DNA of 64,000 bases from Trichostrongylus colubriformis (taxonomy: Eukaryota; Nematoda; Chromadorea; Rhabditida; Trichostrongylidae). The translations under genes and the position numbers were made by a program. Below are positions 1 through 64,000 of the stretch, piece by piece. The notes below the pieces were generated by a model. It worked only from the letters and a program-made list of their open reading frames with translations, was not told the origin of the DNA and searched no databases. Numbering within the stretch: the first letter of the stretch is position 1; each line of letters begins with the position of its first letter. The stretch spans positions 53,276,873 through 53,340,872 of the forward strand of contig OZ022257.1 in the NCBI GenBank assembly GCA_963978905.1, written 5' to 3'.

Positions 1-2293
1 GGGCATGGTTATAGAGAGCTCTATCGAAAGAGTGGCCGTTCGAATATTTTTATGTGATCGTGGCTTTCGCGAACTTCAGACCCTGCCAAGTCATGCCTCA
101 TTGGAATGTAGGGAGTAGAAAAGGATCCTTTTAAATTATGTTGACATAGAATTCATTTATAAATGATGTTGGACGGACCCTTCATGATCATTCCCCCCAC
201 ATCCCGAAAACAGCTGTATGCCTGTCATAAGGCTCACGACTAATTTTAACCGTTGGCTTTAAAATTTCCCAAGTCTGTCGAGAAGCGAAAATGTTTGAGA
301 ACTGAGAGCGCTGCTCCGATCATTTCAGGATCGGAAATAGATGTTTAATGCGGCATCACTTCGAATGGATTGAGGTACATATAATAACTTTTGCCATCAC
401 ATGAGGTATTTTTAGAAGCAAGAGCTGAAAAATTTGTAAGAATTTTCTTTGTTAGCAAAAATTGATCCTATTGGGGTGGGAAAGGAGAGGTGCTCAATAA
501 AGTAGATTTTTGGACCTTTTGGACTTTGGGGATTTTTAGATCCACGAGTGGAAGAAGCTTTGCGGTAAACTAAAAAAATCCGTTATATGCATATCGATGG
601 CTCCGCCTTACAAAAGAAGTGAATCACGCAACAAAGAGCCCTTCCCTACCCCCTCCCCAATGCTCATAGCAAGCGAAACATTGCTTTGGTGAAAATTAAT
701 TGCTTGATTGACTACTTGAGCTTTTTGATCACTTATGATCCGTTTTTATTTTGGCAATTTCTTGCTTATTTTCCTCAGTTGTTTGAAAAATTCTCCACAA
801 AGTTCAGGTTGCGAACAACTTCGAGCTTTGGCGAGAAGACTGACTGGGAAATCCGCTTTCTGTTTTACTTTGTCTTGATCATATTAATCAGCTTTGTTAT
901 TTTCTTTAGGATTCTATTTGCTATTTTATTATTATAATTAACGATCGATTTTCTTATCGACCCGCACCTATGCATATTTTGCCCATTCGTTTGCCTATCA
1001 TTCGGCAGCTTCCTGTTAATAATTGCATTTGCAAGAAACAGTGGTCAACAAATAAACAAACTGAATTCCATGAATGTTGCGTTCTAACTCATTGCGACTA
1101 TACAAAAATTATGCACTTTTGAATGACATTTTCCTGCAGGTTCCCGGGCAATCACGTGAAACGGATAGTGAACCTTCTTTCTGACAACTTTTGCTGCTGT
1201 TTTTTTGACCTCAAAGTAAAATTGGAGTGTTGGTTTTTTTTCAAAATGTTAAATTCTGATTGATGAAAAATTGTAGAAAGTATATGTTGGCAATTTGCGT
1301 GATCATAAGTATAGATTGAGGGGTTATTACCACTTCGCCTCCTACAGAGGCTGAATAGGGACAGATGTTAGCGTGAGAAGCTAAGCCGCTCCGTTCTCTT
1401 CCTCCCTCGTCTTGAAGTTATTTGAGGAAGCTACCTAGTTGAGAACTGAGGACCAGTCGTCCTTTTGGTGGTGGAAACCAATAAAAATGATGCGGAACCT
1501 TCAACCAGAAACCACATCGTGCTTAATTTATGTTTTCGTGCAGCCTGCTATTGCAGGGACACATAGTTTACTGCAAAATTGCACGCTAGGGTAGGCCCGA
1601 AAAACAAGGTGGTGCGCCCGAGAAATCGATAGCAATGCGGAAGCGGAAGTGCTCCGAAACGGCTTCTCATTTCCTTGTTGTCGTGGCCTGTTTTTAGAAA
1701 CAATTGCAAGAATGAGGATGGCATAAACAACTGATGAATGCTGAAAATTCAAGCATCAGAACATTTCGAATAGTAGGAATGTGGAGAATACTATGACTAT
1801 TTACTTTTTGTTCGTATGACGTCTTCGTCCAGGTGTTTTCTGCTATCTACCCAGAATTAGAGAGAAGCCGCATATGAGCGGAATAACCTCATTGAAGCAC
1901 TTCAATCGAGAATATAAATGAGAAGGAGCTCCGATGCGTACTGACGTCAGTTCCTCAAGCTCAAGAGTGTATCGACGATTTAAGACCTTTTGATGAGGAG
2001 AGGAATCTTCTCGGAATAAAGTACGGAGGAAAAATTACTGAGTTGTGAAAACCAAAGTAAACAAGACAAATAACAAATAGAATAATCTTATTATAATTAA
2101 GGAATGAAGATGAAGAAGTACTACTAGTATTGTACCTCAAAGAGTTCTCATGGAAAAAAGTGTAATTCTTAAACTCTTCCAAACACGCCAGTTCTAGTGA
2201 TTTCTGACGGTAATAATCATAATATATGCATACTTCTCTACATTTTATTAATCCTCCACACGTATCGATTATTAAGTAAATATAAATGAATAC
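1..2293. other. no supportable gene; AT-rich unique-looking sequence
   Basis: I see no gene. The open frame at 686-937 encodes a Phe/Ile/Leu-rich peptide of the kind expected from AT-rich DNA by chance. It has no splice context and no family resemblance. A 12-base palindrome containing TGACGTCA lies near 1943 and matches a CREB/ATF site consensus, but no promoter can be tied to it. Confidence 0.6.
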
Positions 2294-2726
2294 TTAAAGG
2301 AATCGTCCACGGAAAATGAGTTTTTGTATTACCCATACGTCTATGTTGTATTTGCCTAATGTGGGCCTTACGCAAAATTTCACGCGAAATAATGCGAATC
2401 TGGCTGAGATACAGCACCACAAAGTGCGGTCCCAGTGGGCGGGGCCTAAGAGAAAAGCCTCGTTCCGTCGTCCGCCGTGGTCGGAGACGCATTGTAGGAG
2501 CAGAAAGTTTCGTAAACAGTCCCACTCTCCGTTCCCAACGGCGGCGGACCACGGGACGAGGTTTTTACTCTTAAGCCCCGCCCACTGGGACCGCACCTTG
2601 TGGTGCTCTATCTCAGCCAGATTCGCATTTTTTAGCGCGAAATTTTGCATGAGGCCCACATTAGGCAAATACAACATAAACGTATGGGTAACATAAAAAC
2701 GCATTTTCCGTGGACGATTCCTTTAA
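2294..2726. mobile_element. palindromic foldback element, family FB1, copy 1
   Basis: The element reads inward from both ends as TTAAAGGAATCGTCCACGG. Left and right arms of about 195 bp are inverted copies of one another around a GC-rich centre. The outer TTAA on both sides could be a TTAA target duplication, as in piggyBac-type elements, or part of the terminal repeat. Other copies end in TTGA/TCAA, so this is unresolved. There is no transposase, so it is a non-autonomous MITE/foldback. Open frames on both strands here are palindrome shadows. Related copies lie at 20706, 21419, 26167 and 28553. Confidence 0.85.
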
Positions 2727-3269
2727 GGAGCTATCGCAACAGTCGTTGGGACGAGGACTCTTCTAAAACTAAAAATTTGCACGAAGGCGAGGTTAACACG
2801 AAGGTTAGAAAAGCTCACCATGTGTTAACGGTGCTGTGGGATGATACTGTTTGTGCAGGCTTACCCATCAGGGCCTAACATATTTTAGAGCTTGGTGATC
2901 TCTCACTGAAATAAGAAGAACTCCAGAATAGTTACACATTCATGAAAAGGCTTTGGTCAGGAAATGATACGGCAACTAATCCTTGTTGCATTGCCTCGTT
3001 ATGATTTATTTACAATACAAACCACTAAGGCCTCACGTATTTTCGGGATTTCCGTCGGATATCCAGCCTACTAAACTGAAATGACGTGCAACATATGTAT
3101 ACGATCAAATCTACAAAGCGGTGGATCAGCCATTACGTCAGCTCGGCTAGCACAACCGGCATCTCCTTTAATTCCAGCGAAGCTAACATGTGCGTCACTC
3201 TAATGTAGGCTTCATACTCGCCGCGGCCTTTGTATTGCTTGGGGTGGAGTAATCGAGGTCAGAAACAAA

Positions 3270-3304
3270 TAAGTAAATAATAGATAAATAAATAAATAAA
3301 TAAA
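3270..3304. repeat. (AAAT)n simple repeat
   Basis: Short imperfect run of AAAT units, clearest at 3284-3304, in an A-rich strand. A similar short run occurs at about 14586-14604. Confidence 0.85.
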
Positions 3305-6300
3305 GTAAAACACTAAATGGACAAAATAAAAATAATGAGCAGAAAATAACTAAAAACTGAAATAAAATGATGAATGGAAAAAGCAATTCGGTAAATAGAC
3401 GAATAAATTGATCTCTGTTACTTTCTTCCAGGTACAGTAAGCCTTCGAAACTTTCAAAGGTCATTATGATTGGCTTTGAGAGGTTGAAGTATGAGGCAAA
3501 GACCATCGCGATTAAGCTAGTGGGGTTGGTAGAAAAGCATCTTTATTGGTTATTCCATGACAAATGTGCTGCATGAAGATTTGAGCCTATAATGAGATAG
3601 TTAAATGATTTTACCAGTGATTTACTATATTTTGCCTCCTGCACCTTGTGCTCCTCGCTCTTGTATCGGGTGAGAAGTGCACATTTTTTAAGCAGCTTGA
3701 CCTTATACAGACGCAGCTTATACTTCGAATGCAGTCCCTAAAATGCCCAGCAAGTAACAAAGTTATTGCGAGCAAATGATTACAAATCATTTGATGATGT
3801 CCTCCTCTTAAGAGCGGTCGTTTCCGCCCGCCACCCATCGACTTATGACCAATAGAAAACAGCTCTCCTTTGATAAAAACTTGGTTTTGGTGTGTTTGGC
3901 GATTTACAGCTTTCTCTGGACAGCCTCTGGACAGTCTCTGGAGGAAGCCTTAAGATAGTTAAGATGAAATATTGTAGCTCCCAGAAGCCGTAGCTAAATT
4001 TTGCGGATTATCAATCCCAATCAATAGCGGAAGAAAAATTATAATGGCTGAAGTGTGGAGGCAGTTCCTTATCGAAAAGTCGGTGACGAATGTAAGTAAA
4101 CAAAAAAAATCAAAACCTTTTAGTAGAGAGTTCAAATCGAATCAATGAAAAAGTTCAGATAAAATGAATTAATAGCTCTGTTGTTAGGCCTGGGGATTTA
4201 TGTAGAATGAGCGGTGGTTGCACAGCCGACGGGTCCGCTCATGATTCATTTTCCATCATTTTGTCTCTGGCACTCCATTGGAACAACTATTCCTGACTGA
4301 TTATCACAAACATGATGGAGATTTCGCACGGAACTTGAGCGGTGGTCCAAGAACCCGCGAAGGTGATCACAACCAAGCTCATTTGGGTTTTTAAAAACCT
4401 GGGAAGAGTACATAGCTCAAAACGAAAAAGTACAAAGCTTGGAGCAAAAAAATGCTAAGGTCAACTGTTAAGTTATATTTTCTGGCAACTTGGGAAAGAA
4501 ACACCTCGTTTCTTTGAGCGACGACTTTTTCCCGGGATTGAAGGTAGGATGCAACACGATCCAACTTCCCTGGGAAGAGGATTTCCTGAGACGTATTACC
4601 AAACTTTGGGGATGGTGATAGGAGTGGTGGCGATGTGGCTAAATTCTAGACGAAGCGTATCGGCTGGTAGCCCTTGTTCGGCGATATGTTTTCGCCCGGA
4701 TGAGACATCGTTTTCATCCTTTCAGGGTTCTCCCATTGGTGTAGGACCTGCTGAGGAAGACAGAGGCTGATTGCAATTCTGAAACGCAAACGACTGCGTA
4801 GATATTCACATGGCTTTACATTTTTGGAAGGAACTGCAGATTTCCTGGCTTGACTGCTCATCGTAAAACATAGATGAAAATTGTTGACAGAACAGCCCTT
4901 TTCAACCACATCCTCTTCAAATTTTTATTCTTCGTGATCATTTACAGGAGCCCAATGATAAATATTGTGGATAAATTGCGAAACACTTTTTGGGTGACGT
5001 TGACGTTTTCCGAGGAATGACGTTGATCATTATAACACGAAAACGTCGATCGGGGGTGGTTTGTTTGTCATACCTGGTCAAACACACGTAACAGTTCGAA
5101 TTATCATAACTTTTTCTGTTCAATCAAAGGGAAGCTGAACCAGAAAGTCAAAATTGACAGCATCCTCTTCAATGAAATGAGGGAAAGCTGGAAATTCGAA
5201 TGCCATTGGAGGAGTTTTGGATGTCTATCAAGTCACGCAGATGTTCCCACTTGTGGAAATATAAAATAATAGTGCTATTCTTGTTTTTTTTTGGATTTTT
5301 TTCGATCGAGAGCAGCGTAAGCGTTGCTCGAACTCCTTTGTGGAGGGTAGTCATATGGCAGAGTGGTGAAAAAAGGAGTGCGGTGACACCGCATTTTTAA
5401 ATTGGAAAAAAAGGAAGGATGCTGTAAAAAGAACTAGGTACCTTTGTAAGCTTCTCCCGAGGGCCTCAAAGACACTGAAGATATATCGCTGATTATCGCG
5501 TGGAGAAGAGCATCTATTAATCTTTGAAAGCCAGTAATGGTCATAGTTCCCCTCCCCATTCCTATCCTCGTTGCCAATTTTGTCTGCACTTCCTGCTGTC
5601 GTACTGTGAGCGTGCTATCCGCTTAGGTCGCTGCAGCAGCCATGATGTGGAATGACGCTGAATTGAATAAAAACTATATGCTATTCCCCCTCGCTAATCC
5701 GCTTATTCGCGACATAAGTATTGGGAATGCCAAAAAGCTGTGGGATGTTCAAAAATCTCTTCGAAATTTCGACACAATATCTCTGCAACTGGGGACCACT
5801 TCGCCTTGAAAAGACGTGCTGCCGTAGTTGTCACTCTAAGGATTTATTCCCGACCAATATTTTCTCTCATCATCGGTACGGTTTCACAATGGAAACCAGT
5901 AAAATCCCACTTGCTCAACAAGCTACATACTACTCTTGCTCAGAACTACCCGGTAAATCGTTGAAACTGCACCTGTGTGGAGACATAAAGTACCGGAAGT
6001 TCTTTGCCCCCTTTCAAAACACTTTAGCTCCGTTAAAGTAAAGCTTTTTGTGGGCGCAGCGGATAGTAATCCATGCCGTCGGTTCCCATATCGTGCACAG
6101 TCCCTTCATCTATTTCGCATTTTAATGACAACTCAAAGTACATATCGCAGCACATCAAGCTCATCGTTGCGATGTAGACGGGAACATAGAACTGCACATT
6201 TGCTACGTGATTGTATGGAACGCTGTATATGCAAATATGGAGGGCAGGAAACAAAGAGAGCGGACAGCAAAAGTCAATAAAATTCAGATCTTCGAGATAG

Positions 6301-6936
6301 AAGAGTTGTTTTTTCAAGGCATTGACTAGAGTGAAGCAGACAACGTTCCCGAACTACGGTTCGTGACCGCTCATAGTCACTACTGCCGGCGGAATGGATC
6401 AGCGGCGGGGATGTCCTTGAAACCTCTTTTCGGTTACCAATGCAGATACAACACTCCCTCCCTTGAGGCTTACGAAAAAGTCAGAAAAGGCTCGATATCA
6501 CGAATATGTGAATAGAGGCTAATTACCCATGAGTTCTGATATAGGTAGACAAACGAGGTGAAACGAGCATAAATCAATAATGAAAATTCTGTCTACCTTC
6601 AGGCTATATTTTACTTGAAAAATGTGTGCCCTGTATGTTAAGACCGCCGTACTCTTATTGCAACACCACCTGCATCCAACTGAATTCGCTTTTTACCCTC
6701 CCGAAAAACTGAAGCCACGAATACATATTTCCATACTTCAGGTGGGTAATGGGGTACGTTCGAGGAGTTGCTGAAGCGTTTCATGGAAGGAATCGGAGCA
6801 GGTTGCTCAAGCTCGGCAAATCCAGCAACATTCCGAATAGAATAATGAAGCGATTGGCGTTGATCAGCCTCCTTTAGCATAAGCCATGCACTTTGCGCCG
6901 CACATATTCGTAATTGCACGCATGATACACTAGGAG

Positions 6937-6965
6937 TCGAGGATTCCTCGACAGGGGGGGGGGGG
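6937..6965. repeat. 8-bp hairpin abutting a 12-G homopolymer
   Basis: GTCGAGGA and TCCTCGAC form an 8-bp stem with a 1-nt loop. An ACA spacer follows, then an unbroken run of 12 G at 6954-6965. G runs of this length recur at 29978 and 47637, and 10-12 C runs occur near 32313 and 61522. Homopolymer length may be unreliable in the assembly. Confidence 0.7.
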
Positions 6966-7998
6966 AGTCGCATTTGACCGGACAGGGGGATGTCGTGCTT
7001 GCAGAGGTCTGCGATAAGCACTAGGATCTGGAAGCAGATGAGAAGCGGATTGCATTTCAACGCGAACCCGTGTAAGGAAATTCAAAAAAGTATCTCTTTT
7101 GCTTCAAGTAAGAATATAGAGCACTAAACACATCGCAACATTCCGACAGCACTTACTGGTATTGTAGACGTCAAAAAAGGTGGAGGGGCAGTATTTGGTC
7201 GCTATGGAGAAGGGATTTACTGAAGCGGCTGTTTTCTTCGACGTCTAGGAGTGCCTTGATTGCACTTGAAAGCGATTTACCTGGCAATGTGAAATGTACC
7301 GGTCCAAAAAGGCCGGCCAAAATGTAAGCGCCAAGGTCGTTGTTTACTACGCGAGCTGAAAAAACACATCCCTGATCACAGAGGGATTAAATGGCCCAGA
7401 TGGGCATCGATCCAAAATATGTACCAGAACTGTACTAGTGACAGCGACGCCACTTTTTACTACATCATTTTCACCTGCCTATGCTTTCACCATCTCTCAA
7501 CAAGACATATCTCATGAGGCTTGAGTGGTACCAAAAAAAAAAGAAAAATGAGGAAAAAATTAAGAAAAACAAAAGCATTCCGTCGGAATTCAAAGCACCC
7601 GAGATGAATTCATGAAAGGATGAACAACCCATGTAGTTTCTCGAAAAATGGCTATTCACGTGCCAATATCCATAAAATATTATATGTGTGCATTCACCCT
7701 TCATGGTTCAATTGTAGCCTAGCAAACATTGAAATATTACAGCAAAAAAGGACACACCTGTCAGAAAATCGTGTTCGTTTCATGCGCTTTTCTGTGCAAT
7801 TCTCTTCGGCCCGTCAATCATCTGTCAGGGCAACCGGAATGATCAATCTCCCAGACGCACAAAAAGTAGTTCCGCGTTCTCCTTTAATAGCGCTGTCAAA
7901 ATGATCTCGGTGATGCACGTGGCAGGTGGTCTAATGGCTATAAGCACGGCCCTCATGAAAAAAGAGGACACATAGGCGAGCAGGTACGGTATGATATA

Positions 7999-8740
7999 CA
8001 GGGGGTGCCAAAAAAAGTAATTTTGTCTCGTCCACTTTCACCCCACTTTAGTCGAACTACAGCAAATTCCGTCGAGGTATTCTTATCCCCAGATTCAAGA
8101 GCAGACCTCACTCTATTAATATACTCCGTGGCAGCCTTCTGCACGAGCAGGAACGGGAGCGAGGAAAGGGTGAACAAGATGTGTCACCTCAACTGGGCGA
8201 AATCCGAAATTTCGTCGCCCTCGTTCACAACCTTGCTGAGGTCCGTTCACTCTGGGTACCCAAGGGGATTCATACTGGGTGGTGTTCTTTAGGATCCCGT
8301 TTTTTCCGGGTTCCCAGCGCCCTTCGCTTCCAAGAGACAAAACGTGCACTTACCACTGAAACCCCTCCGGAGGCGGATTTGGGCATGAAAATGATACTTC
8401 GGACCATAGCAGCCTTGTCCAAGCAGCAGGGGCTCTGTGACTTCCATGAACCAAAGGGCCAATCCTTAGGAAGCTTCCCACAAAAGACCTACCATGGAAC
8501 CCGGCTCCACTGTTTTAAGGGGACCTTGATACCGTGGGTGCTCCGAAGCCCGACTGCGCCGCTAAAAGGTTCTATATTTTTATGAAAATGAAAGTAGTGA
8601 GTCTCAGCTTGTTTCTGCTTTTAGAGGAACATCTCGGGAATATTTTGCCCCAATACTTTCATTTCTTTCGTTTCCCTATGTTTTGTATAATTGGGAGATG
8701 TGAGCCATGGGCAAAATTACTTTTTTTTTGGCACCCCTTG
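7999..8740. mobile_element. TA-flanked terminal-inverted-repeat element, family TA1, copy 1 (742 bp)
   Basis: The left end CAGGGGGTGCCAAAAAAAGT and the right end (inverted) CAAGGGGTGCCAAAAAAAAA are both flanked by TA. That is the target duplication of the IS630-Tc1-mariner superfamily. Two diverged copies of almost the same length lie at 55854-56606 and 57420-58153, alignable along their whole length, so this is an element family rather than a chance pair of repeats. No intact transposase is seen. The reading frames (for example 8181-8585 plus) are not shared intact between copies, so the interior is either non-coding or a decayed deletion derivative. Confidence 0.85.
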
Positions 8741-8925
8741 TAGTGAGATAGTACAGTAGGATCATGACAGGCGCTTATTGTATCACTTACTCCTGTTGCT
8801 CCCCACCTAGAGTCAGGGGTAGCAATTATGGAACAAGCATACTCTTGGAAGTAAGCCATGAGCCAATAAATTAGTGCATAATTTTTATTTTGGGGGTGCG
8901 TATACAAGCTTACTGATACCTGCAC
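8741..8925. other. short spacer between TA1 copy and RTE coding region
   Basis: AT-rich spacer with no feature. The true 5' end of the RTE element probably lies in or just before this stretch, but I cannot place it: there is no visible target duplication and no second full-length copy to align. Confidence 0.5.
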
Positions 8926-11034
8926 GTGGTACCCCTGCTTTTACTGAACTCAGTAAGCGTTCGTAGTATACGCTGGAATCACACGAGCTATATAAGTTGC
9001 ACACTTATCATGGCAAAAGTTTTCCATATATTGCAAGAAGGTGCTGGTGTCCAGCCCAAAGCCATAGCCCATGGTGACCTGTCAGGTTTTATACCTGCGA
9101 CAAGTGTGGGGTCTTTGGCTACAAATATCCAGTTCGTCACGCTGAACTGCCGCTCATTGTCAAGCGAACTGCAACGGGCCGCACTGTCCAGACTACTAAG
9201 ATATCTCCATGCGCCGTTTGCTGCACTTCAAGAAACACGCATCAGAGATCAGCCCGTCCTCAACATCGAGAATTATACCATCTATTCGGGCGATGCTGAC
9301 GAAAGAGGTGTGGGAGGATGTGCAGTAGCTGTGAGGAACGACTATAAGAACCTGATAAAGGATTTTGGCTCAACGTCGTCCAGAAGTGCGTTCGTGCGAT
9401 TGCGGGATCACAGAGGGGTCAACCTTTGGATCGTGAGCGCTCATGCGCCTGCCGAAGCTGCAGAGGATTATAAGAAGGACGCATTCTATGATGAGCTCAA
9501 CATGTTGATGTCTAAGATACCTAGTCAGCACGCTGTTGTTGTCGGAATCGATGCAAACGCGAGGATGGGTCTCGATCAAGAGTCTGATGCCCTCGGAAAG
9601 TGGTATTATCCAGCGGAACATACATCGGACAACGGGCATCGACTGATCGACTTCTGCGAGCAGAGGAACCTCATCATCGCGTCGACATTCAAGAGAAACC
9701 GACGTCGTAATCAGCTCACGTGGCAAGGATACACAACCTTGACGCCAGAAGAACAGCGCAGACGGAAAATGAATGTTTTGAAACTGCAGCTTGATTACGT
9801 CCTGACGAGGAATATACATTTGTCGGATATACGGAGGTCTCGAGCTGTGTGGGATGTAGCATTTGATTCCGACCACCGCCCAGTTCTTCTAAGCTTCAAA
9901 GCTTCTCTTCAGAAGAGGAAGCGTGGAGTTCCACTTCAGCCGAGGATGGACATAACTGGCCTAAAAGATGAAAACTGCAGGAAGAAGTTTCGCCAGCGTG
10001 TCTCCGTCCATATTGGTGTACGGACTAGGAGGAAGCTTGATGATGCGGACTCTTTCATTAGATGCATTCAAGATGCTGCCAAGGAAACACTGCCGGTTCT
10101 ACAGCCGAGAAAGAAGTATGTGTACGCATCCGCGGAGACAAGGTCTACGTACAACTCCGTATGTGTTGCTCGTTCTGCTGGAGATCTGAAGCAGGAAATG
10201 CGTCTAAGAAGAAAACTGCGCCGTCAGCTGCAACGCGATCGTGAGAGCGAATGGATGTCGAGGGCGGAGGAATTCGAGAAGGCGTGGGAGGACAGGAACC
10301 CGAGGAAGGCCTACACACTACTCCGGCAGTATAGTGGCAAGATGAAGAGATGTTCCCCTGTCCTCAGCACTGCCGATGGAGTCGCTTTCGGTGAGGCAAC
10401 ACTTCCAATTTGGAGAGACCATTTCAATTCGTTGCTGAACCGACAGGCGCCATCGCTTCCTGAACTTCATCACGTCCAGAGACCAGTATATGCGGTCAGT
10501 GTTGACCCACCCGATGAACCGGATGTTCTTGCTTATGTCCGGAAAACGAAAAATGGAAAATGCGGCGGAGACGATGGAATTACTGCGGAAATGCTGAAAT
10601 CACTTTCTCCATGTGGATTTCGTGAAATGACGAAAATTATCCGTTCTATATGGATTGAAGAAAGGATACCTGACTCGTGGAGGCACGCGATCATTATACC
10701 ACTCCACAAGAAGCTGTCCGTCACGAATCCTAAGAACTATCGAGGAATCTCGTTGCTGCGCGTTACGTACAAGGTCTTAGAGCGGATCATCTTAAACAGG
10801 CTCATCAAACATCGAGAAGAAACCACCCGTGATGAGCAAGCCGGCTTCCGTCCTGGCCGATCCACAGTCGACCAGGTATTTATTGTTAGGAGAGTGATTG
10901 AAGTGTGGCAGCGGTACTCGAAGTCAATGCAGCTAGCCTTCTTAGATTTCGAGGCTGCTTTCGACTCTCCACACCGAGGCCGTCTACTCAACGCACAAGA
11001 GCCGACGGAGTTCCTGGAAAATTCGTTCGTCTAA
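8926..11034 (+). pseudogene. RTE ORF, part 1: AP endonuclease and N-terminal reverse transcriptase
   Basis: This frame has 702 codons. An endonuclease/exonuclease/phosphatase fold occupies roughly residues 70-325. Visible motifs are LNCRS with the metal-binding Asn at residue 74, LQETR with the catalytic Glu at residue 103, GIDANA (the usual GDFN-type motif), LDYVLTRN and the SDHRP catalytic His motif. The reverse transcriptase follows, with NYRGISLL, EQAGFRPGRSTVDQ and motif A FLDFEAAFD (catalytic Asp about residue 674). The frame then shifts after RLLNA near 10995 and runs 13 more residues to a stop at 11032-11034. The Met at 9010 (residue 29, MAKVF) is an alternative start; the first 60 residues match no domain I recognise. 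The product would nick target DNA and start target-primed reverse transcription. It is marked as a pseudogene because the RT is cut in two. Confidence 0.9.
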
Positions 11035-12128
11035 TTGACGACATGAATCGACAGACAACGGCAGCAGTTCGCACACCTTCCGGATGCACGGCACCGTTCG
11101 AGGTTAAAACTGGAGTGAGACAAGGGGCAGTAGCAGGACCGTTTCTTTTCAACTTCGCCGTTGACGATATCATGCGAAGAGTGACGGAACGATATGCTGC
11201 AGACGTTGTCCTCTCGCCATCAGGACGTTCCTTGCTCGATCTCGAGTACGCCGACGATGTCGTTATATTTGCGGAGAGCAATGCGAAGTTGCAGCGTGTC
11301 GTCAACCTTGTGTCAAGACTAGCTGCAGCCTATGGATTACGCCTTCGCCCTGACAAATGCAAACAAATGTGGATTTCAGTGAAACCTACAGCGGGAGTCA
11401 AGGTGGATGGACAACCAATAGAACTTGTGGAGGAGTTCTGTTATCTGGGCTGTATGCTGAAGAACAACGGCAGCTGTGAAACGGATATCCAGCAGCGCTG
11501 CGCTAAAGCCGTATCGGCGTTCAACTCCTTAAACAGGTGTCTGTGGTCGACTCCTATTGCCAACGAAGTCAAGCTGCGTGTGTACCTGTCCGCCATTCGA
11601 CCCATCATGATGTACGAATCGGAGACATGGGCAGCGCCGTCCACGGTAATGGAGAAACTCGACTGCACGGAGAGAAAACTTCTGAGACGGATACTAGGCT
11701 ACTTCTGGCCAAGGGTATGCCACAACGAAGAACTTTATGTGCAAGTGGATTTGGTATATCGCAGGATGAGTCGTGGGAAACAGCAGCATCTTCCCCCTCC
11801 ATCTGAAGTAGCTATGCAGAATCGTCTACGCTTCCTGGGTCACCTTTTGAGGAGACAGCCGGATCGCCTTGTTCAACTTTCGCTGAAGATGCTTCCGGAT
11901 CCTAGCTGGAGAAGGCCGCCCGGCCGCAAGCGGAGATTCTGGACAGATGCGGTGAAGGAATACCTGAGGATGCTCGGCGTTGATCGGCAGTTTAAGCGAG
12001 ACATTTCGTTTCGCAGATTATGGAACAGCGACGAATGGATGGACTCTATACGACCTATCGCTGAAGATCGTGATCGATGGGCTCAGCTCTGCTCATGGAC
12101 AACACACCTCGGCGAAGATGCGGCGTGA
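10998..12128 (+). pseudogene. RTE ORF, part 2: reverse transcriptase palm/thumb and C-terminal tail
   Basis: In-frame continuation of the reverse transcriptase after the frameshift, starting at RADGVPGKFV. It carries motif B (GVRQGAVAGP), motif C YADD at 11247-11258 with both catalytic Asp residues, motif D (LRLRPDKCKQMW) and a thumb-side FCYLGCMLKNN segment. The C-terminal region has FLGHLLRR and GRKRRFWTDAVKE, typical of RTE proteins. The open frame itself extends back to 10905, but 10905-10997 is an out-of-frame overlap with part 1 and is not real protein. The stop codon is at 12126-12128. No other stop or shift is visible. Confidence 0.9.
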
Positions 12129-12170
12129 CTGCGTCAGGCAACTTGCCAGCCGATTAAGTCAAGTAAGTCA

Positions 12171-13783
12171 TAATTTTTATTTTATTTTCTGCTTTGTATT
12201 GTTGCGTTGTGCTGCAGTAAAAATTGACATTTTGACGACCCCTGAGTGGGGAGCAGTGCTTAATTGCGGTGGTGAAAACGCTCCTAAATAATTTAAATAC
12301 GTTTTTGTCAGATTTTATTATTGCTTTTGTTGAACCAAATGGTTGAAAAAAGCCGCATTAATTTTGCAGCAACCCAGTAGTACATATGATCCGAAAATCT
12401 GATGAGAAACACCCAAATATAATCCGGTTTCAAAATCACTTCCATCGCGATTCTTTACCGGGGTTCACAATAGCGGGTAGGTTTCCTTGAACAAAACGGA
12501 AAAGCCTAAAAATGCTGCACCGTGGCTGATCTGCGTTTGGCTGATGTTCTTGTCACTGAATGGACAAGAGCTAGAAAGCGTGCTATTCCGAACTGCTTAA
12601 CGCGGCTATAGGATTCCTTGGTCTATAATGTCGTCCACATTCTCAATTCAGTCCTTCTTGCATCGCGGGAAAACCAGAAAGTTACTTATGTGAGCATATC
12701 TGTGCGAATGGCTAGGGAAGCTTCGTCGTTTATCACGCTACGCCGGCGTCCTGCTGTAAAACAATTAACGACCTTGAAGCGCCACATTGCGTGCCATTGT
12801 TTAGCAGCATTCCGCTTGCAGCCTGTAATATGACGGCACTAGCATTCCAAGCGGAAGGAGGCCAAACACCTCTAGTTTTCCTTAGGGAGTACTAATATAC
12901 AGCCTGACAAGTGTCTACCTGCCGCTGTTATTTTCCCTAGCAAATAAATTTCGAAGCTTTTTGGGAAAGCAAAGCGAAGGAGATGAGTAGCCTCACTCCA
13001 GCGTAGAAAAAGAGAAGGTGTTGACTTATATGTATAAGATGCCTATGACCCGTAAAACCAACAGTGTATTTACTACATGCCGACTCTCATCATAAACGAC
13101 CGTCTGATGAGTTGGTCTCAAAAGTGACTTCACACTGTAGTCGCTTACCTCCGGGAACAGCAAGTGGGCGTACACAGTGCAAGAGACGTATTTAATTCCA
13201 GTTGGCTGGCGCACACTACTGTGCGCAAAACACCAGTGAGTCAGTAGGTCGATCGAAATTGCTCTTTTCCTTGAGGATAGAGTACTTGAGTGCACACTGC
13301 GCCCATCGTAGGAGTTCCTAACCTTGATCCACCTTTCCCCTCCATTTGGGCCATATTGGAAGCCTATCAACAACTTTCGGTCTGAGAACGGAGAATTCCA
13401 AGGCACGCACCGCCCACCGTGGGAGGAGCCTAATATGGTCCATGTGTGGTCTATAATTCTTGTCCCATGCCCTACCGATCCTAAACTTCTTCCTATCTCT
13501 ACAGGTCGTTTTTCATATAATAACTAATTTCGTGATAGACGGACGGAGGGACGTACAGACAGACGAAGCATTTTATATACAGCAGGGATACTGGAGCTGG
13601 CTCAGTCAAGGAGGAAGTGAACAGAATATCGGATCACGGAAGCGGAATTGGGGAAATCCTATGTTGCCGCCATTATATTGTAACGGAAATAAACCGGTTA
13701 TCTCCGCAATGATGATGTACAACGGCGAAACAGAACGAGGAAGTGCATGCTGTTTTGCGTCGTTGTACGATGTCCGTCCTCGT
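12171..13783. other. no supportable gene
   Basis: Unique-looking sequence between the RTE tail and a tandem duplication. The 126-codon minus-strand frame at 13026-13406 has a balanced composition, but it has no splice context I trust and no recognisable family. Confidence 0.5.
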
Positions 13784-13942
13784 TTTCTTCTATGAACATT
13801 TCTTGACAGACATTATTTATTTGAGAGTGAGTGACTGATGAGTATCTGGGGAATCTGTGACAGTTTCTTCTTTGAACGTTTCTTGACGGAATTTTTTGTA
13901 GGAGAGTGAATGACTGAGGGGTATCTGGAGAATCTGTGGCAG
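13784..13942. repeat. tandem duplication, two ~80 bp units
   Basis: Units 13784-13863 and 13864-13942 both begin TTTCTTCT and end with AATCTGTG(A/G)CAG. They differ at scattered positions and by a small indel. They have no coding meaning I can see. Confidence 0.85.
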
Positions 13943-14753
13943 TGTGAGGCTGTCTGAGTATTAAGGGAGGAGCTATTTGAGGTAATCTGAAAAAGCTTGC
14001 AAGCAGTAAGGATCGTCTTGCAAGATCCAGTCTGGCATTACTACTTCAGCTTTCCCACGAAGTCAAAGACACAGTGCAGTGGGCACAACATCGTCAGTTC
14101 TGATAATGCTTGCCAATATTGCACACGCCCTAAAGGCACCGGAAGGGCTAGGAAGAAAAAAAGAATTGGAACGAATGGTTGTCGCGGATTGAAAAGCGTG
14201 TTTTTATGGTCTTTATTCGCGATTTCTCTTGCATCATTGCAAACTGCATACATTAACTTCCGTGTTGCTCACTGTGGGAGGGCCACAGACTAACGCTATT
14301 GTCATTTATTGTCACGTAGGGCGCATCATTTATGATGATGTGAAACAAGTGAAACAACAAATAACAGCAAGTAAGTAGATAAGCACAGGAGTAAAGAGTA
14401 TAAAAGAGTACAAAAGCTATTTTATGGTAAAAATTCAATTTGAACAAAATACGTGAATCACAAATTACGACATTACAAGATGGGACGATGCCAAGCGTCG
14501 TGTTTGCAGTTGCGACAATACAAACGCTACAAGTGTTCACCGTAAGCCAATATTGCCGCCTTCCGGCGTATACAAGTGAGGGCAAATAAATAAATAAATC
14601 TAAACGAATAATAAAAAGCATTCATGCAAGCGCACACGAGGAAAACTTCAGAACCTTCAACTTTCGATGCGCGAATCTGTACCAGTATCCTAAGATAATC
14701 ACGGGTCCGGATATTCGAAGCAACGTCAGCAAGCGCGTTATGTCTATCGTCGC
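13943..14753. other. repeat-derived, no gene
   Basis: No gene. From about 14490 the sequence resembles a segment near 15254-15350: ACCGTAAGCCAATATT here and ACCGTAGGCCAAAATT there, each followed by a CTTTCCGG/CTTCCGGC motif. It is probably a diverged copy of the same interspersed repeat. Confidence 0.45.
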
Positions 14754-14890
14754 TTTTATGAAATACTCGGATCGGGTTGTTACAAGTATGCTGAGTTATG
14801 GGCGAAAGCTTTGGTAACGGACGGAACTCGAACCCGCACTTCATGCTTTCCGGGCGTGCGTGCCAATCCATCACACTACCGAGATCCCTT
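14754..14890 (-). repeat. tRNA-derived SINE fragment, family S1
   Basis: Read on the minus strand, the head carries an A-box-like TCGGTAGTGTGATGG and a good B box, GCGGGTTCGAGTTCCG, spaced as in a tRNA. The tail GCCCATAACTCAGCATACTT then GTAACAAC follows. The same tail occurs at 36765-36792 and, diverged, near 15413-15443. The tRNA-like head plus shared non-tRNA tail makes it a SINE rather than a tRNA gene. Confidence 0.7.
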
Positions 14891-15151
14891 TCACCTTAAA
14901 GGAACCGGAAGGGGCCGAAACAAGAGGAAGATGCAAAGAAATGAGCATTTTGTAACGAACACTGAAGGTTGGAAGCGATAATCGGCGAAAAAGCTCGGAT
15001 TCAAAAGTGAGACGCTGCGGTGTGTATTCGCATCCAACACACAGACTTTCCGAGTTGTCCGCTGTAGGAGACGGGCCTCGGACCAACGTTAGTTGTAGCA
15101 CCTGACTCGCAGCGCAGTGGACTGGCCATTCCCAACTACATCAGCATTCAT

Positions 15152-15284
15152 GTAAGTACACCTAGAAACAATATAAGAAAGAACAAAGGAAAAAGTAAAA
15201 GGGAAAAACAAATTTATAATAGATACATCTCCTCTTGGCACCATGCCAAGGCGTCAAATTGGCGAGTTTGTGCAATGGCGGCCA
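15152..15284 (+). repeat. interspersed repeat R1, copy 1
   Basis: About 130 bp matching 47483-47616 in opposite orientation at roughly nine positions in ten. The shared core is GCACCATGCCAAGGCGTCAA then ATTGGCGAGTTTGTGCAATG. It lies within a cluster of SINE-related fragments (14.5-15.45 kb) and may be part of a longer SINE or LINE tail. Confidence 0.75.
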
Positions 15285-17165
15285 CTTACACTCGTTCACA
15301 GTGCGTCTATTCTACCGTAGGCCAAAATTACCTCTTTCCGGTGTACCCGGCTTCTGAATGGCATATGCATTACGGCTTATCAACCTCGAAAAATAGAAGT
15401 CCGAGACAGGAGCTTTTGCTGATAACTCATCATATTTGTAACAACTTTTTGAGATTGTGGTAGTAGGAGTGCTGGATAGACTCCGTGTACCCAATAAACG
15501 TTACGATAAGCCGCGTGGCAGGAGACAACCCTTTATCACATCCTTCACAGGTGTCTTCCATGAATTCTCACCCTCATGAGCTGTGGCAGTCAGCCATCAT
15601 TCGACTGTTATGAATCGCACTCATTGGTACGAATTTTCTTTCTTTAGCAGCTCCTACCACTTATGTGAAGCCAGCCGGATCTTACAATTGAATCATAACG
15701 TAGTTGATGCTTTGCCAGTGAACCCCAGTGGCAGGCACTGATCGGTGTAGTGAGCTAGCCCACATGAAGCTTTTCAGCGGCTCTTCTTGTGAGGGTGTCT
15801 TTTAACTTTTCAGTAGAATTATCATTCACAACAGGTTGTTTGCGTATCTTAAAAAATCATATGTCAACGAAATACGGCTGGCACATAGCCTGCTGAGTGT
15901 AAGTCTACCCACTGTGTTACCCATGCGTTTGTTTGGAAAAGTACAGTGAATAAATAAGTTTGTGTATGCCATACTTCAGAATGCAATCACTTAATACGCT
16001 GGTCTGTTCCAGACAAAAACGGAAAAGTAGTCCTGTGTCATACTGATCGATGTTTATGCTTACATTTACTTCTATCTTACTTCATTTCTGTTTCTTGCTA
16101 TTTGCCTAATTCCACATTTCACTGTCATGCTGTGTTATTCATTGCTATCATTCATTTTCTGTGTTTCCTGGGCCTATTGTTCATATTTTAAATTCAATTT
16201 CTTTAAAAAAAGACAATTTATTTCCGATAATACCGCCGAAAATAATGAGTCTCTGAAATGCGAACAAGTAAGTCTGAAAAAGACATAATTTGGATTGATT
16301 TACTATTTGCCCGACTTCCTTGTCCGTGGGCGACTCCGTCCCAATGTTATGCGACAGTGAATACTGAGAACCGTGTCAAAACAATGATTTTTCTTCCTCT
16401 TTTGACAGAGCAGTAAGAATGCAATTCGCATTGAGGGAGCAACAAACTCTTACCTTGGCACTAAGAATTAGGGACCTAATCCTGTTGTGTGAAAATACTT
16501 GGAATACATCTTTTGTGTGCAGAGTCGGTAAGCCGTACTCAAAAATATCGAGAGTTAATGAATGGTGGGTTCACAGTAGAAAAACCTCGGGGAGTATCTA
16601 ATTATTAATATCTAAAGACAATGGTAGGTTTCTGCAGTTATGTACGTGGCCTTTGTCATAATACTTCTTCAGGGCTTTCCTTTTTTCGGCTAAATCTGAT
16701 CTCGATAACAGGGGAATGGTGAGCCCATTTGGAAGCGCATTTCCGTGCATAGATTGGTTTGGAACTCGTCGTGACTCCAAGGCGAAGGATTCTTTTATCT
16801 GCTTTGTTTCAATTGCGACGGTTCCTTTAAAAGAAAAAGAAGTTGTTGAAAACTCTTTTCTGGATCTACCCTTGCTTGGGATTTAATTCTCAATGGGTTT
16901 TCGGTGCGTGTATGACGAAGGAGGATAAGATACCCCTGCTACTCTCATCATCAAGTTTGGTAGAATTATCGGTTGGCTTGAGTGAGAGTGATCACTCATT
17001 ATCCGTGGATGACCGCCCGGTATGAATGAGATGAGGGAGCCACATCGTCTTCCACTACCTGCGCCTTTTGTACACATTGGTAGCATTTTAGAAAACTACC
17101 ATAGCATCCTGGAGGGGGCACCCACGCAGTTATGGCAGGGGACCGTCGCGGTGAACGAAGAAATG
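15285..17165. other. SINE-tail fragment then featureless sequence
   Basis: A diverged S1 SINE tail is visible near 15390-15445 (CCGAGACAGGAGCTTTTGCT followed by a GTAACAAC motif). From 15.5 to 17.1 kb I find no gene, repeat pair or transposon end. Frames of 60-70 codons here are at chance level. Confidence 0.5.
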
Positions 17166-17751
17166 GGGTGTGTCGCCTTATGTCGAATTTTCGCTTTGAG
17201 GCGTTGCAGTAGCGGCGCCAGCAGCAGAACTTCCGCGGTCAGGCGGAATACCGCTCAGGACGTAAAGGGCTGCCACACTGAGGTCCGTTGAAGAAATAGT
17301 TGATTGTTTCATCATTACCTGAGAGTAATAATTTTGTACCCTAAAAAGACAAAATAGTAGCATAAAAAGTAAACGAAACAGTAACATTACGTGAAGACAA
17401 TCTAAATCAAGGAATAATCAATATGGGCGCGTTTTACTCTTCGTAAAACTATTTGTAAAACTTCAAAGGGAGTGTGCACAGTGTACGCAATCACACGTGA
17501 CGAAATCTCCAACACCGCTCGCCGCGCGAAAATTCGGCATAAGGCCGTCGTCAGGCTTTGCGATTTTGTGTTTTTGCCTTTTGCGATTCTGCGATTTTGC
17601 GAGTCGCACTTTCGCACGTAATATTACGATCTTGAGATTGTGCAATGCCGCAACTTCGCGTGTGGAGCCGCGACACCGCAGAATCGCAAAGTCGCGGCAT
17701 CGCAAAAACGCAAAATCGCGAGGTCTGACGGCGGCCTAAGGCTACACACCC
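17166..17751. mobile_element. GC-rich foldback element, family FB2, interrupted by a MITE
   Basis: The left end GGGTGTGTCGCCTTATG then TCGAATTTTCGC is mirrored on the right by GCGCGAAAATTCGGCATAAG and, beyond an inserted MITE, GCTACACACCC. The same end sequence is found at 54078-54310, 58735-59065 and 62935-63240. The interior left part (to about 17410) aligns with 54078-54330 in inverse orientation. No coding capacity is seen. The right arm is split at 17541/17738 by the MITE listed next. Confidence 0.7.
17542..17737. mobile_element. Tourist-like MITE, family GGCC, copy 1, nested in FB2
   Basis: The terminal inverted repeats are (A)GGCCGTCGTCAG and CTGACGGCGGCC(T). The flanks read TAA on both sides, consistent with a 3-bp TWA target duplication of the PIF/Harbinger superfamily. 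The interior is a degenerate series of GCGATTTT-type octamers on the left and their complements on the right, so the whole element folds. A second copy is at 49019-49190. Confidence 0.8.
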
Positions 17752-19802
17752 AAAGAAGTGACTGCGGCATAATACACAAGATGATCATTCTTAGTTTTGC
17801 ACACAAATTTGTTCGTGTGACAGAAGCAACAGTCCAGAAACACTTCATCTTTATGATGTCGTTCTGTCTCCGAAATCCAATGAATCAAAAGTCTTTTTCT
17901 AGGCTGGGAGAGCGATGTTCAATGACAAAAGGCCAAAACGAATGCACAGAGATCGTGGAACACTTCCGTCTGTCTGCGACCAGGAAATAGGCGCCATCGA
18001 AAAATGATCGATGCATTCCCAGACGCAGACGTTTTGGTTTTTGCGCCAATGTGAGCAAATAGCTGCCGTACTGTGTCACGTACTGTCTGCTCCTAGAAAA
18101 TGCGTCCGTGTTCGTGTTTCGCACGAATTATTAATGCTGGTCTGAATGATAGCCAGGAAAGCTGGTTTAGAACTGAAGGGTACAAAAAAGAGTCAGACCA
18201 CCGAGTAGCAAATGATTTTTAACGTCTCCACATGGATACATGGCCACCCAGAATTTTACTGCTTCACACGTTCATCACCACATTTTCTTCACAATTCTAT
18301 TTTGAAAAAAGGTTTTTCGCTATCGCTGGACTGTTCAGTGCCTGGCGCTAATGGGCACGGTTTTTTCTCGAAACTTCCGTATTATCGCCTTATCGTATTA
18401 TGTGATGATACGACAAGAATTCATTAGCAGCTAGCACTTCACGGTAGGTCTCTTGAAGAGATCCAAAAAAAGATGCTGGGAAAAAGTTTACTGGATGGAT
18501 TGGTGTTCTGATGTGACAGACAATTGATTAGAGAAATCGTAAATCTGTCATTGGTAAAGTAGCATTAAGAGTTCTCCTCATTTCATGGACTACCGATTTT
18601 GATTGAACATCTTCACAAATTTCAATTTTTCATCTGAAGTGCACCTCACACGACTCAATAGATTACACAGTTGGATAGCGCAGTAAAAGCGTGGACCATA
18701 GCTATAGGTGGAGGGGGAGGCAGAGTCATGTAATGGCGGCCTTCGAACCTGGACCTTGCGCACACAAGGCAATGGTGCAGCAAGAAAGTAAAACAAGTCT
18801 CGGCGTAGTAATCCCAATGAAAATAGAGCACCGATGGTTATGATAAGTGTTACTGTAGCAGCAAAAATGGGAAAAAAACCCCAAGGAATGTGGCGTTAAC
18901 TAATTATGGCAGTGAAGTGTTCACGTGTATGCAACGCCAATGAGGTATCATTAATGGTGCGTGGATCTGTGATATATGAGAGGACACGCGGCACATAGAA
19001 GCTGACGTGGAGAGCTTTAAAAGACAGCATAAGGGATTATGTGGTTATAGGAGTATCCTCAAAAGAAGTCACCCACATAGAAACTATGGGTCTATGAAGC
19101 CTACTTTTGGCGGAATCCCCGTCGAAAAATGACCCCTAGCATGTGGCATGATCGAAGGTATCGCAGCGCGCTTTCGCAGTTTTAGCTCGAAGCTCACTCT
19201 AGAAAATAGTACTATCGTATTTACAAACATTCCCTTCTGTTTACTTGGCAAAATGCCAATGAAGAGCTAGTGCGGACTACCCGTCACTTGGAGGAAAGGT
19301 CGTCCCCATCTAAAATCAGCGGTGGGGAGGGCGGCCTATTTCTCAGGTCTTTGGTTAATTCCTTCCGTTTTTTCTTAACCATTGCATTGCTGAGCACCTC
19401 AGCTTTCATATTCACTACATTCTCCACTGTTCATTCGAATTTCTCCTATCGCTTCCTGCTTGGCTGTTTAGCTATTTTATGAAACTACTTCACTTTTTCG
19501 AATAGTTTAGTCACTGTACCCTCCTGCCTTTCATCTTATAATGGAAAAAAATCGAAGCGAAGTTTCCGAGAACAAACTTCATTCAACAGCACTTTATCAC
19601 ACAATCACCAACGAATTTTCTTCACCTAGACACTATGTCGTAGGTAGAAAACAAATAAAAATCGTTGACTTAAACCCGTTAGCGAGTTATAATGTACATA
19701 GTTTTTGATGCAAAATTACTGATCAGAGTGATGGAGGCATTTTCTTCATTACCTCCTCAAGTAGTCCCATTCTTAGTAAATTGAGAAGGAAAGACTCATC
19801 AG
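17752..19802. other. no supportable gene; one possible SINE head
   Basis: Mostly featureless. On the minus strand near 18700-18790 a tRNA-like stretch (CAGGTTCGAAGGCCGCC preceded by a CCTTGTGTGCGCAAGG stem) suggests a decayed tRNA-derived SINE head, but I cannot pair it with another copy in the window. Confidence 0.45.
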
Positions 19803-20035
19803 TTTGGGGCGTGTGCAGATATGACAGCGTATCGCTTCGCGGCTCCACCAGTACGTCTTGCCGTATCGATTGCCCTTGGGAGGCGGCCGAGCGTGACTGC
19901 GTGGCGTCTGCGCTTCCACTCATGCCACACTGCCTCGCTTGAAGGCTGCCATGCCCTGCCACTGGCACTCGTACCCGCTGCGCCGCTCGCCGCGGGCGGC
20001 CACGCGACTCGCTGTCATATCAGCGCACACCCATC
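19803..20035. mobile_element. GC-rich foldback element, probably FB2-related
   Basis: The ends are inverted copies: GGGGCGTGTGCAGATATGAC on the left and GTCATATCAGCGCACACCC on the right. The interior is markedly GC-rich (CGCTCGCCGCGGGCGGCCAC) in an AT-rich neighbourhood and resembles the CGCTGGCCGCGAGCGGCCG segment at 58969-58987. Open frames on both strands here (for example 19821-20195) are composition artefacts. Confidence 0.6.
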
Positions 20036-20705
20036 AGTTTGTCGTGATAGAGATTCTTCACTCTCGAAGTACAATAGACAAAAAAAAAGAAATTGTTACA
20101 ATAAAAGAGCGATTATGAGACTGAGAACAGCAGAAAGAGAAGCGAGAGGAAATCGAGCAGCGTTCAACGGTGGACCGGGGAACTTTTCCGGATAGCCTTC
20201 GACTCGCATTTGAAGTACACGGTTGCGAGCGTAGTCAGCCGTGAAACCGGTCACTTTCTGAAAAATGAACTCTGGTTCCTTGTTGAACTTCTCAAAGGCG
20301 GTGGCCTTCCGTGTAACTAAAGACGTACATGAGAAACTGAGTTCATGATCATGATGTTGGAGTCAAGCCATTGCAATTCGGTATCGTTGGTGTAGCGTTT
20401 GTTGCATGGGGTCTCACCGGCACGGCAAAGACACAAACCAAAATGGCCATGGGCATGACAGAGTATGCGATTATCGGCTCCTGTTCTGAAACTTTCTTGA
20501 AACCATTAGAGTAAACAGAGCTGATACGGTTCACAGATAAAAAATGCGTGCTGTTTACTATTCATTTGTAGCAATTCTATTTACTAGTCTATCTAAAGTA
20601 TACCTCTATGTGAGCAAGTCAAATAAGACATATAAATGAAAGAAATTGAATGAATGAGTTTCAATTCAGCCTCGATGGGCAGTTGTTTGCTGCTTGTACT
20701 GAGCT
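20036..20705. other. no supportable gene
   Basis: Nothing recognised. Composition returns to AT-rich after the GC-rich foldback. Confidence 0.5.
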
Positions 20706-21102
20706 TTGAAGGAATCGTCCACGGAAGAAATGATCCTAATTTTATTGTATTTTCCTAGTGTGGGCCGCATGCAAAGTTTCACGCGAAAAACTCGGCTAAG
20801 ATACAGCTACAGAAAGTTTTGACCGTGGGTGGGCCCACCACGTCGTCCACATCGATCGGAGACGCATTTCAGGAACAGAAAGTTACGTGAATAGTCTCAC
20901 CGTTCCCAATCGCGGCGGACGATGGGACGTGCTTTTACTCGGAGGCCCCGCCCACCCGGCCAAAAATATGGGGAGCTGCCCACCTTGCCCACCGAAATCT
21001 TACTTTTTAGGGTGAAACTTTGCAGGCGGCCCTTATTAGGCAAATAGAACGTGAATATAGGAGTAACAAAGAATCTAATTTTTCCGTGGACGATTCCTTT
21101 AA
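20706..21102. mobile_element. FB1 foldback, copy 2
   Basis: The left end TTGAAGGAATCGTCCACGG pairs with the right end CCGTGGACGATTCCTTTAA. The inner arm motifs (GTGGGCCGCATGCAAAGTTT and its complement) and the central cluster with GTCGTCC match the copy at 2294. It is slightly shorter than copy 1. Confidence 0.85.
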
Positions 21103-21418
21103 AAAGCAGCTGAACACTGGACGAGCTGATTCTATGCTCCCTTGAATCCCCCTCTATGCTCTCTAAGTGTGAGATCCCCCATGCACCCATCTTCTACTCT
21201 TCTTCCTTGTCATAAAAAAGCTATTTACTTGAAGGTATTCATGTGAACCTACGTAAAAGCAAAATCAGACCAGTCTTCAGCGCATCCAGAGAGGAACATA
21301 CTTCTGAGATCAGACAGCACATCTGAAAAAATATCTTGTTAGTGCTGAAAATTGACAAAAAATGATTTCATTTTCTGCTATGCCAACGAGGTTGTTAGGT
21401 GGAATTTCTAGTGACGGC

Positions 21419-21839
21419 TTGAAGATTCATCTACGCAGACATTAGTTTGTATCTTACACATATATTTATGTTGTATTTGCATGATGTGGGCCGTATGCAA
21501 AGTTTCATGCGAAAAAATGTGAATCCGGCTGAGATACAGAACCTCAAAGGCTTTGCCGGGTGGGCGGGGCCGCTGAGCAAGTGCCCACCCCGTCGTCCGC
21601 AGCGGTCGGAGACGCATTGCAGGAACAGACGATTGCGTAAACAGTCCCACTGTCCCTTCGCAACCGCGATGGACGACGGGACGGGGCTTTGACTTGGAAA
21701 CCCCGTCCACTCGACCAAGAATTTGGGGAGTTTTATCTTAGCTGAATTTCCTCTTTTGCGTGAAATGCCCTTATTAGGCAAATTTACCATATATATAAGG
21801 GACAAAGAAACTATTTTTCCCGTGGACGATTTCTTTAAG
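21419..21839. mobile_element. FB1 foldback, copy 3
   Basis: The left end is diverged (TTGAAGATTCATCTACGC) and the right end is CCGTGGACGATTTCTTTAA. The interior matches the other copies: GTGGGCCGTATGCAAAGTTT, the GGTCGGAGACGCATTGCAGG centre and paired GGGCGGGG/CCCCG blocks. It lies 316 bp from copy 2 in a local cluster. Confidence 0.8.
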
Positions 21840-22246
21840 ATCTGATTCAAGTGTGGTTCAAGATTTAGGATTTTATCCATTACACAAGCGAACGCCTCAT
21901 CTCTTTTTAGCACTTTTAGAGGAACATCTAGGACACCGCCGAGGAAACAAAAAATTAGAAAGTGTCTGCTAGCATGTCGAACGTGCTCTATATCCTTTTC
22001 AATGGCGCAGTACTTAGGATTACTTCATAAGTATCAAAAAATCTTTGTTCCCTTCGCCCTTCAGCTCCGGAGCTCCTGTGGAATGCAAAGATGATTTTTC
22101 GGATTCATATTCCCACGCCGTTCTTCGGTAAAACCCTTGTCTTATGCAAAAGATGGGGACATGTGCTTAGAGAATGGCAGTGGATTGTAGGAGTTCAAGA
22201 GCTGCCCAGGCGATGAGCCCTTTATGGTAACGATCTTTGCACTTAC

Positions 22247-22442
22247 AACTATAGCAGTAGTCCGAATAACAAGTGCCTGGATTCGTGCATAAGAGTCTGT
22301 TGTCGATGAACGTAAACACACTACATGTGAAGCATTTCTTTGGCTCGGGAGTACCGCTGACCATAGGCGAGGTACGTACGTCAAATGCGAGGGCAGAGGC
22401 GACCAGTTGAAGAACTCCCAGCAGCAACTGCATCATGGCCAT
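22247..22442 (-). CDS. first coding exon of a small secreted Cys-rich protein (partial gene)
   Basis: Reading leftward from ATG at 22442, the exon encodes MAMMQLLLGVLQLVASALA, a classical signal peptide with a hydrophobic core and small residues at the cleavage point. A mature segment with six Cys in C-x2-C-x11-C-x5-C-x4-C-x2-C spacing follows; the last Cys codon is completed across the splice. A consensus donor GTAAGT (22246-22241) ends the exon in phase 1. An AATATTTCCAG acceptor lies 2 nt upstream of the ATG, as expected for a cis or SL trans-splice site. The Cys pattern recalls short Ly6- or ET-like nematode secreted domains, but I cannot assign a family. I could not find the next exon with confidence. 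One candidate acceptor (TCCTCGGCGGTGTCCTAG, near 21934-21951) would continue in frame. This is the only host-gene-like coding signal in the window apart from the captured TENT5 fragment. Confidence 0.5.
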
Positions 22443-22455
22443 ACCTGGAAATATT
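22443..22455 (-). promoter_or_regulatory. splice acceptor (possible SL trans-splice site) before the Cys-rich exon
   Basis: Minus strand AATATTTCCAG then GT then ATG. The U-rich tract plus CAG and the 2-nt distance to ATG match the nematode pattern for a trans-spliced first exon, though a cis-spliced upstream exon is not excluded. Confidence 0.45.
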
Positions 22456-22528
22456 CCACTTAGAATTTGTGGCAACGGTTCAGTGGTTTGTCCACGTTGC
22501 TGAATTTACAGTGTATTCACTCTCACGG

Positions 22529-22594
22529 TATCAAAAGTCAATTACAACAAATCAAGAGGTTTTCGAAAGGTCAATGACAACGAATCAATAGGTC
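22529..22594. repeat. two tandem ~36-bp units upstream of the Cys-rich exon
   Basis: AAAAGTCAATTACAACAAAT and AAAGGTCAATGACAACGAAT head two adjacent units, each continuing CAA(G/T)AGG. They lie about 100 bp upstream of the exon, where promoter elements would be, but the function is unknown. Confidence 0.7.
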
Positions 22595-22721
22595 GACCAA
22601 TAATAAACGAGAAAGTGCAAGATCGCCTTCGATTTCGGAAATTTGACAATTGAAAAAAGTACTTCGAAAAGAGAAGAGTCAAATATGAAAATTGTACTTT
22701 AGAGCGAGTGGTTGCGTATCA

Positions 22722-22898
22722 TTAGGACAGAATTTCGCAAGGCGCGTGAAGCGCGCGAGCTAGGGCACCGTTGGCAGTTGGATCTGTGTTGTCCTATGCC
22801 TTTTCCTAATATTTTGCTTCTGCACCCGACTAAATTTAGCTCCTGTGGCTTGCACTCTTGGCAGTGCGCGTCGCCCGCATTACGAAATTCTGTCCTAA
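22722..22898. mobile_element. MITE, 177 bp, TTAGGACAGAATTTCG ends
   Basis: Perfect 15-bp terminal inverted repeats, TTAGGACAGAATTTC and GAAATTCTGTCCTAA, flank a 147-bp interior with no coding content. The outer TTA/TAA could be a 3-bp target duplication. This is the only copy in the window. Confidence 0.8.
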
Positions 22899-25127
22899 CG
22901 ACACAGATCCAAAAATATTGATTGGGAGGTGGTACAGATACAGATACAACATACAACATGCAAAATTTGGAATTCCAAAGGTTATGCACAATGTCGTATA
23001 GAGTTATGAGAGAAGTTAGACTGACAGGAAAACAAAGACAAGGGCTAGGACAACGACTGTATGTATCTCCGTTTAGGTCAGCGCCTTTCCTGGATTATTA
23101 CTGAGGCGTTGCCTAAAGCATGAGTGTCTGGCTTTCGAAAGAGATGACGTACAGATTGAATTTTCTGACGTCATAAGAAAAGAGAAGGACAAGTGGAAGA
23201 CGAAGCCCACTTTACAAATAACTTCACTGCTATTCAGCAAAAGATAAAATGTCAGCGCTGCAAAACTCTCAAGGATGAGCCTTTCAGTCACCGGTTCACA
23301 CACAAAAACGAAGCAATGCGCTCCCATAAGTTAATCTCTTCTGAATACGCCAGGAATTCGACTTTTATTCGTCATCGCCACAGCTTCTGAAAAGAACATG
23401 AACCATACAATGATCCATAGAGAAGCACGTTCAACTCCACATTTTTATCCATTCAGGCAAACATAGAACAGATGAGAAAAGAATGAGAAAGAAAGAACAG
23501 ATGAGGAACGATAGGAAACGGGGTACTTTGGTAAGCTCCGGAAGAACTCCTTACGAATTTTTTTAGCGTTCTAGTCTATGAAAAAGCTCCAACAAATTAG
23601 AGCCATGAAGGGTAATGTTTATGAGCTGTACTTGCCGTTCCCTATACAGTGTACATTGGTAGAATGTCACCGAGCTCCCATGAGCTTCTCCTCTTTCGAG
23701 AAAGGTTACCGGACTCGTCAATGAGGACCAAACTTTGAATTAAACATGAGCGGGTTCTTTTGTTCACTGCTTAGGGAGTCTGCGCTGTTCAAAGCGACTG
23801 TGACTTCCGCATAGATAACGAATGCGCCGTGCATTTCAAGGGAGAGTATCGGCCCCAGGTTAACAGCGCTGTTGGCGGTTTTGCTTTTCTTTGAAAACCT
23901 GTAAGAAATAAATTATCAAATTTCTACTCTTCATATTATGGCACGCTGCTTCTTCATATTATTTAGCAGCATTTAGCAATTATCTTTGGCTTTCCAGGCT
24001 CCTACGAAAACCCGAACCATTAGCGGAATAAAGTGAATTACTTCCTGGTTGCGGCTTTACGGGCAAACACATAAAAAAATTATTTTTACGATGGCTGATT
24101 AATGTCAATTACGATGCAGCCCCCTCACTCTGGAAAACAGTTGCGTGGTAGAGCATCCCCAGGGAAAACTGAGCAGTTTCACTTGATATTCTGCCTTGAG
24201 ACAATACATATTGCAGCTGAGATTGGATAAGTGATGTGTGTGGGATGAGACCAACAAGAAAGATTTCAAGAATTTATGTGGAGGCAAACACTTGGAAAAT
24301 CTCTATGGGTACCCGTTGTTGCCGGAGTTATGTCGAATTTTAGATCAATAAAGTATTTTTCAGGTCTGCCATGCAGCTTCACTCATACCAAAGTCATACC
24401 GAAGGTCCTACCAAAATGAAAAGGTCATACGAGATAGTTGAAACCATTTAAATCTGACAGAAAAAGGAGGGAGTCATTATTTTCGATAAGATATGTTAAT
24501 ACCTTCATTTCACTGGTTCACATGATACTTATAAATAAATACTGTGAACTATATTCTGAAATCAGGAGTTACTTCAGTTGTTATCCCTTATCCTCTCACC
24601 TCTGAAAGGCTACAAGAATGTCATATAATTACAACTTAATGGCTTCTTTTCAAAATTATTGCAAAAAATTTCCAATGCTTTTAAAGCGTCCAAAACTAGC
24701 ACATACAAGCGAAAGGTCATTTCATGTCGCACCCGTTCGCTAGTATGTGCCCTGCTTTCCTCATTCAGTATAGGTGAATCAAAGATTCCGCTGGGAGCTG
24801 AGGTCAGCGAAGCCTCACGTCTCCTTCGGTTTTTTCTCCAGCTGTTGGTATCCCCGTAGTGTGAATCAAAACAGGATGAAAGAAGACTGTGTCAGGGTGA
24901 GAAAACCAGAAACGTTCTTGAGTATTCTTTCGAAGGCATAGAAAATGAGCATCTTAAAAGCTCGCTATCGTATTTGAGAGAGTTCTAAGTAGCGCTAACG
25001 AAACTTGGGATCATAATGACACTGACCGCTGTACTATAGCTTCACATCACCGGAGAATTCAGCGATTATTGCTTGAGTAAAGTCACTTCAATGAAAAATC
25101 GGACCGGGCAAAGCTTGCGAGAATGTA
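22899..25127. other. no supportable gene
   Basis: Featureless 2.2 kb. A short direct repeat of AACAGATGAG near 23468-23503 is the only structure noticed. Confidence 0.5.
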
Positions 25128-26162
25128 TTGGGTCATTCCATAAGTAATGACGTTTTTCTTCAAGCACAAATTTCTCCCATGAAATTACGAGATTTTGCAA
25201 CATGTCATATATCATTTGGAGGAGGTTTTCCTGCTCTATAAAATGACATGACCAATTTATAAGTTTGTTAGAAAGGGGCCGACATTTAGGCTGACGAAGG
25301 GGTAGGTCCAGCCGACAAAAATTGGCCAGACCGGCAATCAATTGAAACACCATATTTACTTTAGGAAAATCAACCAGTCATGTGTCGCGTATTTAGTCCT
25401 CGCCTCTTCTACAATTTCCAATATTTAGTTGATGAAGAAGTTGTGTCGTTCTTTTTCTAAAATCTTTTTTTCGAAAGTAACCACACTTATTCAAAATAAA
25501 AATTTTCCTTTCAAACTCTTTGCTTAGAGTTGTTTTATGAACCACTTCGAAGACCTTTTTCTGCTATATCGAAAACATCTTTCTAGTTTGTTTTGGCTGC
25601 AATTCAGATTGAATTTTTAAACCATGTTAGTTGGGTCTAGTTGGCATTTTTTCATAATTTATTTTTCCATGAGAAAGTTAAAGGATCCGGTGAGTGGTAT
25701 TCCCCTGTTCCTACTCACTACCTGTCCTTAACATTTCACCACTCTTATAACTGATTGGTTGAGAAAATTGTCTTGGTTCGAAGAAATTGTCTAGAATCGT
25801 CGAGGTGAGGATGAAAAACTAAATGTGGAAAAAGAGCGACGTGACTTTTTAAGCAAGCGACTGGTGGTACTTGTAGGAGAGGTCGGGGCTAAGTACGAAA
25901 CACATGATTGGTCAGTTTTCCTCAAGTAAAATATAGTGCTTTAATTGATTGCCAGTTTGGCCAATTTTTGTCTACTGTACCTACCCCTTCGCCAGTCTAA
26001 ATGTCGACGCCATTCCAACATTCTCAAAAAAGTAACATGACATTTTGTAGAGCAGGACATTTTCTTTCGAATGATGTATGATACATATGTTGCAAAAAGT
26101 TGTGATTTTATGGCAAAAATTTTCGCTTGAAAAAAAACGACACTATTTATGGAATGACCCAA
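25128..26162. mobile_element. mariner-like foldback, 1,035 bp, TA target sites
   Basis: Ends TTGGGTCATTCCATAAGTAA and (inverted) TTGGGTCATTCCATAAATAG abut TA on both sides, which is mariner-type architecture. The inverted arms run at least 290 bp inward (to about 25420 and from about 25870), with weaker pairing beyond. The centre is AT-rich. No transposase motif is visible, so it is a non-autonomous derivative. Its right end lies 4 bp from FB1 copy 4. Confidence 0.85.
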
Positions 26163-26166
26163 TAGC

Positions 26167-26600
26167 TTGAAGAAAGCGTCCACGGAAAAACCAGTCTCTT
26201 TGTTCCCTTACATTTATGTTGCATTTTTCTAATAAGGGCCGCATGCAAAGTTTCACGTGAAAAAAGTGAGAACTGGGCTAAAATACAGCTCCACAAATAC
26301 TTGGCCGGGTGGACGGAGCCCCCGAGTAAAAGTCCCGACCCGTCGTCAGCTGCGGTCGGAAACGGACAGTGGTACTGTTTAGGTAACATTCTGTTCCTAC
26401 AATGAGCCCTCCCGACCGCAGCGGACGACGGGATGGGCACTTAAGTGGAGGCCCCGCCCACCCGGCCAAGGCTTTGTGGTGCTGTATCTCAGCCGGATTC
26501 ACATTTTTCACGTGAAATTTTGCATGCGGTCCGTTTTAGGAAAATACAACATAAATATATGGGCAACAGAAAACTCATTTATCTGTGGACGATTCTTCAA
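26167..26600. mobile_element. FB1 foldback, copy 4
   Basis: TTGAAGAAAGCGTCCACGG on the left is mirrored by CTGTGGACGATTCTTCAA on the right. The arms carry the family's GGGCCGCATGCAAAGTTT block, CGTCGTC centre and CCCCGCCCACCCGGCCAAG block. It abuts the mariner-like foldback ending at 26162. Confidence 0.85.
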
Positions 26601-27204
26601 GTTGTGCAGTCCTTTGATTTGCTCGAAAATATTTGAATAACTCTATGAAATGTGTTTGAGGCTTTAAAGTGCCAAGTATAAGCACTTAAGAAGACTTGTC
26701 GCGGTCGAAAAAGGGAAAGAACGTCGAGGCTGCAAATGCAACGATGACCTCTTCCAGCGTATTTGATGGTGCTGGCGAGGCAAGTGTAACATGGTTAAGC
26801 TTTTCCCCCGATAAGCACTACGTCACAGTCATCGAGTTACCCAGAAGAGCGCGATTCAAACAGAAAGCCATCCGGCTGCACTACTAAAGAGCAATGAGCT
26901 TATGCGTTTTCATTACTGAATTCCTCTTGTTCGATGGGGAGCTGCGCACATGTGCGTGTGCTTGAATTCACAGAGGTAAGTGGTTCGTGGAAACAATGGG
27001 TAATGCCCCAGGAACGACGGAAATGGGTTAGTAAACAAAACTACAGAAACGGAAAGTTGAGGTATTCTGGGAGATATTACTGCTGATGAAATCTTGCGGC
27101 TGTTTCCGTGGGCACAGCTTGTTTTCTCAACGCGTTGACATTAGCATATGTCAAATTATTGAATGATGTATGAGAACGCAAAAGAGGGCTAAAAAAGTTG
27201 TTGC
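26601..27204. other. no supportable gene
   Basis: No gene or repeat recognised. Confidence 0.5.
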
Positions 27205-28265
27205 TTGCAACTGACAAGGGAAGGACCCCAGGTCGGTGGCCATTCGGAATGGGATCCATATGGTCCGACGTATTTTCGTAAACTGATCTCGAATCTGTAT
27301 TCAAAATTTGCAGAACGATTCTCTGCGCGAAGTTATGGAGGTTTTCTAGCAAAAAAAAACAGTTCTATATGTGGTAGATTTGGAAGCCCATAGCACGATA
27401 GCCAGACGTTCTTGCGCAAAACCAGGGCCATTTTCGTGTTCAGGGAGTCAAATTACCCAAAGATACCAGTTTTTAGACAATTCGAGAATTTGACCAAATT
27501 TCAGAAAAATTCAGGGGCTATAGGGTAGCAGCCCATTGAACAAAGGAGAAGTCGTTGACCCTTGCCTGGGAATGCTCCTATTTGACGCTTGTTTCGTACA
27601 TTTAGTGCGATGGGCAAGTGTGACAGGTTTGTGTAGGTTATCTTGTTTAGGTTGCAGGATTATTTGTAGGCGAAAATTCAAAAACTACCCCTTTATTCCC
27701 TAGCCACCCCCAATTTTCCGAAGTTGGGCCAAAAACTGGATTTTGCTGAAAATTTGCACAGAAGGGTAATTCGACCCCCTGTGCACGAATATCATAATCT
27801 TTTTACGCAACTAATTCGTGTGGTACGGAATTCTCTTCGACTTGGTATCCTTCCCTTGTGAGTATTGTTAGTAATTTATAAATAAAGTGGCAGAGTAAAT
27901 GATGGGTGCGATAGGTACCAGTACAAGGAAACGTCCAGAAGTGAAGGAAAAGCACTTACTGAAACACAAAACGCAAAGAAACCCGCACCGACGGGGAGCT
28001 ACCCATTATCCCTGTCCTGCAGATAAGGAACACTACCAGTGAGCCACTGAAGCCGTTGCTAGTTCAGCAACGGCCGTGCTGATGACATAGTGCCTCGCCA
28101 TAAGAACCAACGTGTTCATTCGGAAAAACCTCCATAACTCGGCTCAGAAAATCGTTCTGCAAATTTCGTATACAGATTCGAGATCAGCGTACGAAAATAC
28201 GTCGGACCAAATGCATCCTATTCCGAGTAGCCACTACAACCTGGGGTCCTTTCCTTGTGAGTTGT
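27205..28265. mobile_element. widely spaced inverted repeat, ~135-150 bp arms
   Basis: The left arm 27213-27345 and the right arm 28121-28260 are inverted copies of roughly 85 percent identity by eye (AAGGACCCCAGGT, GGTCCGACGTATTTTCGTA, CTGATCTCGAATCTGTAT, GTTATGGAGGTTTT). The 760-bp interior has no gene. The arms can be read as a similar ~40-residue peptide in both copies, but this follows from DNA identity. The outer ends and target duplication are not visible, so it may be two independent copies of a repeat. Confidence 0.6.
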
Positions 28266-28552
28266 GGACCGGGACCAGCAAAGACCCAATTTCCTCAATG
28301 GGTCAGTTTCGATTTGTCTCCTTGCTCCCACATTTCGAATTCCTCAGAAGAGTAAAAAATAGGGGTTCGCAAATATTGGACTCCATGAATATTTCAAGGC
28401 CCTCTTGCAGAGTTCAGAGGAGCTGAGACAATGACGCCTATGTACAATGATTTTTACGGAATAATCAAAAAGTGAAGTGATTGCTACAGGAAGCCCATCA
28501 GAACATACTAAGCCTCAACTCAATAGTAGGAGGTAGACACAAAATATGAAGC

Positions 28553-28970
28553 TTAAAGGAGTAACGCACGGAAAAATGAGATGCTCTATTATCCATATGA
28601 TTACGCTGTAATTGCATAATAAGGGCAACATGCGAACGCTATCGCGAAGAATTATGAATTTGGCTAAGGAACAGCTGCTGAAGGTGGTATCCAAGGGAGC
28701 GGGGCGTCAGAGTAAATACCCTTCCTGTCGTCCGCCGCTGTTGGAAACGCAGAGTGAGAACGGAGAGTTACGTAAACAGTCTTCGTCTGCGACCGCGGCA
28801 GACGACGAGGCAGCATTTCCAGTATTTCATCTGAGGCCCTGCCCCATAGGCTACCACTTTCAGAAGTTGTATTTTAGCCGGATTCACATTTTTGAAAATT
28901 TGCGTGCGGCCCTTATTAAGCAAATACATCATCAATCTATGGGTAACAAAGAAACTCATTTTTCCGTGAA
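28553..28970. mobile_element. FB1 foldback, copy 5 (diverged)
   Basis: The left end TTAAAGGAGTAACGCACGG and internal blocks (AATAAGGGCAACATGCGAA, TCGTCCGCCGCTGTTGG and their partners) align with the family. The right end stops at TTTTTCCGTG without the final terminal bases, so it is truncated or mutated. Long frames on both strands (28612-29085 plus, 28768-29133 minus) are palindrome shadows. Confidence 0.75.
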
Positions 28971-29958
28971 CTTTGGAATTTGTGAATTCGTTGCGACAAA
29001 GGTAAGTCCAGCAAAACGAGAGTTTGGAGCGAGGACGGATGACCAGGTGCTGCAAAATTCGGAAATCATAAAAACGGAATCTTAAGAGCAGCTGACGAGC
29101 ACCGGAAATGTGATGCAGCGCATTACTACTCAACCTCCAACCACAACGAGTCTCCTTCGAACGAAATCAATAAGTTACCCATCGGACACAAGGAACGAGA
29201 CAAAAACAACTTTTCTGAGAAACATTTTTTGGAACGTGAACTTTTGTCTCTGCAGCTTCTATAGATGGGTACGCTAGGACGGACAGCTAAGGATTCGAAA
29301 AACTCAACAAGTAAGACGAGTGAGTGAGGAAGTTGACTTTCCCGAAAATTTCAGGTATCATATTACCATTTCTCGCTATAATAGGAAATGGTCGAACGCT
29401 TGAATCTCTCGTTTCCACAAATCTTAGCCTCTCAAATTAACGGAGCGTGGATAGGCCCTCCCACAGCTGCTTGCTTCATCATTTCTCCAGTATCTCCCCA
29501 CATCTACAATCTCCCTAAGAGCTGCCTCCACACGAGTCATTGGACGAACCACTATGCGAGCCCAATTTGTCTTGATTGCGATACTTCAGTCGTTTCCCTT
29601 ATAAGTACGTGCACTTCTGGCCACCCTCCCACGGAGGACGTGGGCCTGAAGTGACGCGTGAAAAGGAAACGATCCTTAGCGTAAATTGCACTTGATTACG
29701 ACGAGTGTTGGTGACGGGGAGTAGCAGAAAGAGAGGAGCTCTGCGAAAAACTCGACGGGAATCATCTCCCTCGGGATCTGCCCGACATCATAATAGACGA
29801 TTAGTGGTCTTGTTATTCTAAAGCGTAGTATGTTAGGAAGAGGATTGAGTGGGGTCAGGAACAACGAGCAAATATCTGCTCCTCTTATTTTTGGGTTGTA
29901 GGACCATTATAAGCCTATTGGTAACTCGAGAAAGTGGGCACCTGGACCCTGCTTCTTA
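28971..29958. other. no supportable gene
   Basis: The 88-codon plus-strand frame at 29388-29654 is the best candidate, but it has no family resemblance or splice support. Nothing else seen. Confidence 0.45.
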
Positions 29959-30334
29959 GGGTGCTATCGCAATGAGTGGGGGGGGGGGGGCATTTCACTA
30001 TGGGCATCATTTCAACCTAATAAGAAACAAAAACTCAGGGCGATTATTGGAAAGGTAGTTGAGTGGTTCGTTTCGCCTCTTCTCATACGAACACTAAGTT
30101 CCCCATCAACCCCGGGGAGTCATCAGTGAGGAGTGGTGGAAAACAAAAGAACATTTTTTAAAAACGTGAAAAAATGGTGAAAAACGTAAGTCAGAGAGAA
30201 AGAAGAGCCTGTTCTTCCCACCACTGAAGCCAGAACATATACCTGAGCGTGTAGATTGATCCCTCAAGACAGATAGGAAACGTGATAAAAGATGTTATAA
30301 AAAGTCCCCCCTCCCCCTCATTGCGATAGCACCC
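29959..30334. mobile_element. 376-bp TIR element with 6-bp target duplication
   Basis: The ends GGGTGCTATCGCAATGAG and CTCATTGCGATAGCACCC are perfect 18-bp inverted repeats, each followed inward by a homopolymer-rich tract (13 G at 29978-29990; C-rich on the right). Both flanks read TTCTTA, a direct 6-bp target-site duplication. No coding capacity. Superfamily unassigned. Confidence 0.85.
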
Positions 30335-33300
30335 TTCTTAGCTTCACTATTTCCATTTCTAACGCATCATCCACTTCCAACATAATTGCCAAGCGGTTCA
30401 TGGCGAGGGTATGACTGCGATAAAAATGCTCGAATAGACAAAAAATAAAATTGCCCATTTCAATTATGTGCCATGTCCGTTTCTGACGGAAAGCTTTACG
30501 AAGACGTATTGACTTCATGCTAACGCCAGTTATTTCTCTGGGTGCAATTATGATTAAATAGATCAGCTGACAACCAACAGTGAAGCTTTACAGGTATGAG
30601 ATTTATATACAGAAAGCACTGAAAACGATATAAGCCAGCAAGCAAAAGAAGAAGTAGCGGCTTGGTTGAAAAAGTGCAATGACCAAAGGAACACGTGCCA
30701 GCCGCGTACCAGAGATGGAGTGGTTAATGATGAATGATGAACAAGGCATCGTGAATGAGTGGCTCCAGCGTAAAGGTCATGGAATTCGAATTCGTCTGCT
30801 ATGCCTCCAGCCGCAATGGATGGATTCAAAGGATTGGAAAAAGTTAAAGCCCAGCAGGCCACACACGACGATTATGCGGCAATAAATCAAGGAGTTTTCA
30901 AGATTTTCTTCAAAATTGCGTAGGGATGTTAGAATGTTCAAAAAGTGTAAGAAACACTTTTATGAGGGGATTAGATAATCGGACCGGGTTTAGACGAATA
31001 ATGACGAATCGTAGGGCATTGCTCCAAGGGAAGCCCCTCGAGTAAGGCTTGAAGCTCCTTCGAGGTTCCTTCACAAGGGGTTGAACTTTCATCGATGATT
31101 CTTCCACGGCTCCGCCTCCCCCTCTCCCTCCGGAGGAAAATTTTGACCAGTTTGCAGCTCGAGTGTATGCACAGACAGCCCTGTGCCGGCAGCTTTAGAG
31201 GAGTCAACTGAAGGGAGGTCGTCGGACAGAAGAGGGGGTAGAGAGGGAATCGTAGCCGTCGGTAAATGCGAGAGGAGAGGCGTATTTCCCCAAAATTTTC
31301 CTCGACGCCATGCTCGGTCCTGCCCTGGACGACTCAGTAAGCGCGATTTCGAGCTTGTCAAATAATGCTGTCAAATTTCAAACAGTATATTCGGCCTGAA
31401 ATAAATGGAACTGATGCAAGAGGCGCTGTCAGCATGCCCCTAGTGCGTAGGCAAAGCTTGGATCGAATTTCCCAGAATAACATAGCATCTTATCCGGTAC
31501 AACGGTCTAAAGCACATGTAGAAATCGATGTTTTGATAGCAGGAACACCGAATGGGCTCAAAAGGTAGACTAAATGCGCACTTTTGTATATACAACTGCA
31601 ATACAAAATGAGTATGTACGTAGCACACTCCAAGAAGAATGGGACAATGCAGGGGTGTCTATCAGAGTATACTGTCCAGCGAATTCGAAGAAGTCTTAGA
31701 ACTTGCTAGCCTTTATCCTGTCTATTGAAGATTATGTAACAGAGGAAGCGGCTTTTCCGCTCTATTTCTAGCTGAAGTATTGAGAATTCAGCAAAGGAGA
31801 CAGTTTATTCAATTTTTTGAAGAGGTCTCGTTTAGAAGACTGCCATAATTGCAATCAGCTGACGTCAGTCGACGTCAGCGGAGCTCTTCAAGAGAGAGAG
31901 AGTAGGTGCAAAAATACAATCGTGACGTTCTGCTTAACAATATTGTAAGATCGATAAAGTTGATTACAGAATCCTTAAGCTGCTGTATTCAAATATGCTC
32001 TGAAATCTGCACAGTTTATTGGTGAGGAGAAAAAATAGGTATTACTGTAAACATAGATACTACATATCTAAACAAGATTGTGTACGTTGTGAGGATCCCT
32101 TGCGCAGTCTAGTGGGAAGGGAATTCAAGCTGAATGGGTGAGCTACCCGTAAATGATTAGAACTACGTGCGGTGCAAACTACATCTGAGCCACTGAAAAT
32201 GGAAGCTGACCAGCGGCAAAATATATCCAAGCACAACTGGTATAGGTATGAAGAGCCGCACTGTGAAAGAAAAGAAATCCATTCGTTAAGGGCTTCGGAA
32301 GTGCGACCTTAACCCCCCCCCCCCTGTTTATATACATCTGGACGAGTTTTGCTGAGGATGCACCAGTTTGCTACACGTGGCAGCTATACGCAGCTAAATG
32401 AAGTGCTTGCTTACGAGAGGAGCCTGCGTTACAATCCATGAAACTAATTGAACTTCCAAAAAGATTAGCACGACTGTTTCCAATGTTTTTTTGACCTATG
32501 ACTCTCGTAGCTCTTTGGGATTTCGAGCGTTGAACCGCGAGAGCGGAAGTATGGAAGAAAGGATGTGCACATCCATTATTATGCAAATGCAACATAATTA
32601 TATGGGCAACTCAACATGAAAGAAAGGATGTCCATCCGTCTAATAAAAAATGCTAATAAAAAGTGTTCGCACATAGACGACATTGTCTGTCGATGCCTGA
32701 GAAAGTGAAAAGCGTGAAAGACAGAGCTCGATGGCGTTACTTAAGGCACTCTCACGATCAGCGTCTAACTCATAGTACAAAACTTGGAGACCGTTAGTTT
32801 TTTGTGGGACTGAGCGCGCTTCTGCTCAGACTTGAAATTTTTAAGCTTCTCGGAGGTTTTCCCTCGTGTGACTATTCATCTACAGTGCAAAAGCTAGGTT
32901 TTTGATAAATCTGGAGCAATTGCTCGTGAAATCCTAAATATCTGGGCACAATATCGACTTAAACATTTTGTTTCACCCTCAAAATAATATCTTCATCACA
33001 AAATTTTCCAACGTGACTTCGAACAATGGATTAGAAAGAAAAAGTTTCAGATCGCTGAGACCCTTTTTTCGTACAGCGCTTGCTTGCTCAAAACGCTCGA
33101 AAAAGGTGGCCAGTGGACGTAGCCAAATTTAGCCGAAGTCATCGAAAAGATAGAATTTCCTATCGGCGCCGAGGGAATTTCGATGGAGCCAACTTGTCAA
33201 CATAAGGATGAGCGTTAGCCCTCCATATCTAGATTATAGACCCCCACTGAGAACTGCGTTGGCCATTTTTAGAGCTTTTTAGTAACTTCGACTGGTCTCT

Positions 33301-35904
33301 AAAAGTTCTATGATTTATAGATATATATTAGAAACCATTTATTATGCTATAGTGATCGCTCTGCATATATCACTCTAACAAACGTATCGAACTTGTTAGA
33401 TGGCATTCTGTGGGAGCAATTTGAGCAATAGGCTCACCCGAGTCTATCGGAGAAGAAAGGGGGAGGCAGTATGGGGAGAGGGGAAGGAGGTTTATGGTAT
33501 GTGAGCAGATTTTCCCCAAACTATGGAAGAATCCCGTAGAAACCATGGAAGAATCCCATAGATGATGGGTGATCATCATGAAATAGAGGTGTTAATAGTT
33601 TTAATTAAATTGTATTGTCATGGCTACACTTCGTACCGTAACGGTTACGTCACGAGCGGTATGGGACGGCATCGATTCTCAAGGTTGACGTCTCATCTTA
33701 CCAATTTTTTATTTTTGTAAATGCGCTCCAAAAAATAGTGGTAAAAAGCACATTGGCTCCGTGCGGAGGAAAATTTTGGATGAAGAGTTGTTCAAGAATC
33801 CTCGAAGACTTATGTTATACTATAAATTGTAATTTGTAATTCTAGCAGGTGAATTATGTGTGACGCAACAGCATATTTCGAGTAGGTAAAGCAATCTGCA
33901 GACGTAGAGGTTTCCATGCTTAATAAAGGTTGCCGCCTATGATGCTTTCAGTGCCGCCCTATTCCTATTAGTAGCAATCCAGACAATATATTCCGTTATA
34001 AAAATGCGTTTCTATAAGCGAAGCTTCACGTATGTATGTTGAATCCGAAGAAATGATTGAAGAACCTCCCCTTCTTTTGACAATGCATTAGAATTTACTA
34101 CCCATTTCAAGAGGATGGGGCTGGTGAGCGTGGCGCTTGATGACCACTCAAATGGGAATTCCGAATCCTGTGATACAATTATGACAACCCATTATTTATA
34201 AGGACAAAGCTGCCACTCCCAGTCTATTGTTATCCCAGGCGGTGTCCCAACGGTCCCTTGATGGGGACGCTGGCTTACATTTGTTAATAGCTCATAATTG
34301 GGATGCAAGGGTGGGAAAGTTGCCGTGTGCAGCTCGTTAAGCTGCAGCTTAGGCTGAAGTTCGATGAGGCTTATGACAGATGCACAAGAGTTTGAAAGAA
34401 TTTTTGGGCTCCTAATACCGCCGTTAAGGACCTTCTACGATATTCCATTGTAATTGAGCACATGACCCTCACAAGAGACTGAAACACCTTGCTGACGTTA
34501 CCACCTGGTTGAAGACTGCCTCTGTAGGTAAAATAAACCATCGAGAATATGCTTTTTTACGTGAACTAGATGACCAAGCGTCCATGGGGGAGCAGCGGCG
34601 TACTCAAATTACCCCCAAGAACGGGAATCTTGCCGAGAACTGAGCACGAGAGTTGAAGTACACGAGGAGCCGATTCGGCGTCACAATGCTTCATAGGTGA
34701 CATTTTCAGTGGGCGTGGTGAGCAGCCGCACGGCGCGGCACCCCGTCGGCTCCTTATGAGTCACAGCGGATAAAGAGGATCTTCGAGCACAGGTTAGTCA
34801 GTTCTAAGAGCATAGCGGGTGACATGGGATGGATAGCAAGGCATAAGAAAGACTTTGTTCAAGTGCCCTACCTACAAGCTCCTCTATAGTGGGTAAGCAA
34901 TATGGCAGAGAGCCTGGGTACCTAAGCCACCACCATGTAGATCTGAGGTCAATAGACTGTTCTAGGCACGGTGAAACGGAGTCGTAGCATAGAGTGACAA
35001 CATTCGAAGCATTGCAATTTTGAAAGCAAGCTGGATGAGGCTTCAACACACATGTATGTATTGTGTTATAGATGAACGAGCCTCCCACCACCCAAAAGAA
35101 GTCACCGAACTCCCAGCTCCACCTGTCCCTTCTCGTTTACCCTGTTAAGTCACGGTTTCTGAATGAAAATGGCAATTTTCTCGGCATAAGGAATATTTAT
35201 GAGCACAAAAAATCAACACCTGGCGAGGCCGAAAGCAAAGTAGCAAGTGTGAGGCGGCCAATGTGAGGGGCTAGCGAGTGATTGAGTTGTTGGGGACGTC
35301 AAAGGAGAATAACGGGAGTCAAAGTGCAGTCGTCAGAAAAACCGGCCGTGAAAGCTTACTAAAGAATTTCGATGTCCAGTGCAAGGAGCGAAGAATTCCC
35401 AAGTACTTCGCGCTCCAACGATTTCCTCTTCAGAAGCGCCTGACACCCTCGATGGCGGTTTTTGGAGCGGAAACTAACGACGTCTCGTCGGCAAACAATG
35501 GTCGAGCTTGAGTGGGCGCTTATTAAGCGTACCCAACGCGAGTGGTACAAAGTTTAGTAGGACATCAAACAACACCGCGACACCTGGAGCAGTGGTAATT
35601 GGACACGAACAGCATGACGAAATAGAAAAGCTCACGCGATCCCACTCGTTCCGAGTAGACTAAATCTGTCACTGACAAAATCATTTGTTTCGAAATGTCA
35701 CAGAGCTCACCAGAAAAGCCTTCCAACTTTTTATGGAACTTTGAATAGAGAACCAGACAGCTCGATAAAGTTTTGAATGCTGGTTACAAATATGAAAACC
35801 AATAAAACGGCTTATGAGGGTCAAGATTTGCTTGCCATGACTCATTAGCGGGATTCTTTTCTTGAGTGACGCATCAACGGAGCTAACCGTTTGAGCAGGT
35901 ATAG
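30335..35904. other. no supportable gene in 5.6 kb
   Basis: The only notable stretch is 31089-31361, open on both strands and GC-richer than its surroundings, but without family match or convincing splice sites. A 12-C run lies at 32313-32324. A short fragment near 32577-32612 (TTATGCAAATGCAACATAAT then a TATGGGCAAC block) resembles an FB1 arm and may be a relic. The rest shows nothing. Confidence 0.45.
31859..31880. promoter_or_regulatory. two adjacent CRE-like motifs
   Basis: CTGACGTCAG, a perfect palindrome containing the CREB/ATF core TGACGTCA, is followed at once by TCGACGTCAGC. The ends GCTGACGT/ACGTCAGC also pair as an inverted repeat. No gene start can be tied to it. Confidence 0.25.
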
Positions 35905-36155
35905 TCGCCGTGGCTCAGTGGCAGAGGTCTTGGCTTGGAGGTGATAAACGGCGGGTGTGCCACCTAGATTTGACTTTTTGATGAGTCACGATAAGCAAAG
36001 TACCCGGTCAAGTGAGCCATCGCATGTAAACTCTTACCCCTCCTGGTTAGCTTCAGAGCAGCCCCTAGCATTTTTGGTTTTCAGATTTGTTTTCACATTC
36101 AAAACTCCATCAAGCTAGCTGCGTCCCTATTCAAAGTTCTATGGGAAGTTAAAAG
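35905..36155 (+). repeat. tRNA-derived SINE, family S2, copy 1
   Basis: The head GCCGTGGCTCAGTGGCAGAG contains a perfect A-box consensus (TGGCTCAGTGG). The B-box position (GGGTGTGCCACC) is degenerate, so this is not a functional tRNA gene. The following ~200 bp (ACCCGGTCAAGTGAGCCATC, then CTCCTGGTTAGCTTCAGAGC, then TTCAAAGTTCT) recurs at 63.3-63.7 kb in two orientations, which defines a SINE family. Confidence 0.7.
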
Positions 36156-36604
36156 CCTTTCCTCGTCAAAAGAGGGCAAGGTGACAGAATAGGAAAAGCA
36201 GGAGGTGCTTCACGGACAACACAGCGGTCTGTAATGGCATATGTAGGTGCCAAGAAAGCGATAAAAAGCCGTACCTAGAGGTGACAGGAAATGTTAAAAC
36301 CACAGCTTTCGATGTCCACTTCAAGCAGCTGGCGGTGAACCTCCCACCTGCACGCTAATGCAATTGTTTCATATGAGCAACATATAATATTAAGTTACGA
36401 TTACGTCTAGGAACCAGGTGAAGGCAACACTTTCCAGCACGTAATGTTGCCGCATATAGATTTTACGTAGGTGGCAGACGCTTTAAGACCGGAAAGGCTA
36501 TCCTACCACCCACCTCGACACATTCCCACTAACGAGGCACTCCAATTTTTTTTCGATTTTTGATAGCTGCTGATTTTCGTTGCAGCACGCGATGCGAAAG
36601 CAGT
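36156..36604. other. no supportable gene
   Basis: Spacer between two SINE-derived structures. Nothing recognised. Confidence 0.5.
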
Positions 36605-36779
36605 GTGCTGAGTTATGGGAAAAAGCTTCGGTCTCGAACGGAACTCCAACCCTCACTTCATGCCTTACGGGCATGCATATGTGCTAATAATAATTAATAA
36701 CAATTAGCACATATGTCCAGAAAGCATGGAGTAAGGGTTCGAGTCCCGTCCGAGACCGACTTTTGCCCATAACTCAGCA
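36605..36779. repeat. head-to-head pair of S1 SINEs forming a 175-bp hairpin
   Basis: Arms of about 80 bp pair around a 14-nt AT spacer (36689-36702). The right arm reads GGGTTCGAGTCCCGTCC, a perfect pol III B box, then GAGACCGACTTTTGCCCATA and ACTCAGCA. The left arm is its inverted copy with several mismatches. The S1 tail continues to about 36795 (GTAACAAC). The same SINE is single-copy at 14754-14890. Confidence 0.8.
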
Positions 36780-39039
36780 TAATTGTAACAACTCTGGATC
36801 CTTTTAGCATTCTGATCGAGACCCGAAACGTGCCTGTTTTTGAGATTGACTACACTTACGAAAGGTAACTAATTGTAAGCTCATATCAAAGATTGACCTG
36901 GCTATAAAAGTACACTATGAGACGCACTGAAATGGAAGAATGTAATTTGTGAAGATTTCTTCAGGAGCGTTATCTCACAGAAGTCACAGAAGCTTGGGCT
37001 AGGGAAAAAATATTTCACCTCGGAGCAGTGCTGTGATGCCTATACATATGACTATCTAGCTGCTCTTGTGAGATATCGCTAGTGTAATGGAAAAGCACGA
37101 TAAACGAAACGCTAAGTGCAGGTTTAAATCCCAGTAGAGCCCGAAGATTCGACCACAATTAGTATCCTTACGGCAATACTCGCGCTGCGAAGCAGCTCAT
37201 CCCGAAAAGCAGAAAACTACAACATGAAAAAACTTTTAGGAGCATGTTTGACTACAGAGAACATCCAGCAATGGGTTCCGAAGTTTCAGAAATGCAACAA
37301 CTAACAAATTCAAATCCGCAGAAACAGGATATGACGAAACGGGAGCGCACTACCGGCTTACACAGAATAAAACTGGACATAAAATTCGGAGCCGCTATTT
37401 TTCGTAGGCTAACCGAGATTAATTCCGAATAACCTGTTGAACACTCATAAAAACTAGTTGCGTAAATAGCGCTCCGAACACCCACCCTTTTTCATTACAG
37501 CTGAAAACAACGGCAGCATAACAAAACAATAAAACTTCAAATAGGCTTGTACGGAATAAAAAAAGGTGCACGTAAAATCAGTAATTTATATGTGCGCGAA
37601 TGACCACTTCTTTGCAGTTTTGAGTAGCTTATGCAGCCAGACGGCAACTGATCACCATTTTTCACGCACGATTAGAGGCTTAAGGAGCAAAACACGCGAG
37701 AGACCATGAAAGCCCAGCAGAGGGATCCATTATGAGATCACTGGGTCCCACTAATAAATAAAAAGGAAAGAATAAAAGTTATTGAAATGTCAGTGATAGT
37801 TCCAGCTGGACGACGTCACTCTTTTGCATGTGTTGGCCGCCCGGCCAGGCATAGGTGGACAAATCCCTTGTTCTTTCAATAATTCGTTTCGCACGGTGTT
37901 ATATTCGTGGAAAGCTTGAGGAGGACAGGTGGTCGTGTGTCCGTGCTTCCCGATATGCTCAAATGAGAAGTTCACTAGTGCATTGTCTGACCCAGCTCAA
38001 ATACCGAGCCCGGATACCCTTCACTGGGTTTGAACGAGTTAAGGTTTAATCAAACAAAGAACATCGCTATCACGTGTAACTACGATCCCATACTTCTGCA
38101 ACTACTCGGTTGCCCCATGCGCGAAGATCGGGACCCGATTGCGTTTAATGTCAACTCAGTGAAGTATGATGTTTTCAAAAGAAGAACTGGAAAATGCATG
38201 TAAATTTATAGTTTAGAAGCCACTTCGTTCGTAGTATTACCACTTCATATCTTAAGGCACTTTATTTGTTCATTTGTGTATGTGTTTTACCTGTTCTCAA
38301 TACATGCAATATGGCATGTTCATCAATAAATAAACAAATAAGGGAAGAAGAATGGAAGAAACATTTTGAAGAGGAGCAGTTACATCGAGTCGAGTACTCA
38401 CGACAGCTTTGATTGCGTTTGAATTGAGGACGCAGTCTTCAAATTGAATTGAACGTCCAAAGATGGTGAATACCCATTCTAGATGGTGGGAACACTCAGT
38501 TGGTGTTCTCTCCGTGAAGAGTTTCTGATTTGCCGTTTTTTGCGATTTTCTATTGGCACTTGTCCAAGGAATTGTTCATCACAGAAAAAAGAAAATCAAA
38601 ACATCACAGAAGCAATGCGACAAAAAGTAATGGCGACTTTCGTATGCACGAGTGATGCCATAAAGAGAGTCCAGCGCGCGTTGAATAAACGGAATTCTCA
38701 GGAAATAATTGCATTATACGTACATGGATGGTCACAGTCTAGCCTTGCAAGGGTGGAGCACACATAGAGGGAGAGGAGGATGCTCACAGATTTCTGCTCG
38801 TTGACAAGCGTCTAGAGTGATTAGTCTTTTGACAAAGTTTTTGGCAGGTGGCAGATTGCTCTCACAAATTTCTGAAGAAAGCGTGCTAGTCAAGGCTGCC
38901 ACTGTCACTTTATTTTTGTTTTGATCTTTCTGCTGTATACATGGAAACTTGCGTGAAATAGGTAGCAAAGGAGCTCTTCAGTTTTTTTTTCCTGCTATGA
39001 ATGGTCTCAAAAAGAGCTGAGAGTTAAAACAAGAAGGCG
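36780..39039. other. no supportable gene
   Basis: After the S1 SINE tail, 2.2 kb of AT-rich DNA. No frame above about 95 codons and no repeat pairs seen. Confidence 0.5.
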
Positions 39040-39460
39040 CTATTCCACTATCACTACCGCAGATACCGCTAGTTGGGTCAAAAAAATTTTGTTCAGGGGG
39101 GTTATTTGGGGTGCTGATCACGAATATGACATCCGTTTTGGCGCTTGCGCCGATGCAGTTGCACCATGTAGGTGCACAACTCCTTTTCACTAAAATCGCT
39201 GAGGCTTTGCCCAGCGGGTTATTTGGGAAAACGCATGTCATATTCGTGATCAGCATCCCAAATAACCTCCCTGGGCAAAGTTTCAGCGATTTTGGTGAAA
39301 CGAGTTGTTGCACCAACGTGGTGCAATTGCACCAAGTTGGCGCAAACGCCAAGAACTATATTCGTAATCAGCACCCTGAATAACTCCTAAAGGCGAAGTT
39401 TCAGCAAAAACTATTCTTTCGAACCAACTGGCGGTATCTGAGGCATTGATAGTGGAGTAG
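39040..39460. mobile_element. 421-bp foldback with nested internal palindromes
   Basis: The outer ends CTATTCCACTATCACTACCG and (inverted) CTACTCCACTATCAATGCCT extend about 60 bp as inverted repeats. Inside, CTTTGCCCAGCGGGTTATTT is mirrored by AAATAACCTCCCTGGGCAAA around 39250. A block ending CACGAATATGACAT occurs three times in alternating orientation (about 39110, 39240, 39360). No coding potential. Confidence 0.7.
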
Positions 39461-39740
39461 TGCCAAGACGAGCATATGGAAATGGTTGTTCTGGGAGCAT
39501 TATCCGTTGAAATCAGTTCAAGATTCATATAGAGAAACTTCGAAAAACCGCCGTGTCAAATGTGGGAGAGCATAGAATCGCATACGATCACGCAAAAATA
39601 CCTCCTAGAGTCTGAACGAGTTTTCTACCCACTTGTGGAATACAGGAACTGGGAAATTTGACCAAAATTCACCTCTCCGTAGGAGCGGACAGCATGAAGG
39701 ACCCACAGCGGAACACCCAAAATTGACGGATTTCTATCGC

Positions 39741-40139
39741 TGTCAGAAGCGATTTTTTTCAATGTTTGACGCAAATTCCTAAACATGTTCCTCATTCGAC
39801 TTCATTTCAGAGAAGGAGAGATGGCGTGTTTTTTTGTGGCAAGCTATCCGACCGTCACTGTGCAGCTGGTTGACTTCTTGCTTTGGCGGACAGAGGAACC
39901 CACAGCTGTGAAGTGCGTATATATGCAGAAGCACTGACTCATCTACTTGCACCTTCAGTTACTCCTTACTTCAGAGTAGTTTGCGCTTTCACGATAATTT
40001 GCGCCTTCATTTAGTATAATTTGCGCCCATTATGACAACATTTGTGTTGGGCTTTTTCGCTAATCCTTTTGATGGTTTATATGCTTGTGCGACAAATTCT
40101 TATTGCTTTGCTTGCTTAGTTTAATTACCCAAGTTTGAG
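39741..40139 (+). repeat. left LTR-like direct repeat
   Basis: Starts TGTCAGAAGCGATTTTTTTC and ends near TTAATTACCCAAGTTTGAG. It aligns end to end with 41586-41995 in the same orientation. TATATAT at 39918-39924 sits where a U3 promoter is expected. Confidence 0.8.
39918..39924 (+). promoter_or_regulatory. TATA-like box in left LTR
   Basis: GCGTATATATGCAG. The equivalent site is conserved in the right repeat at 41763-41770, which supports a real element promoter. The start site is not determined. Confidence 0.45.
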
Positions 40140-40180
40140 CTCACTCTCATTCACATAGCAGCAGTCCATCATCAAGAAGT

Positions 40181-40784
40181 ATGAAGAACGAGGGACCATA
40201 TGTGGCAAGCATGACAGAACTCACACGAAAACAATTTGATCGTTTTCGTACCGTCTTCACCGAGACGGTGGAGATTTACGAAAATGATTTTCCGACCATA
40301 TCGCCCCGACTTATCGATATTATCTCATGTGTGAGAGAGAAGCTTAGACAAGCTGGCATGCCACCGAAATTGGTAAAACTCAACGGATGTGCTGCTTCGC
40401 ATGTGGCTTCTGCTGACGATTTCCCATACGCTGATCGTGATCTCATTCTTCCGATGAAGGTGGAGAAATCAGTAGTTTCGATAAGGCTCGTGAAGCTGTA
40501 TTTGTCACTATCATGGATATGATGCCATCGGCAAATAAAAGAAAAATCAATGCAGACACTTTGAAGGATGTTTATATTGGCAAAATTGTTAAGGTGTCCG
40601 GTGATGACGATCGTTGGTCGTTGTTCTCGCTTCACAACGACGTTGGACGGTGTATCGCATTGAGGTTTGTCGATAAAATGCGCCGACAATTTGAATTCTC
40701 CGTCGATTGTTCCAAATCACCCTCGATTCACTGCTGGACGATTTGAATACTCCTGAACCAAAGGTCTACATTGAAAGCATGTGA
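40181..40784 (+). pseudogene. TENT5/FAM46 nucleotidyltransferase fragment (captured, frameshifted)
   Basis: Three adjacent frames together match the N-terminal catalytic part of TENT5 (FAM46) non-canonical poly(A) polymerases, which adenylate mRNAs in animals. Recognisable blocks are FPTISPRLIDIIS, KLVKLNGCAASHV (family LNGSAASHV), PYADRDLI (the catalytic D-x-D, family DLD), DRWSLFSLHND, FVDKMRRQFEFSVD and, in the last frame, FQITLDSLLD. Frame changes lie near 40465 and 40708, and the last frame stops at 40782-40784. The G-S motif Ser is Cys and D-L-D is D-R-D here, so activity is unlikely even apart from the breaks. No intron interrupts ~560 bp, which suggests an RNA-mediated capture. It starts 42 bp after the left LTR and lies in the same orientation as the gag-like ORF. 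The C-terminal half of the family is absent. Confidence 0.75.
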
Positions 40785-40807
40785 ACGATGACGATGACCC
40801 CCTTCTT

Positions 40808-41557
40808 ATGGATTGCGGAGCTATCGAAAGTGCGCTGTCCGACCAGTTGCAACTTCTTGATGGACTTCGTTCCAATCTACAAGAGATTCGCACGGCCCTT
40901 GAAGAGGAAGAGAAAAAGGAGAGAGTCTCCTTCAAAGCCGAAGTCAGACAAGCCATCCAAAGCCTTCAAAATATGGTGGAAGACGTGCTGGACACACTTG
41001 AACGTCACCCAGTTGCTCACTCGACAAGCAGTACCTCCACGCAAAACGAAGATGATCCGTTTCACTCTCGCGACGAGAAAAAACGCCGAGTGGATGAGGA
41101 TCTGCGACATCTGCGGCGGGAACATGTGCGACTCACAGCTATCATCAACGACCTCATGAGGCAACCAACCGGCCTACCCCACGACTTCCAGCACGGAATT
41201 ATTAACCGAGAGGAAGAAAGATTTGTGCGCTGTGCGCTTTGCAATGCTATAGGCAACCACTATTCCGACTCATTCACGGTGGGAAGGACAGTAGAGGATA
41301 GACGACGATCCCTGCATGACACAGGAAGGTGCGAACGCTGTCTGGAATATTGTATGAGGGTCAAAAGCTGTCGCAAGTACTACACGCGATGTTACCATTG
41401 TCGACAGCTCGATCATCACTCCGCGACCTGCGAACTCCCTGATCAAAGTGAAGAAATCATCGGTCGACTGTCAAAAGCACGCAGTGATCAGGCTCGCTGT
41501 GTGCTGCACTTGATAAAGCTACAACAGCAGCTGAATGTTCTTTCCAAGGGAGACTGA
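40808..41557 (+). CDS. gag-like protein with CCHC zinc knuckle
   Basis: The frame is open from 40775 and would read GTG at 40781, but the first ATG is at 40808, giving 249 residues. Counting from 40781, residues ~15-75 and ~98-127 are rich in Glu, Lys, Arg and Leu with heptad character (likely coiled coil). Residues 204-217 form a canonical C-x2-C-x4-H-x4-C knuckle, preceded by further Cys pairs (C151-x2-C154 with H160; C184-x2-C187). This resembles gag-like proteins I associate with nematode Pao/BEL-type retrotransposons. It would bind element RNA in particles. It has no protease or RT continuation and stops 28 bp before the right repeat. It is intact, in contrast to the adjacent TENT5 fragment. 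Confidence 0.65.
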   Translation: MDCGAIESALSDQLQLLDGLRSNLQEIRTALEEEEKKERVSFKAEVRQAIQSLQNMVEDVLDTLERHPVAHSTSSTSTQNEDDPFHSRDEKKRRVDEDLRHLRREHVRLTAIINDLMRQPTGLPHDFQHGIINREEERFVRCALCNAIGNHYSDSFTVGRTVEDRRRSLHDTGRCERCLEYCMRVKSCRKYYTRCYHCRQLDHHSATCELPDQSEEIIGRLSKARSDQARCVLHLIKLQQQLNVLSKGD

Positions 41558-41585
41558 AGCACGATTGCGCGGGTGGGAATATCGC

Positions 41586-41995
41586 TGTTAGAAGCGATTT
41601 TTTTCAATCTTCGATGCAAATTTCTAAACATGTTTCTTATTCGACTTTATTACAGAGAAAGAGATACGGCGTGGTTTTTTGTGGCAAGCTATCTCACCGT
41701 CACTGTGCAGCTCTCTGACTTCTTGCTTTGGCGGACAGAAGAACCCACAGCTGTGAAGTGCGTATATATACAGAAGCACAGTGACCATCTACTTGCGCCT
41801 TCAGTTACTCCTTACTTCAGAGTAGTTTACGCCTTCACGATAATTTGTGCCTTCATTTGGTATAATTTGCGCCCTTTATGACAATATTTGTGTTTAAGCT
41901 TTTTCGCTAATCCTTTTAATGGTTTATATGCTTGTGCGGCAATTTTTGTTGCTTTGCATGCTCTGTTTGATTACCCAAATTTAAGGTAAACGATT
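41586..41995 (+). repeat. right LTR-like direct repeat
   Basis: Starts TGTTAGAAGCGATTTTTTTC and ends near GATTACCCAAATTTAAG. The TATA-like box is at 41763-41770. The mismatches to the left repeat imply an old insertion or gene conversion history. Confidence 0.8.
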
Positions 41996-44907
41996 CGCGC
42001 TCTTTCGTGGTGTACTGTACGATTATCAATCCGCGTGGCTCGGTGCAGACAAGCTTATGAACTCGAAGGCATATTAATTCCCATCAGCGGATACTCGTCT
42101 CCACGGTCGAAAACGAAATGCGATTTAGCATTGTTACCTAGAGAAGACACTATACGTACGGGAAACGGATTGGAAACGTGTATCACAAAGTGAAAAACAT
42201 TTATCTGTAGGTTTTTTAAATAAGTTTTGTGCAAGTTTCATGATTCAAAAGTGTATAGCGAAGAAACCCTTTGTTTACAGTCTAACCTTTCCGTGCCATT
42301 TTCCTCTTGCCATTTTCCCACTGTAAAAAATGCCTTTGGTGCCTTCGGAGATGCACAACAAAGATAGCATGGGCATAAAAGCGCAGCTCCGCAACAAGTG
42401 CTCCTCAGTGTAGCCGTTCGCTCGTCCGGATTAGGTGCGCTTTCTTCTCTCTGGAGCTTTCTTGCCTTCTAAATTGTAATTTCTTGTTTCAGTACGGTGC
42501 TGTGGTGCTGTGGTGCAATCTGTGCTTATCTTTGGTGCTTTGGTGCTCTCTGTGCGTGCAGTTCGTGCAGGTCGTGCTCACTCTGGTGCTTGCTTTGGTG
42601 CGATCTGGTGCAGGTAGATTTTGGTGCCTATTTGATTTGTATTGTATTACTCTTTGCAACCTTTTTGCCTATATATGGTAAATTCGTATCGTTTGTATTT
42701 GTAGCATTTCAGGTCTAGTTATTTTGATGTGTTATTCATCGGTATTTTTTGTTTGTTTAATTACCCAAGTTTGAGGTCTGGAAATAAAGTTACCGCGTGG
42801 CAAAGTGTTCTATCACAACGTGACTGAAAGCATTTTCAATCGGTATAAAATTCGTCAGATGAGATTGGAGGCAGTAGATGGCTAGCCGATGAAGGTGAAA
42901 ACAAAATCAGGCTAAACCCCTCGAATCTCTCGAATTGCGAATCTGCTCCCTATCTTCAACGACTGATATGGCGACGGGCGCCTTCATACTTTGCGGTAGT
43001 GCTGACGTGCCTGCCCGCAACAGAGTATGGCTGTGTTCACAGCAGTGATTTAGATTGTGGGCACGGACGGAAACGCAAAGACGACGAAGCCACGTCTTAC
43101 CGCCGGCAAATCGGAGTATGAAGGCGGCCGAAGGCGCTTGGTGCGAGACCAGGCGAAGAGAGGCGAATAGATCGGAAAAGGAACATAGGAATGACAGAGA
43201 CGCGGATTGTGTGGTCTACTAACCACGACCGATTAGCTTTTTTGTACCGAATTAAGCGGCACTAGCGCCCTAGTTGCTAACTGGTGCTGCAAGGGTTCAC
43301 CGCGCATAGACACAAAAGGATCTATATGTTCGATGAAGAATCAGTTTACAACGATAATCGCGAGGTTTTGCTCGGAAAGACGCGAAGCATTACCACAATG
43401 AAAGCGCTGGAAATAGAAGAAACAAAAAGACAATTGGCAAATTGAGCCTGAAAATGTCGACGAGATTAAAGGAGATATGTCAGTCATCGAGGTGCATGGC
43501 ACTTTTGCATGCCTCAAAACAATAACTAAGGACGCTTTCAAAAGCACAGGGATCTTTAGAGCATGAATGCAGCATTGACCTCGTGATTAACTCATTTAAA
43601 AGCTATAATTTTTTCATACAGAATGTGCTGTAGAAGTTGCACGACACAAGCATAATATGAATTCATCTATACAAATGCGCAGGACCCAGGTCAAAAGGAC
43701 CTGAAGTCACCTATGCCTACCAAGTGTTGCTATCACTACTAATGGAAGTCCTCGTGTTCAACATCAACCGACTGGAAAGAAACAGTGGAGTAGAATCATT
43801 GATTAGGGGTGCTTTAAACTTCAACATCAATAGCAACCCGTAAAAGCCATAGATACATAAAATACCATGATAAGCTTTCTGAAAGATATTCCTCTTGAGA
43901 TGGGTGACCCGAAGGGCACCACCTTGGATTTTTCGACAGAAAACTTGCGGTTTGTTCCAGGTTTTTTAGCTAGAACCACACATTCATTTAAACATTCCAA
44001 GACTCTGAGCTTTGCAAAAAGAAGCTTCTGGAACTCAGCTGGAAAGTCCGTCGCCCATAAATCCAGTCTCAATGGAATAATATTTTTGTGAAGCAAAAGA
44101 CACATATGGCTTTGCTGCGGCAGCACTCTATAGGATTCTACCGAGGATCAAGGTATGAAAAGCATCGTTAAAGTTGGTCATTATCTCCCAAAGGAAAGTG
44201 CTTTCCATTACCGCGATTCTCTTCACAGGAAAGAAATTCCGGGAAGTTAATCTCGGTCTTCTACCATAGAGCGATCCGCATTCACTCTCGACGATTGATG
44301 AGCGCGTATACGTGCTTAGATTTCGGAAAGGTGAAAAACTGTCAGAAGCTGAGCAGCATCGAGGAAGATGCCAAAGGAAGGACATATGCTACGGCGTAGT
44401 AGACAAGGTTACTGCATGTCAGAGCCTGAGAAAAGGTGTTTTCATACGCAAAGTTTCGTAAAGTTCTTTAGGGAAGTGGGCTTTAGTTGTGACGTTATTC
44501 CGAGAGAGGAAGTCCGACTAGGGATTTTCTCTGTAAAAAGAATGTTCAAGACATACTCACTGCACTGAAAATACTCACGGGATGTCTTGTGATAAACATG
44601 AGGGCGCTTTCGTCCACCTTCCACTCCAGGCAATAATTTCAATTTTTTCCTAGGTACAGGTGTACTTTGAGAACCAGGTTTTGTTTTGAGGCGCTGCTTC
44701 TGAATTTGGAAAACTGCCCGAGGAATCGGCTTGCCCAGGAGTCTCTCTCAGCTCCAAAAGGAATTGCTTAAATATTCAGCATATGGGCTACTACGAATCA
44801 CTTTCAGCTTACACACCACATTTGGACTGGTGGACTGGAGAATAGATTCTTTTCTTCTGTTTTTCAAAATTTAAATTTTTGTTATAATACTTCGTTTCAG
44901 CATTCTA
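41996..44907. other. no clear gene; possible further LTR remnant and GGTGC-rich tract
   Basis: At 42752-42776 the string TTTAATTACCCAAGTTTGAG repeats the 3' end of the left LTR and is followed by GGTCTGGAAATAAAG. Upstream, GGGCATAAAAGCGCAG (about 42371) resembles a TATA region. This may be a related LTR end. The 43.8-44.6 kb stretch has moderate open frames on both strands, none assignable. No gene is supported. Confidence 0.4.
42493..42632 (+). repeat. degenerate GGTGC/GTGCT repeat tract, G/T-rich strand
   Basis: The motif GGTGC or GTGCT/GTGCA recurs about ten times in 140 bp, with strong strand asymmetry (G and T on the plus strand). Low-complexity; translations in all plus frames are Cys/Leu/Trp-rich nonsense. 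Confidence 0.7.
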
Positions 44908-46283
44908 TTGGGGTGAGGAATAAGTTCCCGCGGTTTTTTTCGACCCCGTTTTTCACATTGTTTCCACCATCTTTCGACGATGATTATGTATGTTTTCGAG
45001 ATAGCTTTTTTTGCTCTACGAAAAGATTCTATCTGCTTTTCGATTCCTTTGACTACCTAATATTTATGAGGTTTGGAAATGAAGTAAGCTGCAGGCTAAA
45101 ATTGGCGCTCTCGACACCTCATCTTCCCAGTCTACCATCGGGATCAAAAAATGCAAATGTATAAGATTTCGATTGAGCTTTTCCAGCTCTACAGAAGGGT
45201 ACTACTTTTTATACAAATCGCTCAACTTTTTGCTGTTTTTAAGGCTCACAAAGGCAGTACTCGCAAAAGTATGCAATTTCGTTATCTTCTCTCCCTAGCC
45301 TACCATCGAGATCAAAGAGAATATCCAGGTTAGCATTCGATAGAGCTCTTCTTGCTCTATAAGATGATACCACTCTTCTTTTGAATCTTTTCATATTTCA
45401 GTCTATAGGAATAAGGTTTTACCTGTTTTTCAACTCAAAATTACGTGATGGAAATGAATTTTTTTGGCACAATGTTTTGTACTATACGATAGAGCTCTTT
45501 TCACTCTACATGATATTGCTTGCAGTTTTTGTTCAAATAAATTTTTACCTTCCTACAAATCATTTAAAAGTCGACGAAATCGAGCATTTTTGACACCATG
45601 TGACGAAAATGCTCGATATTGTCGACTTTTAAATGATCTGTAAGAAGAGAAAAATTTATTTGAACAAAAACTGCAAGCAATATCATGTAGAGTGAAAAGA
45701 GCTCTATCGTATAGTGCAAAACATTGTGCCAAAAAAATTCATTTTCATCACGTAATTTTGAGTTGAAAAACAGGTAAAACCTTATTCCTATAGACTGAAA
45801 TATGAAAAGATTCAAAAGAAGAGTGGTATCATCTTGTAGAGCAAGAAGAGCTCTATCGAATGCTAACCTGGATATTCTCTTTGATCTCGATGGTAGGCTA
45901 GGGAGAGAAGGGAGAGATTGCATACTTTTGCGAGTACTGCCTTTGTGAGCCTTAAAAACAGCAAAAAGTTGAGCGATTTGTATAAAAAGTAGTACCCTTC
46001 TGTAGAGCTGGAAAAGCTCAATCGAAATCTTATACATTTGCATTCTTTGATCCCGATGGTAGACTGGGAAGATGAGGTGTCGAGAGCGCCATTTTAGCCT
46101 GCAGCTTACTTCATTCGAAATCTCATAAATATTAGGTAGTCAAAGGAATCGAAAAGCAGATAGAATCATTTCGTAGAGCAAAAAAACTCTATCGAAAACA
46201 TACATAAACATCGTCGAAAGATGGTGGGAACAATGTGAAAAACGGGGTTGAAAAAAACCGCGGGAACTTATTCCTCAACCCAA
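44908..46283. mobile_element. 1,376-bp near-perfect palindrome with mariner-like ends
   Basis: The ends TTGGGGTGAGGAATAAGTTC and (inverted) TTGGGTTGAGGAATAAGTTC are flanked by TA on both sides. The left arm 44908-45590 and the right arm 45606-46283 are near-identical inverted copies with only a 15-nt centre. Within each arm a ~30-nt motif (GATAGAGCTCTTCTTGCTCT and variants) recurs about four times at ~150-175 bp spacing (about 44996, 45170, 45337, 45487). No transposase. The long antiparallel frames sharing the same peptide (45151-45333 plus, 45564-46043 minus) are the two arms of one palindrome. Confidence 0.9.
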
Positions 46284-46899
46284 TACTTAGTTTCAGCGTT
46301 GAAGCTGTTTTCGTTGTTCGGATTGTGTTGTTTGTTTTGTTTAACGTTACTTCAAATTGAACGTTTCATATACCTAATGAAAATGCAATAAATAGTAAAC
46401 AGTAAATGACATGATTCTGTTGTTCACTTACTACTCAGCAATGAAAATTATTCGTCACAATCTTTGAAATAATAAACCCAACCAACTCAAAACCGAAGCG
46501 TGATGATACAAGAGATGCAAAAAGTTGGTCTATACGGCTGTTGGAGCCGATCAGCGTGCTCCTTCTCTTTGGCCTCTCCGATTCTCTTACGTGTGCATGT
46601 CAGATGGCTAGTATGTAGCTGGACGAGCCCTTCATCATCATTGCTCACGGGGCTCGCTTATAAACAAACCTCTTCGACAAGATGCTCCATTCTGCTGCTT
46701 CACACACAGAAGCACGAGTGATTTATGCAAATGGAAGCATTTTGGAGCTCCGCCTATTGACATTCGGCCATTGAGCAATTGTAATGTGCAATAGCCATTA
46801 CAGAGAGACCGCATATTTTCCTATGAAAGCTACTACTGAATGGAAGCTGTGAATCTTGTTAAAATTATGCTTACTCGCGGTCATCCGATTCCTACTAGA
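46284..46899. other. no supportable gene
   Basis: Nothing recognised. Confidence 0.5.
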
Positions 46900-47027
46900 T
46901 ACAGTCCATTTCAATTACGGCTGGCAGGGCGAGGCCTACGGACTTGTATCGATCTCTCTCACTCCGCCACACACTCTCACCCAACTCTGTGGGCCACACC
47001 CCGTCAGCCTACGGGAACTGGACTGTA
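46900..47027. mobile_element. TACAGTCC MITE, copy 1 (128 bp)
   Basis: The ends TACAGTCCATTTC and (inverted) TACAGTCCAGTTCCCG enclose paired blocks CTGGCAGGGCGAGGC and GGCCACACCCCGTCAG and a CTCTCACTCCGCCACACACT centre. Related copies at 48759 and 60415. Confidence 0.8.
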
Positions 47028-47482
47028 CGTCGGATCATTCGTTTTCCAACTTAGTGCCTGCGCTGAACTTTGGGAATGGAAATTTGTCGAAAAAAGCTGT
47101 CGAAACCTCAGAAAATATGAAAAACAACAATCAAGCGAACAACAAAACCTTACAAACAATCCCTTTGTACCAAGCAAGAAAGAGCACACGATTTAAAGTT
47201 TTACCTCGAAATTTCGATCCTGATACAAACTTATGCTCGGGATGAATCCACAGTTAATACATTCCCATGCACGGCAAAGTGTCCTGGAACAATACTAAGT
47301 TCATACGATCCATGAGCTAGAGAATCGCCATCCCGGCCAAATTCTGTGAAAAATTTCACATTTATTGATTTTTCAAAGAATTCCATCAATAAAATTCACC
47401 ATGTTATTGTCGGGATTTTAAAGACACCAGGAGGGAGTAATTTTGGCTCACTGTAGAACAGACGTAGTGTGGACGTGTTTGA

Positions 47483-47616
47483 GTGGCCGCCATTGCACAA
47501 ACTCGCCAATTTGACGCCTTGGCATGGTGCCAAAAGAAGATGGTTCTATTATAGATTTGTTTTTTCCTTCTAGTTTTTACTTTGTTCTTTCTTATATTGT
47601 TTTTAGATGTACTTAC
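47483..47616 (-). repeat. interspersed repeat R1, copy 2
   Basis: Inverse-orientation copy of 15152-15284, sharing GGCACCATGCCAAGGCGTCA and the flanking AACAATATAAGAAAGAACAA block. It ends exactly where the 230-bp foldback at 47617 begins, so that foldback probably inserted into or beside it. Confidence 0.75.
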
Positions 47617-47846
47617 GGGTCAAATAAAGTCGGGGAGGGGGGGGGGGGGGGGGAGACGCAAAATTTTCACCCACGTCAAAGCTTCTTTCCCTTCCTAGGG
47701 TTAGGCTAAAGCAGATGATACCTATGCTTTGGCAGATGCTTTTTAATGTGGGAGGAGGGGATATCCATTTTAGCCTAATCCTAGTAAGGGAAAGGAGCTT
47801 CGACGTCGACGCAAAGTTGCGTCTTCCCCTCGACTTTATTTGACCC
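47617..47846. mobile_element. 230-bp foldback MITE with 17-G run
   Basis: Perfect 16-bp ends GGGTCAAATAAAGTCG/CGACTTTATTTGACCC. Inner arms pair further (GACGCAAAATTTTCACCCAC-type block with GACGCAAAGTTGCGTC; GGGTTAGGCTAAA with TTTAGCCTAATCC). A run of 17 G lies at 47637-47653. No coding content. Confidence 0.8.
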
Positions 47847-48758
47847 TTCTGATATTTTCAGGTATAGAAATGCACAATTAAGAAGATCCATAAGTAAACA
47901 AGTAAAATATGTCACTAGAAAACCGTTTGAAGAGGAAATAATCAAAAATAAGGTTACATCAGGCCGAAGACAAGCTTTAAAATGAACGAAGCGTGGCTCG
48001 GCCATGGAAGCTTGCAGCCCGGACGGAAGCGCGCCCTGGGGGCAAATAGCGCCCTATGGCGCGTTTTTCAACGCCGGTTTCGTTACACATTGTATCTACC
48101 GAACCCATATGTTTGTTTTCAGACGCCATTGTTTTTGTAAACGTTATTCCGCCCTTGCCCCCCTCCCGGTGCCTTTAACTGCAGCAACTGGAAACATAGG
48201 CTTCTAGAGAAAGACGTCTAGAATCTTGCGCAGATGTCAAGTTTTATCAAAATTACTGGCAGTCGACTGAAGAATGTGTCACCCGCAGAGTTATGAGGCT
48301 GCGTTCGTAGCTTAACTTTCTAGAGATTGAGGAATTCAGCAAAAATCAGTAGATTGGCAGATTAGAAGAATCGTCGCATAAACCGATAGAACTATAGGCG
48401 TCTTCGAGTTTTGGGAGGGCCTAATCTGTGGTCCTCCTAGAACTCGGGAGTATAAGATACAAATCAATGCAAACTGCCCTACCAAAACGGGCATGTATGA
48501 TGACCGCCCCACGGAATTCGGTAGCAGCGTGCGACAACTGCTTTGCGGGTCCTACTATGGACTACCTGCAAGTTAAGAACCGTGATTTCCTCTCCTTGCG
48601 TGACCTGATCTAATTCAAGTGTCATGAAGCACATCCCTTCAAAATACCAGAAAATGGGGCACATCATCGATTGACAATTAAACTCTCACGCTGAACCGCC
48701 AACTCTCTCGAGAAGTTTAGCATTGGTGCTCACTGAGCAATAGCGAATCAGCATCTGG
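47847..48758. other. no supportable gene
   Basis: Nothing recognised. Confidence 0.5.
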
Positions 48759-48914
48759 TACAGTCCATTTCGAAGAGCTTGATAGGGCATGGCCAATGGA
48801 CTTGGGTGGTAGTGTGTCAAACTCTCTCACGCCGACACACACTTCCACTCTCGCCACACATTCTCACTCTCGCCACTCAGGCCACGCCCTGTCTAGCGCG
48901 TGAAATGTTCTGTA
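48759..48914. mobile_element. TACAGTCC MITE, copy 2 (156 bp)
   Basis: The left end TACAGTCCATTTCGAAG, the diverged right end (TGAAATGTTCTGTA) and paired GGGCATGGCC/GGCCACGCCC blocks match the family. The centre has an expanded CACTCTCGCCACAC repeat. Confidence 0.7.
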
Positions 48915-49018
48915 CCCTCACAATGGGGACATGGAGGAGACGAGAAAGCCTATCAGTCGATCAATGCACAGATCATGTCAAAAACATATTCTTGGCTTCT
49001 TTATGCTGGTGACCTCCC

Positions 49019-49190
49019 AGGCCGCCGTCACACTTTGCGATTTGCAGCATCGCACTTTCGCACGCGATTCCACCACCTAGGGATTGTGCTGTGCCGCAAC
49101 TTCGCGTGCGAAGCCGCGACACCGCAAAATCGCAAAATCGCAGAATCGCAAGGTCGCAAAGTCGCAAGATCGCAATGTCGACGGCGGCCT
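49019..49190. mobile_element. GGCC MITE, copy 2 (172 bp)
   Basis: The ends AGGCCGCCGTCA and CGACGGCGGCCT match the MITE at 17542. The interior right half is a string of TCGCAAAATCGCAGAATCGC-type octamers mirrored on the left. The target duplication is less clear here. Confidence 0.8.
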
Positions 49191-50090
49191 CAAGAAGACA
49201 TCTTGGTATAAGCATACATACATTGCAGTGCTCAGTGTATGATTTGTTTCCTCATTTGAGAGAATCAGCCGCGACCGCTGCTCCACCCTTGCAGCAACTT
49301 ACCCAACTGATGCGTGGCGGCATAACTGACAGATCAATATTTGTCGCAGTTCCTGCACCTTCATCCCTGTCGTTAGGCATTTTTTTATCATAGTCAAGGT
49401 TGGGAGGTTTCATTTAACCATTCTCACCAAGCTTACGAATGTAAGGCTACACCTCTCCGAAAAAAAACCAGTGAGCCTATAACAGAAGGGTTCCAAGGTT
49501 ATATTTTGTTCACAAATAAGCAGCGGTGACCTGGAATGCCACCGAAAAAAGTAGATCGTGACTTAAGCCTTTGAAATGATCTTTTTTTCTGGAAGAGAAA
49601 GCACTTTCATTCATTAATGCTGAAGAGCACCTCCGCTTACAGTTTGCTGAAGGGCCCGCGAAATTTTACTGCCTTCATTGTGCTGCGACATCGCACCTCG
49701 CAAATACTGGACAACTCTAGCGATTTTCCTCAAGTTTCCCTCAGAAATAGTGACGTTACTCATGGAAGGCAACTTAGAAAGCTATGCATTTGGCAGGAAA
49801 CATTCTTTGATGGGAGTCAAGAATAGGAAACAGCTTGATTTAGAAGGACTCATGACAGTTGTTGATGAATCGACATGTGTGATGAATGTGACAAGTTACT
49901 GAAACCCTCGTGGGAAGTACAAAAACTGACATTCATACATTGTTCTCAGAAATCTTTAGGAAAAATCTGAAAACCTCAAATTGAACACCTGTAGACTTTA
50001 TGTTATGAATGACACTACATGGAATGCTTGATACAGTTTCTTTGAAGCATACTCAAAATTTGCATGGAAAGAACAGTTCGATGGTGAATA
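49191..50090. other. no supportable gene
   Basis: Nothing recognised. Confidence 0.5.
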
Positions 50091-50771
50091 TTGGGTAGTC
50101 TAAAAAGTTTTTTCGTATTTTCAAATACCGCTTTCTCCCTCTAAACTGCTTTCCAGCAATCTCTTCTGTACATACACATGTATGTAGTACAATTCCACAC
50201 GCATCTATAGGTATTATTGTCTCCCATCTCCCGGATAACCTTTTTCGGCAAAATAAACATATCAAAGGTCAACCTCATTTTCAATACAAAAATTATAAAA
50301 AAAATTTTCTTTGAATGGCGTCAGACAGGGAAAGGAAAAGGTGATAATCCGATGAACCAAGATGAGGGCTATAAGGTGGATGGGGCAGCAATTTTTATCC
50401 AGGCTCGAGAATTTTTTGGCGAGTCATTTTTTCACTAGTGGTAAAAAAATTTTTTGAATTTTTTCTTTTAAAAAATTTTCGAGCTTGGATAAAAATTGCT
50501 GCCTTATAGCCCTGATCTTGCTCCATTGGATTATCACCTTTTCCTTTCCCTGTCTAACGCCATTCAAAGAAAAAAATTGGAATTGAAAATGAAGTGACTT
50601 TTGATATTTTTATTTTGCCGAAAAGGGTTATCCGGGAGATGGAAGACAAAATACCTATAGATGCGTGTGGAGTTGTACTACATGTATATGTGCAGAAGAA
50701 ATTTTCTGGAAAGCAGTTTTGAGGGAAAAAGCGGTATTTAAAAATACGAAAAGCCTTTTTAGACTACCTAA
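50091..50771. mobile_element. mariner-derived palindrome, 681 bp; both arms carry a transposase C-terminus
   Basis: The ends TTGGGTAGTCTAAAAAGTTT and (inverted) TTAGGTAGTCTAAAAAGGCT are flanked by TA. The arms are inverted copies around about 50432-50442. The right arm (plus, about 50502-50545) reads PYSPDLAPLDYHLF. The left arm (minus, about 50380-50339) reads PPYSPHLGSSDYHL. Both are the conserved mariner motif around the third catalytic Asp. The arms are therefore two head-to-head copies of the 3' end of a mariner element. Both reading frames decay soon after the motif, so no protein is made. Confidence 0.85.
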
Positions 50772-51550
50772 TATGACGTGTTTTCTAGCATAAGTATGTA
50801 CTGGGTACCTGAATCTCCAAGGAAGAGTTGCTCTTCCCGCTCAACGATCTGATCCATCAAATGTGTGATTTCAGATAGTACAGCTTTATCTTATTCTCAT
50901 TAGCCATATGTCTGGGTACAACTCAGGAATGGTTTTTCGAAATCAGTTACATAGTTCAACTAGTGATCACACTTCCATGGAACTCGGGTGATCTGGCTTG
51001 TTTCTCAGCGGATTTTTATTTCAAAAAAAGTTCTTGCTCAACTACATATTTACTAGTGTGTCTTGTTGCCCCTCAACAACACTTCATAGACGCGAAATGA
51101 TCGCAAGTCTGTAGGTTTACATGTTTCCTTAATTTAAAGAATTTAAAGTTTTTGCATTAGCCACGGATTGGGTTGCTATCAAAAGCTATTATAGTTGTAT
51201 ACATCTAGTGCGTAATTATTTGATTTTCTCCACTCACACTTGTTTTGTTCGTATTGCTAGCAAAGTTTCCATCCAAAAAAGTGAGGATTTGGTAATGCGG
51301 TACCTAGGCAAACATTGTCGTGACGTGTTGCAACTGGTGGGGCAGATGATGTGATACGGGATACGTAAACTATGAAATGACTAATAAAATGGAAAAGGAG
51401 CTTCAGGCTTTTATTTCGAGCTCATCAGTTGCTCTGTCTTTTTTATAGACTTCTCGAGTCACATATACGAAATTGTTCCGGGCTCTGTAGCCCAGTGAAG
51501 CTTGCTTTCCCTTTTTTATGTATTAGGATTTTTTCGATTATTGCCTTTTA
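50772..51550. other. no supportable gene
   Basis: AT-rich, nothing recognised. The 3' terminal repeat of the mariner relic at 51551 was sought here but not found. Confidence 0.45.
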
Positions 51551-52228
51551 TTATAAATTTTCCCAACAAACAGATATTAGGCAACAATGTACATATTCAC
51601 CATTGTTATTGAACACACTCTGCCACCTCATAGGCAAAAAGTTGATTCCCTCCTTCCAGAGCTCTAGGCTCTGAGAGTCGAAGAATTCAGTGATCTCCTT
51701 TACAAGCGAATCATAATCAAAGAACTTCCTCCGACCAGGAAGGATTTCAGAAGTTGGAAAAGGTGCTAGTTAGAAGGAGCCATTTCTGGGGAGTATGGCA
51801 GGTGGAGGGCAGCACATCTTAACGAGTTCCTGTAGCTTGGAATGGGTACTCTTCCGACGTGGGGCGTCATCATGAAGGAGGGTGGCCGCGGACCTTCTCG
51901 GGCGTTTTCCTGAATTTCCTGAAGCAGCGACGGCGGGCTGCTGGAGGTGGCGGGTGCATACGGCAGCGATAACTGCCTTGCCTTGTACCAGCACCGCTTG
52001 GAAAAGCATTCCTTCCGCTCCCAGAGGTACACAGTCCTAAGCATGATTCGTCTCCATCTCAATCTCGCCCTTGCTGAAGCTGACAAACCACCGGCGCACG
52101 GTCTCGCAGCTCACACATTCCTTGCCCAATGCAGCGTCGATGGAGGCGCCAGCTTCCGTCTCGTTGGCGCCGCGATACTCCTCACAGTAGATGACACCTC
52201 GTGTTGGATGGGTGTCGACTACGGGCAT
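51551..52228 (-). pseudogene. mariner transposase pseudogene, internally deleted
   Basis: The N-terminal part (from about 52228 leftward) has GASIDAALGKECVSCETVRRW, a mariner helix-turn-helix. After about 52040 the frame shifts and the central catalytic region is largely missing. ATLLHDDA (around the second catalytic Asp) and the C-terminal PYSPEMAPSN then EFFDSQSLELWKEGINFLP and NNNGEYV follow in different frames, ending at a stop near 51551. About 680 bp remain of the usual ~1,040. A possible 5' terminal repeat, TTGGGTTGTACCAAAAGCC, lies at 52390-52372 on the minus strand. It is not clearly the source of the palindrome at 50091, whose ends differ. Confidence 0.85.
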
Positions 52229-53744
52229 TGTAGCTCTCTCCAGTGAATCTGGCGCGTCAATACATATATACTTCCTAAGAAAGCTCAGAGGACATTCTAT
52301 CACATTCTGAACCCCCTGGATCTGTCTCGAAGGAAACAAGAATTATTGATGCTTTCGGAAAAATTCTACGAGGCTTTTGGTACAACCCAACAAATAAGAA
52401 AAAAAACATGGCAAAGACTGCCATCGATGTGAGAAATATGAAAGGAAATTTTCGAATATTTCAATGGAGTAACGATTGAGAAAGCTCGTAATCCAGTGGG
52501 TCACCGCCCTATTATTCTACATACCCTTGCCGTCCATTCTTTGATTATTCGAACTTCACCTTTTCAGGTAGCGAATTTAACACTGAAAATGTCAATTCTT
52601 CAGTGTTAACTGAAGATACGGGAGCCATAGCTTGAATGATATCATTTCCATCGGAATGACGAAAAAAGCGGTAAACCGAGGACGTATACGCTTTTATTTT
52701 ATCCGCTGTGAAAGACGATGTCAGAACAAAATCAAGCGCAGGAAACCGTGAGTTATTGTAGCTGGCAGGCTCCCACCCCAGTCTCAAGTGGTTCGTCACA
52801 TGGAGCAATATCTGGAATTATGGCAAATCTGAGAATACACTACACACTTCTCAGTCCCTTAAGAGCAATCTTCCCAATCTGTGGTGAAAGGTCACGACCG
52901 AAAAGCTCGTCTCATTTCTTCCTATTTTTATGCTCGATTTGTTCAAATATTGTCGTCCCTCTGTTTCCCTTTTAATATCATATTTCACTTTTACATCCCA
53001 TTTAGTGGGCAATTCGTTGCTGCAGGAGCAGTTTTTTTTCGCGGTAATGGCTGAACCTGCAGCAAAACTTCCGCCTTATTCGTTCCTCGCATGCTCACAA
53101 ATCACATGCAAGAATAAGTATGCAATAAGATGGTCTCACAATTATGGATCCAAATGTGCGATAGATAGGGGATAAAAAATCATACATCGCGATACTGGTG
53201 ACAGTAGCTTTACAAAAAATTTATAACATCTCGGAACGCTAATTTATATCTCGGAACGCTGATTTATGAATTAAATAATTTTTCTCTTCGATCAGTGTGC
53301 TGCTTTTACCATATACATATAATATAAGCTCTTCTGTAAAAAAAAACTGACATCTGCCCAAAAATATTTCAGTGAATTGTTTTACATTATGTTATTTTTT
53401 CAGTGTTACACCGCATGATCTTCAAAAAGCTCCGAGTTTTCACACAATCTGCTCACGGATCACCACACGAATGAAGATGGATGTCTTCGGCACTGCTTTT
53501 GACACTCTTCTTCCTTGAATGTGTACTTATGTTAAATTTTGGCGCGCGCGGCCAGGGGCGCCGCTGATTTTTTCGCGTGTGATTGCGAACATTGCAACAT
53601 TCCCAGTAACTTTCGCATCGCGAGCTGCGGCGATAAACAGCAGTCATCAAAAATCAAAAATCAAAAGTAACAAAATCAAAGATCAAAAAGATTCCCTTTA
53701 TAGTTTTACGTCCGAATTACATATTTCTTTCTTAATTAGGATTG
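52229..53744. other. mariner 5' flank, then no supportable gene
   Basis: It holds the presumed mariner 5' UTR and end (to 52390), a small hairpin near 52578 (AACACTGAA/TTCAGTGTT) and the 20-bp tandem repeat listed next. No gene. Confidence 0.5.
53228..53267. repeat. 20-bp tandem duplication
   Basis: ATCTCGGAACGCTAATTTAT is followed immediately by the same 20-mer with one A-to-G change. Confidence 0.9.
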
Positions 53745-54061
53745 TTGGGCGGAGGTGGTGTAGTGACTGGTGGCGCACACCTCACTCTCATGGTACGGGA
53801 TCAAATCTCGCATCAACACCCGCTCAGGCCAATGAAGCCTTTCATCGTTCCGGGATCGGCAAATTGGTACTAGACTCATCTGGGAGGATAAAAGCACTGA
53901 CTTGTATTGACTGACTGACTTGACTGGCAATAGATCGGCTGGTCGCCGCAAGTCATAGTATAGGCCTGTCACACTCACCAGCCATCACGATTCTGAATGG
54001 AACTAGAATGTGCGGAACATCCCAGAAAGGGATCGATTAACGCCAAAATTTTTATCCTTCA
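53745..54061 (+). repeat. tRNA-derived SINE, family S3, copy 1, with 11-bp target duplication
   Basis: The head GGTGGTGTAGTGACTGG (A-box-like) and GGGATCAAATCTCGCATC (B-box-like) is tRNA-spaced. The body includes GGGATCGGCAAATTGG, a local GACT repeat (GACTGACTGACTTGACT) and GATTCTGAATGGAACTAGAA. The insert is bracketed by AATTAGGATTG at 53734-53744 and 54062-54072, a direct target-site duplication typical of LINE-mediated insertion. The 3' end is T-rich after GATTAACGCC. Confidence 0.85.
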
Positions 54062-54077
54062 AATTAGGATTGATATC

Positions 54078-54330
54078 ATGTAATGCTATTGTTTCCTTTA
54101 CTTTTCATGTCACTACTTTGTCCTTTTAAGGCACGAAAGTTATTGTTTTTGATAATGATAAGATTAACAGCTATTTTTTTGAACGATCCCCATGGTACTA
54201 GCCCTTTGCATCCCGAGCGGAATTCCAACCGAGAAGTTGTGCTGATGGCACCGCAAGTGCGACGCCGCAAAGCGAAAATTCGGCGTAACTCTACACACCC
54301 TTCTTCCTTTTGTGATGGCAACTGTATACA
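54078..54330 (-). repeat. FB2-related repeat, single arm
   Basis: On the minus strand it reads GGGTGTGTAGAGTTACGCCG then AATTTTCGCTTTGCGGCG and continues in parallel with 17166-17410 to AACAATAGCATTACATGA. One arm only, with no inverted partner nearby. Confidence 0.7.
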
Positions 54331-55853
54331 TCCAAATGTTTTCCACCTTTGGTTGATAAACCAAATTGTAGTGAATGTGATGACTTCCCCATTCAGCACT
54401 TTATGGTGACTGCCAAAGTTACACTGACATTTTTTTAATTTTCTTTCTTTTTCATGCAATATTCGATTGTTTCCGTGCCCCTTCGATGCACTTTGGGAAA
54501 CTACATATTCACATGAATAGTAGAAATTGTAGTGGTGCTAGTGTAGCTTTGGGACACGTCCGCCCTTCTCTTGGAATACAAATGACTGGACCGGGCAGTG
54601 AGAGCATCAAACTATTGCCGATAGCCCACCTAGCTTCAATAAGACTGCAGAAACCAAAAGCGGTGAAGCAACCTCAAGCAGAAATGGTTTTCGATTCACC
54701 GATGGTCATTTGATGAGAAATCATGAGAGTCCATTTCATGAATATTTTTAATTGCATGGCATGCAATTAAGCTATGGCATTTTTCATAGGACAAATTGAG
54801 CTAGAGGGGTCATTTGTCATCCATTCGCAAGATCTATTAATATTAATATTGATATTAACTAATACATAATTATATTCATTAAATATCAAGTAATATTCAA
54901 CTACAATGGTATAATGATCGATGGTAAATACGCTTTCCCTCCAAATTAGGCACACTATAGTGCTGGTATCGATCTGGCCCAAACAGAAGTTCTAAGTGGA
55001 GGTTTACATCCAACATAGAAGCTTTAAATGCACAGGGAGATGACGATTTTGGCTTACGGTGAGAGCTATCGTAATGCTTGCAGTTCGTTAGGTTGCAGAC
55101 ATTGCACACACGACACCAGCTATGACGTAGAGTGTGGCTTCAAAAGATTTTTTTACCACGAACACCTTTTTCATACACTTTCGCTTATACTCCCATTCAT
55201 TGTTTACCTTGATTGCTGCTTTTGTCGTTTCACTCATTCCACACACTTCGAAAGAATGAAAATCACCCTACGCGGCAACAAATGACGTCTTTAACAACGA
55301 GTAACTCGGACAGGTGATGTTGCAGTTCGAAGAGATGCGTGGGAGATGCGAATACAGACCACAACGTCAAGTTTTTGAGTAGAGGATTTCGATCCACCAA
55401 TGGTCATTTGGTGAGAAATTGATTTCAGAGAGTTGACGGTATAATTAACCGTAGCGACGTTCCTATTTATTCTATTCTATCGAATGTCGCTTTTAACCTC
55501 AAATGTTCGTTTCAAAATGATCACATCCGACCAGCTTCCTCTTTCTACTGACCCTTCCCACTTCTTTCAAATCATGTGTATTCATCCACAACTCTCACCT
55601 CTATCCCATGACCGTCGGTAATGATCAGATAAGGCTAGATGAGGAAAAGTCCATGAGTCAATGATAAAGATGCTCAACACAAGTGTCCGTATTACAGTAT
55701 AACCCACTGGTGCACCCATTTTCAAAACGTTTGCAAAACGTTCCTATCTTGTAGTTGTAGTTTCTGCATAATTCAAGCAAGTCAATTATACTAGAGCGAT
55801 AGGTAGCTCGAGCTCTTTCTAAAGATTTAGACTACCCTAAGTCCTGCTCAATA
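54331..55853. other. no supportable gene; one spaced direct repeat
   Basis: CACCGATGGTCATTTGATGA (54697) and CACCAATGGTCATTTGGTGA (55394) are ~34-bp direct repeats about 700 bp apart. A TAATATTAATATTGATATTA low-complexity patch lies at 54838-54858. No gene. Confidence 0.45.
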
Positions 55854-56606
55854 CGGGGGAGGGGGGAGGGGGTTGCCAAAAAAGTAATTTCCTTCCTTTC
55901 CTCCACTTTCAACCCCACCTTAGTCGAACTTAAGCAAATACTGACAAGGTAAATCCATTCCCTAATACAAGAGCACGCCTCATACTTTCACTAAACTTCG
56001 TGGTAGCCTTCTGCACGAGCAGGATCGGAAGCTTATTCTGAGTGAACAAGATGAGTCACTTCAGCTGATCAAAATCCGAAACTTCGTCGCCCTTGTTTAC
56101 AACCTTGCTAGACTCCCCTCACCCTGGGTACCTTAGGGGATTCATATTGAGTGGCGCCTTAAGTTTTCCGCTTTTTCCAAGCTCCCAACATCCTCTGTTT
56201 CCAAGAACCAAAACGTGCCATTACCACTCAAAACCGTCCGCAAGGGGGTTTGAGGCATGAAAAATGACACTTCGGATAATAACAGTGTTTTCCGAGCAGC
56301 AAGGGCTCTGTGACTTCCAGAAACTGAAGGGCCAATCCTTAGGGAGCTCCCTACAAGACCCACCACTGAACCGGCTCCACTGTTTCAAGTGAGCCTTGAT
56401 ATCGTAGTTGCTCTGAAGCCCGGCTGTGCCGAATGAAAGCTCCTTACTCGATGAAGGTGAAACTAGTGAGTCTCAGCTTGCTTCTCTTGCTAGAGGAACA
56501 TTCTGGGAATAGTTTGCTCCAATACTTTTATTCGTTTCCTTTCCCTATGTTTTGTATACTTGACAGATGTGAGCCGTGGCAAAATTATTTTTTTCTGGCA
56601 CCCCTG
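55854..56606. mobile_element. TA1 element, copy 2 (753 bp)
   Basis: The left end CGGGGGAGGGGGGAGGGGG then TTGCCAAAAAAGTAATTT and the right end GGCACCCCTG are flanked by TA. It is colinear with the element at 7999, sharing TTCTGCACGAGCAGGA, CACCCTGGGTACCTTAGGGG and GAGGAACATTCTGGGAATAG. The left terminus carries extra G-rich sequence. Confidence 0.85.
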
Positions 56607-57419
56607 TACAGCGTAATGTCCTTAAAAATGGGTAACTCATTGGCACGGACACGTTTTTGATCTACTGGATCCTTACTCAAGAGCGTCTTACCACACAGCA
56701 GCACGAAAGCACAGTGCACGCACGAAAGCACAAAGGATAGAGATTGCTGGGAATACATGGGGAAACGGCTTTGTAGTGTTGGTGGTTGGATGTTCCATTG
56801 GGGAAGGTTAGGCTATCGCTTCAGGTCCTGCTCCCGGCTTCATGGTGCTCAGAAGCTCAATTGAAATATTTGAGTGCATTTAAATGGAATTCGGTAGTTG
56901 TCCATTCCTTCAGGAGTGGGAAGGTGAAGTGGAAAAACAATAAGGTACCGACAGTATTTCCAGTGTATTTGCCATAACGTGCAAAGCGAAAGTCACAGAT
57001 TGACTGAGTAGTCGCTGAGTGGATGGGTTTTTAATTCCTATTTTATTAGCTGTACTATATTTTTCTTCTCCAATTAAGTTTCCGAATTCAACTACAATAC
57101 ACTTATATTTTGACTTTCTGATGAATTTTTTCTTAAAGCAAACCCCCTCAGGGTACTTCTTAATTGTGTCGTCGTCTGTGGCCTTGGAACATGAACCGTC
57201 TTTATGTGGCCGCCGTGGGCGAGCTTTAATTGCAAACAAACACTGTTATAATTGCTCTCCTAGTTAATAATTAGTCTAAATCAAGATGAACTTTGCCCAG
57301 TGTGACGGTTCGAACTTTGCTGAAGCTAACAATTGTGTTGCGGTTCGATTCAGCTTAAATCGAGCAGGAACCTCTGTTGCAGGGGAAACAGGAGTGGAAT
57401 AGGCAGGTTCCGCCATATA
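56607..57419. other. no clear gene; 109-codon open frame on minus
   Basis: The minus frame 56910-57239 is uninterrupted and Lys-rich, but I recognise no family and see no acceptor/donor pair. Treated as unsupported. Confidence 0.4.
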
Positions 57420-58153
57420 CAGGTGGTGCCAAAAAAGAGTCTCTTTTGCTCCTCCACTTCCAACCCTATTTTAGTCAGATTTCGGCAGATCCTGACGAGG
57501 TAATTCCATCAGTAGATTCAAGAACACACCTCACACTACCACTTAACTCCGTAAAACTCTACGGAAGCTTCGTTCGAGTGGACATTATGTGTCACCTCCA
57601 CTCGACAAAATTCGAGACTCCGTCACCATCGTTACCAGCCTTTCTATGGTCCGTTCACTCTAGGTACCTAAGGGGATTCATATTGGGTAGTGTTCTTGAA
57701 CATTCCGTTTTTTCCGCGTTTCCAGCTTCCTCCGTTTCTAACCACCAGAATGTGCCATCATCACTGAAACCATTCCGGTGGCAGGTTTGAGGCATGAAAA
57801 ATGACACTTGGGATTAGCAGCGTTGTCCAAGCAGAAGAAACTAGAGCACTAAGAATTCAATGAACTGATGGATCAATCCTCAGGAAGCTTCCTACGGGAC
57901 ATCCATCACGGAAGCTGGCTCTACTGTTCAAGGTGGACCCTAATGCCGTAGATGCTCTAATGCCCGACTGTGACGACTGGATCCTCCATATTTCGGTGGC
58001 GGTGAAAGTGGTGAGCCTCAACTTGCTCCTGCTTCTAGGGGAACACTCCAGGAATATTTTGCCCCAGTACTCTTATCTCTTTTATCACCCTGTGTTTTGC
58101 ATACTTGGCGGAAGAGAGCCGCGAGCAAAGCTACCCTTTTTGGCACCCCCGCA
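57420..58153. mobile_element. TA1 element, copy 3 (~734 bp)
   Basis: The left end CAGGTGGTGCCAAAAAAGAG and the right end CTTTTTGGCACCCCCGCA are flanked by TA. It is colinear with the other two copies (GTTCACTCTAGGTACCTAAG; GGGGAACACTCCAGGAATAT). It is more diverged than copies 1 and 2 over the first 200 bp. Confidence 0.85.
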
Positions 58154-58734
58154 TAGCTTCAAACCCTTCGTCTAGGAACACTCACGCCAACTGCTCATGT
58201 CACATCACTCCGTTTTCCTTGAAACTGTGGGAAGCAGCCAACGGCTTATTACGACTTATTGCATCAATGCATCAAAGCACATGTCGTGATATAACCACAT
58301 ATAGAAGTGACAGTTCTTTCTCTACAAGTGCTGAAATCAACGGGCTGTTCACTGGCACTAAAATTATCAAATAAAGCCTTCCCCCTCTATGCACTGAAAA
58401 GTCCACCCGGAGGTGCGGTGGGTGCCTGTGTTCCCAGCGAGGCCGGTTCCCGCCACTGGCAGCCCACAATCAGCAGATTGGCCCCAGCATTCCCACTCCT
58501 CGGCTGGAGCTGCGCCCTTCGCGAAGGAAGAACTGCAAGCAAATTCGAGCTCAGACAGCGCTCAGCCCCTACTCTATTTTGCTTCATGCACCTTTTCTGA
58601 GCCTCCACAGTATACGTACCAATCCGCTAATATGAGCGTGATGAACCGTTTGACAAACATTGGCTAGTGTGCGTTTGAATCGTAAGAACGGGAGATATCA
58701 ACGCGGCGAGCGCCGCGCAACGCGATGCGCTACA
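58154..58734. other. no supportable gene
   Basis: GC content rises toward 58400-58600 and short frames open on both strands, but no family is recognised. Confidence 0.45.
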
Positions 58735-59065
58735 ACTTGGGACGCTAAGTGTAGGGAAGCGTGGCGATTAGTCGGATTTACGCTTCGCGGCGTCCCGCTC
58801 GCGGCGCCGTCGTTTGCCGCAGTCATTTGGAGCTCCGCTCAGGACGCAGTGAGCTGGTTCCTTGACGGATCTTCGAGGATTGTAGGTTGAAAGCTTCGAA
58901 AGTTCGCCTATGTTGTGTTGTTGCTGTTTCAACAGATAAAGCTGCAAGCGACTCGCACTCGCCGTGCCGCTGGCCGCGAGCGGCCGCGCGAAAATTCGAC
59001 CAGTCGCCACACACATCTGAATGTAATTGGGTTTCGAGACAGCTAGCTCGCCCGAATCGCGCCGC
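58735..59065. mobile_element. FB2-related GC-rich foldback
   Basis: The left arm (GGATTTACGCTTCGCGGCGT then GAGCTCCGCTCAGGACGCAG) matches the FB2 arm at 17180-17290. The right arm reads in reverse (GCGGCCGCGCGAAAATTCGA, ending CACACAC). Between them is TTCGCCTATGTTGTGTTGTT, which recurs inverted at about 63022-63045. Much more GC-rich than its flanks. Confidence 0.65.
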
Positions 59066-60414
59066 AGGCCGCGTTCCGATTCTCTGTCCTGACGACAGAC
59101 GCCCTGAGAGCTCCACAGATTTCAGAGCTTTTGTTTTTTTCCTCATTCGATGATTGATGATTACTGTGGTGCAGGAGTAGTCGTTGTGGCGTCGCAAACG
59201 CGACACAGATGACATGAATATTCACGAGAAGCATGGCGTGGTCACGTTGAGAATCGCCCTGCTCGACGCCGCATTGGTTCCTCCTGCATCACTTTTTTTA
59301 TCCGTCACTTACTGTGTGAAATACTCTCCTATTTAGCAATAACGGGATTTCCTTGATCTGGGCTACGCAAGATTACTTGAGAAGCAAGATGGTTTTTTGT
59401 CCAATAAAATCTTTGACATAGACCGATTCATAACTGTAGAGTTTTCATGACCTGAAGTTTACTACATGGTCCTTCTTTACCCTCCCGCCCCCCCCCCTCC
59501 CCATAGTAACGCTTTTTTCCGCCAAACAAAAAGTGCAGAATTCCATTGTGAATTTGCTGAAAGCGTCATTTTTTCACGCTGGAACGGTTTTTTACTCATT
59601 TATTTATGGGGAAGTACGAAAAGGGCTTTTAGATGTAATAATGCAATGTACTTTGCAGCAAGTAGGTGCAAAACTGACAGGAACTTGTAAGCACTACAGC
59701 ACCTGCGCTAGGACTGTCTAATTCTCACCCCCACCCTTTTGAGTACGGTCCTAACTTTATCGTTCAATAACTAAGCCCAAAATATGGGAATTTGAGCTCA
59801 AACATAGAATGTGTAACCTTTTATTTCCATAAACTGACGTGTACTGTTGTGAAGCGTGAGAATATCCTACCTCGTCTGCACAGCCGCGGGCTGAAAAAAC
59901 GATAGCCCGCGTCCCACTCAAGCATTGACACTGGAAGGGGTAAATTTGGTAGACTCCAGAATGTGGAAGTAGGGGCACTCAGCAATGTAACAGTAGAGAA
60001 AGAACGAGACAAAACTCCGAAAAGTGTTCTCAGCCGGGGTAGACTGCAGACGGGTGGAGCGGCTGAATCGGTCGGTAACAAACGTATTACCGCCCTCGCC
60101 GCCATTTCGCCCGGCTGCAGGACTGCAGAACGAAACGTGATAAGAGCCAAAGCCACGCTCTCCAATGCTTCACTCCTTATGCAGTGGAAATTTGTTTTCA
60201 GAAAACATGCATTTACAGTTTTCAGTTTTCCCTTACCCCTCCCTGTGTCCTTAACGAGAAACCCGCCGAAATCAGAAGTGTCGAACACGAAGACATCAAT
60301 ATTGAGTCGAGAAGTGATACATTAAAATAATAGATACCTACACATATCCTGGGTTGCTGTGGCTGGCTAGGGGGGAGGGGGAAGGAAGAGGTTGTGCGCA
60401 ATATTTTAGAGGCG
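59066..60414. other. no clear gene; 59821-60325 open on both strands
   Basis: Frames of 155 codons (minus) and 120 codons (plus) overlap at 59821-60325. They show no recognisable domain, and being open on both strands suggests composition rather than coding. The rest is featureless apart from C-rich runs near 59487. Confidence 0.4.
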
Positions 60415-60550
60415 TACAGTCCAGTTCCCGAAGGCTGGCAGGGCGTGGCTTACAGACTTGAGTGAGAGTGTGTGGCGGGGTGAGAGAGATTGATACACGT
60501 TCATCTAAGTCCGTAGGCCTCGCCTGCCAGCCGTCGGGAAATGGACTGTA
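60415..60550. mobile_element. TACAGTCC MITE, copy 3 (136 bp)
   Basis: The ends TACAGTCCAGTTCCCG and (inverted) TACAGTCCATTTCCCG are nearly identical. The arms pair through GGCTGGCAGGGCGTGGC and GCCTCGCCTGCCAGCC. Best-preserved of the three copies. Confidence 0.85.
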
Positions 60551-61619
60551 GAGCGGCGAAAATTTGAGTTTTTTTTTAGGATTTCAGGGATTAGGGAGAA
60601 ACTGAATTTAGAATTTAGAATCAGGGAAACGGAAGGAGTGTCGGGGTGGACGAAACATCCCATATAAGAAAGAAGCGGTTTCTTACGTGAGAAAAGGTTC
60701 ACTTTCCTTGGAGATCCTTCCCATCCACTATAATAAACCCCATATGCTTACCGGGGCCGAGCTTCAATCAGTAGTCTTCTCAAGATGGTCGTATTCTGGT
60801 TCGTTGAGAAGTGGGCGGTTGTAGTTATGCCATGATGGTTAGTTGCTTCGATTTAGGCTTCAAACTCGCGTACTCATGCGAGTTTTTTTTTATAAAACCA
60901 TGCTTAAAAGTTCCTACATAATGCGATGCCCTCCGACCTCCTCACTGTACAATTCAGAGTTTTCTGTTCTCTCGCAAATTTCTTCCTAGTGAACGGACCC
61001 AGAAAGGAAAAACTAGGCGGGCCGCTATTCTATTACTAACATGTGCCTAACCGCTGTACCTATGCCTAGGGGAAAAGAGAATGTGGCGAGAAAATTGCTG
61101 GGTGCTTGATGGCCTTATGAGCCCGAAATTATAGAGACGGGTAATTGCTGTATACAAAATACCCAGTTGATGCAATAGCAGCGAGCCTATTCTGGCTTAT
61201 GTCGGTGGTGTCTGTGGATAGATGGACCAGGTGTAGCGCCCCATTAGAGGTTTCCTCAATCAACGCTCCACCATGGACCTAAATAAGTGATGAGCGCACC
61301 TTTACAGCATACTTGAACCACATTCCCACTAATTGAATGTAAAAAAGAATAATTTCTGGATAAATGGCATGGCAAAAAGCTATCAAAGCGCATTACGATG
61401 CGGCATTCCGGGCTTAGTGAGGGGAAGGAGCTGCGTGATAAATGAAAAAATTTTTTTGTCACATAAGGAGTCTACCGCCGGAATTGGTGAATCACCCAGA
61501 GCTATCCTGTACCTCAACTGACCCCCCCCCCTACTATCTTTCCTATGTATTCATATTTTTGTAACAGACCAGATCGCCATGTGGCATTGTCCCTTATTTA
61601 ATGAAAACAAAGTACTACC
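60551..61619. other. no supportable gene
   Basis: Nothing beyond a 10-C run at about 61522-61531. Confidence 0.5.
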
Positions 61620-61925
61620 TTGGAGCGTATGTGGTGTAGTGACATGCAGCGCGCACACCACTCTCATGGTGCGGGGGTCAAATCCCGCATCAGCGCCAGC
61701 CCAGGACAACCAAGCTTTGCATCACACCGGGATCGGTAAACTGGCACCAGACTCGTCTGGGAGGATTGAAGCACTGACTTATACATCGGTTGGTCACCGC
61801 AAGCTATTGTAGTATAGGCCACATCACATTCACCAGCCACCACGATTCTGAATGGAACTAGAATGCGGGCGCATCCAAAAAAGGGGTTGATTAACGTCAA
61901 GAAACTTTATTCTTTATCCTTTTAG
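61620..61925 (+). repeat. tRNA-derived SINE, family S3, copy 2
   Basis: Head GTGGTGTAGTGACATGC plus B box GGGGGTCAAATCCCGCATC, then the body shared with 53745-54061 (GGGATCGGTAAACTGGCACC; GATTCTGAATGGAACTAGAA). It ends TTGATTAACGTCAAG then T-rich. The flanks GTACTACC (61612-61619) and GTAATACC (61926-61933) are an 8-bp target duplication with one mismatch. It lacks the GACT expansion of copy 1. Confidence 0.8.
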
Positions 61926-62934
61926 GTAATACCCTATAGAGCAATTTGCAGGGCAGAATGAGTGGCAGATGGTGATCGATACTGAAAATCTATTTTCTTA
62001 GCTACGGTAGGTTCAGTCCCCCTCCCCCCCCTTCCCCCACATACTGGAAGAGACAGGAAAGGAGAAGTGCTTCGTAGTATACGCAAGATGTGTTGTATCG
62101 AAAATTTCTCAACTCCAACAAAAAAGTGCTTCATTCAAACATTTACCGTCAAGCTGAGATCATCAACATCATCATCAATATTACCATTGTTATATCATTA
62201 ATTAGCCGGTTGGTATTAGATAAGCGACACCGATATAAAACTACAAAACATATACGGTACAAAAATCGTATTTGATCTATGTAGGCAGATGCACGCGTAC
62301 TAAAGACTAAACACAAAGTCAGTAGTCAGTCGGAATCGATTGATACACAAGCGTTATTGATCGTGCACCGTCCACACGCGACACGCACACACCCACCGGT
62401 CTTTCGTATTTTTTGTCCCCAAACACAATTCGCAGCAGTGATAAAATGTACGCGATGAAATTTTCTATTTTCTTCCGGCTCGTTCCAAATAGTTGCTCAG
62501 TTCCATGGCGTTTTGTAGATCTTGTGATGGTGAGAGTGCAGCACGTTTTTTACCGGCATCGAACAGTCGGTGGTACATCTGAAAACGAGTCAAAATTACT
62601 CCCACTTCAAACCGCACGCAACCTTCAGTCGAAATCCCCTGCTGATACCACTGAGACCATCTATGAAGGGGATTGATGGCTGTACCAAGGCAGGAGTGTG
62701 TACTTTCACATCAGAATTAAGCACTCCGGCGCAGCATTCGCACAATGCCCGTTGCGGTGCACGGTCCTGACGTAAAGGTACACACCCAAGGGGTGTGACA
62801 TGATGCGTCCAAGCTACGACCGTATTCCATTGGGACCAAAAATGATTACCGTGTTCTCCGCCAGAAGTAAGGTAGTCACGTGGGGCTCAATCGGATACGG
62901 CGCCCTTAGTTTGCACGCGTCACTTCCCACGGTT
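61926..62934. other. no clear gene
   Basis: A frame from ATG 62446 (MYAMKFSIFF...) follows a weak AATTCGCAG acceptor-like site and could be an exon, but nothing confirms it. At 62748-62792 a 45-bp stretch (CCCGTTGCGGTGCACGGTCC ... TACACACCC) repeats directly at 63196-63240. Confidence 0.4.
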
Positions 62935-63240
62935 CCCGCTGGGGTGGGGGTCGATTGGTCGAACTTTCGCGCGGTCGCTCGCGGCGAGTGCAAGTTCTTT
63001 GTGGTTTTATTCGTTGAATCAGCAACAACCACAACATAGGCGAACTTCCGAAGCTTCCAACATGCAGTCTTTGTAGAACCCTCACGATACCAGCCCACTG
63101 CATACTGAGCGCAATGCTAACCGATTGCAGCAAGTCGTGCTAACGGCGCAGCGAATGCGACGCCGCGATGCGAAAATTCGATTAATCCCATCCTTCCCGT
63201 TGTGGTGCACGATTCTGACGTGAGGATACACACCCCAAAG
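62935..63240. mobile_element. FB2-related GC-rich foldback
   Basis: The left arm GTCGAACTTTCGCGCGGTCG and the right arm GACGCCGCGATGCGAAAATT (inverse) show the FB2 core; the right end is GGATACACACCCC. The internal segment with ACAACATAGGCGAACTTCCG matches the interior of 58735-59065 inverted. Confidence 0.65.
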
Positions 63241-63359
63241 CAGCGTTCTTAGTCAGCGACTCGTGACGGAGCGTCCTACCTAAGCTGCGTATCGATGCCA
63301 AGCCTTGAATCCTTGGAGCTTTAAAGTGAAACTGCAAAATTCCGTCCGAAACGAATGAG

Positions 63360-63690
63360 GTGGGATCAATTTGATTGCGATGACTCATTGACCGGGTGCT
63401 TCGCTTGACGTGACTCACTAAAGGCTGTAGTTGAGGTGACAAACCCACCGTACTCAACCTCTAGGGCAAGAACGCCATCACTGAGTCACGCCAACCGTTG
63501 CGGCACACACGGTTAGCCCCATTGATGGTTTACTTCCAGCAAAGCACCTCAGCGATGAGTCATTGTACCCAAACTCTGTTCCCTCCTAGTTCGCTCCAGA
63601 GCAGCACTTTTTTTTTGATTTTCATAGTTAAAGTCAGCATTCCAGACCTAATCGATCTATCTAAGTCTCGATTCAAAGTTCCTTGAGAAT
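63360..63690. repeat. two S2 SINE copies, divergent halves in inverted arrangement
   Basis: 63360-63492 is a minus-strand copy (GTGACTCAGTGATGGCGTTC head; GCACCCGGTCAATGAGTCAT body). 63525-63690 is a plus-strand copy of the body (GCAAAGCACCTCAGCGATGA, CTCCTAGTTCGCTCCAGAGC, TTCAAAGTTCC). Both align with 35905-36155. The heads face each other near 63490-63520. Confidence 0.65.
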
Positions 63691-64000
63691 TTTGAACTCT
63701 TCCATAATGAGATGAAAAGCGAGATTGGGACAGTATGGAAACAACAGCGAGGAGTTACGGGTAATTTAGCAAGTGATATTGGAAAATTTGAAATTTCTCC
63801 TGGTGCATACACTAAAGTCTCAGGACTTGATAAGGATACCCTGAGCAGAGCAGTGATTACAGAAAGTCCCTGACACAAAGCAACCAGGTTGGCAATGATC
63901 GCAATGACCAGTTATAAATGGATATCCTCGTATTTTGGTTATTATTTCATAGTATTATTTTTAGCATTATTATGTCATGTAGCGCGGTACCACGTATGGC
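63691..64000. other. no feature seen
   Basis: Window end. No gene, repeat pair or transposon end recognised. Confidence 0.5.

Follow-up and report, generated by a model that had tools for sequence, protein, structure and literature searches.

A Trichostrongylus colubriformis LTR retrotransposon relic that encloses the intronless 5' half of TENT5 and has a 5' seam at the spliced leader SL1

Host-gene capture by LTR elements through short microsimilarities is already known, and template switching at such sites is an accepted route for LTR-mediated retrocopies that is known in animals (available text of PMC5408686). In LTR-mediated retroposition (Tan et al. 2016, cited in PMC5408686) and in maize Bs1, an intronless part of a host mRNA lies between LTRs and is joined at microsimilarities, as at the locus described here. 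The present locus differs from those cases, as the available text of PMC5408686 presents them, in that its 5' seam is a 21-nt leader common to LTR and mRNA, placed at a splice acceptor, and in that the 5' LTR no longer has its primer site or the U5 beyond SL1. The presence of SL1 beside Pao elements is already known from Brugia malayi, where integral SL1 sequences accompany Pao LTR elements at close range and in some cases flank an element as a same-strand pair; its authors take expressed Pao RNA to have acquired spliced leaders and then been integrated (accessible sections of PMC7181701). The association of SL1 with LTR elements is common to both species, but in the T. colubriformis element SL1 lies inside both LTRs, is followed by U5 in the 3' LTR, and forms the seam to a host gene, unlike the arrangement in those sections. 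Cer1 of C. elegans is likewise an LTR element whose RNA can receive SL1; it is Gypsy/Ty3-related, and the accessible part of the report describes trans-splicing of the RNA and mentions neither a host gene nor an SL1 within the LTR (PMC3315495). Transcripts of ta-TRIM solo LTRs in Echinococcus are joined to genes at trans-splice acceptors; as far as the available text of PMC4558846 goes, this is a flatworm transcript fusion with no retrocopy, and the donor need not resemble the leader. Dinoflagellate retrogenes with spliced-leader relics are retrocopies that keep a 5' spliced leader, and the sections of PMC12014239 available mention no LTRs. A literature search on SL1 inside LTRs, spliced-leader capture, and TENT5 with retrotransposons, outside which most subscription papers lay, returned no printed report of an apparent SL1 seam of U3 to a host mRNA such as that seen here.

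The window is the whole 64,000-nucleotide stretch of T. colubriformis DNA that was analysed, and coordinates refer to it unless another sequence is named. From 39735 to about 42076 it holds an LTR retrotransposon relic with the intronless 5' half of TENT5 between the LTRs, composed as follows.

39730..39734, no strand: possible target-site duplication ATTTC; the partner, ATTCC at 42077-42081, agrees at only 4 of 5 bases
39735..40139, plus strand: 5' LTR, comprising U3 and the core promoter through the last SL1 base, without the remaining U5 and the primer site
39917..39925, plus strand: TATA-like box of the 5' LTR, GTATATAT, within the most conserved part of the family LTR
40118..40139, plus strand: SL1 spliced leader in the 5' LTR, 21 of 22 bases, the mismatch being base 1
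40140..40782, plus strand: TENT5 5' half, intronless, from 5' UTR at the parent's splice acceptor through the ATG at 40181 into a coding exon; frame broken by two single-base deletions
40775..40782, plus strand: seam of TENT5 and the gag-like ORF, microhomology AAGCATGT, 7 of 8 bases matching the gag side of L033
40775..41557, plus strand: gag-like CCHC ORF, 260 codons open, gag homology starting at about 40783
41571..41579, plus strand: polypurine tract GGGTGGGAA, directly preceding TATCGC
41580..42076, plus strand: 3' LTR, full length, U5 present after SL1, ending at about 42076
41762..41770, plus strand: TATA-like box of the 3' LTR, GTATATAT
41964..41985, plus strand: SL1 in the 3' LTR, 18 of 22 bases (4 mismatches), followed by GTAAAC

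The original prediction, made from the letters alone, had placed two direct repeats of about 400 bp with shared TATA-like boxes around a TENT5-like fragment and a gag-like ORF, all in one orientation. The repeats, the boxes and the common orientation are real, and the order is LTR (U3 to SL1), TENT5 mRNA 5' half, gag-like ORF, polypurine tract and full LTR. Positions 39735-40139 and 41580-41985 were 89.2% identical over 408 alignment columns, and 43 of 404 compared bases differed. The second repeat is the longer one and extends to about 42076, so that the element end first proposed, 41995, had to be moved; SL1, present in both repeats, had gone unmentioned. The first repeat stops at the last base of SL1; it lacks the sequence found beyond SL1 in the 3' LTR and in the other LTRs of the family. 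TENT5 stands directly after SL1, with no primer binding site after the 5' LTR. Because the 5' LTR is without the primer site and part of U5, RNA of this copy would not be primable in the usual way. Three of 21 SL1 bases differ between the two window LTRs, which fits decay and is not informative. No Rfam match was obtained at the gathering score in the whole window. An imperfect, MITE-like inverted repeat (39036-39464; 71% over 463 columns) lies immediately before the element, with arms at 39084-39139 and 39228-39283 that are 89% alike.

The window's own genome, of 331 Mb, was searched with the first repeat, which was found in at least 46 places, more than chance would give; a local segmental duplication was ruled out as the source of the repeats, as the repeat is dispersed. 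The two window LTRs thus belong to a dispersed family and stand in direct orientation, as in an LTR retrotransposon copy. Among 20 larger regions, of which the window is one, five other loci (L031-L035) have LTR, gag-like ORF and LTR in one direction, and these, together with the polypurine tract, the LTR ends and the family primer sites, bear out the LTR-type element that had been proposed. LTR pairs of the five loci are 74 to 88% alike, the second LTR of L034 appearing to be interrupted by an insert. The family LTR mostly begins with TATCGC after the polypurine tract, GGGTGGGAA being at the same place in L034 as in the window, and measures about 450 to 500 bases. In family LTRs, SL1 is followed by GTAAAC-like bases (in some by AT or GA), by roughly 90 further bases and, where the LTR is a 5' one, by the primer site TGGTGCATCGAC, which is exact in L031, L034 and L037 and has one change in L033. 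SL1 was present, at up to five mismatches, in 23 of the 26 family LTR matches that reach its position in the 20 regions; L038, L040 and the second LTR of L035 are without it. It forms a conservation peak in the family LTR alignment (mean pairwise identity 0.84 versus 0.73 elsewhere), but conservation in the core promoter equals or exceeds this, reaching 0.88 over 22 columns. A Gypsy-like pol piece with RNase H and integrase domains lies beside or inside the family copy at L037 (7843-9000, minus strand). At L042 (C5:50.68-50.81 Mb) the same core promoter and the SL1 variant TTACGCAAG occur in an array of inverted pairs, the ORFs of which recur in mirror image.

The ORF predicted to be gag-like is open over its length, but no Pfam family reached the cut-off in it or in any tested family piece. 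Because Pfam showed no gag domain in these pieces, the superfamily placement draws on weaker links. The CCHC ORF gave at least 149 genome matches (147 of 351 candidates scored). Two of these lie within sampled SL1 pairs, close to the 3' LTR (C1:11482220 and C1:10105235). A 31% match at C8:9328274 and a PF05380 match 2 kb upstream at C8:9326099 both report a 1866-aa frame, and the SL1 pair C1:17642318/17652229 encloses a Pao Peptidase_A17 (PF05380) match. Among the 20 Peptidase_A17 matches listed (C1 below 32.02 Mb; 150 of 618 candidates scored), one lay within 10 kb of an exact SL1, and the link of SL1 to the best Pao matches is weak. Judged by these similarities the element is probably BEL/Pao-like; the family copies covered by the analysis are non-autonomous. 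The gag-like ORF has stayed open although the LTRs differ by 10.6% and TENT5 has two frame breaks; its close relatives carry stops.

Identification of the inserted piece as TENT5 was upheld. PF07984 matched both window frames (E = 1.6e-14 and 9.7e-29; profile positions 1-86 and 87-167 of 321), and the solved TENT5A, TENT5B and TENT5C structures match these frames by sequence. A profile search of the genome (6 of 6 candidates scored) found PF07984 in the window and in a multi-exon parent gene on C7 only. Comparison with this parent, the check that had been proposed, agreed with an intronless fragment: four parent introns are exactly missing from the window copy, three of them within L051 and the fourth between L052 and L051. 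The copy has no poly(A) at its 3' end, where it stops in a coding exon and continues into gag, unlike a LINE-type processed pseudogene, for which a poly(A) tail is expected. The copy instead has the features of an LTR-mediated retrocopy, being free of introns, placed between LTRs, and bounded by seams at microhomology, SL1 on the 5' side and AAGCATGT on the 3' side.

At the 5' seam, 40139 is the last base of SL1, and the TENT5 part opens with the base that comes first after TTTCAATTCAG in the parent. Exon 1 of the parent contains the ATG, starts with CTCACT and follows TTATTTCAATTCAG (acceptor TTTCAATTCAG, TTCAG/CTCACT), and the N-terminus encoded by the parent is nearly identical to that of Ostertagia TENT5 (P0007). 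Both the TENT5 and the gag sequences are strongylid-like. In the window, CTCA or CTCACT stands directly after SL1 and is followed by a 7-base gap relative to the parent; an alternative alignment resolved the gap with the two bases in another position and set the SL1 stretch against the intron. The acceptor and the window seam together suggest that TENT5 mRNA receives SL1. At the inner seam TENT5 homology stops within a coding exon at GAAAGCATGT; in other copies the gag-side sequence at this place is GGAGCATTT (L031) or GGAAGCATTT (L033). TENT5's own frame reaches TGA right there, so no fusion protein is read across the seam, and the TENT5 half has no evident function now. Insertion of an element beside a processed pseudogene, or duplication of the repeats around one, had been offered as alternatives; both leave unexplained that the 5' LTR ends at SL1 and that TENT5 starts at the acceptor. 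A pseudogene merely adjoining an LTR element was rejected as the simple case owing to the two precise seams.

The TENT5 copy differs from its parent at 37 of 643 bases (5.75%). The LTRs diverge by 10.6%, half of which is 5.3%, and because the two values are close, capture and insertion look simultaneous. Changes in the TENT5 coding part comprised 27 nonsynonymous and 8 synonymous ones; with 0.24 of possible changes being synonymous, there is therefore no sign of selection. The simplest reading is that TENT5 would have been acquired in, or shortly before, the round that produced this insertion and decayed neutrally after it.

These values bear on the second half of what had been predicted. Uptake of a host transcript by the element stands, as a processed TENT5 lies between the LTRs; a TENT5-carrying lineage analogous to retroviral transduction does not. 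That such elements form a long-standing lineage common to other strongylids is very improbable, given that divergence from the host gene is no greater than the age of the insertion, that PF07984 is confined to the window and the C7 parent, and that the 5' LTR is without the primer site and part of U5. Other copies with the order LTR, TENT5 and gag, which the original prediction had suggested looking for, were not found in this genome: the window itself excepted, TENT5 was present in none of 30 family loci or 20 regions. What speaks for a lineage is P0002, a partial gene model from a T. colubriformis contig no longer than 4239 bases; in this model a TENT5 stretch is in frame with the same gag region at a seam different from that of the window. 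P0002 shares one change with the window copy (MPPKL; MPPKS in P0005, the fragment of the species' own TENT5 gene). A single shared change is weak, however, and P0002 differs from P0005 at 4 of 42 residues. No TENT5-gag fusion beyond P0002 was present among the 2, 7 and 6 proteins returned from the protein collection, the six coming from the TENT5 N-terminus query. P0002 may stem from a separate capture or from an old one, or may have been joined in annotation, and such captures may have happened elsewhere too; its TENT5-gag join is not predicted by a single capture and counts against a one-off event. The window copy is most likely a one-off dead end and not a member of a TENT5-carrying lineage.

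With somewhat better than even confidence, we favour a one-time chimeric retrocopy that arose while a nematode LTR retrotransposon of probable BEL/Pao type was being reverse transcribed, by a switch to an SL1-TENT5 mRNA and an SL1-mediated transfer. Minus-strand DNA would have been copied from the element RNA up into the gag-like region and would have switched at AAGCATGT to a TENT5 mRNA that carried trans-spliced SL1 and was packaged together with the element RNA. On this mRNA synthesis would have run to the SL1 at the 5' end. At the last strand transfer this SL1 end would have paired with, and been extended on, the SL1 inside the element LTR, replacing the usual PBS or R pairing. U3 would thereby have been joined straight to SL1, and a product with the order U3-SL1-TENT5-gag-PPT-LTR would have been integrated. 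The integrated copy, with a 5' LTR devoid of the primer site and the rest of U5, would have been unable to replicate normally and would have decayed afterwards. A strand transfer at SL1 would account at once for the absence of the PBS and the remaining U5 from the 5' side alone, and the homology for it is at hand, since 23 of 26 family LTR matches have SL1. We infer this transfer step from the order of the parts and the two seams, and a route by splicing would yield the same product.

Splicing from the SL1/GT of the LTR is the main rival, and the sequence decides neither way. An LTR transcript would have used its SL1/GT as donor for the TENT5 acceptor, either in trans or in cis from an LTR that then stood upstream of the gene; reverse transcriptase would have copied the resulting chimeric RNA and changed template into the gag-like region. 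SL1 in the family LTR is mostly followed by GT, as it was at 34 of 43 sites sampled on C1 (SL RNA genes included), and a precedent exists in Echinococcus, where cis-splicing links a solo LTR to an acceptor ancestrally used for trans-splicing (available text of PMC4558846). The donor is not always kept, however, with AT at 8 and TG at 1 of the 43 sites. The C7 parent has no family LTR among the at least 46 places listed, which leans against the splicing rival, and no SL1 occurs in the 573 bases before its acceptor. An ordinary SL1 trans-spliced mRNA, moreover, already yields the seam, and we regard splicing first as unlikely.

A join at the DNA level, in which an LTR element recombined through SL1 with a pre-existing SL1-tagged processed TENT5 pseudogene and later lost sequence up to gag, is improbable. 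SL1 would supply the shared homology, and SL1-tagged retrocopies may exist in the genome: at L080 (C1:14891065-14891365, minus strand), SL1 is followed immediately by ATGCCAATAAC with no LTR features, perhaps as the retrocopy of an SL1-tagged mRNA. Such a history requires two independent events at precise seams, however, and TENT5 ends in a coding exon, without poly(A), at the gag microhomology, with an age that agrees with that of the LTR pair. Returning to the favoured strand transfer, the presence of SL1 in both LTRs and host mRNAs suggests a simple route for elements to acquire host genes.

The 21-nt SL1 string, at up to one mismatch, gave 2018 matches in the genome, and the reversed control gave 0. 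The places listed were the first 100 of the 2018, all on C1. Some matches are SL RNA genes, an array of which is on C1; L063 and L090 scored 39.0 and 35.2 bits against the SL1 RNA family, below the cut-off of 75. Other matches, among the places listed, form same-strand pairs 4.5 to 9.9 kb apart. Seven sampled pairs were 97.3 to 100% alike around SL1, and the pair groups were mostly unalignable with each other. The site sample comprised the 43 exact SL1 sites, in 40 loci. After SL1, GCGTGGC was found at 22 of these sites, CACTGAAC at 9, and TGGTGCATCG within 139 bases at 6. In L068 a whole tRNA-Gly(GCC) in antisense follows the LTR, which makes tRNA-Gly the likely primer, and two short U5 motifs can be read as pieces of antisense tRNA-Gly.

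A possible but doubtful reading is that SL1 serves these LTR elements as their R region, the 5' end of the genomic RNA coming from SL1 trans-splicing and the SL1 of the LTR being rewritten from the host SL RNA in each cycle. SL1 is exact in LTR groups that are otherwise mostly unalignable, with base 1 not kept, and AATAAA or ATTAAA lies within 45 bases upstream at 9 of the 43 sampled sites, which were, however, picked as exact SL1 matches. In the window family, SL1 differed by 0.134 between elements versus 0.152 within LTR pairs, whereas the stretch before it differed by 0.334 versus 0.209 and U5 by 0.247 versus 0.149. Against an R region, the core promoter is near-equal too (0.142 between elements, 0.121 within pairs), so selection would explain the equality of SL1 as well. 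If SL1 were R, host mRNAs bearing SL1 would end like element strong-stop DNA and could jump to the LTR, and much of the trans-spliced transcriptome would be open to capture, always with the seam U3-SL1/mRNA. A leader common to many host mRNAs and LTRs would be a general, sequence-defined entry point for capture and would predict chimera sites in nematodes, and the association of SL1 with Pao in Brugia would gain a testable role.

Further SL1 copies were noted in other settings. A third SL1 lies just downstream of the element, at 42754-42775 (1 mismatch, base 1), followed by GTCTGG and a ACCGCGTGGC motif, and is probably in the LTR of another SL1-bearing group, an LTR that may span about 42400-42815. 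A short repeat with CAGGAGTTTGGTGTG or similar upstream, SL1 and GTAC-like bases, not obviously an LTR, was seen at L066, L070, L072, L082 and L084, with three copies within 1 kb at L072; the CAGGAGTTTGGTGTG-like upstream stretch is also present in L085, L089 and L091.
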